Assembly (NCBI RefSeq): GCF_900184685.1
Contig: NZ_FXXL01000006.1
Location: 62,001-126,000 of the forward strand
Source: Butyricimonas sp. Marseille-P3923
Lineage (GTDB): Bacteria; Bacteroidota; Bacteroidia; Bacteroidales; Marinifilaceae
Reading direction: 5' to 3'
Length of the DNA stretch: 64,000 bases
Shown: in pieces, positions 1-64,000 of the stretch
Numbering within the stretch: the stretch's first letter is position 1
How the letters are laid out: each line of letters begins with the position of its first letter
Made by a program: the position numbers and the translations under genes
The notes under the pieces: model-generated
Database searches by the model: none
What the model saw: only the letters and a program-made list of their open reading frames with translations
What the model was told of the DNA's origin: nothing

Positions 1-199
1 ATCCGTCGAGGCACTCTTTCAACGTGCCATCAACTTTATCCATTACCTGCAAGAAAACTTCCCGAATCAACGCATCGTTGCCATCGGTCACGGGGCATTC
101 AACCGGGCTATCATCGCGTACCTTGAAGGGAAACACCCTATCGACATGATAGACCTCCCTATCATGGAAAACACAACCCGTGTCTATTATAAAATATAA
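1..199 (+). CDS. Histidine phosphatase family protein, C-terminal part (CobC-like), 5' truncated
   Basis: An open frame enters from the left edge (first full codon at position 2) and stops at 197-199. The visible 65 residues contain VAIGHGAFNRAI, the second catalytic-histidine motif of the phosphoglycerate-mutase-like phosphatases. Next to cobalamin genes this is most likely CobC (alpha-ribazole-5'-phosphate phosphatase), which acts in nucleotide-loop assembly. That assignment rests on context, because the N-terminal RHG motif lies outside the window. The adenosyltransferase gene starts 60 bp downstream on the same strand. Confidence 0.7.
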   Translation, partial: SVEALFQRAINFIHYLQENFPNQRIVAIGHGAFNRAIIAYLEGKHPIDMIDLPIMENTTRVYYKI

Positions 200-225
200 A
201 CAATAATCGAGAATTGGAAATCCCC

Positions 226-256
226 ATTTTCAATTTTCAACTTTCAATTTTCAATT
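226..256 (+). repeat. TTTTCAA heptamer array, left arm of a perfect 31-bp inverted repeat
   Basis: Four TTTTCAA-type units (the third reads CTTTCAA) in 7-bp register end 3 bp before the ATG at 260. The reverse complement of 226-256 is found without mismatch at 827-857, so the pair brackets the adenosyltransferase gene. No promoter was recognised in this short gap. Confidence 0.9.
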
Positions 257-259
257 ATT

Positions 260-832
260 ATGAGGATATACACGAAAGGAGGAGATAAAGGAACCACCGG
301 AATACACGGGGGTAGCCGGGTAGATAAAGATGACATCCGCATCGAGGCAAACGGAACGCTCGACGAACTGAACGCGTCGTTGGGGGTCATCCGGGCTCTT
401 TTGAACAAAGAGGACGAACGCCAAGAAGTATTAGCGTACCTTCAACGCTCGTTGATGACCGTCATGTCACAAGTGGCAACCCCTTCCGCTATCCGGGCAC
501 AGAACCCGAACAAACTCCCGGAGGCTCTGGATACATTTTGCGAGCAACAAATTGACCGGATGAATAACGAGATGCAACACCCCTCTACACATTTCGTGTT
601 ACCGGGTGGAACAATGATTTCCGCCCAATGCCACGTGGCACGCACCATCGCACGGAGAGCCGAAAGACGTTTATGGACACTAAACCGCACGGATGAAGTT
701 CCCCCTCTCATCCTTCGCTTCATGAATCGCCTGTCCGATTTGCTTTTCACCATGGCACGCTGGGATATGGATAAAGAAGGCTCGGAAGAGGAAAAATGGA
801 AAGCCTTTCTTTACAAGAAAAAAAGCAATTGA
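260..832 (+). CDS. cobA/pduO: PduO-type corrinoid adenosyltransferase
   Basis: Transfers the 5'-deoxyadenosyl group from ATP to reduced corrinoid, giving the adenosylated form. The N-terminus MRIYTKGGDKGTTGI matches the ATP-binding motif of PduO-type (not CobA/BtuR-type) enzymes. Near residues 121-140 CHVARTIARRAERRL is the conserved ATP-binding arginine helix, followed by NRLSDLLFTMAR. At 190 aa it is full length. The start follows the heptamer array by 3 bp, and the TGA stop lies inside the right arm of the same inverted repeat. It is probably co-transcribed with cobQ, cobD and cbiB. The fold and family are clear; the symbol is used loosely for the activity. Confidence 0.93.
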   Translation: MRIYTKGGDKGTTGIHGGSRVDKDDIRIEANGTLDELNASLGVIRALLNKEDERQEVLAYLQRSLMTVMSQVATPSAIRAQNPNKLPEALDTFCEQQIDRMNNEMQHPSTHFVLPGGTMISAQCHVARTIARRAERRLWTLNRTDEVPPLILRFMNRLSDLLFTMARWDMDKEGSEEEKWKAFLYKKKSN

Positions 833-857
833 AAATTGAAAGTTGAAAATTGAAAAT
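827..857 (+). repeat. Right arm of the 31-bp inverted repeat around the adenosyltransferase gene
   Basis: Exact reverse complement of 226-256. The last codons and the TGA (830-832) of the adenosyltransferase gene lie inside it. It is followed by a 39-bp segment of higher GC and then a second 7-bp-period array. Confidence 0.9.
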
Positions 858-896
858 GAAAAGAATCACGGAATAAGCGTCGGTTCGTGCGGCTGG

Positions 897-930
897 AATC
901 TAAAATCTAAAATTTAAAATCTAAAATTAA
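897..930 (+). repeat. ATCTAAA heptamer array upstream of cobQ
   Basis: Four ATCTAAA/ATTTAAA units in 7-bp register end 3 bp before the cobQ ATG (934). It has the same position relative to a start codon as the array at 226-256 but a different unit sequence. Confidence 0.8.
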
Positions 931-933
931 CAC

Positions 934-2409
934 ATGTTTCTTCGCTCTATCATGTTTGTCGGTACCTGCTCGGACGCGGGAAAAAGCATCATCAACACGG
1001 CATTTTGCCGTATATTCAAGCAGGACGGTTATCATCCCGCCCCCTTCAAGGCACAAAACATGTCCTTGAACTCTTTCTCCACCCCCGACGGGTTGGAAAT
1101 AGGACGAGCCCAAGCCGTACAGGCGGAAGCGTGCGGTATAGCCCCGGAAAGCGACATGAATCCCGTGCTACTGAAACCCACGAATGACCAAAACTCGCAA
1201 GTGGTAGTAAACGGGAAGCCCGTCGGCAACATGTCCGCGAAAGCATACTTCATGTCCGACAACAAAGCCGGATTATTCAACGAAGCCTATGCCGCTTACG
1301 AGCGTTTGCGTGCCCGGTACAACCCGATAGTACTGGAAGGAGCCGGCAGCATATCCGAATTGAATCTCCGGGAACGGGATATCACCAACATGCGCATGGC
1401 ACTGCGCACCGATGCCGCCACCTATTTGGTCGCAGATATCGACCGGGGCGGCGTCTTCGGTTCCGTCTACGGTTCCATCGCCCTACTGTCGGAAGAAGAA
1501 AAACGCCAAATGAAAGGAATCATCATCAACAAGTTCCGGGGGGACAGCTCCCTTTTCGACGAAGGACGTCGCCTACTGCACGAATTGACAGGCATACCCG
1601 TCGTCGGGGTCATCCCTTACTTCCGGGATATCTATATCGAGGAGGAAGACTCCGTTTCCTTGGAAACCAAACACGTGAAAGCGGAAAGCGGGAAAATCAA
1701 CGTCGCTATCGTGCTGTTGAAAAGGATGTCCAACTTCACTGATTTCAACGTACTGGAAAGAGATGAGCGATTCCACGCTTATTACACGAACAACACGGAC
1801 GAAATCCGTAAAGCCGATATCATCATCCTGCCCGGCACCAAAAACACAATAGCGGATTTACAGAATATCCGGGCAAACGGCATCGCTGAGGCAATCATTC
1901 GTGCCCACAAAGACGGGAAAAAAGTAATCGGCATCTGCGGCGGCTACCAAATGCTGGGCGCCCGCATCGAGGACCCCGACCAGATTGAAGGCGACATACC
2001 CGCCATACCGGGCTTGGGTATCCTCCCACTCGTCACGGTCATGGAACCGGAGAAAGTCACACGACAACGCCAATTCAACTTCCGCGATTACCCGGAAACT
2101 TGCCAAGGGTACGAAATCCACATGGGACGCACCGTCCTGCTCGACGGGGCATCCGCATCGCCTCTCAACCGGCTACCCGACGGACAGGCGGACGGCTACC
2201 TGCTCAGCGACAAATGCTGGGGCACTTACCTTCACGGCATTTTGGACAACAACGTCGTACTGAATGACTTGGCAACAGGTCTAACCCAAGCCTCGCCTAC
2301 AACATTCGACTACGCCGAGTTCAAGGAACAACAATATGACAAACTAGCCCGGCACGTGCGAGCGTGTGTTGACATGGACTATATATATTCCACACTTAAA
2401 ACCAAATAA
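934..2409 (+). CDS. cobQ: Cobyric acid synthase
   Basis: Glutamine-dependent amidation of the b, d, e and g carboxylates of adenosyl-cobyrinic acid a,c-diamide, giving cobyric acid; cytoplasmic and ATP-consuming. The 491-aa protein has the family's usual length. The N-terminal half is a dethiobiotin-synthetase-like ATPase with a P-loop-type segment (VGTCSDAGKSI, residues ~9-19). The C-terminal half is a class I glutamine amidotransferase with the nucleophile in GICGGYQMLG (Cys ~334) and the histidine in GTYLHGI (~432). cobD begins 2 bp after the stop, so translation is probably coupled. CbiP is the equivalent name in the anaerobic pathway. Confidence 0.96.
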   Translation: MFLRSIMFVGTCSDAGKSIINTAFCRIFKQDGYHPAPFKAQNMSLNSFSTPDGLEIGRAQAVQAEACGIAPESDMNPVLLKPTNDQNSQVVVNGKPVGNMSAKAYFMSDNKAGLFNEAYAAYERLRARYNPIVLEGAGSISELNLRERDITNMRMALRTDAATYLVADIDRGGVFGSVYGSIALLSEEEKRQMKGIIINKFRGDSSLFDEGRRLLHELTGIPVVGVIPYFRDIYIEEEDSVSLETKHVKAESGKINVAIVLLKRMSNFTDFNVLERDERFHAYYTNNTDEIRKADIIILPGTKNTIADLQNIRANGIAEAIIRAHKDGKKVIGICGGYQMLGARIEDPDQIEGDIPAIPGLGILPLVTVMEPEKVTRQRQFNFRDYPETCQGYEIHMGRTVLLDGASASPLNRLPDGQADGYLLSDKCWGTYLHGILDNNVVLNDLATGLTQASPTTFDYAEFKEQQYDKLARHVRACVDMDYIYSTLKTK

Positions 2410-2411
2410 CA

Positions 2412-3422
2412 ATGCTAAACGGACATGGTGACGACCTGTTTCAGACAGGAATAAATATTAAAGCCAATTTCTCCACGAATGTATGGTACGACGCAGACGA
2501 GGATATCATCCGCTCCGTCCTCAAGACACAAATCGACACGATATTCCATTACCCGGAACCCGCTGCCGAATCCTTTGTAAACGAGGTGGCAAACAGCCAC
2601 AACCTGACACCGCGCAACGTGATTGCCGGGAACGGTGCAACCGAACTGTTTTACCTCATCGCCCACGCTTTCGAGGGGGCGAAAACGATACTACCGGTAC
2701 CTTCCTTCAGTGAATACGAAGACGCTTGTACATTATACAACCACCAACTCTCATTCATCCCTTTGGAAAACTTCCAACCCATCGCGGGAGATTTGATGTT
2801 TATCTGTAACCCGAACAACCCGAACGGGTACATCTGGACGCGAGAACAAATAGAATATATCCTGCAACAATTCCCGGACATGACGCTTGTCGTGGATGAA
2901 TCATTCATCAACTTCGCCCCGACAGCAGAAACCAGCGAACCGCTATTGTCCCGCTACCCGAATCTATTGATAATACATTCCATGACCAAGAATTTCGCCA
3001 TCCCCGGCTTACGCTTGGGCTACATGCTGGGAAATGAAGCCTTGATAGAACGCATCCGGGCTTTCAAATCCCCGTGGAGCGTCAATTCGCTGGCTATCGA
3101 GGTCGGTAAATTCTTACTTAAAAACGGGAAATACCTACTCCCCGACACGAGCCGACTGATGAAACGAAAACAACAATTCGTCAACCAACTCGACAACCTT
3201 CCCGGTTTCATCCCGTTGAATTCAGGTACTTCATTCTTCCTCGTGCACACGAAATTCGACACGAGGCAACTGAAACAACATCTCATCGAACAACACGGGA
3301 TTCTAATCCGGGACGCCTCCAACTTCCGCGGATTGGATGAACACTACTTCCGGATAAACACCCTCTCCGAAGAGAAAAACCAAATGCTCGTGAACGCGCT
3401 AAAAAATTTAGAATTAAAATGA
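2412..3422 (+). CDS. cobD: PLP-dependent L-threonine-O-3-phosphate decarboxylase (CobD) / class I-II aminotransferase
   Basis: CobD decarboxylates threonine phosphate to (R)-1-amino-2-propanol phosphate, the linker attached by CbiB. The 336-aa protein has the aminotransferase fold-type I signature: NPNNPNG, the PLP-ring aspartate in VVDESFINF, and the Schiff-base lysine in SMTKNFAIPGLRLGY. Histidinol-phosphate aminotransferase is its closest relative and cannot be excluded by sequence alone. The position between cobQ and cbiB (2-bp gap before, 4-bp overlap after) makes CobD the better call. Confidence 0.9.
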   Translation: MLNGHGDDLFQTGINIKANFSTNVWYDADEDIIRSVLKTQIDTIFHYPEPAAESFVNEVANSHNLTPRNVIAGNGATELFYLIAHAFEGAKTILPVPSFSEYEDACTLYNHQLSFIPLENFQPIAGDLMFICNPNNPNGYIWTREQIEYILQQFPDMTLVVDESFINFAPTAETSEPLLSRYPNLLIIHSMTKNFAIPGLRLGYMLGNEALIERIRAFKSPWSVNSLAIEVGKFLLKNGKYLLPDTSRLMKRKQQFVNQLDNLPGFIPLNSGTSFFLVHTKFDTRQLKQHLIEQHGILIRDASNFRGLDEHYFRINTLSEEKNQMLVNALKNLELK

Positions 3423-4375
3423 ATTCATTTTCAATTTTCAATTTTCAATTTTCAATTATAATCGTTCCCCTCGTCATCGGGTACCTGCTCGATTTACTTT
3501 TCGGTGACCCGAGAAAGTTGCCCCATCCCATCGTGGCTTTCGGGAATATCATCGCTTGGTGCGAACGACATTTAAACAAAGGGAGCCGTCGGAAAACCAA
3601 AGGTTGCTTCATCGCTATCGGGTTGCCTCTCGCCACCCTCTGCACGGGGGGAGTACTCGCGTGGGGTTCTTGGCTCATTCATCCCGCCGTCTATTACATC
3701 GTTGCCTCCGTTTTCGTCTTCTACGGTCTGGCAAACCATAGCCTTATTCAAGAAGGCGGGGAAGTGATTCGCACGCTCGAAACGCGAGGATTGGAAGCCG
3801 GAAGAAAACGCCTTTCATGGATAGTGGGACGCGACACCCGTCAATTGCCCCCGAAAAAGATATACACTGCCGTACTAGAAACGATGGCGGAGAACCTCAG
3901 CGACGGAGTCGTCGCACCGCTATTCTTCTACGCCTTGGGCGGCTTTCCCGCCATGATGATGTACAAGATGGTAAACACCCTCGATTCCATGCTCGGGTAT
4001 AAAGATGCCCGTTACAAGGACTTCGGCTGTTGTTCCGCGCATCTCGACGACATTTTGAATTACATCCCCGCCCGATTAACAGCTCTCCTAATGGCCTTAT
4101 CCGGCTATCGAAAAGGCATTTTCAGCTTCATTCGAAAATACGCCCGGCAACACGCCAGTCCCAATTCCGGCTACCCCGAATCGGCGATGGCAGGCATCTT
4201 GAATTGCCGCTTCGGCGGACCCAACATCTACCACGGTATCCTCGTCGAAAAACCCTATATCGGCAGCAACGACCGGGAACTATCCGGCAGGGATTACAAA
4301 CGAGCCGCCCGCGTCAATCAAACCGTGTGCCTCGTTACCGTCTTACTGATTTGCACTATTTATTCCATCATATAA
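3419..4375 (+). CDS. cbiB: Adenosylcobinamide-phosphate synthase
   Basis: Integral membrane enzyme joining the aminopropanol (phosphate) arm to adenosylcobyric acid. The 318-aa protein carries the family hallmark GYLLDLLFGDP near residues 21-31 and several hydrophobic segments. ATGA overlap with cobD (ATG at 3419, TGA 3420-3422) implies coupling. The first ~14 residues (NSFSIFNFQFSI) are encoded by a TTTTCAA repeat array of the kind normally found in the intergenic gaps here, so this N-terminus is probably a lineage-specific addition. No alternative ATG lies between the array and the conserved core. Confidence 0.94.
   Translation: MNSFSIFNFQFSIIIVPLVIGYLLDLLFGDPRKLPHPIVAFGNIIAWCERHLNKGSRRKTKGCFIAIGLPLATLCTGGVLAWGSWLIHPAVYYIVASVFVFYGLANHSLIQEGGEVIRTLETRGLEAGRKRLSWIVGRDTRQLPPKKIYTAVLETMAENLSDGVVAPLFFYALGGFPAMMMYKMVNTLDSMLGYKDARYKDFGCCSAHLDDILNYIPARLTALLMALSGYRKGIFSFIRKYARQHASPNSGYPESAMAGILNCRFGGPNIYHGILVEKPYIGSNDRELSGRDYKRAARVNQTVCLVTVLLICTIYSII
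3428..3455 (+). repeat. TTTTCAA x4 array inside the cbiB coding sequence
   Basis: Four perfect TTTTCAA units in tandem, in frame within codons 4-13 of cbiB. The sequence is nearly identical to intergenic arrays at 226, 19568 and 57384. Confidence 0.9.
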
Positions 4376-4376
4376 A

Positions 4377-4479
4377 GATGGTGTGTCGCAACACACCATC
4401 GCAGACTTTAAGAGCCGAAGGCTCAACTTTACGAACTTTATAAACTTTATGAACCGGAGGTGTGTTCCGACACACCTCC
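4377..4479. terminator. Three-hairpin convergent terminator region between cbiB and ferritin
   Basis: Hairpin 1 (4377-4400) has a 10-bp perfect stem and 4-base loop, starting 1 base after the cbiB stop. Hairpin 2 (4412-4424) is GAGCC-gaa-GGCTC. Hairpin 3 (4456-4479) again has a 10-bp perfect stem with a 4-base loop and the same GGTGTGT core as hairpin 1. Between them lies A/T-rich 9-bp-period repeat. It sits between convergent genes and probably terminates both. Confidence 0.7.
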
Positions 4480-4485
4480 ATTAAT

Positions 4486-4968
4486 TTATTTCCGTCCCCC
4501 CAACTTATCGTCCATATACACGAGATTGTGCCCGTCCAATTTCCGAAGACGCTCCACGATTGTTTGCGCGGTATCTTCCTCTTCCACTTGTTCGTTCACG
4601 AATCCATTGATAAAATTCTGGGCAGCTTTATCACCTTCCTTGATAGCGACATCCAGCAAATCATCAATCAATTTAGAAACATGGCACTCGTGTTCATAAA
4701 CATGCTCGAACACCTCCAACGGCGTCCCCCATGCCGCGGGCACCACGTCGATTTGCCCAATCTCGATATTTCCACCGCGTTTAATCACGAAATCAATCAT
4801 CTCGTAAGCGTGCTCCAACTCCTCTTTAGACTGTGCTTTCATCCATGATGCCATCCCGGGATACCCACTCTGGGCGAAATACACGGACATTGACAAATAC
4901 AAGTTAGAAGACCACATCTCGGCATTCACCTGAGCGTTAAACGCTTTCACTAAATTCTCTTTCATCAT
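4486..4968 (-). CDS. ftnA: Ferritin (bacterial non-haem, FtnA type)
   Basis: Iron-storage protein forming a 24-subunit shell, oxidising Fe(II) at a di-iron site. The 160-aa protein keeps the ferroxidase ligands at canonical numbering: E17 (NAEMWSS), E50 and H53 (EELEHAYE), the EHECHVSKLIDD helix, and Q in FVNEQVEEE. The numbering supports the first of two adjacent ATG codons (4968). It is monocistronic, convergent with cbiB and followed on the same strand by nothing. No promoter box was recognised upstream. Confidence 0.95.
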   Translation of the reverse strand: MMKENLVKAFNAQVNAEMWSSNLYLSMSVYFAQSGYPGMASWMKAQSKEELEHAYEMIDFVIKRGGNIEIGQIDVVPAAWGTPLEVFEHVYEHECHVSKLIDDLLDVAIKEGDKAAQNFINGFVNEQVEEEDTAQTIVERLRKLDGHNLVYMDDKLGGRK

Positions 4969-5069
4969 ATCTCTTTTATTTAAAGTTTATTCTATTCTCC
5001 GAATAAACCCGAACAAAACATATGCCACGCGACGCCCCCTGTCAAAAATACCCGCCGCGGGACAAATTG

Positions 5070-6395
5070 TCATTCCGAATCCCGTAACGCCATATTCAAC
5101 AATCGTTCCATCCCGCACTCCCCCCAGTAAAAATGGACGTAACTCGCTATTACATTTTTGTAACGGTAAACAGGTGTATCCACCCTTCCCCCTTTAGCAT
5201 TGTACACTTCTCCCACGCGAGCCACCTCTTCCGTCCCCGGTTTCACGCGGGAATAATGAAACTCATGCCCCCGAATCGCCTTACCGTTCAAGACCACTTC
5301 CCGGTACCCCAGCTTCAACTTCATGGGTTCCATGGTCGCTTCCCGACTCAAAACCCCGACCATGGGATAAGCGACACCATCCGTTCCGGCAATAGATTCA
5401 CACAAATACATCATTCCCCCACACTCCGCCAGCACACGCCCTCCCGCCTCGCAATAAGCACGAAGAGCCTGTTTCATCTCTTCATTTCCGCTTAATTCGG
5501 CAAGAAACAACTCGGGATACCCGCCCGGCAAATAAATCAAATCGGCTTCCGGCAACACGGTATCATGCAACGGGCTAAAAAACACGACCTCCCCCTCACG
5601 CTCCAAAGCCCCGATATTCTCCCGGTACATGAAATTAAAAGCCTCATCCCGCGCAACCGCAATCTTCATCTCTCCCCGTTCCGCGTCCCCGTTCACGCCA
5701 CATGCCGGGAAATCCGTCGTACAAATCTCCAGCAACCGCTCCACGTTCACGGTTTTAGCCATCACCTCCGCCACCCGATTGGCAAACTCGTCAAAACAGC
5801 AACTCCCGTCAATCGACAACCCCAAATGACGGGAAGGAATCACAATCCCTTCATCCTTGGGGATATACCCCAGAGCTTCAATCCCAACATCCTCGCAAGC
5901 CCCCCGCAGGTAAGCGTAATGCGACTCCGACGCCACGAAATTAAAGATAGCTCCGACAACACGAATCCCCGGGTAAAAATGCTTGAACCCATGTAACACG
6001 GGCGCCACGGAATAAGCCGTCGACTTGGCGTTCAACACCAGCACCACGGGAATCCCCAGCACCCCGGCAATCTCGGCACTACTTCCCCTCATCTTGTCAT
6101 ACCCGTCAAACAATCCCATAACTCCCTCCGTCACGCAGGCATCAGCCCCCGTCCCGTAACGGGAATAGATTTGCCGCACGTGTTCCGCCGAAGCCATAAA
6201 AGTATCCAGATTGACAGCCTCCTCCCCGGCAGCCATCGCGTGATGTTTCGTGTCAATATAATCCGGACCACATTTGAACGGCTGCACTTTCATTCCCTTG
6301 TTCCTCAACAATCGCAATAATCCCAACGTGAAAGTCGTCTTCCCACTACCGGAAGTCGCCGCACCAATCAATACTTGAGGTTTACGCATAATCAT
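5070..6395 (-). CDS. cbiA: Cobyrinic acid a,c-diamide synthase
   Basis: Amidates the a and c carboxylates of cobyrinic acid with glutamine and ATP. The N-terminal ATPase has a P-loop (GAATSGSGKTT, residues ~11-21). The C-terminal glutamine amidotransferase has Cys325 in LAECGGMMYLC and His421 in YVHFYWGE. Length (441 aa) is typical of CbiA/CobB. Start could be 6395 or the ATG six bases later (6389, MRKPQ), which fits homologues equally well. A TATCTTTG promoter box lies just upstream. It stands alone on the minus strand, separate from the main corrin operon. Confidence 0.94.
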   Translation of the reverse strand: MIMRKPQVLIGAATSGSGKTTFTLGLLRLLRNKGMKVQPFKCGPDYIDTKHHAMAAGEEAVNLDTFMASAEHVRQIYSRYGTGADACVTEGVMGLFDGYDKMRGSSAEIAGVLGIPVVLVLNAKSTAYSVAPVLHGFKHFYPGIRVVGAIFNFVASESHYAYLRGACEDVGIEALGYIPKDEGIVIPSRHLGLSIDGSCCFDEFANRVAEVMAKTVNVERLLEICTTDFPACGVNGDAERGEMKIAVARDEAFNFMYRENIGALEREGEVVFFSPLHDTVLPEADLIYLPGGYPELFLAELSGNEEMKQALRAYCEAGGRVLAECGGMMYLCESIAGTDGVAYPMVGVLSREATMEPMKLKLGYREVVLNGKAIRGHEFHYSRVKPGTEEVARVGEVYNAKGGRVDTPVYRYKNVIASYVHFYWGECGMERLLNMALRDSE

Positions 6396-6412
6396 CCATC
6401 ATTTGTTTATCG

Positions 6413-6420
6413 CAAAGATA
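6413..6420 (-). promoter_or_regulatory. Bacteroidetes -7 promoter box for cbiA
   Basis: Minus strand reads TATCTTTG, matching TAnnTTTG. A transcript would start near 6406, giving a leader of about 11-17 nt. A matching -33 box was not identified. Confidence 0.6.
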
Positions 6421-6568
6421 CAACACCCGAAGAATAAAAAATAAATACGAAACAAAATAATAGCGTAAACACAGTACTCAAATCCCATAAAAAGGATTCA
6501 CCGTTCTCACTACATATTAAATCTGTTTAAATTATAGCTATATAGATACACTTTAGTGTTTTTATATA

Positions 6569-6576
6569 TAACTTTG
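6569..6576 (+). promoter_or_regulatory. Bacteroidetes -7 promoter box for the LruC lipoprotein gene
   Basis: TAACTTTG matches TAnnTTTG, 25 bp before the ATG at 6602, in a strongly A/T-rich stretch. No clear -33 TTTG was found. Confidence 0.6.
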
Positions 6577-6601
6577 CATAAACATTAAAAGCCAAAAGAG
6601 G

Positions 6602-8611
6602 ATGAAAATCAACAAGAGCGTGTATGTGCTTTACCTATTTATTGGTGCACTAGTATTTGGGGGATGTAAAAAAGACGTTTATGACCCCAATAAAGACGAG
6701 TCGAAAAGTAATAATTCTGACTATTTGACTCGTGCAGAAAAATCACTGGATATCGATTACGGAATAAAAGGCTACAAAGCCGTATTCGAAATCTATACAG
6801 AAAACCCTATCGTTACTGAAAATGGCGTAAGCAAGAAAAAAGAAGGGGTAAACGCACCATTCAAAGTTTACACGAACGACGATTGTCAATACACGGGTTC
6901 TATCAGTTTACCCACGGCAACAGATAAAGTTTATCTTTATTCCGAATACATCGGTTTACCTGAATGCGTGGAATTGGAAGTCGGCGAGAGCGGCATCCGG
7001 TTCAATATGAAAGAATATAGAGAACAACAACAGTCCTCTGGAGCCAAAGCAGCAACCACTCTTGCTAAAAACGTATCACTTTCCCGTGCGGGAGGAGATA
7101 ATCCATATAATATTTCTGCCCCTCTCGGCACATGGAGTAATGGTGATTATTTTCAAAAAAATGGAATACCGAACTATTTGTTGAAAGAATATGATATTCC
7201 GGAAGGATTATTGAATCGAATCCAAAATACATTAGAAGGAATCGATAATTCTAAATACGTGAGATCTTCTGACGTTGTAAACATCAAAGTAATAGAAAAT
7301 GCCAGCATAAAACTTATTTTCTTGGACGGGAAGGGAGAGTATCGTAATGCAATGGGGTATTACTATTATAACTCAAAAAAAGAACTAACTGCAGAAGAAT
7401 TTAACGCTTTACCCAAATATTTAGCTTTTCCAAGTTGTACTGAATACAGCCGTCCCGGAGGAACTTTATGGGGAGGTGATAGAATCAAACTGATGTATTA
7501 TGGTGAAGACGGGAAAAGTGAAGGAAGTGAAACATTCCCGCAAGGAACAACTATCGGCTGGTTCTTACTTGCAAACGGATTTGAGGACTATGGTTACAAT
7601 TGTAAGGTTAATTACAACCCGAAGAAAGGCACTTGGTTCTCGAATGACGAATTTAATGAAGGAAAGATAAAAAGTTGCATAAGCATATATGACAAGGAAA
7701 GCAAAAAAACGATTCTTGGCATTGAAGACGGAGGTGATAAAGATTACAAAGATATTCTCTTCTACGTGGAGGCAACTCCGGACGAGGCTATCTATGATCC
7801 CAATAAACCGACCACCGACCCCGAAGTGCCTTTCGACCCCGAAACAAGTGGTGAAACCGTCGGTACATTAGCATTCGAGGACTTGTGGCCTAATAAAGGG
7901 GATTACGATATGAACGACGTGGTAATCACCTACAAGAGAAGTTACACCTTTGACAAAGACAATAACATCCTTGAAATCCAAAACTCTTTTACCCCTTACC
8001 ATGAAGGGGGTAAAATCCAAAGTGCATTCGGGTACCAGATTGACCTACCCCAAACATACGTGGACGAGGTAAAAATGACAAACAACAATACCTCTTCAGC
8101 CCAGCTTGATGCCAAAGGAATGGAAAAAGAGCAAGATAAAGCAACATTTATCCTCTTCGATGATTTGGGACAAGCCAAGAATAACGGAGAAATCACGTTG
8201 ACAATCAAACTCGCTGCGTCAGCAGGAGTAAAAGTGGATGATATTCAGAAGAATAAATTCTACAATCCATTTATTTGCGTCAGTAGAAGCAAAACAGGAA
8301 ACCCCGTAACCTCACTTCCCCGACGGGAAATACATCTCACAAATTACCCGCCGACCAAACTAGCGGACATTACAAATGATTTCGGACGATATGATGACCG
8401 GAGTGGTATTGACAAAGAAGGAAATGCTATTGGTCCTAAATATTATGTGGGTGATGAAACAAATCCCTACCCGTTCGCCATCGACCTTCCCATCACGGAC
8501 TATGTAGTTCCGGATGAATCCGTGAAAATAAACATATTCTATCCCGATTTCTTAAATTGGGTCAAAGAACCTACAAAATACGGGGATTGGTATAAAAATC
8601 CAAAGAAATAA
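6602..8611 (+). CDS. LruC domain-containing lipoprotein
   Basis: The 669-aa protein starts with a lipoprotein signal (hydrophobic core, then LVFGGC at ~17-22), so it is probably anchored to a membrane surface. The stretch around residues 420-445 (GTLAFEDLWPNKGDYDMNDV) is the hallmark of the LruC domain (DUF4842-type), found in Bacteroidetes and Leptospira surface proteins. Aspartate-rich runs suggest calcium binding, an inference. The molecular function of the family is unknown to me. It has its own promoter box and terminator and is not obviously tied to the cobalamin genes around it. Confidence 0.85.
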   Translation: MKINKSVYVLYLFIGALVFGGCKKDVYDPNKDESKSNNSDYLTRAEKSLDIDYGIKGYKAVFEIYTENPIVTENGVSKKKEGVNAPFKVYTNDDCQYTGSISLPTATDKVYLYSEYIGLPECVELEVGESGIRFNMKEYREQQQSSGAKAATTLAKNVSLSRAGGDNPYNISAPLGTWSNGDYFQKNGIPNYLLKEYDIPEGLLNRIQNTLEGIDNSKYVRSSDVVNIKVIENASIKLIFLDGKGEYRNAMGYYYYNSKKELTAEEFNALPKYLAFPSCTEYSRPGGTLWGGDRIKLMYYGEDGKSEGSETFPQGTTIGWFLLANGFEDYGYNCKVNYNPKKGTWFSNDEFNEGKIKSCISIYDKESKKTILGIEDGGDKDYKDILFYVEATPDEAIYDPNKPTTDPEVPFDPETSGETVGTLAFEDLWPNKGDYDMNDVVITYKRSYTFDKDNNILEIQNSFTPYHEGGKIQSAFGYQIDLPQTYVDEVKMTNNNTSSAQLDAKGMEKEQDKATFILFDDLGQAKNNGEITLTIKLAASAGVKVDDIQKNKFYNPFICVSRSKTGNPVTSLPRREIHLTNYPPTKLADITNDFGRYDDRSGIDKEGNAIGPKYYVGDETNPYPFAIDLPITDYVVPDESVKINIFYPDFLNWVKEPTKYGDWYKNPKK

Positions 8612-8637
8612 AACAATTCTTTTCTTTCATAAATAAC

Positions 8638-8664
8638 GAAACCGCCCCATCACGAGGCGGTTTC
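8638..8664. terminator. Bidirectional terminator hairpin
   Basis: GAAACCGCC - 9-base loop - GGCGGTTTC, a perfect 9-bp stem, lies between the LruC gene and the convergent peptidase gene. T-rich sequence follows. Confidence 0.8.
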
Positions 8665-8682
8665 ATTTATAATAAACTTACA

Positions 8683-9894
8683 TTAAATTCCTAACTTCTT
8701 TCTGATGTCCTTCGGAATCGCACTCTTGTGTACCAGAATATCCATCGTCTTCAACGCCATATAAGGATAAGAAACGTAGAAATACCCGCCGAACCGATTG
8801 TACTTGTTCCACGAGTTCTTCACGATAAAATAAGGTGTACCGTTCTGGTCCATCGCCTTGCCGATAACGTGCATACCATGGTCGTCGGTCGTCAGGTAAC
8901 GGTCGAATTCTTCCTGCCGCATCTCTTGGGTAATCTTTTTCTCGGGAGCCGGAGCCAGCTTGAAAGCATCCAACGTCTGTTGTTCTTTAGGCAATTTCTC
9001 CCATTTGGCAATTTCAGCCCCGGTCATCTCTCTCGTGTCGGTCGAGGGCACCACCGCCACCCCGGCATCCTTCGTTGCAAATCCTTTCTCACTCACGTCA
9101 GCACCCCAAACGAAAGTGTACCCGTTATCAATCGCACTCTCCATCACCCGCATCAACTCGTTGAGCGGGATATTGTAAGCCTTATCCCACGACCAATTGT
9201 CTTCCACCTCCAAGGCAAACTCCGTGTAAAAAGGATGGTGCGTGAACGAGGTCAGATTCACGTAATCGTCCATGTTCAACCCCACCACCTCGTCGGCAAA
9301 AGTCCGGGGTGTGTACTCTTTTCCCTTGTACTCGAACTTCTCGGGCTCTTCACCAAGATAAACGTCCAAAATTGCATCAAACCCTTTCTTCCAAGCCGTA
9401 CTCAAACGTTTATTTCTATTCTCGACCACCGCTTCCACGTACGCTTTCAACACGGCGTCAATCTCCCCGAACACATGATTCGGCTCCCCGTAATTCAAAC
9501 CCTTGAACACCTCAAGAGGCACAATCCCGTACTTCTTCGCCATGTTAATTACATCCGACGAAGCACCACCCACGGCAAAATTCAACACGCCATGCAAACG
9601 CACGTACTTCTCCGCCTTGTCACTGTAAGCATGTTTCACGAAATAAATAGCCGAAAGATTAACCGAATCTTTTCCCTGTCGCATCATCTCCGACTCCAGA
9701 AAAGAAGCCGTAGACCACGACCAACAAGTGCCGGCACGGAACTGATCTTTCACGGAAGTAGCGGGCAATCTCTTAATGTCCGTAAACTTATACCCTTCAG
9801 GTTTCACGGTATCCTGCTTCACCGTATCTTGCGCACAAACACCTGCACAGGCAGCAAAGACCAAAACAAATAAAAACAATACAAACTTTTTCAT
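8683..9894 (-). CDS. Exported C1-family peptidase (aminopeptidase C / bleomycin hydrolase type)
   Basis: Papain-like cysteine peptidase. An N-terminal signal peptide (MKKFVLFLFVLVFAAC...) predicts export; a Cys in that segment makes a lipoprotein possible. The catalytic Cys57 is in RAGTCWSWSTASF, His339 in TDDHGMHVIG and Asn360 in VKNSWN, the order and spacing of C1B (PepC/BlmH) enzymes. At 403 aa it is slightly short for the family. PepC is normally cytoplasmic, so secretion points to digestion of external peptides; that role is an inference. It has its own promoter box at 9929-9936. Confidence 0.9.
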   Translation of the reverse strand: MKKFVLFLFVLVFAACAGVCAQDTVKQDTVKPEGYKFTDIKRLPATSVKDQFRAGTCWSWSTASFLESEMMRQGKDSVNLSAIYFVKHAYSDKAEKYVRLHGVLNFAVGGASSDVINMAKKYGIVPLEVFKGLNYGEPNHVFGEIDAVLKAYVEAVVENRNKRLSTAWKKGFDAILDVYLGEEPEKFEYKGKEYTPRTFADEVVGLNMDDYVNLTSFTHHPFYTEFALEVEDNWSWDKAYNIPLNELMRVMESAIDNGYTFVWGADVSEKGFATKDAGVAVVPSTDTREMTGAEIAKWEKLPKEQQTLDAFKLAPAPEKKITQEMRQEEFDRYLTTDDHGMHVIGKAMDQNGTPYFIVKNSWNKYNRFGGYFYVSYPYMALKTMDILVHKSAIPKDIRKKLGI

Positions 9895-9928
9895 ATTCTT
9901 ATATTATAATGACTATTCTATTTTTTGA

Positions 9929-9936
9929 CAAAAGTA
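9929..9936 (-). promoter_or_regulatory. Bacteroidetes -7 promoter box for the C1 peptidase gene
   Basis: Minus strand TACTTTTG matches TAnnTTTG; predicted start near 9922, leader about 28 nt. Confidence 0.55.
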
Positions 9937-10004
9937 GCCAATAAGTCTGCATTCTGACGTCTACCCCGCAAAATATTTCCACAGATTTCATAAACAACAA
10001 ATTA

Positions 10005-10067
10005 GCAGGTTACAAATCAAATACTAACTTGTAACCTGCCAACCTGTAACTTTCGCCTTCGGCGAAA
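10005..10067 (-). terminator. Tandem hairpins ending the minus-strand receptor gene
   Basis: TTTCGCC-ttc-GGCGAAA (10051-10067) abuts the stop codon of the receptor gene. A second perfect 11-bp stem (GCAGGTTACAA, 10005-10015, with 10029-10039) follows on the minus strand. Confidence 0.65.
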
Positions 10068-12410
10068 CTAAAAAGTATATGACACGGATGCCTGATAATT
10101 CCGGGGTTTTCCCAGTACAGTTGTTTTCTCGAAATACTCCTTGTCAAACAAATTATTAATATTCAAAGCCAGATTCACATGCCCTTTAATCGTGTAATAT
10201 ATTCCCGCATCCATCAGCCACAACGCCGGAGTGTAAATTCGTTCCTTGATATCGGAGAACACCTTATCCTTGAAATTTCCGCTTAATTGGAACGACAAGT
10301 TCTTCAACACCCCCGAGGGAATCGTATAATCGGCATACGCGTAAAAAGTTGTACGAGGCACACCTGTTTCACGCACATTCTTATTCTCTTCCTTGTATTT
10401 CGAGAATCGTCCGCTCTCCGCTATCTGTCGCAAACGATATTCCGCCCAACTCAATCCCGTCGTAAACCGAAGCGTCGGAAGAGGACGAACCACAATCTCA
10501 AAATCAAATCCCTTTGACATTCCTCGACCTACTTGCCCTTGAATATTCTTCGTCACGGTACTGCCGTCAACCACTACAGTAGTATCTCCCAAACTCTTCA
10601 CGATATTATAGCGACTCGTGTAGAAAATCGAAGCGTTGACATCCACCCATTCATTCAACGTGTAATGCCCCCCGACTTCTGCCGAAATTCCTTTCTCCGG
10701 CTTAAACACTTCCCCGCCGTCCGTGTCGGGATTGAACTCGTTCCCCTTTCTATCCAAATACATAATATCCGGATTATAGAACTTCACCACCGGGTTGAAG
10801 AAAGAAGAAGCGGAAGCATAAAATGACAATTCCGGCACAGGGAAATACACCACTCCCGCCCGATACGTGAAAGCGGAAGTCTTCACTTTATTCCATTCCG
10901 AACGGTTCTCCTTCTTGTAGTCCTGTTTCCCGTCCAAAACCTTTGCTGTTGCCGTTTTATAATTATAAAAATCCACGCGTCCGGACAACATCACCTTCCA
11001 TTGGTCGCTAAATTCCATCACATCATGCAAATACACGGCATGCGTTCTATCGGTTTTCAGACTTGCAGCTGAAATTTTAGAATCCCACCAGCCTTGTACC
11101 AACTGCGGATTCTTCAATGCCAACACAGCACCCAATCCGGGTCCCCACAAATCATCACTCCCGTACCCGTTATACTGTACAAAGTCAAACGCGAAATACG
11201 ACCATCCCAATGTATAATGGTGTTTCACGAATCCGGTCTCCACGTTACCTGTCAATTCCAGCACATTACTCAATTGTTTATGCTCCGGGTTAAAGTTCAA
11301 CGGTTTATTTCGCACCACAGAATCCAGATTTATATAGGTCGTTTTACCTTTCGAGGTATAATACCATTTATAAATAAATTCCTCCGAAGTCCGGTACCCC
11401 AATCCTTCCACGCAGCAATAATCCAAATCGCTATGGAAATAAGTAAACCTCTCTCGCAATGTCATGTTCTCGGATATCACGTGAGTGTACCGTGCCGTCA
11501 CGTCCCATACTTTACGCTTCATCCGATTATTCGCGTAATCATTATATATCTCGTGATAATCGGCATAAGGATGCCGTTCTCCGCTCTTCATAAAAGGCTC
11601 GGCATCCTTACCGACTTCGTACACATCATAACGCACGGTCGGTGCGGCCCCTATTTCAGTCGTGTACTTATCATCCGCGTAACTGCCACTCACTTCCAAT
11701 CTCCCTACTTTGCCGACATTCGCGCCTAAAACCCCATAAAGGGAGAATCTATTCGCGTTCGTGTGCCGGTAACCGTCGCCCGTGGAATAATGGATATTCG
11801 CCCGGTAATCAAGCGGTCCCACCAACTTTCCCCCGAAACCCAATGTAGCCCGTTTTTCTTCCCAACTACCATAACTAATCCGGACATTAGCTGAAAAATC
11901 CGGTGTTACCTTCTTGCGCACGATGTTCAAAACCCCTCCCATGGCAGAATGTCCCGCCAACACCGAAGCGGGTCCCTTTATCAATTCGATGGACTCCACG
12001 GATGACAAGTCCCCGTAAGGAACATTCTGGCTAACCGTTCGCTCGTCCCGCATCCCGTCGATCATGATAAGCGCGCTCCCTTGTCCCCGGATAGAGAATC
12101 GTTGGAACGCCCCCAGTTGATTTGTCTTGTGAATAATCCCGGGCAAAAACTTCACGGCATCTTCCAGATTCATGATACCTTTACGCTCCAGCATCTGCCC
12201 GGAAAGTTTACTTACCGTTATCGGGACAAAGCGCAACGGTACATCCAACCCCAACAAATCGATACGTTTTCTTTTTTCAAGCACACTTACTTCATCGATA
12301 CGAAAAATCGTATCCGTGATACTTTTCTTTTTGCGCTTGTCTTTATCCTCGGCGAAAAGCGAGCCGACACACGCGAACAGCAATAATGCCAATACAACAA
12401 CTTTTTTCAT
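10068..12410 (-). CDS. TonB-dependent outer-membrane receptor under cobalamin riboswitch control
   Basis: Outer-membrane gated channel of 780 aa with signal peptide, a TonB-box-like region around residues 32-45 (DTIFRIDEVSVLEK), a plug domain (FLPGIIHK, RFSIRGQGSALIMIDGMRD, ELIKGPASVLAGHSAMGGVLNIV) and a barrel ending in an aromatic residue (ASVSYTF). The plug resembles siderophore-type receptors more than BtuB. The gene follows a cobalamin riboswitch by about 120 nt, so its substrate is plausibly a corrinoid, a cobalt complex or another compound needed when B12 is scarce. It is divergent from the second receptor at 13160. Confidence 0.92.
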   Translation of the reverse strand: MKKVVVLALLLFACVGSLFAEDKDKRKKKSITDTIFRIDEVSVLEKRKRIDLLGLDVPLRFVPITVSKLSGQMLERKGIMNLEDAVKFLPGIIHKTNQLGAFQRFSIRGQGSALIMIDGMRDERTVSQNVPYGDLSSVESIELIKGPASVLAGHSAMGGVLNIVRKKVTPDFSANVRISYGSWEEKRATLGFGGKLVGPLDYRANIHYSTGDGYRHTNANRFSLYGVLGANVGKVGRLEVSGSYADDKYTTEIGAAPTVRYDVYEVGKDAEPFMKSGERHPYADYHEIYNDYANNRMKRKVWDVTARYTHVISENMTLRERFTYFHSDLDYCCVEGLGYRTSEEFIYKWYYTSKGKTTYINLDSVVRNKPLNFNPEHKQLSNVLELTGNVETGFVKHHYTLGWSYFAFDFVQYNGYGSDDLWGPGLGAVLALKNPQLVQGWWDSKISAASLKTDRTHAVYLHDVMEFSDQWKVMLSGRVDFYNYKTATAKVLDGKQDYKKENRSEWNKVKTSAFTYRAGVVYFPVPELSFYASASSFFNPVVKFYNPDIMYLDRKGNEFNPDTDGGEVFKPEKGISAEVGGHYTLNEWVDVNASIFYTSRYNIVKSLGDTTVVVDGSTVTKNIQGQVGRGMSKGFDFEIVVRPLPTLRFTTGLSWAEYRLRQIAESGRFSKYKEENKNVRETGVPRTTFYAYADYTIPSGVLKNLSFQLSGNFKDKVFSDIKERIYTPALWLMDAGIYYTIKGHVNLALNINNLFDKEYFEKTTVLGKPRNYQASVSYTF

Positions 12411-12531
12411 ACAAACTATATATTAATAATGAATAAAGCATTATTAACATAGTCTTTAGGGCAACATGAGTTTCAAGGTAAAATCCGTATTTTTCCTCTC
12501 GCTTTTTCTCCCGAAAGCTATGGTTATCATC

Positions 12532-12706
12532 GTTCGGCAGGTCTTCTGACTTGTTCCGGATTTTGTTGCCTTCCCAGTTGTTACACCAGTGACATTTGAA
12601 GTACAAAATCCCTTGTAAAGGAACTTACAGCTGCGGGTACAGTCCCGGATTCACACCGGATTCCCTATTAAGCGTCGCCTTCATGAGCGAAGGTTCCGCA
12701 CCAAAA
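12532..12706 (-). promoter_or_regulatory. Cobalamin riboswitch upstream of the minus-strand TonB-dependent receptor
   Basis: Read on the minus strand it has the expected order of conserved parts: GGTGC near the 5' end, GGGAATCCGGTG, the CCCGCAGCTGTAAG core, and the B12 box GTCAGAAGACCTGCCG at the 3' end (plus strand 12534-12549). When adenosylcobalamin or a related corrinoid binds, expression of the receptor should fall. A TACTTTTG promoter box lies just upstream. Confidence 0.93.
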
Positions 12707-12712
12707 CGGGGG

Positions 12713-12720
12713 CAAAAGTA
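12713..12720 (-). promoter_or_regulatory. -7 promoter box driving the minus-strand riboswitch
   Basis: Minus strand TACTTTTG; transcription would begin at about 12706, exactly at the riboswitch 5' end. Confidence 0.6.
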
Positions 12721-12916
12721 ATATATTTTTCTATATTATGCATTTCTTGCATGACTTTTTTATTTTCTTTACAACACTCAGATTTTCAACACAATCAAAG
12801 GAAATGTAATTTCTCTACATCCTATTTTACCACTAATTCCCCTACAAATTATTAATTAATTTTTTCTCCGTTTCATTGTATTTTTTAATGGAATCTGCAT
12901 ACATTCGCGGAGTCTT

Positions 12917-13092
12917 TGGTGATGTGTTAATATCCCATTAGCGCACAAGAGGGAAGTCGGTTAGAATCCGACACAGTGCCCGCTACTGTGATGCCCGTTT
13001 CCCCGGGAGGGGATTCAAAGAAAGGTTCTTGCACCACTGTCCTCGCGGACGGGAAGGTACTTTTCTTAGGCGTAGTCAGGAGACCTGCCAAA
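12917..13092 (+). promoter_or_regulatory. Cobalamin riboswitch upstream of the BtuB-like receptor operon
   Basis: Conserved parts in order: GAGGGAAGTCGGTTAGAATC near 12950-12968, CAGTGCCCGCTACTGTGATG at 12974-12993, CCACTGTCC with GGACGGGAAGG downstream, and the B12 box GTCAGGAGACCTGCC at 13075-13089. It precedes the receptor ATG by about 70 nt and probably controls the receptor, the CbiK-type chelatase and the PepSY protein together. A degenerate promoter box TACATTCG is at 12900-12907. Confidence 0.95.
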
Positions 13093-13159
13093 GCAAAACA
13101 GGTAATAGCGTATTCCCGGGGTCAGGAGTACCATTATGAACTTTTAAACTTAATCTTAC

Positions 13160-15400
13160 ATGAAGAAATTTGTAGCACTGACTACATTATTCGTAGTAGC
13201 ATTAGCGAGCGTCGCTTTTGCAGAAATCACCTTAAAGGGGAAAGTTGTAGATGCCAAAACCGGTAAAGCCCTTGCCGGGGCAAATGTTCGGTTAGTCGGA
13301 ACAAGCATCGGTATCGCCACGAATAACAAGGGCGAATTCATTCTGGAAAAAATACCCGACGGGACTTACACGCTTCGTGCCAGCTACTCCGGCTACGAGG
13401 TCGGTTCCATGAAAGTGAACGGAAACAAAAGTGACATATTATTCCAGTTACTCGCCACCCCGGTAAACTTGAATCAGGTCGTGGTGACGGGAACAGGAAC
13501 CCACCGCCGATTGAAAGATTCGCCCGTCCCGGTAGAAGTGATTAGCGGGTCGGACTTAAGGCAGGCAGGAGTAAATTCCTTCGAGGACGCCCTTCTGTTG
13601 CTGAACCCCGCGTTCAATATTCGCCCCACGGTCATGGGCTCGTACTTCACGCTCAACGGCATGAGCAACAAATACATCTTGATTCTCGTCGACGGGAAGA
13701 AAGTGGCGGGAGATGTTTCCAACAATACCGACTTGTCGCGTATTGACATGGGACGGGTGAAACGCATCGAGATATTAAAAGGTGCGGCTTCCGCCCTCTA
13801 CGGTTCGGACGCCATCGCCGGGGTAATCAACGTTATCACCGAACAACCGAAAGACCCTATCAGCGTGCAGTCGAAAACCCGTTTCGGGGGAGAATCCAGC
13901 TTCTCGCAAAACGCCAGTATCGATTTGAATTTCGGCAAATTCACTTCCTCCACCTCTTACCAAAGGCGGCAGATGGACGGATGGCAATTAAACCCCAATG
14001 AAATCAGCGGCGACACGGTTATCCCCACGAGAAGTGAATCATCCAGTAAATTCCATTCCAATATTATTACCCAACACTTCACTTACGCCCCCAACGAGCA
14101 ATTGAAACTCTACGCGCAAGGAAGTTATTTCAACCGGGAAGTAAACCGTCCGGTACAAGAAAAGAAAAACGACGGGGCGTACCAATACGACCTTACCTAC
14201 ATGGACTACAATTTCGGCTTGGGCGGAAAATACTTCATGAACGATGGAGCGTATATCTCCCTCGACCTTTACATGGACAATTACGAGTACAACAAACTCT
14301 ACACGGTTGCCCAACTTGACAAAAAAGACACGACATTCCGGGTTGGGGATGAAGAATTGACCAAGCGCCAAAAATATTACAACGGGAACCTGAAAGGCGT
14401 ATTCCGGGTGGGCGAATACAACAAACTCACGCTCGGTACGGAATACGCTAACGACTACATGAAAAATCCCGGCAGCCTCGACGAACCGAAAGAAATCTAC
14501 ACGCTCGCCGTATACGCGCAGGATGAAATCCGTGTATGGAAGAATCTACAAATCCTCCCCGGTTTCCGTTACGTTTACAACGAGATGTTCAAGAACCGCT
14601 TCACCCCGAAGATTGCCCTCATGTACACGCTCGGCTCGTTCAACTTCAGAACTTCCTATGCCGCCGGATTCAAAACTCCCAGCATACAGGAACTATATTA
14701 CGACTACGAGAACCGGGGAGCCATCACCATCGGGAATCCCGACCTGAAACCGGAAAAAGCGAACTATTATAACGTGAACGTGGAGTATACCGGGAAATAC
14801 CTCAATATTTCCGCGAACGGGTATATCAATGACGTGAAAGACATTATCGAGAAATACGACATCGGTGCCACGGACGAAGATAAAGCCAATGGAATAAAAA
14901 CCCGTAACGTGTACCACAACCTCGACAAAGCCAGCATCAAAGGTTTCGACATCTCCGTGAACAGTTACCTCGGAGCCGGATTCTCCGCCGCGGGGGCTTA
15001 CAACTGCGTTTACGCTGCCGACGGGGAAGGACGCCGCCTAAGCGAATCGGTAAGACACGCCGCCACCTTCCGGGGAGGCTGGACACACGAGTGGAACAAA
15101 TACCGCCTGCACGTGAATGTCAACGGGAGAATACAAGGTTCGAAATACATCTATAAAAAGACAACGGACAAAAAGACCGGGAAAGACATATACACCGACA
15201 CCAGTGCTCCCAAGTACCAACTCTGGAACCTTGCCACCACGCATACTTTCGCGCCCGTGGGTAACTTCCTGTTTGAACTGAACGCCGGGATTGACAACCT
15301 CTTCGACTGGACGGACGACCGCCCCAACGGCGTGAACTACGCTACCCTGAACCCCGGCAGAACATTCTTCGCCAGTCTTGTAATCCGTTTCACGAAATAA
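13160..15400 (+). CDS. btuB: BtuB-like TonB-dependent receptor with N-terminal carboxypeptidase-regulatory-like domain
   Basis: Outer-membrane receptor of 746 aa, probably for corrinoids. It has a signal peptide (cleavage near SVAFA), a CarboxypepD_reg-like beta-sandwich (residues ~24-105: LKGKVVDAKTGKALAGANVR) as is usual in Bacteroidetes, a plug (VVVTGTGTHRRLKDSPVPVE; RIEILKGAASALYGSDAIAG) and a 22-strand-type barrel. The plug matches the BtuB/colicin-receptor class better than the siderophore class. The riboswitch directly upstream supports corrinoid transport. The chelatase gene follows after 10 bp. Confidence 0.9.
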   Translation: MKKFVALTTLFVVALASVAFAEITLKGKVVDAKTGKALAGANVRLVGTSIGIATNNKGEFILEKIPDGTYTLRASYSGYEVGSMKVNGNKSDILFQLLATPVNLNQVVVTGTGTHRRLKDSPVPVEVISGSDLRQAGVNSFEDALLLLNPAFNIRPTVMGSYFTLNGMSNKYILILVDGKKVAGDVSNNTDLSRIDMGRVKRIEILKGAASALYGSDAIAGVINVITEQPKDPISVQSKTRFGGESSFSQNASIDLNFGKFTSSTSYQRRQMDGWQLNPNEISGDTVIPTRSESSSKFHSNIITQHFTYAPNEQLKLYAQGSYFNREVNRPVQEKKNDGAYQYDLTYMDYNFGLGGKYFMNDGAYISLDLYMDNYEYNKLYTVAQLDKKDTTFRVGDEELTKRQKYYNGNLKGVFRVGEYNKLTLGTEYANDYMKNPGSLDEPKEIYTLAVYAQDEIRVWKNLQILPGFRYVYNEMFKNRFTPKIALMYTLGSFNFRTSYAAGFKTPSIQELYYDYENRGAITIGNPDLKPEKANYYNVNVEYTGKYLNISANGYINDVKDIIEKYDIGATDEDKANGIKTRNVYHNLDKASIKGFDISVNSYLGAGFSAAGAYNCVYAADGEGRRLSESVRHAATFRGGWTHEWNKYRLHVNVNGRIQGSKYIYKKTTDKKTGKDIYTDTSAPKYQLWNLATTHTFAPVGNFLFELNAGIDNLFDWTDDRPNGVNYATLNPGRTFFASLVIRFTK

Positions 15401-15410
15401 AACCGATATC

Positions 15411-16334
15411 ATGAAAAACATATTAATAGGCTTTCTTTTATTAGCAAGCATATCCGCCTTCGGGCATGGCGAAGGTTTCAAGGAATCCGATATATTCAAA
15501 ACCCTCGGACCGAATGACAAAATAGCCCTTCTTATGGTTCACTTCGGGACGACACACGACGACACCCGCGTACTCACCATCGAGGCTATCAATAAAAAAG
15601 CGGCAAAGGCATTTCCCGGCATCGAAGTCCGGGAAGCCTACACCTCCCGCATGATTATGCGCCGTTTGAAAGAAAAAGGCATCGTGAAACCGAATCCCGT
15701 GGAAGCAATGAACCAACTCATAGCGGACGGCTACACCCACCTCATCATCCAACCCACGAACATCATCGAGGGCATCGAGATGGAAGCCTTGCGCAAAGAA
15801 GTGGCTCTCTACCGCGACAAATTCAAGGACATCCGGCTGGGCAACGCCCTGCTCTACACCCCGGAAGACTACAAGGCAACCGTGCAAGCCCTTGCCGCGT
15901 CGCTCCGGGGAAAGGCGAAAGGCGATTGTGTCTTCGTGTGCCACGGCACTTACCACCCGGCAAACTCCACGTACGGGATGCTCGACTACGTGATGAAAGC
16001 ACAAGGCCACAAGAATTACCACGTGGGAACCATCGAAGGCTATCCCGCCATGGATGACGTTATCCGGGAACTGGAAGCCAACAAGGCACAGGAAGTCACC
16101 CTTGTCCCCTTCATGTTCGTGGCGGGCGACCATGCCAAAAACGATATTGCCGGGGACTGGAAAGAGGAACTGGAAAAGAAAGGTTATAAAGTCAACGTCA
16201 TCCTCGAGGGGCTGGGACAAAACGAGGCGATACAAGACCTGTTCATCCGTCACGCAAAATTCGCCTCTACCCACAAGCGGGAAGACATCATCGTGAAGAA
16301 AAAGAAATACGAGAAGACCGACGATATCGACTAA
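15411..16334 (+). CDS. cbiK: CbiK-type sirohydrochlorin cobaltochelatase with signal peptide
   Basis: CbiK inserts Co(II) into sirohydrochlorin, the first step of the early-cobalt B12 route. The two metal-site histidines are present: His178 (VFVCHGTYHP) and His241 (VAGDHAKNDIAGDW). The N-terminus (MKNILIGFLLLASISAFG) is a clear signal peptide absent from cytoplasmic CbiK, so the mature ~289-aa protein should be periplasmic, as known for CbiK-P of Desulfovibrio vulgaris. It lies between a TonB-dependent receptor (10-bp gap) and a PepSY membrane protein (4-bp gap) under a B12 riboswitch. A role in cobalt or tetrapyrrole handling during uptake is as likely as de novo synthesis. No second chelatase is visible in the window. 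Confidence 0.9.
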   Translation: MKNILIGFLLLASISAFGHGEGFKESDIFKTLGPNDKIALLMVHFGTTHDDTRVLTIEAINKKAAKAFPGIEVREAYTSRMIMRRLKEKGIVKPNPVEAMNQLIADGYTHLIIQPTNIIEGIEMEALRKEVALYRDKFKDIRLGNALLYTPEDYKATVQALAASLRGKAKGDCVFVCHGTYHPANSTYGMLDYVMKAQGHKNYHVGTIEGYPAMDDVIRELEANKAQEVTLVPFMFVAGDHAKNDIAGDWKEELEKKGYKVNVILEGLGQNEAIQDLFIRHAKFASTHKREDIIVKKKKYEKTDDID

Positions 16335-16338
16335 TCAC

Positions 16339-17817
16339 ATGATTACAAGATTACTCATCCATATCCACAGGATACTGGGAATCATTCTCTGTATCCTGTG
16401 CTTCTCGTGGTTTATCTCCGGAATCGTGATGATATACCATTCGTTTCCCCGTGTAAGCCAAGAAGAACGCTTCGCTCGCCAGCAAGCCCTTGACACCGCG
16501 TCATTACCCGCCATGCAAGACGTGCTCCGCCGCCTGCCTGCCGATGTCCGCCCGGGCGGAATCAGCCTCGACAACCCGGAAGGACAAAACGTGTTCCATT
16601 TCGGGAACCGGCGAAAGAGTCATGATTTATACGCCGACACCAATGCCGTGGCACCGACAGTGAATTACGCCCTCTGTGAATGGCGGGCAAAAAACTGGTG
16701 CCCGAACAACAACATTACCCGGGTAGACACCCTGCACGCCCTCGACCAATGGATACCGCTTGCCCACAACAAACGGGAACTGCCCGTGTACAAATTCTTT
16801 TATGACGGACCGGAAGGATATCAATTGTACATCTCCTCCCGAAGCGGCAATATCTTGCAATTCACGGATTCCGACAAACGATTCTGGGCATGGTTCGGGG
16901 CAATACCCCACTGGGTATATTTCACGGTCATCCGGGAAAACCAGAACTTGTGGACGCGATTCATGTACTGGTCTTGCTACCTCGGGATGTTCATGTGCTT
17001 CACGGGATTCATCCTCGGCATTCGTTCCTACTGGCTGAACCGCCAGAAAGGCTTCCTTCGCACCCCCTACAAGAAACCGTGGTTCAAGTGGCATCACGTC
17101 ACGGGCTTCTTCTTCGGGATATTCGTCTTCACGTGGATATTAAGCGGATACATGTCCATGGCACCGCTTCCCTCGTGGCTGTTCGGCGAACAGAAACCCC
17201 GTGGCATGACGCGGCAAGGCGCACCGGACAGGGGGACTCCCTCTCCCGACACCTACACGCTGGACTATCGCGACGCTATTGCCGCCGTCAGCCGGACACA
17301 CGGTCCCGTGAAACAAGTGGAATGGACGCATTACGAAGGCATGCCCCTGTATAAATTGAGGACAGAGCGGGAAACCGTTACCCTCGACGCCTCTGCCGAC
17401 AGCATCCGTCCCTTCCGTATCACGGAAGAAATGGTTTACGCCGCCATCAAACGCCTCACCCGGGATACCGTCCCCTACACGGTGACAAAAATGGAGGAGT
17501 ACGACAATTACTACATTTCCCGCCGACGCCCGCTGCCGTTACCTGCGTACAAGGTCGAACTCGACAACGAGGCGAAGGATTGTTATTACTATAACCTCGA
17601 ATCCTTCCAACCCGCGCACTACGACACGAACGGACGCTGGAAACGCTGGCTCTACCGGGGATTGCACACGCTGGACATCAAGTTCCTCGTCGAACGCCCC
17701 GTGTTGTGGACCGTCGTTATCTGGACACTCCTTCTCGGGGGAGCTGCCGTGTCATTCACGGGAATCATGCTCTCGGTGAAATACATCATCCGGTTGTGCA
17801 AGAGGCGAAAGAGATAA
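16339..17817 (+). CDS. PepSY-associated transmembrane protein
   Basis: 492-aa inner-membrane protein of the PepSY_TM family (iron-regulated membrane protein type). It has a first membrane helix at ~12-32 (RILGIILCILCFSWFISGI), two in the middle (YLGMFMCFTGFILGI and GFFFGIFVFTWILSGYMS) and one at the end (TVVIWTLLLGGAAVSFTGIM), with two soluble regions between. Family members occur next to siderophore or haem receptors and some act as membrane reductases. Here the 4-bp spacing to cbiK and the shared riboswitch suggest reduction or release of an imported metal complex, an inference. It is the last gene of the unit. Confidence 0.85.
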   Translation: MITRLLIHIHRILGIILCILCFSWFISGIVMIYHSFPRVSQEERFARQQALDTASLPAMQDVLRRLPADVRPGGISLDNPEGQNVFHFGNRRKSHDLYADTNAVAPTVNYALCEWRAKNWCPNNNITRVDTLHALDQWIPLAHNKRELPVYKFFYDGPEGYQLYISSRSGNILQFTDSDKRFWAWFGAIPHWVYFTVIRENQNLWTRFMYWSCYLGMFMCFTGFILGIRSYWLNRQKGFLRTPYKKPWFKWHHVTGFFFGIFVFTWILSGYMSMAPLPSWLFGEQKPRGMTRQGAPDRGTPSPDTYTLDYRDAIAAVSRTHGPVKQVEWTHYEGMPLYKLRTERETVTLDASADSIRPFRITEEMVYAAIKRLTRDTVPYTVTKMEEYDNYYISRRRPLPLPAYKVELDNEAKDCYYYNLESFQPAHYDTNGRWKRWLYRGLHTLDIKFLVERPVLWTVVIWTLLLGGAAVSFTGIMLSVKYIIRLCKRRKR

Positions 17818-17874
17818 ATTCACCTCTATTAACACTTGCTTGTAAATCACCATAAGACGGCGAGGAAACAGGGG

Positions 17875-17935
17875 AGTTCTTTTGAAGTTCTTTTGAAGTT
17901 CTTTTGGAGTTCTTCTGACGGGTTAAAAGAACTCC
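17875..17935 (+). repeat. 11-bp tandem array (AGTTCTTTTGA x4) with inverted copy
   Basis: Units at 17875-17885, 17886-17896, 17897-17907 and 17908-17918, the last two with one substitution each. An inverted copy AAAGAACTCC lies at 17926-17935. It lies in the 243-bp gap before the corrin operon, about 80 bp upstream of the -33 promoter box. It could be a regulator site or a terminator-like structure for the PepSY gene. Confidence 0.85.
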
Positions 17936-18011
17936 AGAAGATATTTAATAAAACACCAGAATATCATACCTTTTTCCCCGCCGTTTACTCTGGAATTTAG
18001 ACCGGATTTGA

Positions 18012-18043
18012 TTTGCAATCCAGCCGGTAAAAGTGTAATTTTG
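18012..18043 (+). promoter_or_regulatory. Bacteroidetes promoter of the corrin-ring operon
   Basis: -33 TTTG at 18012-18015 and -7 TAATTTTG at 18036-18043 with 20 bp between them, close to the Bacteroidetes consensus. Transcription would start near 18050, only about 11 nt before the ATG at 18061, so no riboswitch precedes this operon. Confidence 0.7.
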
Positions 18044-18060
18044 CCCAATACTTCAAAATT

Positions 18061-19473
18061 ATGACAATGAACCAAGGAAAAATATACGTCGTCGGCATCG
18101 GACCGGGCAGTGAAGAAGACATCACTCCCGCGGTCCGTGCCGCCATCACACGCTCGGATGTGGTTGTCGGGTACAAATATTACTTCAACTTCATCCAATC
18201 CGTCATCCACCCCGGTACCGAGTGTATCGACACGGGCATGAAAAAAGAGAAAGACCGAGCCGCACTCGCTTTCGAGTACGCCGAACAGGGAAAAACCGTT
18301 TGCGTTGTCAGCTCCGGCGATGCCGGTATATACGGCATGGCACCCCTCGTCCTCGAGATGAAACGCGAAAAAGCGAGTCCCGTCGAGGTGGAGATACTAC
18401 CGGGGATAAGTGCCTTCCAGAAAGGAGCCGCGCTACTCGGCGCACCCATCGGGCACGACTTCTGTATCATCTCCCTCTCCGACCTCATGACTCCTTGGGA
18501 GAAAATCGAACGCCGGATAGAGGCTGCTGCCTCCGCCGACTTCGTGACTGCCATCTACAACCCGAAAAGCGAAGGACGCTACTGGCAACTCCATCGCCTG
18601 AAAGAAATCTTCTGCCAATACCGCTCACCGGAAAACCCTGTCGGTTTCGTGCGTCAAGCGGGACGGGATGAACAGGAAATCAAGATTACCACGATAGCCG
18701 ACTTCGACCCCGAGGAAGTGGATATGTTCACCATCGTGATTATCGGCAACTCGCAATCCTACGCGTGGGACGACAAAATCATCACTCCCCGCGGCTATTA
18801 CCGGGAACAGGGCACCGATGAAGTGGGCATCGGGCAGGAAATCATGATGCGCAGCTTCCGCACCATCGAATCGGAATTACAAAATAAAGATATACCCCTC
18901 GGGCGAAAATGGGCATTGCTGCACGCCATCCACACGACCGCGGACTTCGACATGGAGAATATCCTCTACACGGACGACAACGCCGTGGAAACCCTCCACG
19001 CCCTCTTGCATGACGGGAAAACACGCACCATCATTACCGACGTCACCATGGCGGCTTCCGGCATCCGCAAGGGAGCCTTGGAGCGGTTGGGCATCGAGGT
19101 GAAATGCTACCTCTCCGACGAACGTGTCGCCGAAATGGCATCCCGCCTAAAAATCACCCGCACGCAAGCAGGCATACGTCTTGCCGCGGAAGAACACCCG
19201 GACGCCCTTTACGTGTTCGGCAACGCCCCGACGGCTCTCATGGAACTATGCAAACTCATGCGCCTCGGCAAAGCACACCCCGCCGGAGTTATCGGCGCAC
19301 CCGTGGGCTTCGTCAACGTGCGGGAATCCAAACATATGTTGAAATCGTTCACCAACATCCCGAAAATCATCATCGAGGGACGCAAGGGCGGAAGCAACCT
19401 CGCCGCAACACTCGTCAACGCCATTCTTTGCTTTGACGACGCGGAAGGATTGCGACCGGGAAGGGACGTGTAA
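18061..19473 (+). CDS. cbiH-cbiC: Fused precorrin-3B C17-methyltransferase (CbiH/CobJ) and precorrin-8X methylmutase (CbiC/CobH)
   Basis: Residues ~5-245 form the SAM-dependent tetrapyrrole methylase that performs ring contraction (IYVVGIGPGSEEDITPAVR; VCVVSSGDAGIYGMA). Residues ~260-468 form the methylmutase that moves the C11 methyl to C12, giving cobyrinic acid; the catalytic histidine is likely in LLHAIHTTADFD. The two steps are not consecutive, so the fusion probably serves complex formation or stoichiometry. It is the first gene of the operon, with a strong promoter directly upstream. Confidence 0.94.
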   Translation: MTMNQGKIYVVGIGPGSEEDITPAVRAAITRSDVVVGYKYYFNFIQSVIHPGTECIDTGMKKEKDRAALAFEYAEQGKTVCVVSSGDAGIYGMAPLVLEMKREKASPVEVEILPGISAFQKGAALLGAPIGHDFCIISLSDLMTPWEKIERRIEAAASADFVTAIYNPKSEGRYWQLHRLKEIFCQYRSPENPVGFVRQAGRDEQEIKITTIADFDPEEVDMFTIVIIGNSQSYAWDDKIITPRGYYREQGTDEVGIGQEIMMRSFRTIESELQNKDIPLGRKWALLHAIHTTADFDMENILYTDDNAVETLHALLHDGKTRTIITDVTMAASGIRKGALERLGIEVKCYLSDERVAEMASRLKITRTQAGIRLAAEEHPDALYVFGNAPTALMELCKLMRLGKAHPAGVIGAPVGFVNVRESKHMLKSFTNIPKIIIEGRKGGSNLAATLVNAILCFDDAEGLRPGRDV

Positions 19474-19474
19474 A

Positions 19475-19595
19475 CAATTGAAAATGCAGAATTGAAAATT
19501 GAAAATGACAATACTGCATTTCTAAATTATAACCGATAATTGAAAATTGCCATGAAGTCTTCCTTCATTTTCAATTTTCAATTTTCAATTTTCAA
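19475..19595 (+). repeat. Inverted TTGAAAA / TTTTCAA heptamer arrays before cbiE-cbiT
   Basis: TTGAAAA-type units at 19475-19508 and near 19539-19548, then four perfect TTTTCAA units at 19568-19595, ending 7 bp before the ATG at 19603. The two orientations can fold into a hairpin. The spacer 19509-19538 holds no recognisable gene. Confidence 0.85.
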
Positions 19596-19602
19596 TTATC
19601 TT

Positions 19603-20796
19603 ATGAACTTTACAATTATAGGAATTGACGACAACGGCCAACAGGAGTTCTCCCGGGAAATACGCGGGCACATCGCTTCACGTACCGTATTCTCGGGGGG
19701 GAAACGTCACCACGGCATCGTGCGCCCGTTCTTGCCGGAAGGCTACCGCTGGATAGATATCACGGTGCCGCTCGACAACGTCTTCCGGCAATACGAGGGA
19801 GAGGACGAGATTGTCGTTTTCGCTTCCGGCGACCCGCTTTTCTTCGGCTTCGCCAATACCATACGCAAACGGCTCCCGGAAGCGGGCATCCGGTTATACC
19901 CCTACTTCAATTCCTTGCAGATACTGGCACACCGCCTCGTGCTTCCCTACCACGACATGCACGTCGTTTCCCTCACCGGGCGACCGTGGCATGAATTTGA
20001 CCGGGCACTCATCGAGGGACACGAGAAAATCGGTCTGCTTACCGACGAGCAACACTCCCCGGATGCCATTGCCCGCCGGATGCTGGCTTACGGGTACGAC
20101 AATTACCGGATGCACACGGGCGAAATCCTCGGCAACGAACACGAACGCGTACGCACCCTCTCGCCGGATGAGGCAATAGGACAACGTTTCGTCGCTCCCA
20201 ATTGCGTCATCCTGCAACGTACCCACGCGCACCCCCGTCCTTTCGGCATCCCGGAAAACGAGTTTGAACTACTCGACGGACGCACCCGCATGATTACCAA
20301 AATGCCTGTCCGCCTGCTCACGCTCGGCATGCTCGACTTGCGGGAACGCCACACGCTCTGGGACATCGGTTTTTGCACGGGTTCCGTTTCCATCGAGGCG
20401 AAACTCCAATTCCCCCACCTTCAAGTGGTAGCCTTCGAGCAACGCCCGGAAGGAGAGCATCTCATGAAAACCAATGCCGCCCGTTTCGGCACGCCCGGCA
20501 TAGAAGTACACATCGGTGACTTCACCGCAACCGACCTCTCCGGCATCACACCCCCGGATGCCGTATTTATCGGCGGACACGGGGGTAAAATGGAAGAAAT
20601 CATCTGCCGCCTGAACGAGGTTATCGTCCCCGGCGGCGTTATCGTATTCAACTCGGTATCGCCCGAAAGCAAAGAACTTTTCATCCGCGGTGCCGCCCGA
20701 CACGGTTTTTCCGTCACGGGAGAACACCGCCTCGCGGTAGATACCCACAACCCGATAGACATTATACAAGTACAAAAAACATCAGCACATGAATAA
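19603..20796 (+). CDS. cobL: Precorrin-6Y C5,15-methyltransferase (decarboxylating), fused CbiE-CbiT
   Basis: Bifunctional enzyme methylating C5 and C15 and decarboxylating the C12 acetate. CbiE (tetrapyrrole methylase) covers ~1-205, with VVFASGDPLFFGFANTI. CbiT (class I SAM methyltransferase) covers ~225-397, with LWDIGFCTGSVSIEAK as SAM motif I. The ATG at 19603 is chosen over the in-frame one at 19540, because the extra 21 residues would be encoded by the TTTTCAA array and the family starts at FTIIGIDDNG. It overlaps the next gene by 8 bp. Confidence 0.94.
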   Translation: MNFTIIGIDDNGQQEFSREIRGHIASRTVFSGGKRHHGIVRPFLPEGYRWIDITVPLDNVFRQYEGEDEIVVFASGDPLFFGFANTIRKRLPEAGIRLYPYFNSLQILAHRLVLPYHDMHVVSLTGRPWHEFDRALIEGHEKIGLLTDEQHSPDAIARRMLAYGYDNYRMHTGEILGNEHERVRTLSPDEAIGQRFVAPNCVILQRTHAHPRPFGIPENEFELLDGRTRMITKMPVRLLTLGMLDLRERHTLWDIGFCTGSVSIEAKLQFPHLQVVAFEQRPEGEHLMKTNAARFGTPGIEVHIGDFTATDLSGITPPDAVFIGGHGGKMEEIICRLNEVIVPGGVIVFNSVSPESKELFIRGAARHGFSVTGEHRLAVDTHNPIDIIQVQKTSAHE

Positions 20797-22600
20797 GATA
20801 GCTATTATCATATCTTCAGAACAAGGCTTACAAATCGCCCGCACCATACGGCAAGAACTACCCGATACAGAACTTTTCACCAAAGGAGAACAGGCGGATT
20901 GCACCGGTATCACGTCCATCACCGCTTTCGTGTCCGAACATTTTTCCCGGTACGATGCCCTCATCTTCATCGGGGCTCTCGGTATATGCGTCCGTGCCAT
21001 AGCCTCGTCCGTGCAGTCGAAATACACCGACCCGGCTGTCATCAACATCGACACCACGGGGCGACACGTCATTTCCGTCCTGTCGGGACACGTCGGGGGA
21101 GCCAACCAACTCACCCGCCGGGTAGCCAACATCTTGGGTGCCGAAGCTGTCATCACGACACAAAGCGACAACACGGGCTTGTGGGCTCTCGATACCCTTG
21201 GCAAAGAACAGGGATGGAAAACCGAAACAACCGCACCGATGAACGACATCATCACGGCATTCGTCAACACCCGTCCCACGGCTCTGCTCCTCGACACGCG
21301 GGACGAAGGCACCCGTTATCTGGAACGTACCGCACCGGAACACGTGAAAATATTCTACCATTTCGAGGATATCGATTTCAGTAAATTCCAACTCCTCGTT
21401 GCCGTTACCCCGTTCCGGCACGAGAGCCCGATACCCGCGTTGTACTACCGCCCGGCAGTGCTCCACTTGGGCGTCGGCTGCCGCAAAGAGTGCAATCCCG
21501 AGGGAGTAGCGGAAAACATTTTCCACGCGCTCGAATCGGCACGACTTTCTCCTCTGGCTCTGGCGAGTGTATCCACGATTGACCTGAAAAAAGACGAGCC
21601 CCTCGTTCACGATATTACCCGAAAAGCCGGAGTTTCACTGCACGTCTACACGGCAGACGAACTCAAAGATATAGAAGTCCCCAATCCCTCGGAAAAAGTA
21701 ACGGAAGTCACCTCCGTGCCGGGAGTGGCGGAAACCTGCGCATTGAAAAGCGCCTCGAACACCCGGTTATTACTGGAAAAACAGAAGCACAAGCTATCCG
21801 AGGGCAACGACTTCACCTTTGCCGTGGCTCTCGACCGGACGGCTGAACGCCGGGGATTTATCGAAATCGTGGGTGCAGGACCCGGTGACCCGGAACTTAT
21901 CTCCGTGAAAGGCAAAAACTTCCTTGAAACGGCAGACCTCATCCTTTACGCCGGAAGCCTCGTGCCCGTGGAACTGACCTATTACGCCAAACCCGGTGCC
22001 ACCGTGCGCAGTTCCGCCACGATGACACTCGAGGAACAATTCAGCCTCATGAAAGAATTTTACGACAAGGGACTCTTCGTCGTGCGCCTTCACACGGGCG
22101 ACCCGTGCATATACGGGGCAATACAGGAACAAATGGCATTCTTCGACGAGTACGGCATGGACTACCACATCACCCCCGGAATCTCTTCCTTCCTCGCCGC
22201 CGCTGCCGCCCTGCAATCGCAATTCACCATACCCGAAAAGGTGCAGACCATCATCCTCACGCGAGGCGAAGGACGCACCCCCATGCCCGAGAAAGAAAAA
22301 CTGCACATGCTGGCACGCTCGCAAAGCACCATGTGTATTTTCCTCAGTGCCTCCATTGTCGACCAAGTACAAAGCGAACTCCTGCAACACTACCCGCCCA
22401 CCACTCCCGTGGCAGCATGCTACCACCTCACGTGGAAAGACGAACGCATCTTCCGGGGACAATTGCAAGACCTCGCCCGTATCGTGAAAGAAAACAACCT
22501 CACCCTCACCACCATGATTGTCGTCGGCGATGCCATCGACAACCGCGAGGGACTGTCAAAACTATATTCACACCAATTCAAACACCTGTTCAGAAATTAG
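20789..22600 (+). CDS. cbiG-cbiF: Fused CbiG (cobalt-precorrin-5A hydrolase) and CbiF/CobM (precorrin-4 C11-methyltransferase)
   Basis: CbiG (~1-340) opens the delta-lactone and releases acetaldehyde from C20, a step specific to the cobalt-first route. Its N-terminal domain shows ALIFIGALGICVRAIA and LSGHVGGANQLT, and its C-terminal domain LGVGCRKECN. CbiF (~352-603) methylates C11, with EIVGAGPGDPELISVKGK and VVRLHTGDPCIYGAIQEQ. The reactions are consecutive, so substrate hand-over is plausible. The 603-aa length is the sum of both enzymes. The start overlaps the cbiE-cbiT stop. Confidence 0.95.
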   Translation: MNKIAIIISSEQGLQIARTIRQELPDTELFTKGEQADCTGITSITAFVSEHFSRYDALIFIGALGICVRAIASSVQSKYTDPAVINIDTTGRHVISVLSGHVGGANQLTRRVANILGAEAVITTQSDNTGLWALDTLGKEQGWKTETTAPMNDIITAFVNTRPTALLLDTRDEGTRYLERTAPEHVKIFYHFEDIDFSKFQLLVAVTPFRHESPIPALYYRPAVLHLGVGCRKECNPEGVAENIFHALESARLSPLALASVSTIDLKKDEPLVHDITRKAGVSLHVYTADELKDIEVPNPSEKVTEVTSVPGVAETCALKSASNTRLLLEKQKHKLSEGNDFTFAVALDRTAERRGFIEIVGAGPGDPELISVKGKNFLETADLILYAGSLVPVELTYYAKPGATVRSSATMTLEEQFSLMKEFYDKGLFVVRLHTGDPCIYGAIQEQMAFFDEYGMDYHITPGISSFLAAAAALQSQFTIPEKVQTIILTRGEGRTPMPEKEKLHMLARSQSTMCIFLSASIVDQVQSELLQHYPPTTPVAACYHLTWKDERIFRGQLQDLARIVKENNLTLTTMIVVGDAIDNREGLSKLYSHQFKHLFRN

Positions 22601-22603
22601 ATA

Positions 22604-22645
22604 ATCATAAATCGTAAATCATAAATCGTAAATCATAAATCTAAA
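22604..22645 (+). repeat. AAATCRT heptamer array before cbiJ-cbiD
   Basis: Alternating AAATCAT and AAATCGT units in 7-bp register fill the 50-bp gap and end 5 bp before the ATG at 22651. The same unit type recurs at 26631-26672 and, inverted, at 56071 and 60604. Confidence 0.85.
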
Positions 22646-22650
22646 ATATC

Positions 22651-24432
22651 ATGGTCCTCATATTCGGCGGAACAACAGAAGGCAGAACGGCAGTCCGGGT
22701 ACTCGACGAGGCAGGCTCCCCCTATTACTACTCGACCAAAAGCGACACGCAACAAATCGAGTGTAAGCACGGTACCCGTGTTGCCGGGGGCATGGATACA
22801 AGCGAGATGCAAGACTTTTGCACCTGCCATGACATCCGGCTTATCGTGGATGCCGCACACCCCTTCGCCTCCCAGCTGCACGCCAATATAGCCGCCGTAT
22901 CCGAACGCTTGGACATCCCCGTCATCCGCCTCGAGCGCCTCTATCCCGAGCGGGACGAATCGCTCGTATGGTGCGACTCGTTCGACGATGCCATAGATTA
23001 CCTTGAACACCACCACATCCGCAACTTACTCGCCCTTACCGGGGTACAAACCATCGGCAAGATGCGCCGCTATTGGGAAAAGACACCTTGCTGGTTCCGC
23101 GTACTCGACCGGGAACAATCACTCGACCTTGCACTTCGGGCAGGCTTCCCCCGGGAAAGATTACTCTTCTGGCAGGACAAACAGGACGAGGCGACTCTAT
23201 TCCGGGAGATTCAACCGGACGCCATCATCACCAAAGAGAGCGGTGAATCGGGCTTCTACTCCGAGAAGATTACAGCGGCAAAAGCCCTCGGCATCCCCGT
23301 ACTCGTCATTCGCCGTCCCGCGTTACCCGAAAGTTTTTACACCGTAAACGGGGAACACGGGCTACGCTACCGGGTGGAACGACTCGTGCCGGGATTCTCC
23401 CCCTTGCGAAGCGGATTCACGACAGGCTCCTGCGCCACAGCCGCCACGGTAGCCGCCCTGCAAGGACTCCTCACGGGCGAACCGCAACAGCAATCGACAA
23501 TCACCCTCCCCAACGGTGAAACAATCACCTTTCCCGTTGCCTCCTGCACGTTTGCCCCGAACTCCTGCACTTGCGGCATTACCAAAGACGCGGGAGATGA
23601 CCCGGACGTCACGAACGGCTACACGATATACGCGGAAGTTACCCCGTCCGCCACTCCCGGCGTCCATTTTCTACAAGGCGAAGGAGTCGGCACCGTCACA
23701 CTTCCCGGTTTGGGCATACCCGTGGGGGAACCAGCCATCAACACCACACCCCGTGCCATGATGACCCGGGAAGCGGAACGTCTGCTCCGGGAGCACAAGG
23801 ATATACCCGGCATCGACATCCGTATCTCCGTACCCGGCGGCAGGGAACTCGCCACCAAGACATTCAATCCCCGCCTCGGCATCACGGGCGGTATTTCCAT
23901 CATCGGCACCTCCGGAGTAGTACGCCCTTTCTCCTCGGAAGCCTTCGTCAACAGCATCCGCAAAGAAATACAGGTAGCCAAAGCCCTTGGCTGTAACCAC
24001 ATCGTCATCAACTCCGGTGCCAAGAGCGAAAAGACACTCCGTTCCCGCTTCCCCGAACTACCCGACCAAGCCTTTATCCACTACGGCAACTTCATCGGCG
24101 AAACCCTCAAACTGGCAGAAACCGAGTCCATCCCCTCCGTCACCATGGGCATCATGATAGGCAAAGCCGTCAAACTTGCCGAGGGCAACCTCGACACGCA
24201 TAGCAAACACGTCGTCATGAACAAAGCCTTCATCACCCGCCTCGCTGCCGAAAGCCAATGCCCCCCTTCATCCATTGCCCGCGTTGCCGACATCACCCTC
24301 GCCCGCGAACTATGGGACATCTTTGCCGACGCCCCCGCTTTCTTCGATACCCTCGTGCAACATTGTTACGCCCACTGCCTCCCCTTGCTCTCGCGGACAC
24401 GTTTAGAGATTATTCTTATTCCGGAAGAATAA
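22651..24432 (+). CDS. cbiJ-cbiD: Fused precorrin-6A reductase (CbiJ/CobK) and CbiD (cobalt-precorrin-5B C1-methyltransferase)
   Basis: CbiJ (~1-247) is an NAD(P)H-dependent reductase with VLIFGGTTEGRTAVRVL and VDAAHPFASQLHANI. CbiD (~249-593) begins LRSGFTTGSCATAATVAALQ and methylates C1 on the anaerobic route. The order in the protein is opposite to the reaction order (CbiD, then CbiJ), but the steps are adjacent. At 593 aa both domains are complete. It is the last gene of the corrin operon; a long hairpin follows. Confidence 0.95.
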   Translation: MVLIFGGTTEGRTAVRVLDEAGSPYYYSTKSDTQQIECKHGTRVAGGMDTSEMQDFCTCHDIRLIVDAAHPFASQLHANIAAVSERLDIPVIRLERLYPERDESLVWCDSFDDAIDYLEHHHIRNLLALTGVQTIGKMRRYWEKTPCWFRVLDREQSLDLALRAGFPRERLLFWQDKQDEATLFREIQPDAIITKESGESGFYSEKITAAKALGIPVLVIRRPALPESFYTVNGEHGLRYRVERLVPGFSPLRSGFTTGSCATAATVAALQGLLTGEPQQQSTITLPNGETITFPVASCTFAPNSCTCGITKDAGDDPDVTNGYTIYAEVTPSATPGVHFLQGEGVGTVTLPGLGIPVGEPAINTTPRAMMTREAERLLREHKDIPGIDIRISVPGGRELATKTFNPRLGITGGISIIGTSGVVRPFSSEAFVNSIRKEIQVAKALGCNHIVINSGAKSEKTLRSRFPELPDQAFIHYGNFIGETLKLAETESIPSVTMGIMIGKAVKLAEGNLDTHSKHVVMNKAFITRLAAESQCPPSSIARVADITLARELWDIFADAPAFFDTLVQHCYAHCLPLLSRTRLEIILIPEE

Positions 24433-24465
24433 GTCCGTCAAAAGATTAAGCAATCAGCAACGAGG

Positions 24466-24500
24466 ACAGGGCGAAAAGCGTTTTGACGCATTTGCCCTGT
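24466..24500 (+). terminator. Strong hairpin after cbiJ-cbiD
   Basis: ACAGGGC pairs with GCCCTGT and GCGT with ACGC inside it, joined by an A/T-pairing stretch into one long stem with a TTTG loop. No T-run follows, so it is not a classical intrinsic terminator. It may still end the operon or stabilise the mRNA. Confidence 0.45.
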
Positions 24501-24540
24501 AACGAGAAAATCGAGTGATTAGATTATCAAAATAATTGCG

Positions 24541-24548
24541 TATCTTTG
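24541..24548 (+). promoter_or_regulatory. -7 promoter box for the toxin-antitoxin-like genes
   Basis: TATCTTTG matches TAnnTTTG, 16 bp before the ATG at 24565; predicted leader about 10 nt. Confidence 0.6.
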
Positions 24549-24564
24549 CCGAAAATAAATTAGA

Positions 24565-24876
24565 ATGAAAGACACAAAAGAATCCATCATCAATCAACTT
24601 TCACCCTATCTATTCTGGGATATAGATAAGGCAACTCTTGATATGGATACTCACCGTGCCTACATTATCAAACGTGTTCTTGAATACGGTCAACTGGAAG
24701 ATTGGCACGCCATTCTCGCTTATTACACGCAACCGGTCATCATCGAAGTAATCAAAAATGTCCGGGAGTTAGACCCACGGGCTCTTGCCTACATTGCCAC
24801 GATAACAAATACTCCAATACACCAATTCAAATGTTACACCACACGACAATCGAACCCCACACACTGGAACTTTTAA
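24565..24876 (+). CDS. DUF6922-like small protein, probable antitoxin partner
   Basis: 103-aa protein (LFWDIDKATLDMDTHRAYII...RVLEYG) of a type often found directly upstream of nucleotidyltransferase-like AbiEii proteins in Bacteroidetes; I recall it as DUF6922, with moderate certainty. Its function is not established. The pattern 'LFWD-D...HR-YII-RVLEYG...W' resembles small DNA-binding antitoxins. It overlaps the next gene by 46 bp, implying translational coupling. Codon use is visibly more A/T-rich than in the flanking cobalamin genes, suggesting a later arrival. Confidence 0.75.
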   Translation: MKDTKESIINQLSPYLFWDIDKATLDMDTHRAYIIKRVLEYGQLEDWHAILAYYTQPVIIEVIKNVRELDPRALAYIATITNTPIHQFKCYTTRQSNPTHWNF

Positions 24877-25442
24877 GAAAGTTACAGGAATTACCCGTAT
24901 TGAGTAATACCCGACTCGTGGGAGGTACCGCTTTAGCTCTCCAAATCGGGCATCGAAAGTCTGTTGACCTTGATATATTTGGAAATATTCAAACAGATAG
25001 TCTTGACCTAATACAGTATTTGCATACAATTGGTAAAATCATTCAGATAAAAGAATCTCCGAATATCCATATCTTCTCCATAGATGGAATAAAAGTTGAC
25101 ATCGTGAATTATCCATACCCATGGTTATCCCCGCTAAAAATAAAAGACGATATAAAATTGGCTGCTTTAGAAGACATTTGTGCGATGAAACTAGCCGCAA
25201 TAACAGGAAGAGGTTCAAAAAAGGATTTTATCGACATCCATTTTCTCTTAGAACATTTCACTCTAAAAGAAATGCTTGTATTTTACAACCGTAAATACAC
25301 GGATGGCTCTTCATTTTTAGTATTAAAAAGTCTTTCGTATTTTGAAGATGCTGAAAATGAACCTTCTCCCGTCATGTTGACTGATACAAGCTGGGATACG
25401 GTAAAAAACAATATAAAAACACATTTACAAAAACAGACATGA
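24831..25442 (+). CDS. AbiEii/toxin-type nucleotidyltransferase
   Basis: 203-aa protein of the AbiEii (DUF1814) family, the toxin half of type IV toxin-antitoxin or abortive-infection pairs. The nucleotidyltransferase motif is visible in LVGGTALALQIGHRKSVDLD, with the DxD-type acidic pair, and family motifs KLAAITGRGSKKDFIDIH follow. The ATG at 24831 was chosen because the conserved region begins shortly after it; an upstream in-frame start at 24702 would give 43 residues of unrelated shadow sequence. Toxicity here is inferred from the family only. Confidence 0.82.
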   Translation: MLHHTTIEPHTLELLRKLQELPVLSNTRLVGGTALALQIGHRKSVDLDIFGNIQTDSLDLIQYLHTIGKIIQIKESPNIHIFSIDGIKVDIVNYPYPWLSPLKIKDDIKLAALEDICAMKLAAITGRGSKKDFIDIHFLLEHFTLKEMLVFYNRKYTDGSSFLVLKSLSYFEDAENEPSPVMLTDTSWDTVKNNIKTHLQKQT

Positions 25443-25654
25443 AAAACAAAACCAAAATTACCCGGGAAGACTACTTGAAAGCAACGAGGAAAGCCCGAAG
25501 GGAAGAAGAGATACGGGAGCATCTCCATCCCGTGAACATCAGCAGGGTTCACAAATCAAAGAAAGTTTACAACCGCAAAAGAAGCAAGGCGGCCCTGAAT
25601 AAGGAGCTGCCTTATTTTTTACCCTTCCGGCAAGACAGCAGGCATAGCGCTTAA
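25439..25654 (+). CDS. Small basic conserved protein
   Basis: 71-aa lysine/arginine-rich protein starting in an ATGA overlap with the AbiEii gene. The core ITREDYLKATRKARREEEIR...VHKSKKVYNRKRSKAAL resembles a short family of unknown function that I recall from Bacteroidales. It could bind nucleic acid, judging only by charge. Its last 36 bp overlap the convergent btuD-like gene. Confidence 0.6.
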   Translation: MKNKTKITREDYLKATRKARREEEIREHLHPVNISRVHKSKKVYNRKRSKAALNKELPYFLPFRQDSRHSA

Positions 25655-26626
25655 CAACTCTTCAATCGTCTGCACCTCCATCACGGGCTTCCCCGGCACA
25701 TTAATCTTGAAACCCGAAGTTGTCAAATCACCCGTTTCCACGTACACCCCCGATTCCACGTTCCGGTTAGCCAACACCCCGTTACGCTGCAACGCCTTCC
25801 GCACCATGGCATACTTTTGCCCGTGTCCCTGTAAGCGCACACGCGAAGTATATTGATTCTCTATCCGGAACAACCCCGTTTCCATATCAAAAACAATCCC
25901 CTTACGGGCAAAAAAACTACTCAAATGTCCCTCCAACGCCAAATCTTCCGGAGTGCCTATCGTGATGCCGTGTTGCTTATCCATCAGCCATATCTTGTCG
26001 GCAATCTGCAAGGCGAGTTCCAAATCGTGCGTCGAAAGAAATATAGTCTTCCCCGTTTCCCGTGTCAACTGGTGAAGCAACTGCATAATCTCCACCTTAC
26101 TCGGGAAATCCAAAAATGCCGTCGGCTCATCCAAAAATATCACGGGTGTCTGTTGCGCCAACGCTTTTGCTATCATCACCTTCTGCCGCTCCCCGTCACT
26201 CAACGTGTGTACCATACGGGAAGCCAGATTCTCAATCCTCACCAGCGCAATCGACTCCTCCACTATCCGGCAGTCCTCCTTGTCAAGCGTTCCCCAGAAA
26301 CCGGTATACGGACTTCTTCCCATCCCTATCAACTCCCGGGCACTCATGTTGCGCACGTCGCATTTCTCGGTCAGCACCACGCCTATCGTCTTCGACAACT
26401 CCTTGTCTGAATAAGTACCGAGCTCCCGCCCCATAATAAAAATCTCCCCTCCCAGCTTCGGTTGAAATGCCGACAAGGTACGCAAAAGCGTGGACTTCCC
26501 CACTCCATTCGCTCCCAAAAGACAAGTCAACTCCCCCCCGTGTATCTCCGTGCAAATCCCTTGAGCCACCACCTTCGTGTCGCTCTTACCCTTGTACCCG
26601 ATAGAAAGATTTACCAAACGAACCAT
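25619..26626 (-). CDS. btuD: ABC transporter ATP-binding protein (BtuD/FecE type)
   Basis: Energises uptake of a corrinoid across the inner membrane together with the permease and binding protein just upstream on the same strand. Walker A GANGVGKST (38-46), signature LSDGERQKV (142-150) and Walker B VIFLDEPT (162-169) are all intact. At 335 aa it carries an extra ~80-residue C-terminal domain beyond the usual ~255 aa (KYAMVRKALQRNGVLANRNV...), seen in some Bacteroidetes homologues and of unknown purpose. The riboswitch at 28912-29080 heads the operon. The substrate is inferred from that switch. Confidence 0.9.
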   Translation of the reverse strand: MVRLVNLSIGYKGKSDTKVVAQGICTEIHGGELTCLLGANGVGKSTLLRTLSAFQPKLGGEIFIMGRELGTYSDKELSKTIGVVLTEKCDVRNMSARELIGMGRSPYTGFWGTLDKEDCRIVEESIALVRIENLASRMVHTLSDGERQKVMIAKALAQQTPVIFLDEPTAFLDFPSKVEIMQLLHQLTRETGKTIFLSTHDLELALQIADKIWLMDKQHGITIGTPEDLALEGHLSSFFARKGIVFDMETGLFRIENQYTSRVRLQGHGQKYAMVRKALQRNGVLANRNVESGVYVETGDLTTSGFKINVPGKPVMEVQTIEELLSAMPAVLPEG

Positions 26627-26630
26627 AACC

Positions 26631-26672
26631 CAAATTTAAAATCACAAATCGTAAATCATAAATCGTAAATCA
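26631..26672 (-). repeat. AAATCRT heptamer array between btuC and btuD
   Basis: AAATCGTAAATCATAAATC-type 7-bp-period repeat fills the 46-bp gap between the two genes, just upstream of the btuD start on the minus strand. Confidence 0.8.
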
Positions 26673-27716
26673 TTAAATTTCCACCTCATTCCTCTTCCGT
26701 TTCCCGAACAACACCGACGCCACCACCGGCGCCCCGACCAATGCCGTCACCGAATTCACGGGCAAAGCCCCCTCGAACCCCGGCAAACGGGCTATCAGAT
26801 TACAAAGCAACGCCAGCGAAGCCCCCACCAGCATCGAGGTCGGCATCAATATCCGGTGGTCTGAAGTCTGAAATATCGCGCGACACAAGTGAGGCACCGC
26901 CAACCCCAAAAAGATAATCGGACCGCAATAAGCCGTGACAATCGCAGTCAACACCCCGGAGCAAGTAATCACCCACACCCGGGCACGATTAATATTCAGT
27001 CCCAGATTACGGGCGTACCCGTCCCCCAGCATCAACAGATTCAACGGCTTAATCAACAAAAAAGACAGCGGGATAATCACCGCCATAATCGTCACAAACA
27101 ACATCATCTGGTTCCCCGAAACCCGGGCGAAACTACCTAATCCCCAAATCACGTACGCCTTGATATCCTCCTCCACGCTGAAAAACTTCAGTACCCCGAT
27201 AACGGCATTCGCGATATACCCTATCATCACCCCGATAATCAAGAGAGTAACACTCCCCCGTATCTTCCGGGAAGCGAAAACGATTAATCCCATCACGGAC
27301 AACGCACCCGCGATAGCCGCAACAGACAGCGCCACCTCCCCGATAAATCCCAGACGACTCAAGGCCACTCCCCCCAGTTTACCGGACAACAACACCACGA
27401 AAGCCACCCCCAGACTCGCCCCCGAACTGATACCCAGCACGGAAGGTCCCGCCAGCGGATTACGGAAAATAGTCTGCATCTGCAACCCGCTGATAGAAAG
27501 TCCCGCACCCGCCACCAACGCCGTCAACGCCTGCGGCAACCGGGACTTCAAAATTATATTCTGCCAAGCCACCGGTTCATCCCCGCTACCCGTCAGCACG
27601 TTCCAAACCGATGAAAACGGGATAGCCACCGAACCCAACAACATATTCAATAACAAAAACACCACGATAGACACCGTGATAAAAAACATCCATATCGTAT
27701 TTCTCCCTCGTCCCAT
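26673..27716 (-). CDS. btuC: FecCD/BtuC-type ABC transporter permease
   Basis: 347-aa inner-membrane permease with about ten hydrophobic helices. Family features include FRNPLAGPSVLGISSGASLG and the coupling region near GDGYARNLGLNINRARVW. It works with the ATPase (downstream, 46-bp gap) and the binding protein (upstream, 6-bp gap). FecCD permeases also carry siderophores or haem; the riboswitch in front of the operon favours corrinoids. Confidence 0.92.
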   Translation of the reverse strand: MGRGRNTIWMFFITVSIVVFLLLNMLLGSVAIPFSSVWNVLTGSGDEPVAWQNIILKSRLPQALTALVAGAGLSISGLQMQTIFRNPLAGPSVLGISSGASLGVAFVVLLSGKLGGVALSRLGFIGEVALSVAAIAGALSVMGLIVFASRKIRGSVTLLIIGVMIGYIANAVIGVLKFFSVEEDIKAYVIWGLGSFARVSGNQMMLFVTIMAVIIPLSFLLIKPLNLLMLGDGYARNLGLNINRARVWVITCSGVLTAIVTAYCGPIIFLGLAVPHLCRAIFQTSDHRILMPTSMLVGASLALLCNLIARLPGFEGALPVNSVTALVGAPVVASVLFGKRKRNEVEI

Positions 27717-27722
27717 GCACTC

Positions 27723-28877
27723 TTATTTATTAAGCAAATCGTAATACACCGGTTCATGGTCGGGCAACACACCCGGGTGAAACACCCGAATCATATCGGC
27801 AAGCACCACCTCCGGTTCGGCGGGCATACTCTCGTAAAACGGCTTCTCCCGCATGTTACAATAAATGACACGTTTATCCTTAAAAGCCTTGAAATCAGCG
27901 TAACGCTCGTCTTGCGCCTTCAACGCGGCATAACAATACTCCCCGGCAAAACTATTCGCGATTCTCCAGTAGTCGGCACTCTCCGCCTGATTGTACACCG
28001 TCTCGAAATCCAACGTCACCCCACCCGAACGGGGGTCATCTTTCAAGAAATAATCCGCACCCGCGTCATGGAAAAGCTGTGCCAGAAAACTCTTTCCCCC
28101 CACGGCATACCACACCCCGCCTCTCAACTCCCCGCTAAACACCACGGGACGGCGTTCCACGTCACCGACCATCGCTTTCAACGAATTATACCGGTTCTCT
28201 ATCCGGTCAAATTCCAATCCCGCCTTATCCTCCATTCCCAGCAACAACCCCACGAACTTAATCCATTCCGCCTGCCCGAGAGGAGTCATCTCCTTGTACC
28301 CGAGATGCGGCACCAGAGGAATCCCGATATCTTTCACGGCATCATACCCCCCGCGTTTAAAAGGCGAAATCAACATCAGGTCGGGATTCAGGCTCATGAT
28401 AATCTCGTTATCAAAATTCCCCTCTATCCCGATACGGCACGTTTTCCCCTCGTCCACCCGCTTCTGCATCTCCCCGTTAAAAAGGAAACGGGTACTCGTG
28501 ATACCCACCACCCGGTCCGTCGCGTCCAGTTTGATAAAATTAGACAACTGCAAAGAAGTCATGCACACCACGCTCCGTACCGGAACCTCCACCACGGGCA
28601 ACTCTGCCGGGGTTTGCACCTTCTTTCCCCGGGGAATCAAAGCGTACTGGTAACACGTGTGGCTACTCTCCTGCGGGTCTTTGACATTCAACACGGCATA
28701 CCCGTCCCGGTACTCCAACCAAAACCCTTTAGCGTACTTAATCCGAACCCGGGGAATCGAATCGCTCCCCGCCTGAACGGTCTGTTTCTCGACCGACTTC
28801 TTACTCGTTTTCGACTTGCAGCAACAAAACACTCCGCAAGCACACAAAATACACAATAAACGTACTAATCCATTCAT
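27723..28877 (-). CDS. btuF: Cobalamin/iron-siderophore-type ABC substrate-binding lipoprotein
   Basis: 384-aa periplasmic binding protein. The ATG at 28877 is preferred because GGAGG lies about 7 nt upstream and it directly starts a lipoprotein signal (MNGLVRLLCILCACGVFCCC). An upstream in-frame start at 28937 would reach into the riboswitch. The central region VVCMTSLQLSNFIKLDATDR and IGIEGNFDNEIIMSLNPDLM are typical of BtuF/FepB-type (class III) binding proteins. Substrate assignment rests on the riboswitch just upstream. Confidence 0.88.
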   Translation of the reverse strand: MNGLVRLLCILCACGVFCCCKSKTSKKSVEKQTVQAGSDSIPRVRIKYAKGFWLEYRDGYAVLNVKDPQESSHTCYQYALIPRGKKVQTPAELPVVEVPVRSVVCMTSLQLSNFIKLDATDRVVGITSTRFLFNGEMQKRVDEGKTCRIGIEGNFDNEIIMSLNPDLMLISPFKRGGYDAVKDIGIPLVPHLGYKEMTPLGQAEWIKFVGLLLGMEDKAGLEFDRIENRYNSLKAMVGDVERRPVVFSGELRGGVWYAVGGKSFLAQLFHDAGADYFLKDDPRSGGVTLDFETVYNQAESADYWRIANSFAGEYCYAALKAQDERYADFKAFKDKRVIYCNMREKPFYESMPAEPEVVLADMIRVFHPGVLPDHEPVYYDLLNK

Positions 28878-28911
28878 CTCTTTTCCTCCGAAAGTATTAA
28901 TCATTCGTGTC

Positions 28912-29080
28912 ATCTGGCAGGTTTTCTGGCTTGTCATCTTTTCTCCTTCCCGGATTCCAATCCAGTGGTTTTATAGAAAAAATCTGCCCACCCTCGAGGC
29001 AGGAAACGACTTTACAGCTGCGGGGACAGCCCCGGAATTTCACCGGATTCCCTTTTCTTCCAACACGGAAGCACCAAGAC
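28912..29080 (-). promoter_or_regulatory. Cobalamin riboswitch upstream of btuF-btuC-btuD
   Basis: Read on the minus strand: GGTGCTTCCG at the 5' end, GGGAATCCGGTGAAATTCCG, CCCGCAGCTGTAAAG, and the B12 box AAGCCAGAAAACCTGCCAG (plus 28913-28931). It ends about 35 nt before the btuF start, so the B12-box kissing partner may occlude the ribosome site directly. Confidence 0.93.
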
Positions 29081-29085
29081 GCCTG

Positions 29086-29093
29086 CAAATATA
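29086..29093 (-). promoter_or_regulatory. -7 promoter box driving the btuFCD riboswitch
   Basis: Minus strand TATATTTG matches TAnnTTTG, directly upstream of the riboswitch. Confidence 0.6.
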
Positions 29094-29146
29094 TAAATAT
29101 TATTTTGAGCGTATCCGTTTTTTAACGACTTTTGCACCCGGAATCA

Positions 29147-29235
29147 GTTTATAAAGTTCATAAGGTTCATAAAGTTTATAAAGTATTTCCGCTTTAAACC
29201 TTAAAAACTTTATGAACTTTAAAAATTTTATAAAC
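29147..29235 (+). repeat. 9-bp-period inverted repeat before cbiL
   Basis: TTCATAAAG-type nonamers (29147-29184) are followed by inverted copies (ACTTTATGAAC... to 29235), ending 7 bp before the ATG at 29243. Related nonamers occur at 4402-4455, 51312-51383 and 52249-52321. Confidence 0.75.
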
Positions 29236-29242
29236 TCATCGC

Positions 29243-29965
29243 ATGAAAGGCAAAGTAATCAGCATCTCCCTCGGTCCGGGCGATCCGGAGTTAATAACGG
29301 TCAAGGCATTAAAAGCCTTGCAGGAAGTTGACGTAATCTATTGCCCCGGCACGAAAAGCAAAGAAGGGACTTTCAAATCGTACTCTCAGGACATCATCCT
29401 GTCCCTACCCGTCGAGGCTAGTAAAATCCGAGTCTTCCACGTCCCGATGTCCAAAGACCGCACGTTTGCCAACCGGGCTTACGATGAACTCTGCCTCGAA
29501 ATCGCGGCACGGGTTGCCGAGGGGAAAACGGTTGCCGTCACTGCCGAAGGCGATTCCGGCTTCTACTCTTCCGGCAACTACATGTTCGAGAAACTCGCCT
29601 CCATGCACATCCCCACCTCCGTCATTGCCGGAGTACCCGCGTTCATCGCCGCAGGAGCGGTATCGGGACTTCATATCGTGAAACAGGAAGAAAAACTCGT
29701 CGTCCTGCCGGGCAAAACAACGCCGGAAGAACTTCACGAGCTCACCACCACGAACCACGTTATCGTCATCATGAAATTATCGCAATGCACCGATACCGTC
29801 CACGAATTCATCCGTCAACACCCGGATGCCGAATACCACTATTACCAAAACGTGGGTACCGCGAACGAACAACATGAAACCGACCGGAACGCCCTCGTGG
29901 AAATCGAATTCCCTTACTTTTCCCTAATGATTATACGACCTGCCAAAAGAATCTCTGTCGGCTAA
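29243..29965 (+). CDS. cbiL: Precorrin-2 / cobalt-precorrin-2 C20-methyltransferase
   Basis: SAM-dependent C20 methylation, the first methylation committed to corrin synthesis (CobI in the aerobic route). The 240-aa protein has the tetrapyrrole methylase motifs ISLGPGDPELITVKALKAL (residues ~6-24) and VAVTAEGDSGFYSSGNYM. It stands alone on the plus strand, divergent from the btuFCD operon and detached from the other corrin genes. No riboswitch faces it. With CbiK, CbiD and CbiG encoded nearby, the cobalt form of the substrate is expected. Confidence 0.94.
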   Translation: MKGKVISISLGPGDPELITVKALKALQEVDVIYCPGTKSKEGTFKSYSQDIILSLPVEASKIRVFHVPMSKDRTFANRAYDELCLEIAARVAEGKTVAVTAEGDSGFYSSGNYMFEKLASMHIPTSVIAGVPAFIAAGAVSGLHIVKQEEKLVVLPGKTTPEELHELTTTNHVIVIMKLSQCTDTVHEFIRQHPDAEYHYYQNVGTANEQHETDRNALVEIEFPYFSLMIIRPAKRISVG

Positions 29966-30053
29966 CCCAACAATTGGCACAAATATTGCGTACAAGGAAA
30001 TCACGAGATGAATGATTGTTTAATCTATGCTAATTTAACTTTATCAATCTGAA

Positions 30054-31199
30054 ATGATTCGACATACACTATATATCGCATTATTATGCGTCCTGTCGCT
30101 TTCCGCCAACGGGCAAGACACGGTCACCGTTGACACCACACCCGTGAAGACCGGATTCTTCCATCGGTTCTACCGTTATTTCGCGGACGCCAACAAAGAG
30201 AAAGAAGAAAAGCGATTCGACTTCTCCATTATCGGGGGACCGCATTTTTCAAGCGACACCAAACTGGGACTCGGGCTCGTGGCATCCGGGCTATACCGTA
30301 TCGACCGGCACGACAAAACCATATCCCCCTCCAACGTCGCCATCTACGGGGACATCACCACCACGGGATTCTACCTGCTGGGAATCCGGAACAATAGCAT
30401 CTTCCCGCGTGACCGTTTCCGGCTCAACGCCAACATGTACTTTTTCTCCTTCCCCAGCGAATTCTGGGGCATCGGTTATGAAGCCGGCAGACATGAAGAC
30501 CGCAACACCGAATATAAACGACTGGAACAACAAGTCAAACTAGAACTCCTGTGGCGTCTGGCTCCCAACCTCTACGTGGGTCCCAACCTCATGTTCCGCA
30601 ACGTGAACGCGAAAGATTTCGACGACATCAGCTTCCTCAACGGGGCACCCAAGAACGTCACCACCTTCGGGCCCGGAATCATAATCTCGTATGACTCGAG
30701 AGATTTTATCCCGAACCCTTACAAGGGAATCTACGTACAACTGGAGCAACAGTTCTTTCCCAGCTTCCTCGGTAACGATCAGGATTTCAAGCGTACCAGC
30801 TTCGACTTCCGGTATTATCACAAAGCGTGGAAAGGAGCTATCGTTGCCACGCAATTACAAGGAATATTCAACTACGGGGACACCCCGTGGAGTATGGTTG
30901 CCCTGATGGGCGGTTCGTACAGCATGAGAGGTTACTACGAGGGACGCTACCGTGACAATGACCTGATACAGGCGCAAGTAGAACTCCGTCAAAAAATATA
31001 CAACCGCCACGGCATAACTGCGTGGGCAGGTGCCGGAAACGTGTTTCCGGACATGGACAAGTTTAAATGGAGCCACACCCTGCCCACTTATGGCATCGGC
31101 TACCGTTGGGAATTTAAAAACAGAATTAACGTAAGATTGGATTATGGTATCGGCAAAGGCGTCAAAGCATTCTACTTCAATATTAACGAGGCTTTCTAA
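30054..31199 (+). CDS. BamA/TamA-family outer-membrane beta-barrel protein
   Basis: 381-aa protein with a signal peptide (cleavage near LSANG) and a C-terminal 16-strand-type barrel of the surface-antigen (Omp85) family: GGPHFSSDTKLGLGLVASG, FGPGIIISYDSRDF, SYSMRGYYEGRYRD, ending INEAF. The RGY motif is the loop-6 signature of the family. POTRA repeats are absent or too short to recognise, unlike BamA itself. The substrate is unknown. Its 3' end overlaps the start called for the next gene by 56 bp. Confidence 0.85.
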   Translation: MIRHTLYIALLCVLSLSANGQDTVTVDTTPVKTGFFHRFYRYFADANKEKEEKRFDFSIIGGPHFSSDTKLGLGLVASGLYRIDRHDKTISPSNVAIYGDITTTGFYLLGIRNNSIFPRDRFRLNANMYFFSFPSEFWGIGYEAGRHEDRNTEYKRLEQQVKLELLWRLAPNLYVGPNLMFRNVNAKDFDDISFLNGAPKNVTTFGPGIIISYDSRDFIPNPYKGIYVQLEQQFFPSFLGNDQDFKRTSFDFRYYHKAWKGAIVATQLQGIFNYGDTPWSMVALMGGSYSMRGYYEGRYRDNDLIQAQVELRQKIYNRHGITAWAGAGNVFPDMDKFKWSHTLPTYGIGYRWEFKNRINVRLDYGIGKGVKAFYFNINEAF

Positions 31200-32919
31200 A
31201 GGACTTGTCAACTTCGTGAAAAAGAGCAAAACCCTGTTCTGGCTCTTCATCGTGTTGAACCTTGTCCCCAACTTCTGCCTGATATTCACGGAACCTCTCT
31301 CCGCGATCGGGAAGATCATCCTGATCCTTGTTCCCTTGAGCATCTACATGATCGTCTTCTCGCTCTTCAAACGGGCGGGACTCATGCAACTCATACTCAT
31401 CCCCGTGCTTATCCTGCATGCGTTCCAACTCGTGCTATTCTACCTCTTCGGGGAATCCGTCATTGCCGTGGACATGTTCCTGAACCTGCCCACCACGAAC
31501 GCATCCGAGGCGGGCGAACTGCTGGGCAACATCTGGCCCTCCATCATCATCGTGTGCGTTCTGTACATCCCGGTCATCGTGCTGGCCTCCATCGCGGTTC
31601 ATCACAAGGTAGTCCGCCCTGCCGCTTTCCGCCGGAAAATGCTCACGTGGGGACTCGTGCTACTCATCATCGGTTCCGGTCTTACCGCTTACGAGAAAAG
31701 ACGGGACAACACCTACGAAGTAAAAACAGACCTCTACCCGGCGAACGTGATGTACAACTTCTACTTTGCCTGCAAGAAATGGAACCGCAGCATGGATTAC
31801 CCCGTCACCTCCAAGGACTTCTCGTTCCACGCCACACGGGATACCGCCCATGAACGCCGGGAAATATACGTCCTCGTCATCGGGGAAGCCGGACGTGCCG
31901 AGAATTGGAGCTTATGGGGCTATGAACGGGAAACCAACCCGAAGTTGAAAAACGAGGCTAACCTCGTCTTGTACAAAGACGCCATCACGCAATCGAACAC
32001 CACGCACAAAAGCGTGCCTCTCATCCTGTCTGCCGCCGACGCCTGTCATTACGAGCGCCTATACACCCAAAAAAGTGTAGTGACCGCATTCAAGGAAGCC
32101 GGATTCAAGACCGTGTTCCTTTCCAACCAAGTACCGAACCGCTCGTTTACCGACTATTTCGGCGAGGAAGCTGATTATTACAAAAACATCCGCCCCACCG
32201 AGGACGGCGGTTTAATCACGATCAACAATTACGACGAAGCCATGTTACCTTTCATGCAGCATTATATCGACTCGCTGGCAAACGACAACCTCCTCATCGT
32301 GTTCCACACTTACGGTTCACACTTCAATTACAAGGAACGCTACCCGGAAGAGTTCGCTCACTTTACCCCGGCTGACGCCACCGAAATCGAATACAAAAAC
32401 AAGGCACAACTCGTCAACGCCTACGATAACAGTATCATTTACACGGATCATTTCCTGCACAACGTGATCGAGATATTACGCGCTTCCGGTAGCGACGCCA
32501 CCATGATTTACTCCCCCGACCACGGGGAAGACCTGCTCGACGACAGCCGGAAACGCTTCCTGCACGCCTCGCCGATCCCAACCTATTATCAGCTACATAT
32601 CCCGTTCATGATCTGGTTCTCGGACAATTACATCGAGGCACGTCCCAATTTCTATCAAGTGGCACGCTACAACAGCAACGCACCCGTTGCCACGAACCAT
32701 ATTTTCCATACCCTGCTGAACCTTGCCGAGATCAACACCTCGCACTTCGAGCCGGAATTTTCGCTAATCAACCCGGTTTTCAAACGACAACCGCGTATGT
32801 ACCTCGGTGATCACGATAACCCTATCAATTACTACGAAGTCGGTTTGAAAAAACAAGACAAAGAGATGGTGCAACAGCGAGGCATGGATCACACGGTAAA
32901 CACTTCCTGCAAAAACTAG
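31144..32919 (+). CDS. Phosphoethanolamine transferase (EptA/CptA-type, sulfatase fold)
   Basis: 591-aa inner-membrane protein transferring phosphoethanolamine to lipid A or another cell-envelope glycan. The N-terminal ~180 residues contain about five membrane helices; the rest is a periplasmic alkaline-phosphatase-like domain. Metal and nucleophile motifs are visible: EAGRAENWSLWGYERETNP, the nucleophile threonine at 286/287 in QSNTTHKSVPLI, and YSPDHGEDLLDD. The ATG at 31144 lies within the preceding gene (56-bp overlap); no other ATG fits before the first membrane helix, though GTG at 31216 is possible. Family members confer polymyxin resistance by modifying lipid A; that effect is not shown here. 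Confidence 0.88.
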   Translation: MVSAKASKHSTSILTRLSKGLVNFVKKSKTLFWLFIVLNLVPNFCLIFTEPLSAIGKIILILVPLSIYMIVFSLFKRAGLMQLILIPVLILHAFQLVLFYLFGESVIAVDMFLNLPTTNASEAGELLGNIWPSIIIVCVLYIPVIVLASIAVHHKVVRPAAFRRKMLTWGLVLLIIGSGLTAYEKRRDNTYEVKTDLYPANVMYNFYFACKKWNRSMDYPVTSKDFSFHATRDTAHERREIYVLVIGEAGRAENWSLWGYERETNPKLKNEANLVLYKDAITQSNTTHKSVPLILSAADACHYERLYTQKSVVTAFKEAGFKTVFLSNQVPNRSFTDYFGEEADYYKNIRPTEDGGLITINNYDEAMLPFMQHYIDSLANDNLLIVFHTYGSHFNYKERYPEEFAHFTPADATEIEYKNKAQLVNAYDNSIIYTDHFLHNVIEILRASGSDATMIYSPDHGEDLLDDSRKRFLHASPIPTYYQLHIPFMIWFSDNYIEARPNFYQVARYNSNAPVATNHIFHTLLNLAEINTSHFEPEFSLINPVFKRQPRMYLGDHDNPINYYEVGLKKQDKEMVQQRGMDHTVNTSCKN

Positions 32920-32969
32920 GGATATACTCCTGTAAACCAACTGTTACATAACCCCGGCAGGTGACTTTC

Positions 32970-33046
32970 GGGTGAGTATTGGGCGGGTATTAGGCGACAT
33001 CGCCTACTCATCGCCCACAGTTTGCCCACTCTTCGCCCACGATTTA
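32970..33046 (+). repeat. 11-bp-period inverted array
   Basis: Seven consecutive 11-bp units: two of GGGYGRGTATT type, a middle AGGCGACATCG, then CCTACTCATCG and three CCCACNNTTNG-like units. The left and right halves are complementary (TAGGCGA-ca-TCGCCTA at the centre). It lies in the 410-bp gap between the transferase gene and asd; the rest of that gap holds a promoter box and no gene I can support. Confidence 0.8.
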
Positions 33047-33245
33047 GTAAACAATAGGCTTTTTTAACACCAACAACATGCCTGTTCTCGCGATGATTCA
33101 CCGGACAATAAATTTGCACGTGCCACAGATTGGGATTAAAGAAGGGGCATTCAAGGGTATGTCAACCGTTCTGTTACAATTTTAACACGGGGACACAATA
33201 TTGAAAAAATACCTCGTTCCTATTGCCGAAGCAATGCTTATTCAC

Positions 33246-33253
33246 TATTTTTG
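33246..33253 (+). promoter_or_regulatory. -7 promoter box for asd
   Basis: TATTTTTG matches TAnnTTTG, with ATTG 20 bp upstream as a weak -33. Predicted leader is about 70 nt. Confidence 0.55.
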
Positions 33254-33329
33254 ACCCGGTAATAAAACAACTAACTTATATACAAGAAATGCCGTAACAG
33301 GCTTTCAAACAATTAAAAATCCATTCGAA

Positions 33330-34322
33330 ATGAAAGTAGCAGTAGTAGGCGCAACAGGTCTTGTAGGAAGAAAAATGTTGCAGGTTTTGGAAGAAAGGAA
33401 TTTTCCGGTAACAGAATTGATACCGGTCGCCAGCGAGCGTTCCGTGGGTAAAGAAATCACCTTCAAGGGAAAAAACTATAAAGTCATGGGAATGCAGGAC
33501 GCTATCGACATGAAACCCCAAATCGCTATTTTCTCCGCCGGGGGGGACACCTCCCTCGAATGGGCTCCCAAGTTTGCCGCTGCGGGAATAACCGTGGTCG
33601 ACAATTCCTCCGCGTGGAGAATGGACCCCACGAAAAAACTCGTGATACCGGAGATTAACGCCGACACGCTGACCCGGGAAGATAAAATCATAGCCAATCC
33701 CAATTGCTCGACGATACAGATGCTGGTCGCCTTGGCTCCCCTGCACAAGAAATACGGAATCAAACGCGTGGTGGTATCCACTTACCAATCCGTCACCGGA
33801 AGCGGTCTGAAAGGCATCAACCAACTGGAAGGTGAACGGGAAGGCAAAGAAGTAAAGAAAGCCTACGCTCACCCCATCGACCGCAACTGTCTCCCGCACT
33901 GTGACTCGTTCACCGAGAACGGGTACACGAAGGAAGAGATGAAACTCGTGAACGAAACGTGCAAAATATTGAACGACGACACGATTAAAGTAACCGCCAC
34001 AGCCGTGCGGGTTCCCGTCGTGGGCGGACACTCCGAGAGCATCAACCTCGAATTCGAGAAAGACTACGACTTGGACGAGGTTCGCACCCTGTTGGCTCAA
34101 TCCCCCGGCATCGTCGTGCAAGACGAGCCCATGCAAAATCTCTACCCCATGGCAATCACCGCCAACGAGCGGGACGAGGTCTTCGTGGGACGCCTCCGCC
34201 GGGATTTCTCCCAGCCGAACAGCCTCAACCTGTGGGTCGTTTCCGACAACCTCCGCAAGGGAGCCGCCACGAACGCTGTGCAGATAGCGGAATACTTGAA
34301 CAAGCACCGGCTGTACAGTTAA
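33330..34322 (+). CDS. asd: Aspartate-semialdehyde dehydrogenase
   Basis: NADPH-dependent reduction of beta-aspartyl phosphate, leading to lysine/diaminopimelate, threonine and methionine. The 330-aa protein has the nucleotide motif VAVVGATGLVGRKML, the catalytic Cys126 in NPNCSTIQ and the general-base histidine near 233 in VPVVGGHSESI. Length is typical. It is monocistronic, preceded by a promoter box and followed by a large palindrome. Threonine is also the precursor of the B12 aminopropanol linker, but no regulatory link is visible. Confidence 0.96.
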   Translation: MKVAVVGATGLVGRKMLQVLEERNFPVTELIPVASERSVGKEITFKGKNYKVMGMQDAIDMKPQIAIFSAGGDTSLEWAPKFAAAGITVVDNSSAWRMDPTKKLVIPEINADTLTREDKIIANPNCSTIQMLVALAPLHKKYGIKRVVVSTYQSVTGSGLKGINQLEGEREGKEVKKAYAHPIDRNCLPHCDSFTENGYTKEEMKLVNETCKILNDDTIKVTATAVRVPVVGGHSESINLEFEKDYDLDEVRTLLAQSPGIVVQDEPMQNLYPMAITANERDEVFVGRLRRDFSQPNSLNLWVVSDNLRKGAATNAVQIAEYLNKHRLYS

Positions 34323-34340
34323 AAACGAGAGAGATGGTAA

Positions 34341-34598
34341 TTTTAGATTGAAAAATTGCCGATTCCGTGATGAATGAAGCCGGGGTGACATTCCAGCTCT
34401 CCCTCTGTTTATAGAGGGAGTACGGCGAAGCCGGGAGGGAGTTCGTTGAAGTACACGTGATGTCTGTATCTTTTCTTGGGAAAAGTGAGGATTTCAACAA
34501 ACTCCTCCGTCGGCTGCGCCGCCACCTCCCCTATAAACAGAGGAGGAATTGAGTTACTCACCCCAGCTTCATTCATCACTAAATCCTTCAATCTAAAA
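34341..34598. repeat. Imperfect ~258-bp palindromic element
   Basis: The arms 34341-34450 and 34493-34598 are imperfect inverted repeats. Both contain TTTTAGATTGAA (outer end), GTGATGAATGAAGC, the CTCTGTTTATAG core and GGAG-rich motifs near the loop. The ~42-bp spacer carries its own small hairpin CTTTTC-ttgg-GAAAAG. It fills most of the 394-bp gap between asd and the next gene; ATCTAAA-type heptamers continue to ~34622. No ORF of interest lies inside. Confidence 0.8.
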
Positions 34599-34716
34599 TC
34601 TAAAATCATTAAATCTAAAATTAATCCCCCTCTCCTGTCACCCGTCCCCTCTTGTTCCGGATTTATTATTGTATTCAATATTGAAACAATTAGAAATATA
34701 AACTAAAATCCAGAAC

Positions 34717-36096
34717 ATGAAATGTAAATTAATCCTTCTACTACTCGTACTTGCATCCTGTATGCAGAACGTCGCACAAACCGGAAACAACATCACGGTC
34801 ACCGCGGATGTACAACAGATTCCCGACCAAGGCTTTTCCATCTCTTACATGAGAAGTATCGTGCGAGGATTTGAATTTGACAAAAACAAGCACGCCGAAT
34901 GTACCATTGAGGATTTCGATTACTTGTACGTGACCATTCATAACGGCTTCAAAGAAGTCAAACTCATGTATCTCGAAAAAGGGGACAATGTAAACCTGAC
35001 ATTTGACGGGGAGAGCATGGCTAAAAGCCTCGTGATCACTGGGGGATGCAAACCGATTCAAGATTACCTCAACAACATAGACATCCAATGGTCACCGGAC
35101 TCCGTCTTCGCCCAAGAGGTCCCGGAATTTATCAACAGCCTGAAAAATCTCGTTGCCGAGAACCAAAAAGATCTGGACAAATATTCCGATGAAATCAACA
35201 AGGTGAACAAAAAATTTGTCAAGAGAGAGAAAGCCCGTATCAAATACATGATGGGACTATCCATTCTCGACTACGCACGAGCCCACCCAAGTATGGCAAA
35301 ACTCCGGGATTACAAACCGGGGCAGGATTACTACGACGCGATACTCGCGTGGATGGATGAAGACCCCGACTTCCTCAACATCCATGAATACCGTACGGTT
35401 GTGACAGAAGGCATTGCCTTCGTGCTCGGCAATCAAGGAGCGATTAGAAGTCCTTACGAGAAAGTAATGCAACAAGTGGAATACCTCCAAAAACATTTCA
35501 AAAATGAACAAGTAAAACAAGGTTTGATCAATTTCTTGGTTTGTAGTTACGTGCAAGCAGTAGGAATTATTCGCTCGAAAGAACTCATCGACTTTTATAA
35601 TCAACATGTCACCGACAAAGATTTGGTCGCCCAATTCCAAAAAATTTATGACAGCTGGACAACTATCGCGCCAGGCAAAGGCGCACCTGATTTCCAAGCC
35701 GTGGACACCACGGGTAAGAAATATTCCCTTAAAGATTTCCGAGGGGAATATGTCTGTCTTTACTTGTGGCCTACGTTCCAACCGAGTATTACCGAATTCG
35801 GCTTCCTGCAAAAATTATGCCCGCTATTGGAAGAAAGAAAAGTTCATCTTGTCAGTTTATCTATTGACCAGACTCCCGATTCATGGAGAGAAGCCATCCG
35901 GAATAAAGACTTACAAATCGGGACACATCTCTTCATGGGAGCGGATAAAAATTTCCTGAAAACCTATCATTACAATTCAAACAACATGTACCAATTTGTT
36001 TTGATAGATCCCGAAGGCAAAATAATAGAAACCCATGTTCCCCGTCCGTCATCGGGTAAAATGGAGGAATTTATCAAGATTTCCACTCAGAATTAA
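34717..36096 (+). CDS. Thioredoxin-fold (TlpA/AhpC-like) lipoprotein lacking redox cysteines
   Basis: 459-aa protein with a lipoprotein signal (LVLASC at ~12-17), an N-terminal DUF4369-like/helical half and a C-terminal AhpC/TSA-TlpA domain (residues ~325-455: GKGAPDFQAVDTTGKKYSLK). Where active members have WCxxC, this one reads LYLWPTFQPSITEF, so no CxxC is present and disulfide chemistry is unlikely. It precedes an ECF-sigma/FecR/SusCD locus, a frequent arrangement in this order of bacteria, and probably serves as an envelope binding or sensing protein; that is an inference. Confidence 0.82.
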   Translation: MKCKLILLLLVLASCMQNVAQTGNNITVTADVQQIPDQGFSISYMRSIVRGFEFDKNKHAECTIEDFDYLYVTIHNGFKEVKLMYLEKGDNVNLTFDGESMAKSLVITGGCKPIQDYLNNIDIQWSPDSVFAQEVPEFINSLKNLVAENQKDLDKYSDEINKVNKKFVKREKARIKYMMGLSILDYARAHPSMAKLRDYKPGQDYYDAILAWMDEDPDFLNIHEYRTVVTEGIAFVLGNQGAIRSPYEKVMQQVEYLQKHFKNEQVKQGLINFLVCSYVQAVGIIRSKELIDFYNQHVTDKDLVAQFQKIYDSWTTIAPGKGAPDFQAVDTTGKKYSLKDFRGEYVCLYLWPTFQPSITEFGFLQKLCPLLEERKVHLVSLSIDQTPDSWREAIRNKDLQIGTHLFMGADKNFLKTYHYNSNNMYQFVLIDPEGKIIETHVPRPSSGKMEEFIKISTQN

Positions 36097-36104
36097 ACTT
36101 TCTC

Positions 36105-36137
36105 GCGGTCTAGCGTGCAGACCGCAACTTTTTTATT
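36105..36137 (+). terminator. Intrinsic terminator after the thioredoxin-fold gene
   Basis: GCGGTCT - 7-base loop - AGACCGC followed by AACTTTTTTATTT. It argues against the in-frame upstream extension of the sigma-factor ORF through this region. Confidence 0.85.
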
Positions 36138-36184
36138 TCAAGAAATTTTTGTTCCTTTGCAGAAATGGATTGAAAAATAGGGAT

Positions 36185-36757
36185 GTGGCAAATCAAGAGA
36201 ATTTTTTAAAAGGCATAAACCTGAAAGAGGCAGGTGCATGGAAAGAACTTTACCGTTTTTTCTATGGTGCTTTATGCAATTACGCCACGGGAATTGTTTC
36301 CGATGACAGCATCGCAGAAGATATCGTCCAAGAATGTCTTATTTCCGTCTGGAAATCCGAACTCGTGTTTACCGAAGTGAAGGCTCTTTCCGTGTACCTC
36401 TATCGTGCCGTGTACAACAACTCGCTCAAGTACCTGCGGGATAAAAAAACAAATGACCGACGTTTATCCCGGTGGAACAGCGAACAGGAAGAAACGGAAG
36501 AAATTTTTTTCTATCAAGCCGTCGAGGAAGAAATGATACGGAAATTACGCGTAGCCATCTCTAAACTTCCCGAACAACGGCAAAATATTCTATTGTTGAG
36601 TTCCGACGGGTATAGCGTGCAAGAGATTGCCGACTGTTTGGGAATCAGCGTAAATACAGTCAAAACCCAGAAAAAGAGAGCCTACGTGTACTTGAAAGAA
36701 CAATTAAAAGACAGTTATGTCCTGTTATTCTGGTTAGAATTTCTAGGAAAAAAATAA
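36185..36757 (+). CDS. ECF RNA polymerase sigma factor (Bacteroidales sigma-70 family type)
   Basis: 190-aa sigma factor with region 2 (FYGALCNYATGIVSDDSIAED...VQECLISVWKS) and region 4 helix-turn-helix (GYSVQEIADCLGISVNTVKT). It probably directs transcription of the SusC/SusD operon and is held by the FecR protein 84 bp downstream. The start is a GTG at 36185; a TTG at 36170 is an alternative, and the longer ORF from 36035 would run through a terminator and the previous gene. FLKGINLKEAGAWKELYRF is the usual N-terminus of these proteins, which supports the GTG. Confidence 0.9.
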   Translation: MANQENFLKGINLKEAGAWKELYRFFYGALCNYATGIVSDDSIAEDIVQECLISVWKSELVFTEVKALSVYLYRAVYNNSLKYLRDKKTNDRRLSRWNSEQEETEEIFFYQAVEEEMIRKLRVAISKLPEQRQNILLLSSDGYSVQEIADCLGISVNTVKTQKKRAYVYLKEQLKDSYVLLFWLEFLGKK

Positions 36758-36841
36758 TAGAAAAAAAACGAATTGTCTGTCACCCGCACTTCATCATTTG
36801 GGATTTATATATCAAAATGAATAAATATAAAACCAAAAAGC

Positions 36842-37975
36842 ATGAAGTGGGATTTATTACACGAGAAGGCTGAATGGCTTTTCAGAAAGATTACCGGACT
36901 CCCGGATACTCCCGTGAATGGCGACGAGAGATTAAAGCACCTCGCTGATAGAATACACGACGGGAAATATATCCTAGAAAAAATACGCCAGCAGGAACGT
37001 TTCGATTATACACGAGCCTATCAAAAACTCGTGCACTCTAAAAAAAGATTCTTATTACCCGCTATTTGGAAAGTGGCGGCGGCAATCCTTTTATTAATCG
37101 GAACCACGACCGTGTTTTATCTTTTGCGACAACCCGAGCCCGTAACATATAACGATGATATATTTGTTAGCGCCATCAAACCGGGAGAACGTAAAGCCTA
37201 TCTAATCAAACATGACGGGGAGGAAATTGAGTTAAAAAGCGAGAGGAAAATCATTCCGGAACGGGGAGCCAATATACAAGTGGATTCCTCCGGACTAAAT
37301 TACGCCATGAGCGACACGGTTAGTTTACAGGAAGAATACTATAACACCCTAGTCGTTCCCCGCGGAGGAGAATACAACCTGACCCTGTCCGATGGCACGA
37401 AAGTATGGTTGAACGCCGACTCGGAATTAAGATACCCAGTACAGTTCACCGGAGATACGCGGGAAGTCACGGTAATCGGGGAAGCCTATTTTGATGTACA
37501 GAAACAGGCTGACAAACCTTTCATCGTAAAAACCGGACTAGGAAATATTACCGTACTCGGAACTCAGTTTAATATATCAAGTTATCCGGAAAAAGAACGG
37601 TTAATCACAACTCTAGTAACAGGAAAGATATCCTATAGCCTACCGGGCGGGAAAAATATCATTCTCTCACCCGACCAGCAACTCACGGTTAATAAAGACG
37701 GGACTACAGCATTAAAAGAGGTCGATACACACTATTTTACTTGCTGGAAAGACGGCATCTTCCAATTTGAAAACGCTAAACTGGAAGACATCATGGATCA
37801 ACTCGCCAGATGGTATGATATCCACGTGTTCTACACGAGCGAAAACGTCAAGCATCTCCACTTCTCCGGAGATTTAAGCCGATTCAAGAATATCGATACC
37901 TTTATCGAGATGTTCGAGAAAAGTTCGGATGCTAAACTAACACTAAAAGGAAGGACTCTCATTGTCGGAATGTAA
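36842..37975 (+). CDS. FecR-domain anti-sigma factor
   Basis: 377-aa inner-membrane protein with one membrane helix (~79-97, VAAAILLLIGTTTVFYLL), a cytoplasmic N-terminal part that would bind the sigma factor, a periplasmic FecR domain (VVPRGGEYNLTLSDGTKVWL, YFDVQKQADKPFIVKTGLG) and a C-terminal DUF4974 domain (FENAKLEDIMDQLARWYDIH). It couples the signal from the SusC STN domain to the sigma factor at 36185. Confidence 0.92.
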   Translation: MKWDLLHEKAEWLFRKITGLPDTPVNGDERLKHLADRIHDGKYILEKIRQQERFDYTRAYQKLVHSKKRFLLPAIWKVAAAILLLIGTTTVFYLLRQPEPVTYNDDIFVSAIKPGERKAYLIKHDGEEIELKSERKIIPERGANIQVDSSGLNYAMSDTVSLQEEYYNTLVVPRGGEYNLTLSDGTKVWLNADSELRYPVQFTGDTREVTVIGEAYFDVQKQADKPFIVKTGLGNITVLGTQFNISSYPEKERLITTLVTGKISYSLPGGKNIILSPDQQLTVNKDGTTALKEVDTHYFTCWKDGIFQFENAKLEDIMDQLARWYDIHVFYTSENVKHLHFSGDLSRFKNIDTFIEMFEKSSDAKLTLKGRTLIVGM

Positions 37976-37983
37976 TAAAAAGC

Positions 37984-38020
37984 AAACCGGACTCAGCGCC
38001 AACTAAAATCCGGTCTGTTT
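37984..38020 (+). terminator. Possible attenuator hairpin between FecR and SusC genes
   Basis: ACCGGA (37986-37991) pairs with TCCGGT (38009-38014), followed by CTGTTT. The stem is short, so this is weak. Confidence 0.35.
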
Positions 38021-38055
38021 AATGATTAATTTATACAACTAAAGATTACAAAATT

Positions 38056-41000
38056 ATGAAAAAAAAGGGAAGAATCGTGCACCTCCTTGCAAGTTTCCTG
38101 TTTTTATCTATCCTGCTATTGGGCTCTTTATCATCTGACGCTCAAAACAAAGTAGTGAACATGAATTACAAGGATGCATCTTTTGTGGAAGTCATCAACG
38201 CTTTCCGTCAACAAACCGGCGTGAAGTTTCTCTACAACCTGGAAAAGGTCAAAAACAAACGTTGCAAAGACTTGATTTTAAAAAATGTTCCGGTAGACAA
38301 AGCCATCGGAATCGTGTTGGAGCATTTCGGTTTTACCTATTCCATGGTCGAGGGGGTCGTCGTGGTAAAGGAACTTCCGCGGGAAGGCACGAAAATACAA
38401 ACCATCAAAGGGAAAGTCGTGGACGAAAACGGGGACCCGCTACCGGGAGTTACCGTCCTTATCAAAGACACTCACACGGGTGTTGCCACTGACGCGAACG
38501 GCAACTTCACGCTCACCATCACAGAGAAGAAAGAAAGAATTCTCGTGTTCAGCTTTATCGGGATGCAGACAAAGGAAGTAAAATGCACTGGGAACGAGGT
38601 TCTGCGAGTTACAATGCTGGCAGACGCCACGCAACTCGACGAAGTCGTGGTCGAAATGGGGTACAACAGCTTGCCGCGCAAGGACATGGTGGGCTCATAC
38701 AACACGCTAAAAGCCGACGACATCATGATGCAGGCATACTCCTCTATCGACCAGATGTTGCAGGGACGAGTCCCGGGGATGATGGTCATTAACACTTCAT
38801 CCCGCGTGGGGCGCAACCCGAAAATCACGATCCGGGGAACATCCACGATCTTGGGAAATACCGATCCGCTATGGGTTGTCGACGGTATCATCCAGCCTGA
38901 CCCGCTTCCTTTTAACTCAAGCAACGCCCTGACAAGCGATCTGGCTGACCTCGTGGGGAATCAAATTTCTTGGTTAAACCCGGCGGATATCGAAACTATC
39001 ACGGTATTAAAAGATGCTTCCGCAACCGCCATATACGGTTCCAAAGCATCCAACGGGGTTATCGTGATCACCACGAAAAAAGGAAATGCCGAACGTACCA
39101 GCATACGGTACAGTGCCAATTTCTCTTTCCGTGCCCGCCCGAATTACGATATGTTTGACTACATGAACTCCAAAGAGCGCATTCAATTCAGTAAAGAAGC
39201 TTACGATGCCGGGGCAAGATACGCGAACGATCCTCTCCCGCAGATATACACCTACGAAGGATTAATGCGTATGTTCAACGAGCGGTCGATCACGGAAGAA
39301 TATTTCGAAGAACGTATGGCTTACTTGGAAACCGTCAACACGGACTGGTTTGACCTGCTAACCCGCAACTCTTTCAGTAATAATCACAACCTGAGTATTT
39401 CGGGAGGTTCTCAAAAAGTCACTTACAACGCGTCATTCGGGTACACGTCCGACCACGGCGTGGAAATAGGGAATGATATGACCAGATTCTCCGCCCGGTT
39501 AAACGTGAACGTAAGATTATTAAAAACACTACAAGTCGATTTCAACATCAACGGCTCATTTGGAAATAATAAAGGTTACGGGCCGGGAGTCAATCCTATC
39601 GGATACGCGACGACTACCAGCCGAGCCCTTCCCGCGTACGAAAACGGGAAGCAAGCATTCTACAAGAAATATCAAAGGTATTCTTGGGTGGACGGACAAC
39701 AAGAATTGGGATTCAATATTATGAATGAAATCGATAATAGTTATTCCAAGAATAAAAATTCCCGTTTTGACGTTTCCGTCAACGCGAATTGGGACATCAC
39801 GCCTTGGCTAAAATACCAATTCGTGGGCAGTATCGCGGATAACCATACCAATGGCGAATCATTCGCGGGAGAAAAAACGAACTATATCACATCCAACTAC
39901 AGGGGGTACGAGTACGGGACAGAAAAAAACGGCTCGGCGAAATACAAGGCGGCTATCCTTCCTTTCGGGGGTGAATTCCTCTCGAATCACAACCGCACGA
40001 TCTCCTATAACATGCAACACAAATTGTTACTCTCCAAAACGTTCAACGAGATACACCGCGTAAATGCCATGGCGGGGCTGGAACTACGCTCGGATGAAAA
40101 CAAAAGTGAACTGAACACCGTGTGGGGATATGTCCCGGAACGCGGGGAAAAAATCATACGTCCTAATTCATACTCGTATTGGACCCCTATCGGTATGTCC
40201 AAACCCACGGATTCAAAAATACTGGACTACTTGTACGAGGGAGGCTGGCAGACCACCAGCATGACAAGTAACGCCATGTCCTATTTCGCGACGTTGGCCT
40301 ATTCACTCATGGATCGCTACGTGCTGAATGCCAACATTCGAGCAGACGCATCCAATCGCTTCGGACAGGACGTGAATAAACAATTCGACCCGATGTATTC
40401 TTTCGGTATATCATGGAGAATCGGGGAAGAAGAATTTATTAAAGATAAAATCTCGTGGCTGAACCAGATGAACATACGGGCAACCTATGGAATACAAGGT
40501 AACGTGGTAACTTCTGTCAGCCCGGACTTGATCGTTAAGCAAGAAGGAGTTTTAGATATTTATAACGAGTACATCCTCGGCATAAGCAGTTTGCCTAATC
40601 CCCTATTAAAATGGGAAAACACGAAAACATGGAATTTAGGTATCGATCTCCAATTATTCAAAGGCATCACGATGAATTTGGAATATTACGGTCGGCGGTC
40701 GAATGCCATCATCAGTCAGGATATTCCCAACGAATACGGACAAAAAAGTATGCAATTGAACGGGGGACGCATCGATAATCACGGGATAGAGTATTCCATA
40801 AATCTAACCCCTTTCAGTCGTAAAGATTTCGCATGGACAGTAGGTATCAACGCTTCTAAAAACTGGAACAAATCGAAGACCGATGACGTTTCGATTAAGG
40901 TGGATCAAATTAGCAAAAATGATTTCTTGAGTGGCGGAAATGGAAACCGGTTATTAAAAAAGGGTTATCCACTAACCGCGTTCTGGTCCTATAAATTCAC

Positions 41001-41646
41001 GGGATTATCACCCGAAACCGGGTATCCTACATTTGACATAGGAGAATTCGAAGAGGGGGATAACACGATAGACCCGACCACATTCCTCGTGTACTCCGGT
41101 CAACGCCAGCCCTATTTCACGGGGGGATTGAATACACGAATCCGTTACAAAGATTTCACTCTTGGTGCTGATTTCGTGTTGTTGCTCGGTGGCAAACAAC
41201 GCTTGACCAGCCCGTATAGCAGTTTTACAAATCAGGGTTCAAAGATTCCCGACCCGTATGACAATCTACCCAAAGATTTGAACAAACGCTGGAAGAAACC
41301 GGGGGACGAAAAACACACGAATATCCCGGCTCTCTTCACGAGCGAAGACGTGAACGAACTGAACATACTACTCCCGGACGGTGAAAAAGCATCCATGTAT
41401 GAAATGTGGGCAAATTCGGACGCGTTAGTTGTAAGTTCCTCTTTCTTGCGCTGTACACAACTCTCCTTGAACTGGAACCTAGACCGGGCATGGTGTGCAA
41501 AATTCGGGGCGACCTCTCTTTCTGTCAACGCCAGCGTGAATAACCTCTTTGTTATTGCTAGCAAAAGGTTCAACGGCTTCGACCCCGAACTGGATAGAAG
41601 TATACAACCGAAGATTTTTTCTTTCGGTCTTAGTGTCGGATTTTAA
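38056..41646 (+). CDS. SusC/RagA-family TonB-linked outer-membrane protein with STN signalling domain
   Basis: 1196-aa outer-membrane transporter forming a complex with the SusD lipoprotein downstream (11-bp gap). Order: signal peptide, STN (secretin/TonB N-terminal) domain ~35-103 (VNMNYKDASFVEVINAFRQQ), carboxypeptidase-regulatory-like domain ~113-200 (KGKVVDENGDPLPGVTVLIK), plug (IETITVLKDASATAIYGSKA), and a large barrel ending SFGLSVGF. The STN domain marks it as a transporter that signals to FecR and the ECF sigma factor on substrate binding. The substrate cannot be read from sequence: no glycosidase is encoded nearby, while thioredoxin-like proteins are. Confidence 0.95.
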   Translation: MKKKGRIVHLLASFLFLSILLLGSLSSDAQNKVVNMNYKDASFVEVINAFRQQTGVKFLYNLEKVKNKRCKDLILKNVPVDKAIGIVLEHFGFTYSMVEGVVVVKELPREGTKIQTIKGKVVDENGDPLPGVTVLIKDTHTGVATDANGNFTLTITEKKERILVFSFIGMQTKEVKCTGNEVLRVTMLADATQLDEVVVEMGYNSLPRKDMVGSYNTLKADDIMMQAYSSIDQMLQGRVPGMMVINTSSRVGRNPKITIRGTSTILGNTDPLWVVDGIIQPDPLPFNSSNALTSDLADLVGNQISWLNPADIETITVLKDASATAIYGSKASNGVIVITTKKGNAERTSIRYSANFSFRARPNYDMFDYMNSKERIQFSKEAYDAGARYANDPLPQIYTYEGLMRMFNERSITEEYFEERMAYLETVNTDWFDLLTRNSFSNNHNLSISGGSQKVTYNASFGYTSDHGVEIGNDMTRFSARLNVNVRLLKTLQVDFNINGSFGNNKGYGPGVNPIGYATTTSRALPAYENGKQAFYKKYQRYSWVDGQQELGFNIMNEIDNSYSKNKNSRFDVSVNANWDITPWLKYQFVGSIADNHTNGESFAGEKTNYITSNYRGYEYGTEKNGSAKYKAAILPFGGEFLSNHNRTISYNMQHKLLLSKTFNEIHRVNAMAGLELRSDENKSELNTVWGYVPERGEKIIRPNSYSYWTPIGMSKPTDSKILDYLYEGGWQTTSMTSNAMSYFATLAYSLMDRYVLNANIRADASNRFGQDVNKQFDPMYSFGISWRIGEEEFIKDKISWLNQMNIRATYGIQGNVVTSVSPDLIVKQEGVLDIYNEYILGISSLPNPLLKWENTKTWNLGIDLQLFKGITMNLEYYGRRSNAIISQDIPNEYGQKSMQLNGGRIDNHGIEYSINLTPFSRKDFAWTVGINASKNWNKSKTDDVSIKVDQISKNDFLSGGNGNRLLKKGYPLTAFWSYKFTGLSPETGYPTFDIGEFEEGDNTIDPTTFLVYSGQRQPYFTGGLNTRIRYKDFTLGADFVLLLGGKQRLTSPYSSFTNQGSKIPDPYDNLPKDLNKRWKKPGDEKHTNIPALFTSEDVNELNILLPDGEKASMYEMWANSDALVVSSSFLRCTQLSLNWNLDRAWCAKFGATSLSVNASVNNLFVIASKRFNGFDPELDRSIQPKIFSFGLSVGF

Positions 41647-41657
41647 ATCTATAAACG

Positions 41658-43208
41658 ATGAAACAAAGAATTATATATTTTATCGCCATCCTGATGTTCT
41701 CATCTTGCAGCGATTTCCTCGAACCAAAATCCAAAAGCGAGTTTGTACCTAAAGACGTCAGCTCGATGAATGAACTACTGTTGGGTACAGCTTACCCGCG
41801 TTGGGATACAAAAGGATTCAACGTTTTCCTGAATATTCTTGATGACGACGTGACGTGCGCACCCTATCAACCGACGACAAGCGGACAAAACCGAAAAGTT
41901 TGGCAAGCGGCTTACACTTGGCAACCTGATATGTTCACCATATTTGAAGACGAAGGACTTTCTCCCGACGCAACAAATATATACCAGACTTATTATACCA
42001 AAATATTGGGAGCGAATGCCGTATTAGATTATATCGACGATTTAAGTGATGAATCGGATATGAGAAATCTCGTTACCGCCCAGTCGCATGCTCTACGCGG
42101 TTATTATTATTTTACACTGGTAAATATTTTCGGGGTTCCCTATAACGAAAACAAAGACGGTCTGGGAGTCCCCTTGAAACTAACAAGCGGAATTGAAGAT
42201 CGCACCTTTACCAGAAATACCGTGCAAGAAGTCTACGAACAAGTGTTGAAAGACCTTCTGGAAGCCGAACGCCTCTATAAATTAATACCGGAAAGCGAAC
42301 ACTGGAAAAATGACTATAAGACCAGCTTACCCATGGTACAATTACTGTTATCAAGAGTCTACCTGTACATGGAAGAATGGCAGAAGTCGGCAGATTACGC
42401 GCAATTGGTCATCGCCAACCCGAACTTCAGCCTGTTTGATTTGAATAATATCATCACAGAAAATGACGAAGGTGAGCGAGTTTACACGAACTTTCATTCA
42501 TTTTCCTCTCCAGAAGTCATCTGGCTTTACGGGAATACTGAAGATGTCACGTATTTCGTTCGTCATTACAGCGGAGAGGATGCAAATGACCCGACCAGCC
42601 ACTGTTACTTCAGAGCCTCGGATGAATTGTTGGAGTCTTTCAAAGAAACGGCAGGAGATCTCCGGGCAGAACGTTACATCATCGGGGAGTATAACCCCAC
42701 TTACGTGAATGGAGAAGCCTATTATATTCCCCAAGCTTTCGGAAAAATCAGCGTAAGTTCCGATTATCGCCCGGGTTCTAATATTTTCGCCAGAAGTTTC
42801 CGGCTATCGGAAGCCTATTTGAATCTAAGTGAAGCCGCTGCCATGCTGTACAAAGAAAAAGGTGACAATAACGCCTTGACACAATCTTTGCAAGCATTGA
42901 ACACCCTTCGGAAATATCGTTTCGAAGACTACACGGACGAACACATTTCCGATTCGGATAAATTGATATCTTTCATTCAAAGAGAAAGAAGGAGAGAACT
43001 GTGTTTCGAGGATCATCGTTGGTTCGACTTGCGTCGCTGGGGAATGAAATCCATACAACATACTTGGATTGGCGACCCGAATAGTTCAAAATCCTACACA
43101 TTAGAGGAAAAAGACCGTAGTTACACGCTCCCACTACCCAAAGCAGCCTTGGAACAAAACAAGAGTCTGGTGCAAAATCCCCTTGCTCCCGCTCCCAGAA
43201 CAAATTAA
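41658..43208 (+). CDS. RagB/SusD-family nutrient-uptake lipoprotein
   Basis: 516-aa surface lipoprotein (signal ending MFSSC) acting as the lid of the SusC pore. Characteristic TPR-like helices (AQSHALRGYYYFTLVNIFGVPY) and the C-terminal SusD block (RRRELCFEDHRWFDLRRWG) are present. Paired with the SusC gene upstream. Ligand unknown. Confidence 0.94.
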   Translation: MKQRIIYFIAILMFSSCSDFLEPKSKSEFVPKDVSSMNELLLGTAYPRWDTKGFNVFLNILDDDVTCAPYQPTTSGQNRKVWQAAYTWQPDMFTIFEDEGLSPDATNIYQTYYTKILGANAVLDYIDDLSDESDMRNLVTAQSHALRGYYYFTLVNIFGVPYNENKDGLGVPLKLTSGIEDRTFTRNTVQEVYEQVLKDLLEAERLYKLIPESEHWKNDYKTSLPMVQLLLSRVYLYMEEWQKSADYAQLVIANPNFSLFDLNNIITENDEGERVYTNFHSFSSPEVIWLYGNTEDVTYFVRHYSGEDANDPTSHCYFRASDELLESFKETAGDLRAERYIIGEYNPTYVNGEAYYIPQAFGKISVSSDYRPGSNIFARSFRLSEAYLNLSEAAAMLYKEKGDNNALTQSLQALNTLRKYRFEDYTDEHISDSDKLISFIQRERRRELCFEDHRWFDLRRWGMKSIQHTWIGDPNSSKSYTLEEKDRSYTLPLPKAALEQNKSLVQNPLAPAPRTN

Positions 43209-43233
43209 ATAGTAATCCGATAATACGCGTACT

Positions 43234-44331
43234 ATGAAACAAAGAACATTTATATTAACCCTCATGGGGATTATCATTACCCTCATGGCTTGCTATAGCG
43301 AGGATGACTTGACTCCCTCCGGCAACTATTCCGTTACCAAGTTTACCTTTCCGCAAGGCAATAACGCTTGGGACATGGATATCAAAGATATTCACGATAA
43401 ATACAACGTGTATCTAATCTACAAGGAAGTTACATTTGTTGATTTAAACCGTCAATGGCAATCTTTAGGAACAGGTGACCAATTCACGGGAGATTCCTTG
43501 ACGAACGAACAAGTTCCCGTATACGTGGATTTTCTAAAGAATCACTTTTTTGCTTTTATTAGCCCGGGAATAGCCCAGAAAGCTCTGCCCGTGAAAATTT
43601 ATATGTTACACAATTTCAAGAAAGTAACGTCTGACGATGGCACCGGCGGAACAGGCACCGGCGGAACAGGCACCGGAGGAACAGGCACCGGTGGAACAGG
43701 TACCGGAGGAACAGGCACCGGAGGAACAGGTACCGGAGGAACAGGCACCGGAGGAACGGGTACCGGTGGAACGGGTACCGGTGGAACGGGCGGTACTACG
43801 GATCCAAACTTTGTTCCTTTAAAAATAGACGGATTTGATTATTGGGCAATCAGTTTTACCAATGACGAAATGAGCAATATGGATCCTTATTCCAAGAAGG
43901 TAAAAAGAAATATATTTTTCCGTACCTTCATCGAAAATGCCATTCGCAAAGGAAGTATCACGGAACCCGCTGAATTTAAAGACGGAATGGATTACAAAAC
44001 AAATTTCAACACCAATAAACCTGAAGATCCGAACTATTATTTAACCAGAGGATTTTTGGATATATTCAAAGAACAGGCTCTATCCCCAAGAACACCCTTC
44101 TTTATCGGAGAATACACAGGGATAGGCTATGAAAATCCGGATATATACCCGTATGCGGATTTTGTTTATTACATACGTGCAGCAATGTGGTATACCCCGA
44201 ATGAGTTTGAAGCATATTATCCTGCAGCAAAATATCCGTTAATCAAAAAAAGATACGATATAGTAATTAACCATCTGAAGAATACTTATGGTATCGACAT
44301 TCAACAAATTGCAAAAGGACCTCAAGAATAA
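43234..44331 (+). CDS. Lipoprotein with a GTGGT repeat linker, related to SusCD-associated metallohydrolase-like lipoproteins
   Basis: 365-aa lipoprotein (signal ending LMAC). Two globular parts are joined by a 10-unit GTGGT linker at residues 136-185. The first part (DIHDKYNVYLIYKEVTFVDL) and the C-terminal end (YPLIKKRYDIVINHLKNTYG) resemble the flanks of the 'substrate import-associated zinc metallohydrolase' lipoproteins that follow SusD genes. No HExxH motif exists anywhere, so it would be a non-catalytic relative. The family link is from memory and moderate. It is co-oriented with SusD (25-bp gap). Confidence 0.7.
   Translation: MKQRTFILTLMGIIITLMACYSEDDLTPSGNYSVTKFTFPQGNNAWDMDIKDIHDKYNVYLIYKEVTFVDLNRQWQSLGTGDQFTGDSLTNEQVPVYVDFLKNHFFAFISPGIAQKALPVKIYMLHNFKKVTSDDGTGGTGTGGTGTGGTGTGGTGTGGTGTGGTGTGGTGTGGTGTGGTGTGGTGGTTDPNFVPLKIDGFDYWAISFTNDEMSNMDPYSKKVKRNIFFRTFIENAIRKGSITEPAEFKDGMDYKTNFNTNKPEDPNYYLTRGFLDIFKEQALSPRTPFFIGEYTGIGYENPDIYPYADFVYYIRAAMWYTPNEFEAYYPAAKYPLIKKRYDIVINHLKNTYGIDIQQIAKGPQE
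43639..43788 (+). repeat. 15-bp minisatellite, 10 copies, encoding GTGGT
   Basis: Ten tandem units of GGYACCGGNGGAACR, each five codons, in frame. Third-position differences (GGC/GGT, GGA/GGT/GGC, ACA/ACG) show the copies are not freshly amplified. Length changes would keep the frame. Confidence 0.95.
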
Positions 44332-44367
44332 TTTATAAAAGAATTGTCCCAAAGTTCGGATTATCCC

Positions 44368-44422
44368 AAAGTGAAAGATATCCTGCTGATATTACCTGTT
44401 GTCGAGGGATATCTTTCACTTT
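44368..44422 (+). other. Long perfect-stem hairpin between lipoprotein and thioredoxin genes
   Basis: AAAGTGAAAGATATCC (44368-44383) pairs without mismatch with 44407-44422 around a 23-base loop. No T-run follows directly. It could be a terminator, attenuator or mRNA stability element within the operon. Confidence 0.65.
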
Positions 44423-44477
44423 ACCGATTCAATCTCTTTTCCCTACAAAAGTTTACACCTCATTACGCTTTCGACCT

Positions 44478-46580
44478 ATGAAAAACAAATTAAGATTTCT
44501 AGTTATAGCAATACTATTCCCTTTATTACTTTGTGCGCAAAAAGCAGATTCTTTAAAACACGCATGGAACAAAACTTTTTCTTCCTCTGTAGAAATTGTC
44601 AATCAATACAAACAGAACCAACAGGGATTAAGCCCGGAAGCATCAATGCGCAACACTTGCTACATGATACTTAAAAGCGGAGAGTACATCATGTACCAAA
44701 AAGGGAATGTCGATGGAATGAACATACTATTACAACCAATCTCCCTGCCCGAACTGGAGCACCCGGTAGTAATACAATTCATGGAAAAAGAAAACACGCT
44801 TCCATTTGTCGATTACTATTTCATGATCAAAGAATTAAAGAGCGGAATCCCTTTCGATAATGCCAGAGATGGACTCACCTTCACAACAGAATTTAAAAGT
44901 CGTTCGTTAAATCGTTCCGATTACAATAAATTGGAAATGATCTTCAAAAGTTCAAATGAACACTTGAAATCAACCTATCTGGAAAAGTTTAAAGCCCTAT
45001 TCCGCAACTATGGATGCACGGACAATATGTACAAACTCAAACCTGTCATTCAAAATTATATTCCGGACTCTCCTCAAAAAAATGAAGTATTAAACCTGTA
45101 CTATCGCTACGAGAAAATACGGACAGGACAACCCGCACCGACTCCTGTATTAAAAGACGCCACAGGCAAAGAATACAATTTTAAAGATTTCTCTGGCAAA
45201 GTTATTGTTGTCGACGTGTGGGCTACATGGTGTTGCGTGTGCATCGAAAAAATGCCCGCATTCATGCAACTACGGGATGAGTTCAAAAATAATGACAACG
45301 TGGTATTCCTGACCGTATCCATTGATCGTAAAAGCGCTCGCGCCAAATGGCTAAAGGCTATAGAGGACAACAACATGACCGGAATGTTAAACCTGATTCC
45401 CAATCAAGATGAAGAATCTGCTTTTGAATCCGCTTATTGTATTCCCAGCGTTCCGCGTTACCTTGTTATAGACAGAAACGGGAAAATCGTAGATGCCTAC
45501 GCCCCCTCCCCCGGTATTGAATTAAAAGAAATGATAACCAATACCTTGAACAAAGCGCAAGAAGGTACCCGGTGGGAAAACCTTTCTTTTCAGGAAGCCT
45601 TGGCAAAATCCAAAGACACGGGCAAAAAACTATTTGTAGACTGTTACACGAAAACCTGTGGTCCCTGTAAATACATGGTAAAAGCCATATTCCCGTTAAA
45701 AGAAGTCGGAGAATATTTTAACACGAACCACGTGTGTATCATGAAAGACATGGAAGAAGGCGACGGAATTGAAATCGGTAAAAAATACAACGTGCAAGTC
45801 TATCCCACGTACCTGATACTAAACGCGGACGGTAGCATCTATTGCCGTCTGGACGGGGGAGCTGTATCCAGCCCGAAAGAAGACTTCGTGCAGAAAGTAA
45901 AAGATGCTATCGAATTGGCCGAATTAAATAAAAAATACCTCGACGGCACAAGAGATCAAGCATTCTTAGAAAAATATATCGCTTTTCTGCAAACACATGA
46001 TAGAACCCGGCTCCAAAAAATAATGAGTGAAACTATGCCGGGAATGGGGGTAAAGAAATTATGTGAGTCTCAAAACTGGAACTTAATAAAAAACGAAATA
46101 ACCGACATTGACACGCCTCTATTCCGCTACTTGTTAAACAATCGAAAGAGTTTTACTAAAAAGATAGGGCAAAAGGAAGTGGAAGAAAAAATCATGTCCG
46201 CCTACCAGAATGAATTCCGCGTATTCAAGATGATGGGTATCGACTACGAAAAACGTATGGCAGACTTAAAGCAACTGGAAAAAGATTCTTATAACGGAGC
46301 CGTGACATTAAGATATAGTATGCTATTTCGCCATATTATAGACAACAAAATCGAGAATCGGGTAAATGAACTATTAAACGTATTGCGACACGGGATTCAA
46401 CGTCTTGCTTCTCCGAAGGATCAAATGGCGGTATTGAGAGAACTAAACGGCTTTGAACAATTGGCAACCTCGCGACAAAAAACAGAGGCTTGTCAATATC
46501 TTAAAGACATCAGCAAAAGTCTTCCATCTAACAACACAGGATACATAGACAGAATAGTAAAGCGCTTTTCTCAAAATTAA
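44478..46580 (+). CDS. Envelope protein with two thioredoxin domains
   Basis: 700-aa exported protein (signal MKNKLRFLVIAILFPLLLC). The first thioredoxin/TlpA domain (~215-345) has VVDVWATWCCVCIEKMP, a WCxxC active site with an unusual CCVC. The second (~370-470) has DCYTKTCGPCKYMVKAIF, the classical CGPC. A long helical C-terminal region follows without a recognised family. It is likely a periplasmic thiol-disulfide protein. It is the last gene of the SusCD unit; the terminator at 46613-46650 follows. Confidence 0.87.
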   Translation: MKNKLRFLVIAILFPLLLCAQKADSLKHAWNKTFSSSVEIVNQYKQNQQGLSPEASMRNTCYMILKSGEYIMYQKGNVDGMNILLQPISLPELEHPVVIQFMEKENTLPFVDYYFMIKELKSGIPFDNARDGLTFTTEFKSRSLNRSDYNKLEMIFKSSNEHLKSTYLEKFKALFRNYGCTDNMYKLKPVIQNYIPDSPQKNEVLNLYYRYEKIRTGQPAPTPVLKDATGKEYNFKDFSGKVIVVDVWATWCCVCIEKMPAFMQLRDEFKNNDNVVFLTVSIDRKSARAKWLKAIEDNNMTGMLNLIPNQDEESAFESAYCIPSVPRYLVIDRNGKIVDAYAPSPGIELKEMITNTLNKAQEGTRWENLSFQEALAKSKDTGKKLFVDCYTKTCGPCKYMVKAIFPLKEVGEYFNTNHVCIMKDMEEGDGIEIGKKYNVQVYPTYLILNADGSIYCRLDGGAVSSPKEDFVQKVKDAIELAELNKKYLDGTRDQAFLEKYIAFLQTHDRTRLQKIMSETMPGMGVKKLCESQNWNLIKNEITDIDTPLFRYLLNNRKSFTKKIGQKEVEEKIMSAYQNEFRVFKMMGIDYEKRMADLKQLEKDSYNGAVTLRYSMLFRHIIDNKIENRVNELLNVLRHGIQRLASPKDQMAVLRELNGFEQLATSRQKTEACQYLKDISKSLPSNNTGYIDRIVKRFSQN

Positions 46581-46612
46581 AAAAGGAACAAACTTCTCTA
46601 TTCAAAACACCG

Positions 46613-46650
46613 GGAACAATTCATCATAATTTGAATTGTTCCTTTATTAT
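46613..46650 (+). terminator. Terminator overlapping the convergent phosphopantetheinyl transferase 3' end
   Basis: GGAACAATTCA (46613-46623) and TGAATTGTTCC (46632-46642) form a perfect 11-bp stem followed by TTTATTATTT. It overlaps the last codons of the minus-strand gene. Confidence 0.8.
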
Positions 46651-47316
46651 TTCATCCAAAATCACTTCCCGCACCCCGGGGATCTGCTCCTGTACACTAC
46701 ACACGTGACAAGCATACGCCATATCTATAGAACAAGGATAAACATATAAAGGCAATTCCCTCGTTCCCTCTGACAATGAAATTTTTCCATCTGAAAACCG
46801 CACGACAAAACTATTCAATGGGCGGGTTAATCCCGTACCGGTATATTTAAGGAAACTCTCCTTGACCGACCAGTAATCGTAGAACAATTTATCTTGTTCA
46901 ACTCCGGAAGCAACTTCCAATTCCCGTACTTCCCGTGCGTGAAAGAAACGCCCGGCAACCTCCATTCTCGCCTTCGACCGCTTTTCAATATCTACACCGA
47001 TCTCCCCATCGGAAACGGCACACACCACGTAAATCCCCGAATGAGAAATATTAAAAAAAACACCCTCCCGCTCCGCAACAAAAGGCTTTCCTTTCTCCCC
47101 CCGGGCAAACCGATAACTCCCGAAGGGCATTCTGAAATATTTCCTTAACGCGAAAACAGTTAAGGCTTCGCCAAGTACCCGACGTATAGCAACACCCTTA
47201 TTTCTAAAGCTCCCCGCTTCAACCAAACACTCTTCCGACACTTTATCTTGCAAAGAAGTGAACACCTCGTCATACATTTCATCTGACGGAACCCGGATAA
47301 ATAATACTTTTATCAT
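46624..47316 (-). CDS. 4'-phosphopantetheinyl transferase (Sfp type)
   Basis: Transfers phosphopantetheine from CoA to a carrier-protein serine. The 230-aa protein has the two signature motifs: IGVDIEKRSKA (Mg ligands) and WSVKESFLKYTGTGL. It could be the cell's main activator of acyl carrier protein or serve a secondary pathway; no carrier protein or synthase gene is nearby. A TAACTTTG promoter box ends 4 bp upstream of the ATG. Confidence 0.92.
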   Translation of the reverse strand: MIKVLFIRVPSDEMYDEVFTSLQDKVSEECLVEAGSFRNKGVAIRRVLGEALTVFALRKYFRMPFGSYRFARGEKGKPFVAEREGVFFNISHSGIYVVCAVSDGEIGVDIEKRSKARMEVAGRFFHAREVRELEVASGVEQDKLFYDYWSVKESFLKYTGTGLTRPLNSFVVRFSDGKISLSEGTRELPLYVYPCSIDMAYACHVCSVQEQIPGVREVILDEIIKEQFKL

Positions 47317-47320
47317 GATG

Positions 47321-47328
47321 CAAAGTTA
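47321..47328 (-). promoter_or_regulatory. -7 promoter box very close to the transferase start
   Basis: Minus strand TAACTTTG ends at 47321 and the ATG begins at 47316. Normal spacing would place transcription start at about 47314, so the message would be leaderless or begin inside the start codon. Confidence 0.4.
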
Positions 47329-47485
47329 GAAAAGATATAAATAACACCTCCCTCCAATGAACAAATATTCCAGAAAACCTAATAAACACGGGGCTCTTAA
47401 CGTTATTTTAAAATACAACGAAGAAAAATTTAAGAAAATATTCACATTTATGGTCGAAAAACTTGTTTATATCATTTTTATCTTC

Positions 47486-47493
47486 TACTTTTG
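47486..47493 (+). promoter_or_regulatory. -7 promoter box for the first TonB gene
   Basis: TACTTTTG, with CTTG 20 bp upstream as a weak -33; predicted leader about 39 nt. Confidence 0.5.
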
Positions 47494-47538
47494 AAACATC
47501 AAATTAACGTTTAGATAACATTTCAAAAACGCAAGGTC

Positions 47539-48234
47539 ATGGAAGCAAAAAAAACATCCCGTTCCAATTTGGAAAACAAGCGGTTCATTTTCCGCGAGAT
47601 AGGGCTTGTTGTAGCTCTTGCAGTCGTGTTTTTTGCCTTTGAGACAAAATTCTACCAAGAAGAAACAAAAGAAATCATTCTCGTGGATACAGAGACCATT
47701 GAAGATGACGTTCTCCCGATAGTAGTACCTCAACAAGCATCCAGACCGTTACCCAAGATCAAAATGATGCCGATCGATTATATCGACATCGTGAACGAGG
47801 AATTGGAATTGGATGATCCGGACATCATTGACGTTACCGAAAGTCAAAACGGCTCGATAAACGGCATCGAAGGTATAGAAGATCAATATTCGACCGGTAC
47901 GGGAGATGAAGAATTTGATGAAACTATACCATTTCTTAACCCGGAGCTCATGCCCAAATTTAACGGAGATTTAAACAAATGGCTTAGGAAAAACTTAAAT
48001 TACCCGGAAAGAGCAAGAGAAAGCGGAGTTCAAGGAAAAATATTTATTGAATTTATCGTTGAAAAAGACGGTAGCATTACTGCGGCAAAAGTGTTAAGAT
48101 CCGTTCATCCGGACTTGGATCGCGAAGCACTTCGAGTGGTAAACTCCATGCCGAAATGGAAACCGGGAATGCAAAGAGATAAGACCGTAAGGGTGAAATT
48201 TACTATCCCTATCACATTCCGCATCAGTTACTAG
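47539..48234 (+). CDS. TonB-family energy transducer, paralogue 1
   Basis: 231-aa inner-membrane protein with one N-terminal helix (~21-36, IGLVVALAVVFFAFE) and a C-terminal TonB domain (~140-230, LNYPERARESGVQGKIFIEF). It transmits proton-motive force to TonB-dependent receptors. This copy lacks the polyproline stretch found in paralogues 2-4 and is the most divergent. The pre-helix motif EAKKTSRSNLENKRFIFREI is shared with the others. A terminator follows at 48272. Confidence 0.9.
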   Translation: MEAKKTSRSNLENKRFIFREIGLVVALAVVFFAFETKFYQEETKEIILVDTETIEDDVLPIVVPQQASRPLPKIKMMPIDYIDIVNEELELDDPDIIDVTESQNGSINGIEGIEDQYSTGTGDEEFDETIPFLNPELMPKFNGDLNKWLRKNLNYPERARESGVQGKIFIEFIVEKDGSITAAKVLRSVHPDLDREALRVVNSMPKWKPGMQRDKTVRVKFTIPITFRISY

Positions 48235-48271
48235 AAACATACAGTGATTTACATACAATACGAACATCCCG

Positions 48272-48304
48272 AAAAAGGACAATCTAAGTGGTTGTCCTTT
48301 TTTA
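48272..48304 (+). terminator. Terminator after TonB paralogue 1
   Basis: AAAAAGGACAA - 9-base loop - TTGTCCTTTTT, perfect 11-bp stem with its own T tract. Confidence 0.88.
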
Positions 48305-48436
48305 CTTCTCTTTATCCATGAAGCTAAATCTAACATTTCCAATAAAAAAAGAGCAAAAAAGTTTGCATTTGCCACTAAATTTTATTATCTTTACAGGTAC
48401 ATTACGCGAGAGTTACAGAATCTAAACAGCAAGAAT

Positions 48437-49123
48437 ATGGAAATCAAAAAAACACCCAAGGCAAACCTCGAGGGGAAGAAAGGTATCTTCTTCGAGATCG
48501 GTTTGGTCGTTGCTCTAGGTATTCTACTTTGCGCTTTCAACTGGAAGGCGACCACCGAAGTAGAAGAAGGTTTCAATACCGTGATAGATATTCCGATAGA
48601 GGAAGAAATTATCCCGTTTACTCATTCGTACTTAAAACCTCCTCCACCCCCTCCACCAGCCCCTAAATTAACCGATCTGATCGAGATCGTTGACCAAGAA
48701 CTGGACATTGACGATGAACTAGAAATCGAAGATGCCGAAGCGGACGTGGAGAATCGCACAAATTATTCTTATGACGAAACCGGAAATGGCTATGCCGACG
48801 AAGGTGATTACGAAGAAGACATATTCCGAATCGTGGAAGATATGCCCACTTTCCCGGGAGATATCAATAAATGGCTAGGTAAAAACGTGAAATACCCGGT
48901 TATCGCACAAGAAAACAACATTCAAGGCAAAGTTATCGTGCAATTCGTGATAGAGAGAGACGGTAGCATCACCGACGTGCAGGTAGTAAGGCCTGTCGAT
49001 CCTTCATTGGACAAAGAAGCCATTCGCGTAGTAAAATCCATGCCCAAATGGAAGCCCGGTAAACAAAGAGGTAAAGCTGTAAGAGTATCTTACACGGTAC
49101 CGATCAATTTCAGATTACAATAA
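48437..49123 (+). CDS. TonB-family energy transducer, paralogue 2
   Basis: 228 aa. One N-terminal helix (IGLVVALGILLCAFNW), polyproline segment PPPPPPPAPKLTDLIEIVDQ (~73-92), an acidic linker and a C-terminal TonB domain (VKYPVIAQENNIQGKVIVQF). It is very similar to paralogue 3 over its whole length, so the pair arose by recent duplication. Its own terminator follows. Confidence 0.92.
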   Translation: MEIKKTPKANLEGKKGIFFEIGLVVALGILLCAFNWKATTEVEEGFNTVIDIPIEEEIIPFTHSYLKPPPPPPPAPKLTDLIEIVDQELDIDDELEIEDAEADVENRTNYSYDETGNGYADEGDYEEDIFRIVEDMPTFPGDINKWLGKNVKYPVIAQENNIQGKVIVQFVIERDGSITDVQVVRPVDPSLDKEAIRVVKSMPKWKPGKQRGKAVRVSYTVPINFRLQ

Positions 49124-49143
49124 AAATCCAATACCTTCTGAAA

Positions 49144-49175
49144 AAGAGACTGCCAATACAGACAGTCTCTTCTAT
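49144..49175 (+). terminator. Terminator after TonB paralogue 2
   Basis: AAGAGACTG (49144-49152) pairs with CAGTCTCTT (49163-49171), followed by CTATTT. Confidence 0.8.
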
Positions 49176-49320
49176 TTAAGAATATTTAAAGGAAAATCAA
49201 TCCTATATTTAACATTTTCTTCAAAAAAAAGAAGAGAACTATTGTGGTTTATACCGAATTTGATTATTTTTACCGACGCAAATTGAAGAAATATAGAGCT
49301 TATAATATTAAACTAATAAC

Positions 49321-50007
49321 ATGGAAATCAAAAAAACACCTAAGGCAGACCTAGAAGGAAAGAAAGGTATTTTCTTCGAGATCGGTCTGGTAGTGGCTCT
49401 AGGTATTCTACTTTGCGCTTTCAACTGGAAAGCCAACACGAAAGTAGAAGAAGGTTTCGTTACCGTAGCCGAAGAGCCCGTGGAAGAGGAAATCATTCCA
49501 ATTACCCAACAGATGATGAAACCGCCTCCACCTCCTCCTCCAGCTCCCAAGTTAACAGACTTGATCGAGATCGTTGACCAAGAATTGGATATCGATGAAG
49601 AACTGGAAATCGAAGACGTGGAAGCTAACGTGGAAAACCGCACTGATTATAGCTATGACTATGACGGAACCGGTTACGATGAAGGGGACTACGGTGAGGA
49701 AGATATTTTCCAAGTAGTAGAGGATATGCCCACGTTCCCGGGAGATATCAATAAATGGTTAGGTAAAAACGTGAAATACCCGGTTATTGCACAAGAAAAC
49801 AATATCCAAGGTAGAGTTACCGTACAATTCGTGATCGAGAGAGACGGTAGCATCACTGACGTGAAAGTATTGAGAGGTGTTGACCCTTCTCTGGATAAAG
49901 AAGCCGTTCGCGTGGTAAAATCCATGCCAAAATGGAAACCCGGAAAACAGAGAGGTAAACCCGTACGAGTATCTTACACTGTACCTATCAACTTCAGATT
50001 ACAGTAA
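49321..50007 (+). CDS. TonB-family energy transducer, paralogue 3
   Basis: 228 aa, same architecture as paralogue 2: membrane helix, PPPPPPPAPKLTDLIEIVDQ, acidic Asp/Glu/Tyr-rich linker, TonB domain (MPTFPGDINKWLGKNVKYPV). It differs from paralogue 2 mainly in the linker. The short terminator at 50028 separates it from hflX. Confidence 0.92.
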   Translation: MEIKKTPKADLEGKKGIFFEIGLVVALGILLCAFNWKANTKVEEGFVTVAEEPVEEEIIPITQQMMKPPPPPPPAPKLTDLIEIVDQELDIDEELEIEDVEANVENRTDYSYDYDGTGYDEGDYGEEDIFQVVEDMPTFPGDINKWLGKNVKYPVIAQENNIQGRVTVQFVIERDGSITDVKVLRGVDPSLDKEAVRVVKSMPKWKPGKQRGKPVRVSYTVPINFRLQ

Positions 50008-50027
50008 GAAAGACACTTTAAACTAAT

Positions 50028-50061
50028 AAAGGGGCTGTCGTTCATCGTCAGCCCTTTCTTT
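50028..50061 (+). terminator. Terminator between TonB paralogue 3 and hflX
   Basis: AAAGGGGCTG pairs with CAGCCCTTT (one bulged G), followed by CTTTTCCTT. The hflX ATG is only ~10 bp further. Confidence 0.7.
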
Positions 50062-50070
50062 TCCTTATAT

Positions 50071-51291
50071 ATGAGCGATTATTTTTACACTAAAAAAGAA
50101 GCAGAAAAAGCAATTCTTGTAGGCGTAGCGCTACAATCAGAAAATATCAGCTACGATACCATGTGCGAATACTTGGACGAACTCGCTTTTCTGGCAGAAA
50201 CAGCAGGAGCGGAAACAGTGAAAATATTCACACAAAATTTGGATAAACCGGTAACGGCAACCTTCGTGGGAAAGGGTAAGCTGGAAGAAATCAAAAACTA
50301 CGTCGAAGAAAACGACATTGACTTGATTATTTTCGACGATGAACTCAGCCCGACACAACTCCGGAATATCGAACGGGAATTAAAAGGCAGGAAAGTCCTC
50401 GACCGCACGAACCTGATCCTTGACATTTTCGCTAAAAGAGCCCGTACCGCAGAAGCAAGAGCCCAAGTGGAACTTGCCCAGTACCAGTATTTACTCCCGC
50501 GACTGACAGGTATGTGGACTCACTTGGAAAGACAAAAAGGAGGTATCGGTCTACGCGGTCCCGGGGAAACGGAAATAGAGACCGACCGACGCATCATCCG
50601 GGATAAAATTACCCGCTTGAAAGAACAACTGGAAAAGATCGACAAGCAAATGGTCACGCAGCGCAAGAACCGGGGTAAACTGGTACGTGTGGCTCTCGTG
50701 GGATATACCAATGTCGGCAAATCCACCTTGATGAACCTTTTAAGCAAATCGGAAGTGTTTGCGGAGAACAAACTCTTCGCCACGCTCGATACAACCGTCC
50801 GGAAAATCGCTATAAAGAACGTACCGTTTCTTTTAGCCGACACAGTAGGGTTTATTCGTAAACTTCCTCATCATCTGGTAGAGTCCTTTAAATCGACTCT
50901 GGACGAGGTGAGAGAAGCCGATGTAATTCTCCATGTAGTAGACATATCACACCCTCAATTCGAAGATCAGGTAAGGATTGTGAATGAAACTTTAAGTGAA
51001 CTCATCGACACCCCGAAACCAACGATCACCGTGTTCAATAAAATAGACGCCTTTACCTACACGAAAAAGGACGAAGACGACCTGACACCCATTGAGCGCA
51101 AAAATTACAGCCTGGATGACCTGAAACAAATGTGGATGTCCAAGCAGGGTGGGGAAACGGTCTATATCTCGGCAAAGGGAAAAGAGAACATTGATGAACT
51201 AAAGGAAAAACTATACGATATCGTGAAAGATATCCATTCCGCACGTTTCCCTTTCAACGATTTCCTGTATCAAGAATACGAAGAAGAATAG
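50071..51291 (+). CDS. hflX: GTPase HflX
   Basis: 406-aa ribosome-associated GTPase that splits stalled or hibernating ribosomes. The N-terminal HflX domain (FVGKGKLEEIKNYVEENDID, GRKVLDRTNLILDIFAKRA) and linker (ERQKGGIGLRGPGETEIETD) precede the G domain: G1 GYTNVGKST, G3 DTVGFI, G4 NKID. Length is typical. It sits within the TonB-paralogue array although unrelated in function. Confidence 0.96.
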   Translation: MSDYFYTKKEAEKAILVGVALQSENISYDTMCEYLDELAFLAETAGAETVKIFTQNLDKPVTATFVGKGKLEEIKNYVEENDIDLIIFDDELSPTQLRNIERELKGRKVLDRTNLILDIFAKRARTAEARAQVELAQYQYLLPRLTGMWTHLERQKGGIGLRGPGETEIETDRRIIRDKITRLKEQLEKIDKQMVTQRKNRGKLVRVALVGYTNVGKSTLMNLLSKSEVFAENKLFATLDTTVRKIAIKNVPFLLADTVGFIRKLPHHLVESFKSTLDEVREADVILHVVDISHPQFEDQVRIVNETLSELIDTPKPTITVFNKIDAFTYTKKDEDDLTPIERKNYSLDDLKQMWMSKQGGETVYISAKGKENIDELKEKLYDIVKDIHSARFPFNDFLYQEYEEE

Positions 51292-51311
51292 TTCGGGCAA
51301 CTGTTTTAACC

Positions 51312-51383
51312 GTAAAATCCTTATAATTTATAAAGTCCATAAGATCAGCACCAATCGGCTATCTTATGGACTTTACAGTTTTA
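51312..51383 (+). terminator. Long hairpin after hflX built from nonamer repeats
   Basis: TAAAGTCCATAAGAT pairs with ATCTTATGGACTTTA (51361-51375); outer GTAAAA/TTTTAC also pair. The unit resembles the 9-bp-period family at 29147 and 52249. Confidence 0.7.
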
Positions 51384-51511
51384 CTAACCATAACAATTCC
51401 AGAGTTTTTTGACTAATTCACTTCTTTTACGGAAAAGTAAACCAACATATTTGGCTTTTCGGCTAACTTTTTGTATATTAGAGGTAAAAGCTTAACTAAG
51501 ACAATTAAGTT

Positions 51512-52225
51512 ATGGAAGTAAAGAAATCATCTAAAGCGAGTCTCGAAAACAAAAAGGGTATCTTCTTCGAGATAGGTCTAATCCTAGCATTAGCCTCTCT
51601 ACTCTTTGCTTTCGAATGGAGAACTAACGTGAAGGTTGAAGAAGGCTTCATAACGGTCGCGGAAGAGCCGCTGGAAGAGGAGATTATTCCCATCACCCAA
51701 CAATCACTGATGAGACCACCCCCTCCCCCTCCTCCCGCTCCTAGGTTGACTGACCTTATGCAGATTGTTGACGAAGAATTGGATATCGATGACATGCTCG
51801 AAATCGAAGATGCCGAATCTAATGTCGGGAATCAAAACTCATACGGTAACAATTATTCCGGAAGTAGTATGGGAGACTATGATAGCTATGGAGATGGTGA
51901 ATACACGGGAGAATCGGATATATTCGTGGTCGTAGAGGATATGCCCAGATTCCCCGGCGGAGATGTACAGGCTTGGCTGTCGAAACATGTCAAATACCCG
52001 ATTATAGCGCAGGAGAACAATATTCAAGGTAGAGTAGTCGTGCAATTCGTTATCGAAAAGGACGGCAGCATCACGGATGTAAGAGTCATCAGGGCTGTCG
52101 ACCCATCACTCGATAAAGAAGCTGTGCGGGTTATTCAAACCATGCCGAAATGGCTCCCGGGGAAACAAAGAGGCAAAGCCGTAAGAGTTTCCTACACGGT
52201 ACCCATTAATTTTAAACTACAATAA
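51512..52225 (+). CDS. TonB-family energy transducer, paralogue 4
   Basis: 237 aa. N-terminal EVKKSSKASLENKKGIFFEI and helix (IGLILALASLLFAFEW), polyproline segment PPPPPPPAPRLTDLMQIVDE, a Ser/Gly/Tyr-rich linker longer than in paralogues 2 and 3, and a TonB domain (VKYPIIAQENNIQGRVVVQF). Its stop codon touches a perfect palindromic terminator. Confidence 0.92.
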   Translation: MEVKKSSKASLENKKGIFFEIGLILALASLLFAFEWRTNVKVEEGFITVAEEPLEEEIIPITQQSLMRPPPPPPPAPRLTDLMQIVDEELDIDDMLEIEDAESNVGNQNSYGNNYSGSSMGDYDSYGDGEYTGESDIFVVVEDMPRFPGGDVQAWLSKHVKYPIIAQENNIQGRVVVQFVIEKDGSITDVRVIRAVDPSLDKEAVRVIQTMPKWLPGKQRGKAVRVSYTVPINFKLQ

Positions 52226-52248
52226 AAGAGAGGCTGCAGCCTCTCTTT
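52225..52248. terminator. Perfect 24-bp palindrome, bidirectional terminator
   Basis: AAAGAGAGGCTG followed directly by CAGCCTCTCTTT, between convergent TonB paralogue 4 and tyrS. Confidence 0.85.
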
Positions 52249-52321
52249 GTTTATAAAGTTCGTAAAGTTCATAAAGTAATAGAACCTTATAAACTTTACG
52301 AACCTTATAAACTTTATAAAG
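52249..52321. repeat. 9-bp-period inverted repeat before the tyrS stop
   Basis: TTYRTAAAG-type nonamers (52249-52276) and their inverted copies (52286-52321) around a 9-base centre. Confidence 0.75.
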
Positions 52322-52325
52322 CTTT

Positions 52326-53618
52326 CTATTTCACCGTAATCAAGAAATAATTCTTTTTCCCGCTCTGCAAGAGGATGAACTTATCATCTATCAAGTACTC
52401 GGGAGTAACAATCAATTCCTGATCCTGCACTTTCTCTTTATTAATACTAATAGCATTTCCTTTTAGAGCGCGCCTAGCCTCTCCCTTGGAAGACATCATG
52501 GAAGTCTTTTCCGCCATCAAGTCCACAATATGGATACCTGCCTCCAAATCGGCTCTCTCGACATCAAATTGAGGCACCCCCTCGAACACGGACAGTAAAG
52601 TATCTTCATCCAATCTCTTCAAAGCATCTGAAGTAGCATTGCCGAAAAGGATTTGTGATGCTTCCAATGCAGACTCATAGGCTTCTTCATCGTGAATCAA
52701 ACAAGTCACCTCTTTCGCCAGTACCTTCTGCAATTTTCTCAAATGCGGAGCCTCTTGATGTTCGGCAATCAGCGCATCAATTTCAGCCGGAGGCAATATC
52801 GTGAATATTTTAATATATTTAGCGGCATCCTCATCCGTACTGTTCAACCAGAACTGGTAGAACTTGTAAGGAGAAGTCCGTTTCGGATCTAACCAGATGT
52901 TACCCGATTCCGTCTTTCCAAATTTCTTTCCGTCACTTTTGGTCATCAACGGCCACGTGAAACCGTAAGCCTCACCCCCGTCCTTGCGGCGGATCAACTC
53001 ACCCCCGGTTGTGATATTTCCCCATTGGTCGGAACCTCCTACTTGTAACAAACAATTATAATTCCGACGTAAATAAAGGAAATCATATCCCTGCACCAAT
53101 TGATAGGTAAATTCAGTAAAAGACAATCCTTGTGTAGAATCAGCACTCAACCGTTTTTTCACGGACTCTTTTGACATCATATAGTTTACGGTAATATGTT
53201 TTCCCACCTCCCGGATAAAATCAAGGAAAGAGAAATTCTTCATCCAATCGTAATTATTCACCATAATCGCAGCGTTGGATGCATCCGAGTTGAAATCAAT
53301 AAACTTGGATAATTGAGCCTTGATCCCCGCCATATTCTTTTGGATCGTTTCTTCATCAAGCAGATTACGTTCCAAGGATTTGCCGCTAGGATCACCGATC
53401 ATTCCAGTGGCTCCCCCGATAACAAAGATGGGTTTGTGACCTGCCATTTGCAAATGCTTCATCATCATCACCGAAACCAGATGCCCGATATGTAATGAAT
53501 CAGCCGTCGGATCGATCCCCACGTAAGCAGTCGTTAACTCTTTTGCAAGTTGCTCTTCAGTACCCGGGATAATACTATGAACCATCCCTCTCCATCTTAG
53601 TTCTTCTACAAAATTCAT
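52326..53618 (-). CDS. tyrS: Tyrosyl-tRNA synthetase
   Basis: Charges tRNA-Tyr; class I synthetase of 430 aa, bacterial length. The HIGH motif is in [14 protein letters not shown], the second signature reads [12 protein letters not shown], and a C-terminal S4-like RNA-binding domain follows ([20 protein letters not shown]). Convergent with TonB paralogue 4; cvpA lies 36 bp upstream on the same strand. Confidence 0.97.
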
Positions 53619-53654
53619 CGATTCTTAAATTTATATGTTCGTATTCGTTCCAAA

Positions 53655-54134
53655 TTATTTAAAAGCGCTCTCGTAAACGCCATTCGCGAAGTTAACAAAA
53701 GGTTGATACAATAGACTATCACTTTTTGTTTTTACTGAGATAAATTCATAACGATTGTCCATCGCGTTCACGATAAAAAGAATCACGCATACCACGATTG
53801 CCGATTTCAACACGCCCATCACGATCCCGAACAGTTTATTAAACAACCCAAGCGAAACCATATCAATCAACTTCGTGAGCAATTTCCCCAACAAATGAAT
53901 CACGATAATAACCAGCAAAAAGGTAACCGCAAAAGCGATATAATAGGCATACGACTCCGGCATCGCTATAAAGTCTTTCAAAAAATCCTCCATGTTCACG
54001 GCGTATCTCAAAGAGATAAAAACCCCCAAGACCAACGCAAACAACGTTGACATCTCAACTATCAATCCTCGACTAAACCCTTTATAAGCCCCGTATACTA
54101 ACGGGAGCAATATTATCACATCAATGTAATTCAC
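53655..54134 (-). CDS. cvpA: CvpA-family membrane protein
   Basis: 159-aa inner-membrane protein with four predicted helices, beginning IDVIILLPLVYGAYKGFSRG, the family's conserved N-terminus. CvpA is linked to colicin V production and bile-salt or envelope stress resistance in other bacteria; its activity is unresolved. Promoter box at 54167-54174 gives a leader of about 26 nt; tyrS may be co-transcribed. Confidence 0.9.
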   Translation of the reverse strand: MNYIDVIILLPLVYGAYKGFSRGLIVEMSTLFALVLGVFISLRYAVNMEDFLKDFIAMPESYAYYIAFAVTFLLVIIVIHLLGKLLTKLIDMVSLGLFNKLFGIVMGVLKSAIVVCVILFIVNAMDNRYEFISVKTKSDSLLYQPFVNFANGVYESAFK

Positions 54135-54166
54135 TGTTAATTATTTAATCACATCATTTCAGCTCC

Positions 54167-54174
54167 CAAAGATA
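54167..54174 (-). promoter_or_regulatory. -7 promoter box for cvpA(-tyrS)
   Basis: Minus strand TATCTTTG matches TAnnTTTG. Confidence 0.55.
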
Positions 54175-54323
54175 AGGAATTGTCTACTCTTACACGAGTA
54201 TTCAAACCAAAATTATTCAACAAAAATATACCCGCATTCAATTTTCGGCAGTTTATGTCTTTAAACTGACAAATTCTTACTATTTTCGCAGGATATTTAT
54301 GCCAGAATCTAAATTTGATAATT

Positions 54324-56072
54324 ATGTATAGAACACATACTTGTGGGCAATTAAGGATAGAAAACGCGGGAGAGAGCGTTTGTCTTAGCGGATGGGTACA
54401 AAAGGTAAGAAAACTGGGAGCCATGACTTTCGTGGATCTACGTGATCGTTACGGCATTACCCAATTGGTGGTTGAAGAGTCCGCTCCCGAAGAAATTAAA
54501 AATAACGTGGCTAAACTCGGACGGGAATACGTGATTCAGGTAAGAGGAACCGTGATCGAGCGAGCCAGCAAAAACAATAAAATCCCGACGGGAGATATCG
54601 AGATATCCGTGAACGAACTTACCGTGCTGAGCGAGTCGGAAACTCCTCCTTTCACGATAGAAGACCAAACCGACGGCGGTGATGAACTCCGTATGAAATA
54701 TCGTTACTTGGACTTACGCCGTCCCATTGTACGCAAGAACATCGAGTTACGCCACCGGATGGCGCAACTGGTAAGAAATTACCTGAGCAACCAGAATTTT
54801 ATCGAGGTAGAAACTCCCGTGCTTGTAAAAAGCACACCGGAAGGCGCACGTGATTTCGTGGTACCTTCCCGTATGAACCAAGGTCAATTCTACGCTTTGC
54901 CGCAAAGTCCGCAGACGCTAAAACAACTGCTGATGGTTTCCGGTTTCGACCGTTATTTCCAGATCGTGAAATGTTTCCGGGACGAAGACCTCCGCGCAGA
55001 CCGTCAACCCGAATTCACGCAAATTGACTGTGAGATGTCGTTCGTGGAACAAGAGGATATTCTGGATACATTCGAGGGATTGATCAAGCATTTGTTCAAA
55101 GAAATCCGGAACGTGGATATTCCCACGCTACCGAGAATGACGTGGATTGACGCCATGGAGCAATACGGCTGTGACAAACCCGATATCCGTTTTGACATGA
55201 AATTCGTCGATTTGACAAACGTGGCAAAGGGAAAAGACTTTGCCGTGTTCAACGAGGCGGAATACATCGGGGCGATCTGCGCACCGAAATGTGCCGGATA
55301 CACCCGCAAACAAGTGGACGAATTGACGGAATTTGTGAAACGCCCGCAAACAGGAGCAAAAGGATTGGTTTACGTGCGTTACAACGAAGACGGCACATTC
55401 AAATCATCCATCGACAAATTCTATACCCCGGAAGATCTGAAGATTTGGGCGGATGCCTGCAAAGCAGAACCGGGCGACTTGCTGTTGATTCTCGTCGGAC
55501 CGAAATTCAAGACGTTAGCTCAACTTTGCGATTTACGCTTAGAAATGGGTTCCCGCCTCGGTTTAAGAGATAAGGATGTATTCAAACCTCTGTGGGTGGT
55601 AGACTTCCCGTTGTTGGAATGGGATGAAGAAACCCAGCGTTTCTATGCGATGCATCACCCGTTCACCTCCCCCAAGCCGGAAGACATTTCTTTGATGACA
55701 ACCGACCCGGGTAAGGTTAGGGCAAACGCTTACGATATGGTAATCAACGGAGTGGAAGTCGGTGGTGGTTCTATCCGTATCCACGACTCTGCACTACAAT
55801 CCAAAATGTTTGATTGCTTGGGAATCTCGCACGAGACAGCGCAAGAACAATTCGGTTTCCTCATGGGTGCGTTCAAATACGGGGCTCCTCCTCACGGCGG
55901 TATCGCTTTCGGATTTGACCGTCTTGCTTCCATGTTCGCCGGACTTGATTCAATCCGCGACGTCATCGCTTTCCCGAAGAACAACTCCGGTCGTGACGTC
56001 ATGCTCGACGCTCCCTCCGAGATCGCAAAAGAACAATTCGATGAACTAGGCATTCAATTGAAAACAAATTAA
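54324..56072 (+). CDS. aspS: Aspartyl-tRNA synthetase
   Basis: Class II synthetase of 582 aa. N-terminal OB-fold anticodon domain ([20 protein letters not shown]), catalytic core ([40 protein letters not shown]), the bacterial insertion domain, and motif 3 ([20 protein letters not shown]). The ATG at 54324 is preferred over an in-frame TTG nine bases earlier. Divergent from cvpA. Confidence 0.97.
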
Positions 56073-56165
56073 TTTACGATTTATGAATTACGATTTACGA
56101 TTACAAAAGCGTTGGCTTGCGGACGAGAAATCTAAAATCATAAATCTTTAAATCTAAAATTGATA
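56071..56165 (+). repeat. Inverted heptamer-array element between aspS and holB
   Basis: A 31-base A/T-rich block (56071-56101) is identical to 60604-60634. After a GC-richer 30-bp spacer, ATCTAAA/AAATCAT-type units (to 56161) run in the complementary sense, so the gap can fold. It overlaps the aspS stop codon. Confidence 0.85.
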
Positions 56166-56167
56166 AG

Positions 56168-57295
56168 GTGTTTTTTAAAGACGTCATAGGACATGAAGAG
56201 ATAAAGCAACGACTGATATCTTCCCTGCAATCGGGAAGAATCAGTCACGCTCAACTTTTTGCCGGGGAAACGGGAGCGGGTTCACTGGCTTTGGCCTTGG
56301 CTTTCACACAATACCTGTTTTGCACGGGAGATAAACACGAAGATGCCTGCGGTGTCTGTCCCGAATGCAAAAAAATGCAGAAGTTGATTCACCCGGATCT
56401 GCATTTTGTGTATCCTGTTGTAAAATCCACGAGGATAAAAACACCTATCAGCGACGAGTATATCAACGAATGGCGAAAACTCTTGCTCGAAAGTCCCTAT
56501 ATAGACCTTGAAAAATGGTTAAGTGCCATGGGAGCGGACGAGAACGCCCAAGCCATGATATACACGGAGGAAAGCGGCAACATTCTCCGCAAACTAAACT
56601 TGAAATCATTTGAATCGGAATACAAGGTGATGATCATCTGGTTGCCCGAAAAAATGAAAGCGGAATGTTCCAACAAACTACTCAAGATACTGGAAGAGCC
56701 TTACCCGAACACGCTTTTCCTATTAATAGCGGAACATGCGGAAGAGATTATCAACACGATCCTTTCCCGCACGCAGCGAATCAATATTCCGCCATTAACA
56801 CAGAAAGATATCGCCGAACAACTGGTACTGCAAAAACGCCTGGTTCGGGAATCCGCCGAGGAGGTGGCACACGTGGCCTCCGGGAGCTGGCTGAAAGCAC
56901 TCCGGATGTTGAACGAAACTGACGAAACGATATATAACCAAGAGAAATTCGTACAGATGATGCGCTTGTGCTGGGAACGCAAGATGCTTCCTGTCAACGA
57001 ATTTGTCAACGAATTGGCCTCTCTCGGGAGAGAGAAACAAAAAAGTTTTCTAATCCATTGCACCCGGATGTTACGGGAGAATTTTGTCCGGAACTTTGGG
57101 ATAGAAAAAATTGTATACATGACAGAAAGAGAGAAGACTTTTTCCACGAAATTCTCTCCTTACGTGCATGAAGGAAACATCATTCCTCTTTTCGAAGAAT
57201 TCGAGAAAGCATACAGCGACATCATTCGAAACGGGAACGGGAAAATTATCCTCACGGATCTTTGTATCAAAGTGATGCAAAACATCAGACCGTGA
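56168..57295 (+). CDS. holB: DNA polymerase III delta'-like subunit
   Basis: 375-aa clamp-loader-type AAA+ protein. It begins FFKDVIGHEEIKQRLISSLQ; the P-loop is degenerate (AGETGAGSLALA, no Lys), as expected for delta', and the zinc-binding cysteines are in CGVCPECKK. The start is GTG at 56168; no in-frame ATG fits. It probably forms an operon with the PSP1 protein downstream. Confidence 0.9.
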   Translation: MFFKDVIGHEEIKQRLISSLQSGRISHAQLFAGETGAGSLALALAFTQYLFCTGDKHEDACGVCPECKKMQKLIHPDLHFVYPVVKSTRIKTPISDEYINEWRKLLLESPYIDLEKWLSAMGADENAQAMIYTEESGNILRKLNLKSFESEYKVMIIWLPEKMKAECSNKLLKILEEPYPNTLFLLIAEHAEEIINTILSRTQRINIPPLTQKDIAEQLVLQKRLVRESAEEVAHVASGSWLKALRMLNETDETIYNQEKFVQMMRLCWERKMLPVNEFVNELASLGREKQKSFLIHCTRMLRENFVRNFGIEKIVYMTEREKTFSTKFSPYVHEGNIIPLFEEFEKAYSDIIRNGNGKIILTDLCIKVMQNIRP

Positions 57296-57383
57296 CGGGA
57301 GAACTATAAAATAAAAGATAAAAACTAAAAATTGAAGCATTGGAAAAACGAAAATATTTACTCGAAAGACAGAAGTCCACTCA

Positions 57384-57411
57384 TTTTCAATTTTCAATTT
57401 TCAATTTTCAA
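57384..57411 (+). repeat. TTTTCAA x4 array before the PSP1 gene
   Basis: Four perfect TTTTCAA units ending 10 bp before the ATG at 57422. Confidence 0.9.
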
Positions 57412-57421
57412 TTAATACACT

Positions 57422-58837
57422 ATGAGCGAAATAACTGAAGATAAACAAGAAAACATTGAAAATAAAGATATAAAGCAGCACCCCACGGTTGTTCCGGTAA
57501 TTGACCATCGCCTGTTGGCAGGGAAACTTACCGTCTACAACTGGATGCAGGACATTCCGGAAGGTTGTACCCCATCCGATATCGTGGAAGTAAGATTCAA
57601 AAACACGCGCAAGGGCTTCTTCCTGAACAACAGCAACTTGAAACTGAATATCGGGGACATCGTGGCGGTTGAAGCGGCTCTCGGGCACGATATCGGAATC
57701 GTATCGCTCACGGGTGAACTCGTGAAAGAGCAAATGCAGTTGAAAAGGGTTGACTTGGAGCGCAATCCCTTGAAAAAGGTATACCGGAAAGCCAAACCGC
57801 ACGACATCGAGAAATGGCAACAAGCCATCGCGTTGGAACACGATACCATGATCCGGTCGCGAATCATCGCCGCAGACCTCAATCTTGACATGAAGATCGG
57901 GGACGTGGAGTACCAAGGAGACAAGACCAAAGCGATATTCTACTACATTGCCAACGACCGGGTGGATTTCCGGAAGTTAATCAAGATTCTGGCGGAAACA
58001 TTCCATATCCGCATCGAGATGAAACAGATCGGTGCACGTCAGGAAGCCGGACGTATCGGTGGTATCGGTTCATGCGGGCGTAAACTATGCTGTTCGACCT
58101 TTATCACGAATTTCATTTCCGTATCCACATCCGCGGCGAGATATCAGGATATTTCATTGAATCCCCAAAAACTTGCGGGACAATGCGGTAAATTAAAATG
58201 CTGTCTTAATTACGAGGTGGATGCCTACATTGACGAACAAAAGGACTTCCCCTCGTCCAATGTATGGTTGAACACGGGCGAAGGTATGCTCTATCACCAG
58301 AAAACAGATATTTTCGGACGGAATATGTCCTATTCGTTTGACAAAGAAGGACGCGGCGTGCTGATTAAATTACCCGTGGCACGAGTAAAAGAGATCATCG
58401 CCTTGAACAAGAAAGGGATCATTCCGGCGAAAGCACTCGAAATCGACAAGAACGAAGCGGTAAATATCAAATATACCGACGGTGTCGGCGAAGAGAGTTT
58501 GAATCGCTTCGACGAGAAGAAGGAACAAAGTGGCAGACGCCGTAATAGAAACAGGAACCGGAGAAATCCTCAAAAAGAAAATAACAACGAGGAAAACAAA
58601 CCGAGAGAAAAAGACGTAAATGCCTCCGGGGAAAAGACCGAAAAGAAGACTTTGACCAAGAACGAGAACAGACCCGGCAACAGGCAAGACAATCGCCAAG
58701 GCAATAATCGTCCGAACAACCGTCAAGGTAACAATCGGAATCCCCGAAGACAAGGAAATAATCAAAATAACAGACCGGAAAACAAAAACAATAATAAACC
58801 GGAGAATAAAGAAAACAACAAACCAGCTGAACAATGA
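57422..58837 (+). CDS. ricT: PSP1 C-terminal domain (RicT/YaaT-like) protein
   Basis: 471-aa cytoplasmic protein. The PSP1 domain (~60-290) carries the cysteine clusters GIGSCGRKLCCSTF and CGKLKCCLNYE that bind Fe-S clusters in the Bacillus RicT relative. The C-terminal ~100 residues are low complexity, rich in Asn, Arg, Gln and Gly (for example GNNRPNNRQGNN), probably disordered and RNA-interacting. It follows holB, as in many Bacteroidetes, and overlaps the rhomboid gene by 4 bp. The symbol is by homology only. Confidence 0.85.
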   Translation: MSEITEDKQENIENKDIKQHPTVVPVIDHRLLAGKLTVYNWMQDIPEGCTPSDIVEVRFKNTRKGFFLNNSNLKLNIGDIVAVEAALGHDIGIVSLTGELVKEQMQLKRVDLERNPLKKVYRKAKPHDIEKWQQAIALEHDTMIRSRIIAADLNLDMKIGDVEYQGDKTKAIFYYIANDRVDFRKLIKILAETFHIRIEMKQIGARQEAGRIGGIGSCGRKLCCSTFITNFISVSTSAARYQDISLNPQKLAGQCGKLKCCLNYEVDAYIDEQKDFPSSNVWLNTGEGMLYHQKTDIFGRNMSYSFDKEGRGVLIKLPVARVKEIIALNKKGIIPAKALEIDKNEAVNIKYTDGVGEESLNRFDEKKEQSGRRRNRNRNRRNPQKENNNEENKPREKDVNASGEKTEKKTLTKNENRPGNRQDNRQGNNRPNNRQGNNRNPRRQGNNQNNRPENKNNNKPENKENNKPAEQ

Positions 58838-59658
58838 ACAACTATAGACCATTCGCGGGCATGACTCCCGCAGTAAAGGTTATCATCATTATAAACGTCA
58901 TCATATTCCTATTGATCAACACGGTAGGACAGAAACTGAATTTAGATTTGGTGAACATACTCGGCATGCACCTGCCGCAATCCCCGGATTTCAAAATATA
59001 CCAGTATATCACGCACATGTTCACGCAACAGGGGCTCGCGCACCTTTTCTTCAACATGTTTGCCGTATTCATGTTCGGTCGTATTCTTGAATCCGTGTGG
59101 GGTACCAAACGATTCGTGATCTACTATTTCGTTACCGGTTTGGGTGCCGCAGCACTCCATTCACTGGTAAGCTGGTACGGGGTTCATAACATGCAGGAAC
59201 AATTCTATGCCTTTCAAAGCACTCCCGAACCGGGACTGTTGGCCGAGTTTGTCCGGGCGCACGTGAGCAACCCGAAATTCGTGTCATACGCGATGCAGAT
59301 CGTGGATCAGTGGAACCAATATCCCTCGAACACCCAGTTCGCGCAAATGGGTGAAGAAATATTCAAGAATATCATACAGGCATACCAGAATACTCCTACG
59401 ATCGGGGCATCCGGTGCCGTATTCGGTATATTGTTAGCGTTCGGAATGTTATTCCCGAACACGGAACTCTTCCTGATGTTCATCCCGATTCCGATCAAGG
59501 CAAAATATTTCGTGCTCCTTTACGGTGCAGCCGAATTATTCTTCGGGCTTCAAAATTCAGTAGGGGACAACGTGGCACATTTCGCACACCTCGGTGGTAT
59601 GTTATTCGGCTTCTTCCTGATCCTCTATTGGCGGAAACACAGTAAACGATTTTATTAG
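58834..59658 (+). CDS. Rhomboid intramembrane serine protease 1
   Basis: 274-aa polytopic membrane protease. The catalytic serine is in TIGASGAVFGILLAF and the histidine in NVAHFAHLGGMLFG. HLFFNMFAVFMFG is the conserved helix-2 motif. An insert of ~60 residues lies between helices 3 and 4. ATGA-type overlap with the PSP1 gene. Confidence 0.92.
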   Translation: MNNYRPFAGMTPAVKVIIIINVIIFLLINTVGQKLNLDLVNILGMHLPQSPDFKIYQYITHMFTQQGLAHLFFNMFAVFMFGRILESVWGTKRFVIYYFVTGLGAAALHSLVSWYGVHNMQEQFYAFQSTPEPGLLAEFVRAHVSNPKFVSYAMQIVDQWNQYPSNTQFAQMGEEIFKNIIQAYQNTPTIGASGAVFGILLAFGMLFPNTELFLMFIPIPIKAKYFVLLYGAAELFFGLQNSVGDNVAHFAHLGGMLFGFFLILYWRKHSKRFY

Positions 59659-59670
59659 AAATAAACGGAT

Positions 59671-60594
59671 ATGTATAACAACTCGTATGGATCGAACTTT
59701 TCAGAAGGAATTTGGGGCGGGATAAAAAGCTCGTTCAGACAGGGTTCTGCTCTGACTAGACTTATCTATATCAATATAGGAGTCTTTATCATCATCAAGC
59801 TGATTGCCGTCGTGATCACCTTGACAGGTGGAAAAAATGTCGACGCCATGCTGTTGCCTTACATGGGAGTTCCCACCCTACCGGAAAATCTTCTCCATAC
59901 CCCGTGGACCATCATCACCTACATGTTCACCCAGTTCGGATTTATCCATCTACTGTTCAACATGCTATGGTTATACTGGTTCGGGTCTATTTTCCTGAAT
60001 TATTTCTCCGGCTCGAAACTCACGGGAGTATATCTTTTGGGAGGTATCAGCGGGGCAATCGTGTATATCGCCGCTTATGCCATATTTCCGGCATTCGAGG
60101 TCGAACGGTTCTACTCGTGGGCTATCGGGGCTTCAGCCTCCGTCATGGCTATCGTGTTTGCAGTCTGTACCTATCTCCCGAATCACAAGATATACGTCTT
60201 CCTGATCGGTCCCGTGCAGTTAATCCATCTGGCCATTTTCACGGCAGTAATTGACCTTATCAGTATCCCGTCGGGAAACGCGGGGGGACATATCGCCCAT
60301 TTGGGAGGTGCCGTATTCGGCTATTTGTTCACGCTGTCCATGCGTCGCAACTTTGACCTCACGGGCGGTCTTATGTCACTCCTCGACAAACTGGGTAAAC
60401 TTTTCAGTAAACCGAAAAAGAAAATGCATGTCAAATACAAAAAGAAAGTATCCGATATGAACGACATAGAATACAACGAGTACAAGAAACAAAAGGACAA
60501 CCGCATCAACGACATTCTGGATAAAATCTCCAAACACGGCTACGAAAGCCTGACAAAAGAAGAAAAAGAGATTTTGTTCAAATCAAAAAATTGA
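59671..60594 (+). CDS. Rhomboid intramembrane serine protease 2
   Basis: 307-aa rhomboid, 12 bp after the first. Serine in AIGASASVMAIVFA, histidine in GGHIAHLGGAVFGY, and HLLFNMLWLYWFG in helix 2. The cytoplasmic tail (KKKVSDMNDIEYNEYKKQKD...SLTKEEKEILFKS) is a conserved C-terminal extension (DUF6576-like) of Bacteroidetes rhomboids. Substrates unknown. Confidence 0.92.
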   Translation: MYNNSYGSNFSEGIWGGIKSSFRQGSALTRLIYINIGVFIIIKLIAVVITLTGGKNVDAMLLPYMGVPTLPENLLHTPWTIITYMFTQFGFIHLLFNMLWLYWFGSIFLNYFSGSKLTGVYLLGGISGAIVYIAAYAIFPAFEVERFYSWAIGASASVMAIVFAVCTYLPNHKIYVFLIGPVQLIHLAIFTAVIDLISIPSGNAGGHIAHLGGAVFGYLFTLSMRRNFDLTGGLMSLLDKLGKLFSKPKKKMHVKYKKKVSDMNDIEYNEYKKQKDNRINDILDKISKHGYESLTKEEKEILFKSKN

Positions 60595-60603
60595 AAACGA
60601 GTC

Positions 60604-60722
60604 AATTTACGATTTATGAATTACGATTTACGATAAAAAAGCGGTGATTGGCAGAAGGGATACTCAATCTTAAATCTAAAATCATAAATCAAGGAATTAA
60701 TAGAATTTAAAATCATAAATTA
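60604..60722 (+). repeat. Inverted heptamer-array element before the EEP gene
   Basis: Starts with the same 31-base block as 56071-56101, then a GC-richer spacer (60635-60663) and ATCTAAA/AAATCAT units. Ends 2 bp before the start at 60725. Confidence 0.85.
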
Positions 60723-60724
60723 AT

Positions 60725-61774
60725 TTGGTTCGTCTATTTAACACGGTTATGAGGATCATCACGATTGCGGCAATGATCGGCTTGCTGGGAAGCTATACTT
60801 CCCCGTATGTAAACCCGAACACGTTTTATCCCTCGTCACTACTGGGACTCGCTTACCATTACCTGTTAATAGCAAATATCATATTATTTCTTTATTGGCT
60901 CTTCCGGTGGAAGAAGATTGCCATTCTTTCTTTTTTAGTCATTGCTTCCGGGTACCCGTTTATCACAACTTACTATGCCTTAAACCCCAAAGTAGCACCG
61001 GACGCACCCCACGATCTTTCCATCTTGACTTACAACATCCGGCAAATGAACGCGAATAACTGGATGCAGGAAAAAGACGCACCAAAAAAAATCATGGATT
61101 ACATCAACAACAGCGATGCAGACATCGTGTGTATACAGGAATTTCCCAACCGGGACGCTTCCTTCCAGAAATTTCCGGAATACAAATACCGCTATCGCAA
61201 CAAGGATGTTGCCTTGATCTCCCGTTATCCTATCATCCATAAAGGAGTAATCAAATTCCCTCCCGGCAATGCCGCCGCTTGTATTTACGCGGACATCGAC
61301 GTGAAGGGTGACACCGTCCGGGTATACGCCATTCATTTGGAATCCTATCGCCTTGGCAACAAAGAAGAACAAATCTATAAAAACCTGACCAGCGGTAACA
61401 CGGAAAACGCCACGCAAGGCGTCAAAAAGATATCCTCACGCCTCGTTCACGCGAACCGCAATCGAGCCAACCAAGCCGTTGAAATCAAAGCCCACATGCA
61501 ACAATCCCCCTACCCCGTGATTATATGCGGCGACTTCAACGACACGCCCCTCTCCTATGCCTACCATACTTTATCCACCGGAATGACCGATAGCTTCAAC
61601 GAAAAAGGACGTGGCCTCGGGAACACTTACATCGGGGAATTCCCCTCGTTCCGTATCGACCACATCCTGCACACACCATCATTCAAAACAGTATCTTACA
61701 CTCGGGATACTGTCAGGTATTCAGACCATTACCCCGTGAAAACGAAACTAAAATATGCCCCTTCGCATAGATAA
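60725..61774 (+). CDS. Endonuclease/exonuclease/phosphatase (EEP) family membrane protein
   Basis: 349-aa protein with three N-terminal hydrophobic helices and an EEP (DNase I-like) domain from ~95: LSILTYNIRQMNANNW, VCIQEFPN, ICGDFNDTPLSYAYH, and the C-terminal RIDHIL with SDHYPV. All metal/catalytic motifs are intact. The start is TTG at 60725 or ATG at 60749. The last ~60 codons are duplicated at 63035-63218 beyond the ATPase gene. Its substrate could be a phosphoester, lipid or nucleic acid. Confidence 0.88.
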   Translation: MVRLFNTVMRIITIAAMIGLLGSYTSPYVNPNTFYPSSLLGLAYHYLLIANIILFLYWLFRWKKIAILSFLVIASGYPFITTYYALNPKVAPDAPHDLSILTYNIRQMNANNWMQEKDAPKKIMDYINNSDADIVCIQEFPNRDASFQKFPEYKYRYRNKDVALISRYPIIHKGVIKFPPGNAAACIYADIDVKGDTVRVYAIHLESYRLGNKEEQIYKNLTSGNTENATQGVKKISSRLVHANRNRANQAVEIKAHMQQSPYPVIICGDFNDTPLSYAYHTLSTGMTDSFNEKGRGLGNTYIGEFPSFRIDHILHTPSFKTVSYTRDTVRYSDHYPVKTKLKYAPSHR

Positions 61775-61824
61775 CAGGAAGAAATTATCGTGTAATAGAA
61801 CTATCATATATATAATATTTAACT

Positions 61825-61884
61825 AAATTCTGTGGTTGTAACCGCAAAATTCACATGAATTTTGCGGTTACAACCACAGAATTT
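61825..61884. repeat. Perfect 60-bp palindrome over the ATPase promoter
   Basis: Arms of 29 bp (61825-61853 and 61856-61884) with no mismatch, separated by two bases. The right arm contains the -33 TTTG box of the ATPase gene. The centre reads GCAAAATTCA-ca-TGAATTTTGC. Confidence 0.97.
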
Positions 61885-61894
61885 CATATATTTG
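61861..61894 (+). promoter_or_regulatory. Promoter of the DUF4143 ATPase gene
   Basis: TTTG at 61861-61864 and TATATTTG at 61887-61894, 22 bp apart. Transcription would start near 61901, which supports the ATG at 61912 (leader ~11 nt) and excludes the in-frame ATG at 61855 inside the palindrome. Confidence 0.7.
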
Positions 61895-61911
61895 TCCAAA
61901 AGAAAGTTTAT

Positions 61912-63033
61912 ATGATAAACAGGGAAATCTACAATTCAATACTCGCCGATTTTAAAAGAAAAAAAGTTATTGTACTTCTAGGTGCAAGACAAGTCGGAAA
62001 AACAACATTACTGGAAGGGCTATCTTCCAAAGAAAAGAAATGCTTATTCTTAAATTGTGACAACCTTGACGACAAGTTGTTGTTAGAGGAAAAAACATCG
62101 ACAGAACTCAAGTTATTGTTATCATCTTACGAGATCATTTTTATTGATGAAGCCCAAAGAGTAAAAAATATAGGTCTGACCATTAAAATGATCGGTGATT
62201 TAAAACTAGCCGGACAAGTGATTGTTACAGGTTCTTCTTCTCTTGATATGGCAAATGAAATAAACGAACCGGCTACAGGACGTATCATAGAATATCAACT
62301 ATTCCCATTCTCTTTATCCGAACTTGCAGCTCATACATCCGAAAGAGAAGAACAACGTTTATTGGAACAAAGAATGATTTACGGTCTTTATCCTGAAGTT
62401 ATTAACGAACCGACCGATGCTAAACGAACTCTAGTAACCCTTGCCAACAATTATCTCTACAAAGACCTTTTCACTTACAAGGGAATGAAGAAGCCTGACA
62501 TCTTGCAAAAATTAGTTAGGGCTTTAGCATTACAACTAGGTAGTGAAGTATCATATAACGAATTAAGTAATTTATTAGGAGTGGACAGGGAAACCGTGGA
62601 AAACTACATCAATCTCCTTGAAAAATGCTTTGTTGTCTTTAGACTGGATTCATTCAATCGTAACATTAGAAACGAAATAAAAAAAGGGAAGAAAGTATAT
62701 TTTTACGATAATGGAATCAGGAATGCTGTCATTTCTAATTTTGCACCATTGGAACTACGGAATGACGTGGGCGCACTTTGGGAAAATCTAATGGTATGCG
62801 AAAGAGTAAAACGTAATTCTTATTCCAAAAACTTTGCTACTCAATATTTTTGGCGTACCCATGACCAAAAAGAAATTGATCTAGTAGAAGATCAAGACGG
62901 AATACTAACAACCTTCGAATTTAAATGGAACACTAAAAGTAAAACCTCCATACCGAAAATCTTTGCAGAGACTTATCCCAACTCAATTTTTAAAGTTATA
63001 ACACCAGACAACTTTTGGGAATTTGTCAAATAA
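61912..63033 (+). CDS. AAA+ ATPase with DUF4143 domain and nuclease-like C-terminus
   Basis: 373-aa protein. Walker A GARQVGKTT (~24-32), Walker B EIIFIDEAQR, sensor VTGSSSLDM, a winged-helix-like DUF4143 region (VSYNELSNLLGVDRETVENY) and a C-terminal PD-(D/E)xK-like pattern (KEIDLVEDQDG...FEFKW). Proteins of this kind are abundant and highly variable in Bacteroidetes; their function is not established. Codon use is A/T-rich, unlike the EEP gene it follows. The stop codon is 1 bp from a second copy of the EEP 3' end, so the gene lies between two copies of that sequence. Confidence 0.92.
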   Translation: MINREIYNSILADFKRKKVIVLLGARQVGKTTLLEGLSSKEKKCLFLNCDNLDDKLLLEEKTSTELKLLLSSYEIIFIDEAQRVKNIGLTIKMIGDLKLAGQVIVTGSSSLDMANEINEPATGRIIEYQLFPFSLSELAAHTSEREEQRLLEQRMIYGLYPEVINEPTDAKRTLVTLANNYLYKDLFTYKGMKKPDILQKLVRALALQLGSEVSYNELSNLLGVDRETVENYINLLEKCFVVFRLDSFNRNIRNEIKKGKKVYFYDNGIRNAVISNFAPLELRNDVGALWENLMVCERVKRNSYSKNFATQYFWRTHDQKEIDLVEDQDGILTTFEFKWNTKSKTSIPKIFAETYPNSIFKVITPDNFWEFVK

Positions 63034-63034
63034 A

Positions 63035-63218
63035 CGGGATGACCGATAGCTTCAACGAAAAAGGACGTGGCCTCGGGAACACTTATATCGGGGAATTCCC
63101 CTCGTTCCGTATCGACCACATCCTGCACTCACCATTATTCAAAACAGTATCCTACACCCGGGATACGGTCAAGTATTCAGATCATTATCCAGTTCGAAGT
63201 GATCTGAAATTCAGATAA
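63035..63218 (+). pseudogene. Duplicated 3' fragment of the EEP-family gene
   Basis: Homologous to 61579-61774. Its reading frame encodes MTDSFNEKGRGLGNTYIGEF and continues to SDHYPV, then ends differently (RSDLKFR against KTKLKYAPSHR). By eye about ten substitutions occur over the first ~155 bp, mostly silent. It lacks the N-terminal three quarters of the gene, including the catalytic Asn/Glu region, so it cannot encode an active enzyme. Confidence 0.93.
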
Positions 63219-63231
63219 AGCACACTACTTT

Positions 63232-64000
63232 CTATAAACCTTCCATATATTGTTTTATCATCCGTTGCGTATATTGCATCTGCATTTGGTCAGAAATTCC
63301 GGCACTTACCACGAATGCCTGATTCAAACATTGCTTGGCTTTTTCCACGTTATTCGTATTCTGAAAACATTGAGCCAGTATAATCAAAAAGCGAGTATGC
63401 ATTTCCGCATCCATATCTTTCTTTTCCAGAGCCTTCGTGATCCAATCAATGGATTTCGTGTAAGCATTCTTCGACAACTGCCCGTTATAAGCCATTGACA
63501 AATCCTCTAACGCCTGCCCGTAATCTCCCGCCTCAACTTGATCACCTTTTCCGGCAAAATATTTATCCATATTCTCGAAGAACTTTGCTTCGTCATGCCG
63601 ATACAAATAATAAGTAGCGTCCGCTAACAACGTGATGGCATCCAACACGCTCAACGAACCGAATGAGATTTCGGAATACACCGGTTTCAAATCCTTGTTC
63701 ACCCGTTCCAGACGATCCTTGTAAGCCAAATCACCTTTCTTACATAACTGAACAATATACCCGTTATTCAAAGCGATCAAGTAACCCGCAACCTCTTTAT
63801 TTTTCGTCACTTGAACAAATTTGTCATAATTGGCGACAACAAAATCGAACACCTCATCCTCTTTAGAAGTCTGCGGGTGATATAACATCAATATCTGAAA
63901 GTCCTTCTCGTTAATCATGTTCCCCAACTTCTTGTTCTTCAAGTAAGCCGGGAAAAGACTCTCGATCCGGGTCGTCCACTTCTGCCGGTCATATTCCTCC
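63232..64000 (-). CDS. Unrecognised protein, C-terminal part (gene continues beyond the window)
   Basis: The frame is open on the minus strand from the right edge to the stop at 63232; the apparent TTG start at 63942 is not needed, because upstream codons (encoding DRQKWTTRIESLFPAYLKN) remain open. The visible part is helical, with TPR-like character (YTKSIDWITKALEKKDMDAE, FLIILAQCFQNTNNVEKAKQ). In Bacteroidales similar regions follow thioredoxin domains, so the missing N-terminus may hold one; this is a guess. No function assigned. Confidence 0.75.
   Translation of the reverse strand, partial: EEYDRQKWTTRIESLFPAYLKNKKLGNMINEKDFQILMLYHPQTSKEDEVFDFVVANYDKFVQVTKNKEVAGYLIALNNGYIVQLCKKGDLAYKDRLERVNKDLKPVYSEISFGSLSVLDAITLLADATYYLYRHDEAKFFENMDKYFAGKGDQVEAGDYGQALEDLSMAYNGQLSKNAYTKSIDWITKALEKKDMDAEMHTRFLIILAQCFQNTNNVEKAKQCLNQAFVVSAGISDQMQMQYTQRMIKQYMEGL

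Follow-up and report, generated by a model that had tools for sequence, protein, structure and literature searches.

At the 3' end of an EEP-family (endonuclease/exonuclease/phosphatase) gene of Butyricimonas sp. Marseille-P3923, a mobile single-gene cassette made up of a palindrome and an AAA_14-DUF4143 ATPase gene lies between two copies of the gene's end, and comparison with relatives identifies the copy behind the ATPase as the native EEP end and the tail of the intact gene as foreign-looking. Our best explanation, which we hold with moderate confidence and which is drawn from sequence comparison, is that one-sided homologous recombination coupled with illegitimate recombination brought in the cassette together with a replacement 3' end. 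The window, i.e., the whole stretch of DNA analysed, comprises 64,000 nucleotides (positions 62,001 to 126,000 of contig NZ_FXXL01000006.1), and all coordinates refer to it. The EEP gene occupies 60725..61774 on the forward strand (Pfam Exo_endo_phos, E 7.7e-23) and its ORF is open, in keeping with the original prediction of an intact gene, though its C-terminus, VKTKLKYAPSHR, is of the replacement type, with a tail unlike those of aligned relatives. The recurrence of about 180 bp of this gene end behind the ATPase, initially judged by eye, is real: the direct repeat 61579-61754 / 63035-63210 is 89% identical over 176 nt, ungapped, and a search inside the locus aligned copy 1 (61579..61737, forward strand, with a weak extension to 61754) to 63035-63193 at 93.1% over 159 nt (E 5e-65). 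The copies agree up to 61738 and then differ abruptly, the end peptides being KTKLKYAPSHR in the intact EEP ORF and VRSDLKFR in the second copy. From copy 1 to the palindrome run the divergent tail, the stop codon and an A/T-rich spacer (61739..61824, forward strand), in which identity to copy 2 collapses and which probably arrived together with the cassette. The palindrome (61825..61884) has fully complementary arms of 29 nt and is followed on the forward strand by a promoter-like TAnnTTTG (61887..61894) and by the ATPase gene (61912..63033, 373 aa). Copy 2 (63035..63218, forward strand), a native EEP 3'-end fragment that keeps its native stop, begins 2 nt past the ATPase stop. Beyond it, a convergent TPR-like gene (63232..63999, reverse strand, to the window end; an ORF with weak Pfam hits below the cut-off) is the native right neighbour, as in the relatives L023 and L025 it immediately follows the lone EEP end.

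A search for an empty site in relatives had been suggested, and all five same-genus genomes compared (G006-G010) have one EEP end and no match to the ATPase at the site. Both window copies align to the single EEP end of each of these genomes and are roughly equidistant from each of them. The tail of copy 2 resembles those of the relatives and that of copy 1 does not, and the stop codon and first UTR bases of copy 2 are those of the nearest relative, L022. The earlier proposal that the insert supplied a replacement end is thus borne out: on this sequence comparison, the intact EEP gene has a replacement-like tail and the fragment behind the ATPase appears to be the native end. A donor genome was looked for and none was found, so the foreign copy was identified from the tails and by comparison with relatives whose DNA is 70-83% identical. 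In another genome, G048, the EEP orthologue (L041 2193-3233) is split by an ORF that by our reading resembles an IS1595-type transposase.

The likely start of the ATPase is the ATG at 61912, because relatives begin there with MIxR; the alternative ATG at 61855 falls within the palindrome. The protein matched AAA_14 (E 1.6e-28) and DUF4143 (E 4.5e-40) in Pfam and belongs to the PADLOC family PDC-S01 (PDLC04789, E 4.2e-160, residues 1-372). The A/T-richness first noticed in its codons is evident from a G+C content of 34.8%, compared with 46.7% for the EEP gene and 46.5% for the window; that of the cassette, about 1.25 kb in length, is 34.1%. The ATPase is the sole ORF of more than 60 aa in the cassette, which also holds three antisense ORFs of 51-60 aa that lay outside the Pfam scan, and, in agreement with the first reading of the locus, that scan found no integrase, recombinase or transposase domain in the ATPase. 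A nuclease-like C-terminus had also been proposed, and it is upheld as a prediction: among 53 sequences the Walker motifs are conserved, E291, D323 and E336 are invariant and K338 is present in at least 90%, and in an AlphaFold2 model (mean pLDDT 90) the order of helices and strands in the C-terminal domain fits the PD-(D/E)XK alpha-beta fold. This domain therewith appears PD-(D/E)XK-like, the motif residues being assigned by our own reading, and is a putative nuclease. Foldseek placed 2qen, a Walker ATPase of Pyrococcus, first (TM about 0.5), with IstB, MuB and TnsC lower, as AAA+ folds, and no PD-(D/E)XK nuclease was noticed by name in the list of 50 fold matches. The genome of the window has nine DUF4143 genes, and we consider the ATPase to be probably a nuclease-linked candidate defence protein, with a putative role in defence.

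The palindrome proved to be part of a recurrent feature of these genes. Its arm matches nowhere else in the window with up to three mismatches allowed, 0/100 shuffles yielded a match to it, and the rest of the genome has one three-mismatch match to the 21-nt palindrome core. It corresponds to one central dyad unit between half units of the array type found in relatives. Arrays were scored as tandem repeats of period 25-45 within 250 bp upstream, with a score of at least 15; the window copy scored 29 as a palindrome and 11 as a tandem array and is not counted among them. Arrays precede 102/223 ATPases compared with 32/883 other genes (77/158 versus 26/677 in set 1; 25/65 versus 6/206 in the independent set 2), and their period is 32 or 33 in 75 of the 77 arrays of set 1 and 22 of the 25 of set 2. 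By our reading, some of the control matches are divergent neighbours sharing the array of an ATPase, and one is another AAA_14-type ATPase. Palindromes with a score of at least 12 lie upstream of 55/158 ATPases and 30/677 other genes. The array units are dyads, with a mean of 10.0 complementary pairs out of 13 compared with 7.9 after shuffling (77 arrays, both at their best positions), and the letters of the dyad unit vary among arrays. Neighbouring units of ~30 bp are 2-3 bp apart (own reading), which is unlike the unique spacers of a CRISPR. Among eight other DUF4143 loci of the same genome, L012, L013, L015 and L017 have arrays of period 31-33 with scores of at least 15, L010 falls just under the cut, at L009 there is a palindrome, at L014 neither feature, and L016 was not scorable. 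A search for solo arrays found none in 393 genomes across the order, a result without weight, as the pattern was too strict and misses, for example, the known arrays of G269 and G416. A TAnnTTTG box, which we take to be the Bacteroidetes -7 consensus, lies within 80 bp upstream of 129/158 ATPases compared with 146/681 control genes. We take the palindrome or array to be, in all likelihood, a dyad site beside the promoter that serves as an operator or is bound by the DNA-binding region of the ATPase itself.

To place the locus among its kind, 159 distinct ATPases were collected (set 1), followed by 66 more (set 2). The original prediction that the ATPase is a mobile or selfish module held in part: the gene moves horizontally, and as to agency it is probably cargo. 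Its close relatives are patchy: those of other genera (G023, G014 twice, G044 and G011) are 67-77% identical in amino acids, in genomes where EEP is 48-57% identical or, in G023, has no match; the ATPase of same-genus G006 is 74% identical in amino acids and lies at another place. The cassette is delimited by related pairs that occupy different sites and are 77-97% identical in DNA: in the 45 of 56 pairs listed, the shared sequence usually begins at about -95..-139 and breaks off within a few nt of the stop codon, the left limit spanning 0 to -223; the right limit is +25 to +31 in L111/L114, L254/L260 and L088/L192 and in a few pairs lies clearly before the stop. In a tree of the ATPases, in which 36 of the 73 rows are without a family label, Bacteroidaceae rows are scattered (10 changes compared with a shuffled mean of 9.6). 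Across all 14 family labels 20 changes were counted compared with 25.1 after shuffling, a value as low in 0/200 shuffles; since the labels are more clustered than shuffles, transfer is not free. Treponema rows fall among Bacteroidales, L087 among them being a short contig of a metagenome bin. The Bacteroides uniformis plasmid CP054202, typed as mobilizable, carries a close relative of the ATPase whose frame is broken (L161), and homology of the upstream backbone to other plasmids ends near the left edge of the cassette; the Bacteroides plasmids compared for empty sites have mosaic backbones. The gap between the MraY-like and BirA genes holds a DUF4143 cassette in the sister species G007-G009, of which G006 shares the right flank, and by our reading a different AAA ATPase gene in the genome of the window (L309 1-1075, C1), which suggests that this gap is an insertion hotspot. 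Adjacent pairs of DUF4143-type ATPases, tandem or convergent, occur at L231, L221, L233, L207 and L267.

Whether other DUF4143 copies are bounded by duplicated flanks had been put forward as a check, and some of them are. In a strict test, which required a repeat of at least 40 bp and at least 80% identity between the 600 bp upstream and the 300 bp downstream and excluded flanks that were too short, 31/219 ATPases had flank repeats compared with 7/801 other genes (set 1, 23/156 versus 5/601; set 2, 8/63 versus 2/200), and 188 of the 219 ATPases had none. An earlier, looser test gave 37/157 ATPases and 17/340 control genes. By our names, five of the seven positive controls are RAYT-like, IS200-type, KilA-N, Fic and AbiEii-like genes. 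Fourteen repeats were dropped, by reading, as probably not target duplications: array copies at L092, L108, L146, L228, L239, L342, L346 and L197|5 (at the first seven loci the ATPase has such copies to its left and to its right), tandem ATPases at L231, L221 (two) and L332, and dispersed repeats at L219 and L251. The cleaned count is 17/219 compared with 7/801 (p 2e-7), with the cleaning uneven in that controls and Fic-domain genes are uncleaned, and with L082, a terminator that may be dispersed, retained. At these 17 loci the duplication is 40 to 159 bp long and of no fixed length. Many of the flank-repeat sites are non-coding. Coding examples include L212 (93 bp, 98%), L246 (150 bp, a gene end plus one array unit), L197 (by our naming a LeuA-like gene end, with a terminator and an array copy, the gene-end fragment lying farther out than the 600 bp that the strict test covers), L134 (ClpP-like, own reading), L201, L222 and L365. 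L365 is a further locus with a clear empty site: 13 of the 14 relatives' loci read are without the cassette, and in 11 of these 13 the flanks join over a single copy of 106-122 bp, the right side being not contiguously aligned in L392 and L401; L389 has the cassette and no second copy beside it. At L212 a single gene end was found in 10/10 relatives' loci read, with the right flank not syntenic, and comparison of L246 with G131 covers the left flank, its right side being likewise not syntenic. In the sister genomes L116 and L197, one has a second ATPase followed by a copy of the LeuA-like gene end, and in the other this second gene breaks off a few codons after its start and the 36-bp copy is identical to the native end, which hints at gene conversion.

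The kind of divergence between the copies bears on whether the gene ends were duplicated locally. In five loci with the fragment in frame and uninterrupted, the gene end and fragment differ by 30 synonymous and 6 nonsynonymous changes (window, 8:3; L212, 2:0; L246, 2:1; L197, 9:0; L365, 9:2), compared with the 36% synonymous predicted for a local duplication with a drifting fragment (p 8e-9). These five were picked after inspection, and the safer figure is that of all seven counted coding loci, 35:14 (p 6e-7), with L134 left out; gene conversion between copies, suggested in L116, could blur the synonymous counts. As the divergence is mostly synonymous, the copies are like alleles and not like the products of local duplication; at L365 both nonsynonymous changes are on the fragment, as expected after loss of function. 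A local tandem duplication or an ordinary long target-site duplication, followed by drift of the useless fragment, is simple, accounts for the variable length and agrees with the decayed fragments at L201 (0:4) and L222 (5:4), which are as plain duplication would give and also count against our best explanation. The synonymous-rich divergence and the sudden change of tail that the window shows at 61738 make it very unlikely, and the tandem duplication followed by insertion that had been considered at the outset is disfavoured on the same codon counts.

In the recombination that we favour, the cassette would enter on donor DNA also bearing the donor's own EEP 3' end. On one side, homologous recombination inside EEP would leave the intact gene with a donor-type tail; on the other, illegitimate joining just past the ATPase stop, ~180 bp inside the recipient's EEP end, would leave the recipient's own end as a native fragment. 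The duplication would then be a scar of homology-facilitated illegitimate recombination and not the work of a cassette-borne integrase. At the junctions (31 loci) the match extends by a further 0-2 bp and inspection by eye showed no motif, no preferred target gene was found among the diverse neighbours, and the neighbouring gene points at the cassette at 94/141 loci on the left and 67/141 on the right. The right junction lies 2 nt past the ATPase stop in the window, 4 in L212, 9 in L246, 10 in L134 and L351 and 12 in L118, and within 50 nt in 19/31 loci, a crowding tighter than blind end-joining suggests and thus a point against our explanation. Site-specific, Campbell-type insertion of a circular form into the 3' ends of genes, with a recombinase in trans, would produce a replacement 3' end and native fragment as at icd, and the same arrangement does occur at several genes; with no common core at the junctions, diverse neighbours, many non-coding sites and no recombinase domain found in the cassette, we regard it as very unlikely. 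A site-specific 3'-end element was also set aside as first choice, given that no recombinase was found, there is no core and a like scar occurs at Fic-domain genes.

The Fic-domain genes, chosen as a control after the ATPase result and unfiltered for solitary genes or the SoFic system (60 loci fetched, 58 scored), had flank repeats, uncleaned, in 9/58 (L435, L436, L448, L454, L456, L465, L468, L475 and L482) and arrays in 6/58. The scar is therefore common to other single genes, the array being what is enriched at the ATPase, and scarring may be general to single-gene cassettes. Given this rate, the lack of a core motif, the diverse neighbours and the many ATPases without a repeat, the ATPase is probably cargo and not the agent, and the same evidence speaks against the original idea that it has its own system for integrating at gene 3' ends. 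An autonomous selfish element, in which the ATPase-nuclease moves its own cassette, the palindromic arrays are its ends, targets are cut and a one-sided, homing-like repair copies the cassette to leave long, variable target duplications, would account for the cassette limits at the array edge and stop codon, the crowding of right junctions at the stop, the conserved nuclease-motif and Walker residues, the confident model and the number of DUF4143 genes in this genome. It would also explain the two-sided array copies, which look like element ends in several loci and count against our best explanation. We nevertheless judge it unlikely, because Fic-domain genes, with few arrays, are duplicated equally often, there is neither a fixed duplication length nor a target motif, and the ATPase is without a known transposase domain. 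The further speculation that the PDC-S01/DUF4143 gene is itself selfish, the nuclease-ATPase spreading an array-ATPase cassette, with the 32-bp dyad array as its recognition end, through cuts in target DNA whose one-sided repair copies the cassette in, seems quite unlikely; if true, the defence status assigned to PDC-S01 by embedding would be partly an artefact of mobility.

The window ATPase belongs to the same protein family as PDC-S01, known here as a candidate from sequence. In the accessible parts of the sources, this family is described as very common (PMC12988326, PMC13356809), and one of them ranks it fourth in frequency among the defences of all prokaryotes and characterises it as an ATPase fused to a PD-(D/E)XK domain, with most such defence candidates awaiting experimental validation (PMC12988326). 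That account, in the same accessible parts, is without the palindromic array, the cassette limits or the flank scars, and no description of an array or scar at DUF4143/PDC-S01 was found in the accessible parts of the open-licence literature, in which DUF4143 came up once, in one paper, and AAA_14 led to unrelated work. The recurrent dyad array before PDC-S01 offers a direct way to approach how it is regulated or what DNA it targets, and the scars record the entry of single-gene cassettes, Fic-domain genes included, into genomes, while warning that defence inferred from mobility can be circular. Unlike a transposon or IS, the cassette has no known transposase domain and no target duplication of fixed length. 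REP/RAYT single-gene elements consist of one gene with palindromic repeats nearby, a likeness extended by the flank-repeated RAYT-like control; the ATPase differs from them in having no Y1/HUH domain and in that its dyad units adjoin as a tandem array before the gene. Prophage e14 and phage 21 at icd leave an intact gene with a replacement 3' end and a native fragment beyond the insert, an arrangement also found here, whereas the window cassette has many targets, no att core and no integrase that we could find in it. Homology-facilitated illegitimate recombination has been described for naturally transformable bacteria, and the scar in the window, as read from its sequence alone, would resemble it in pairing a homologous side with an illegitimate one of little microhomology and in duplicating part of the anchor.
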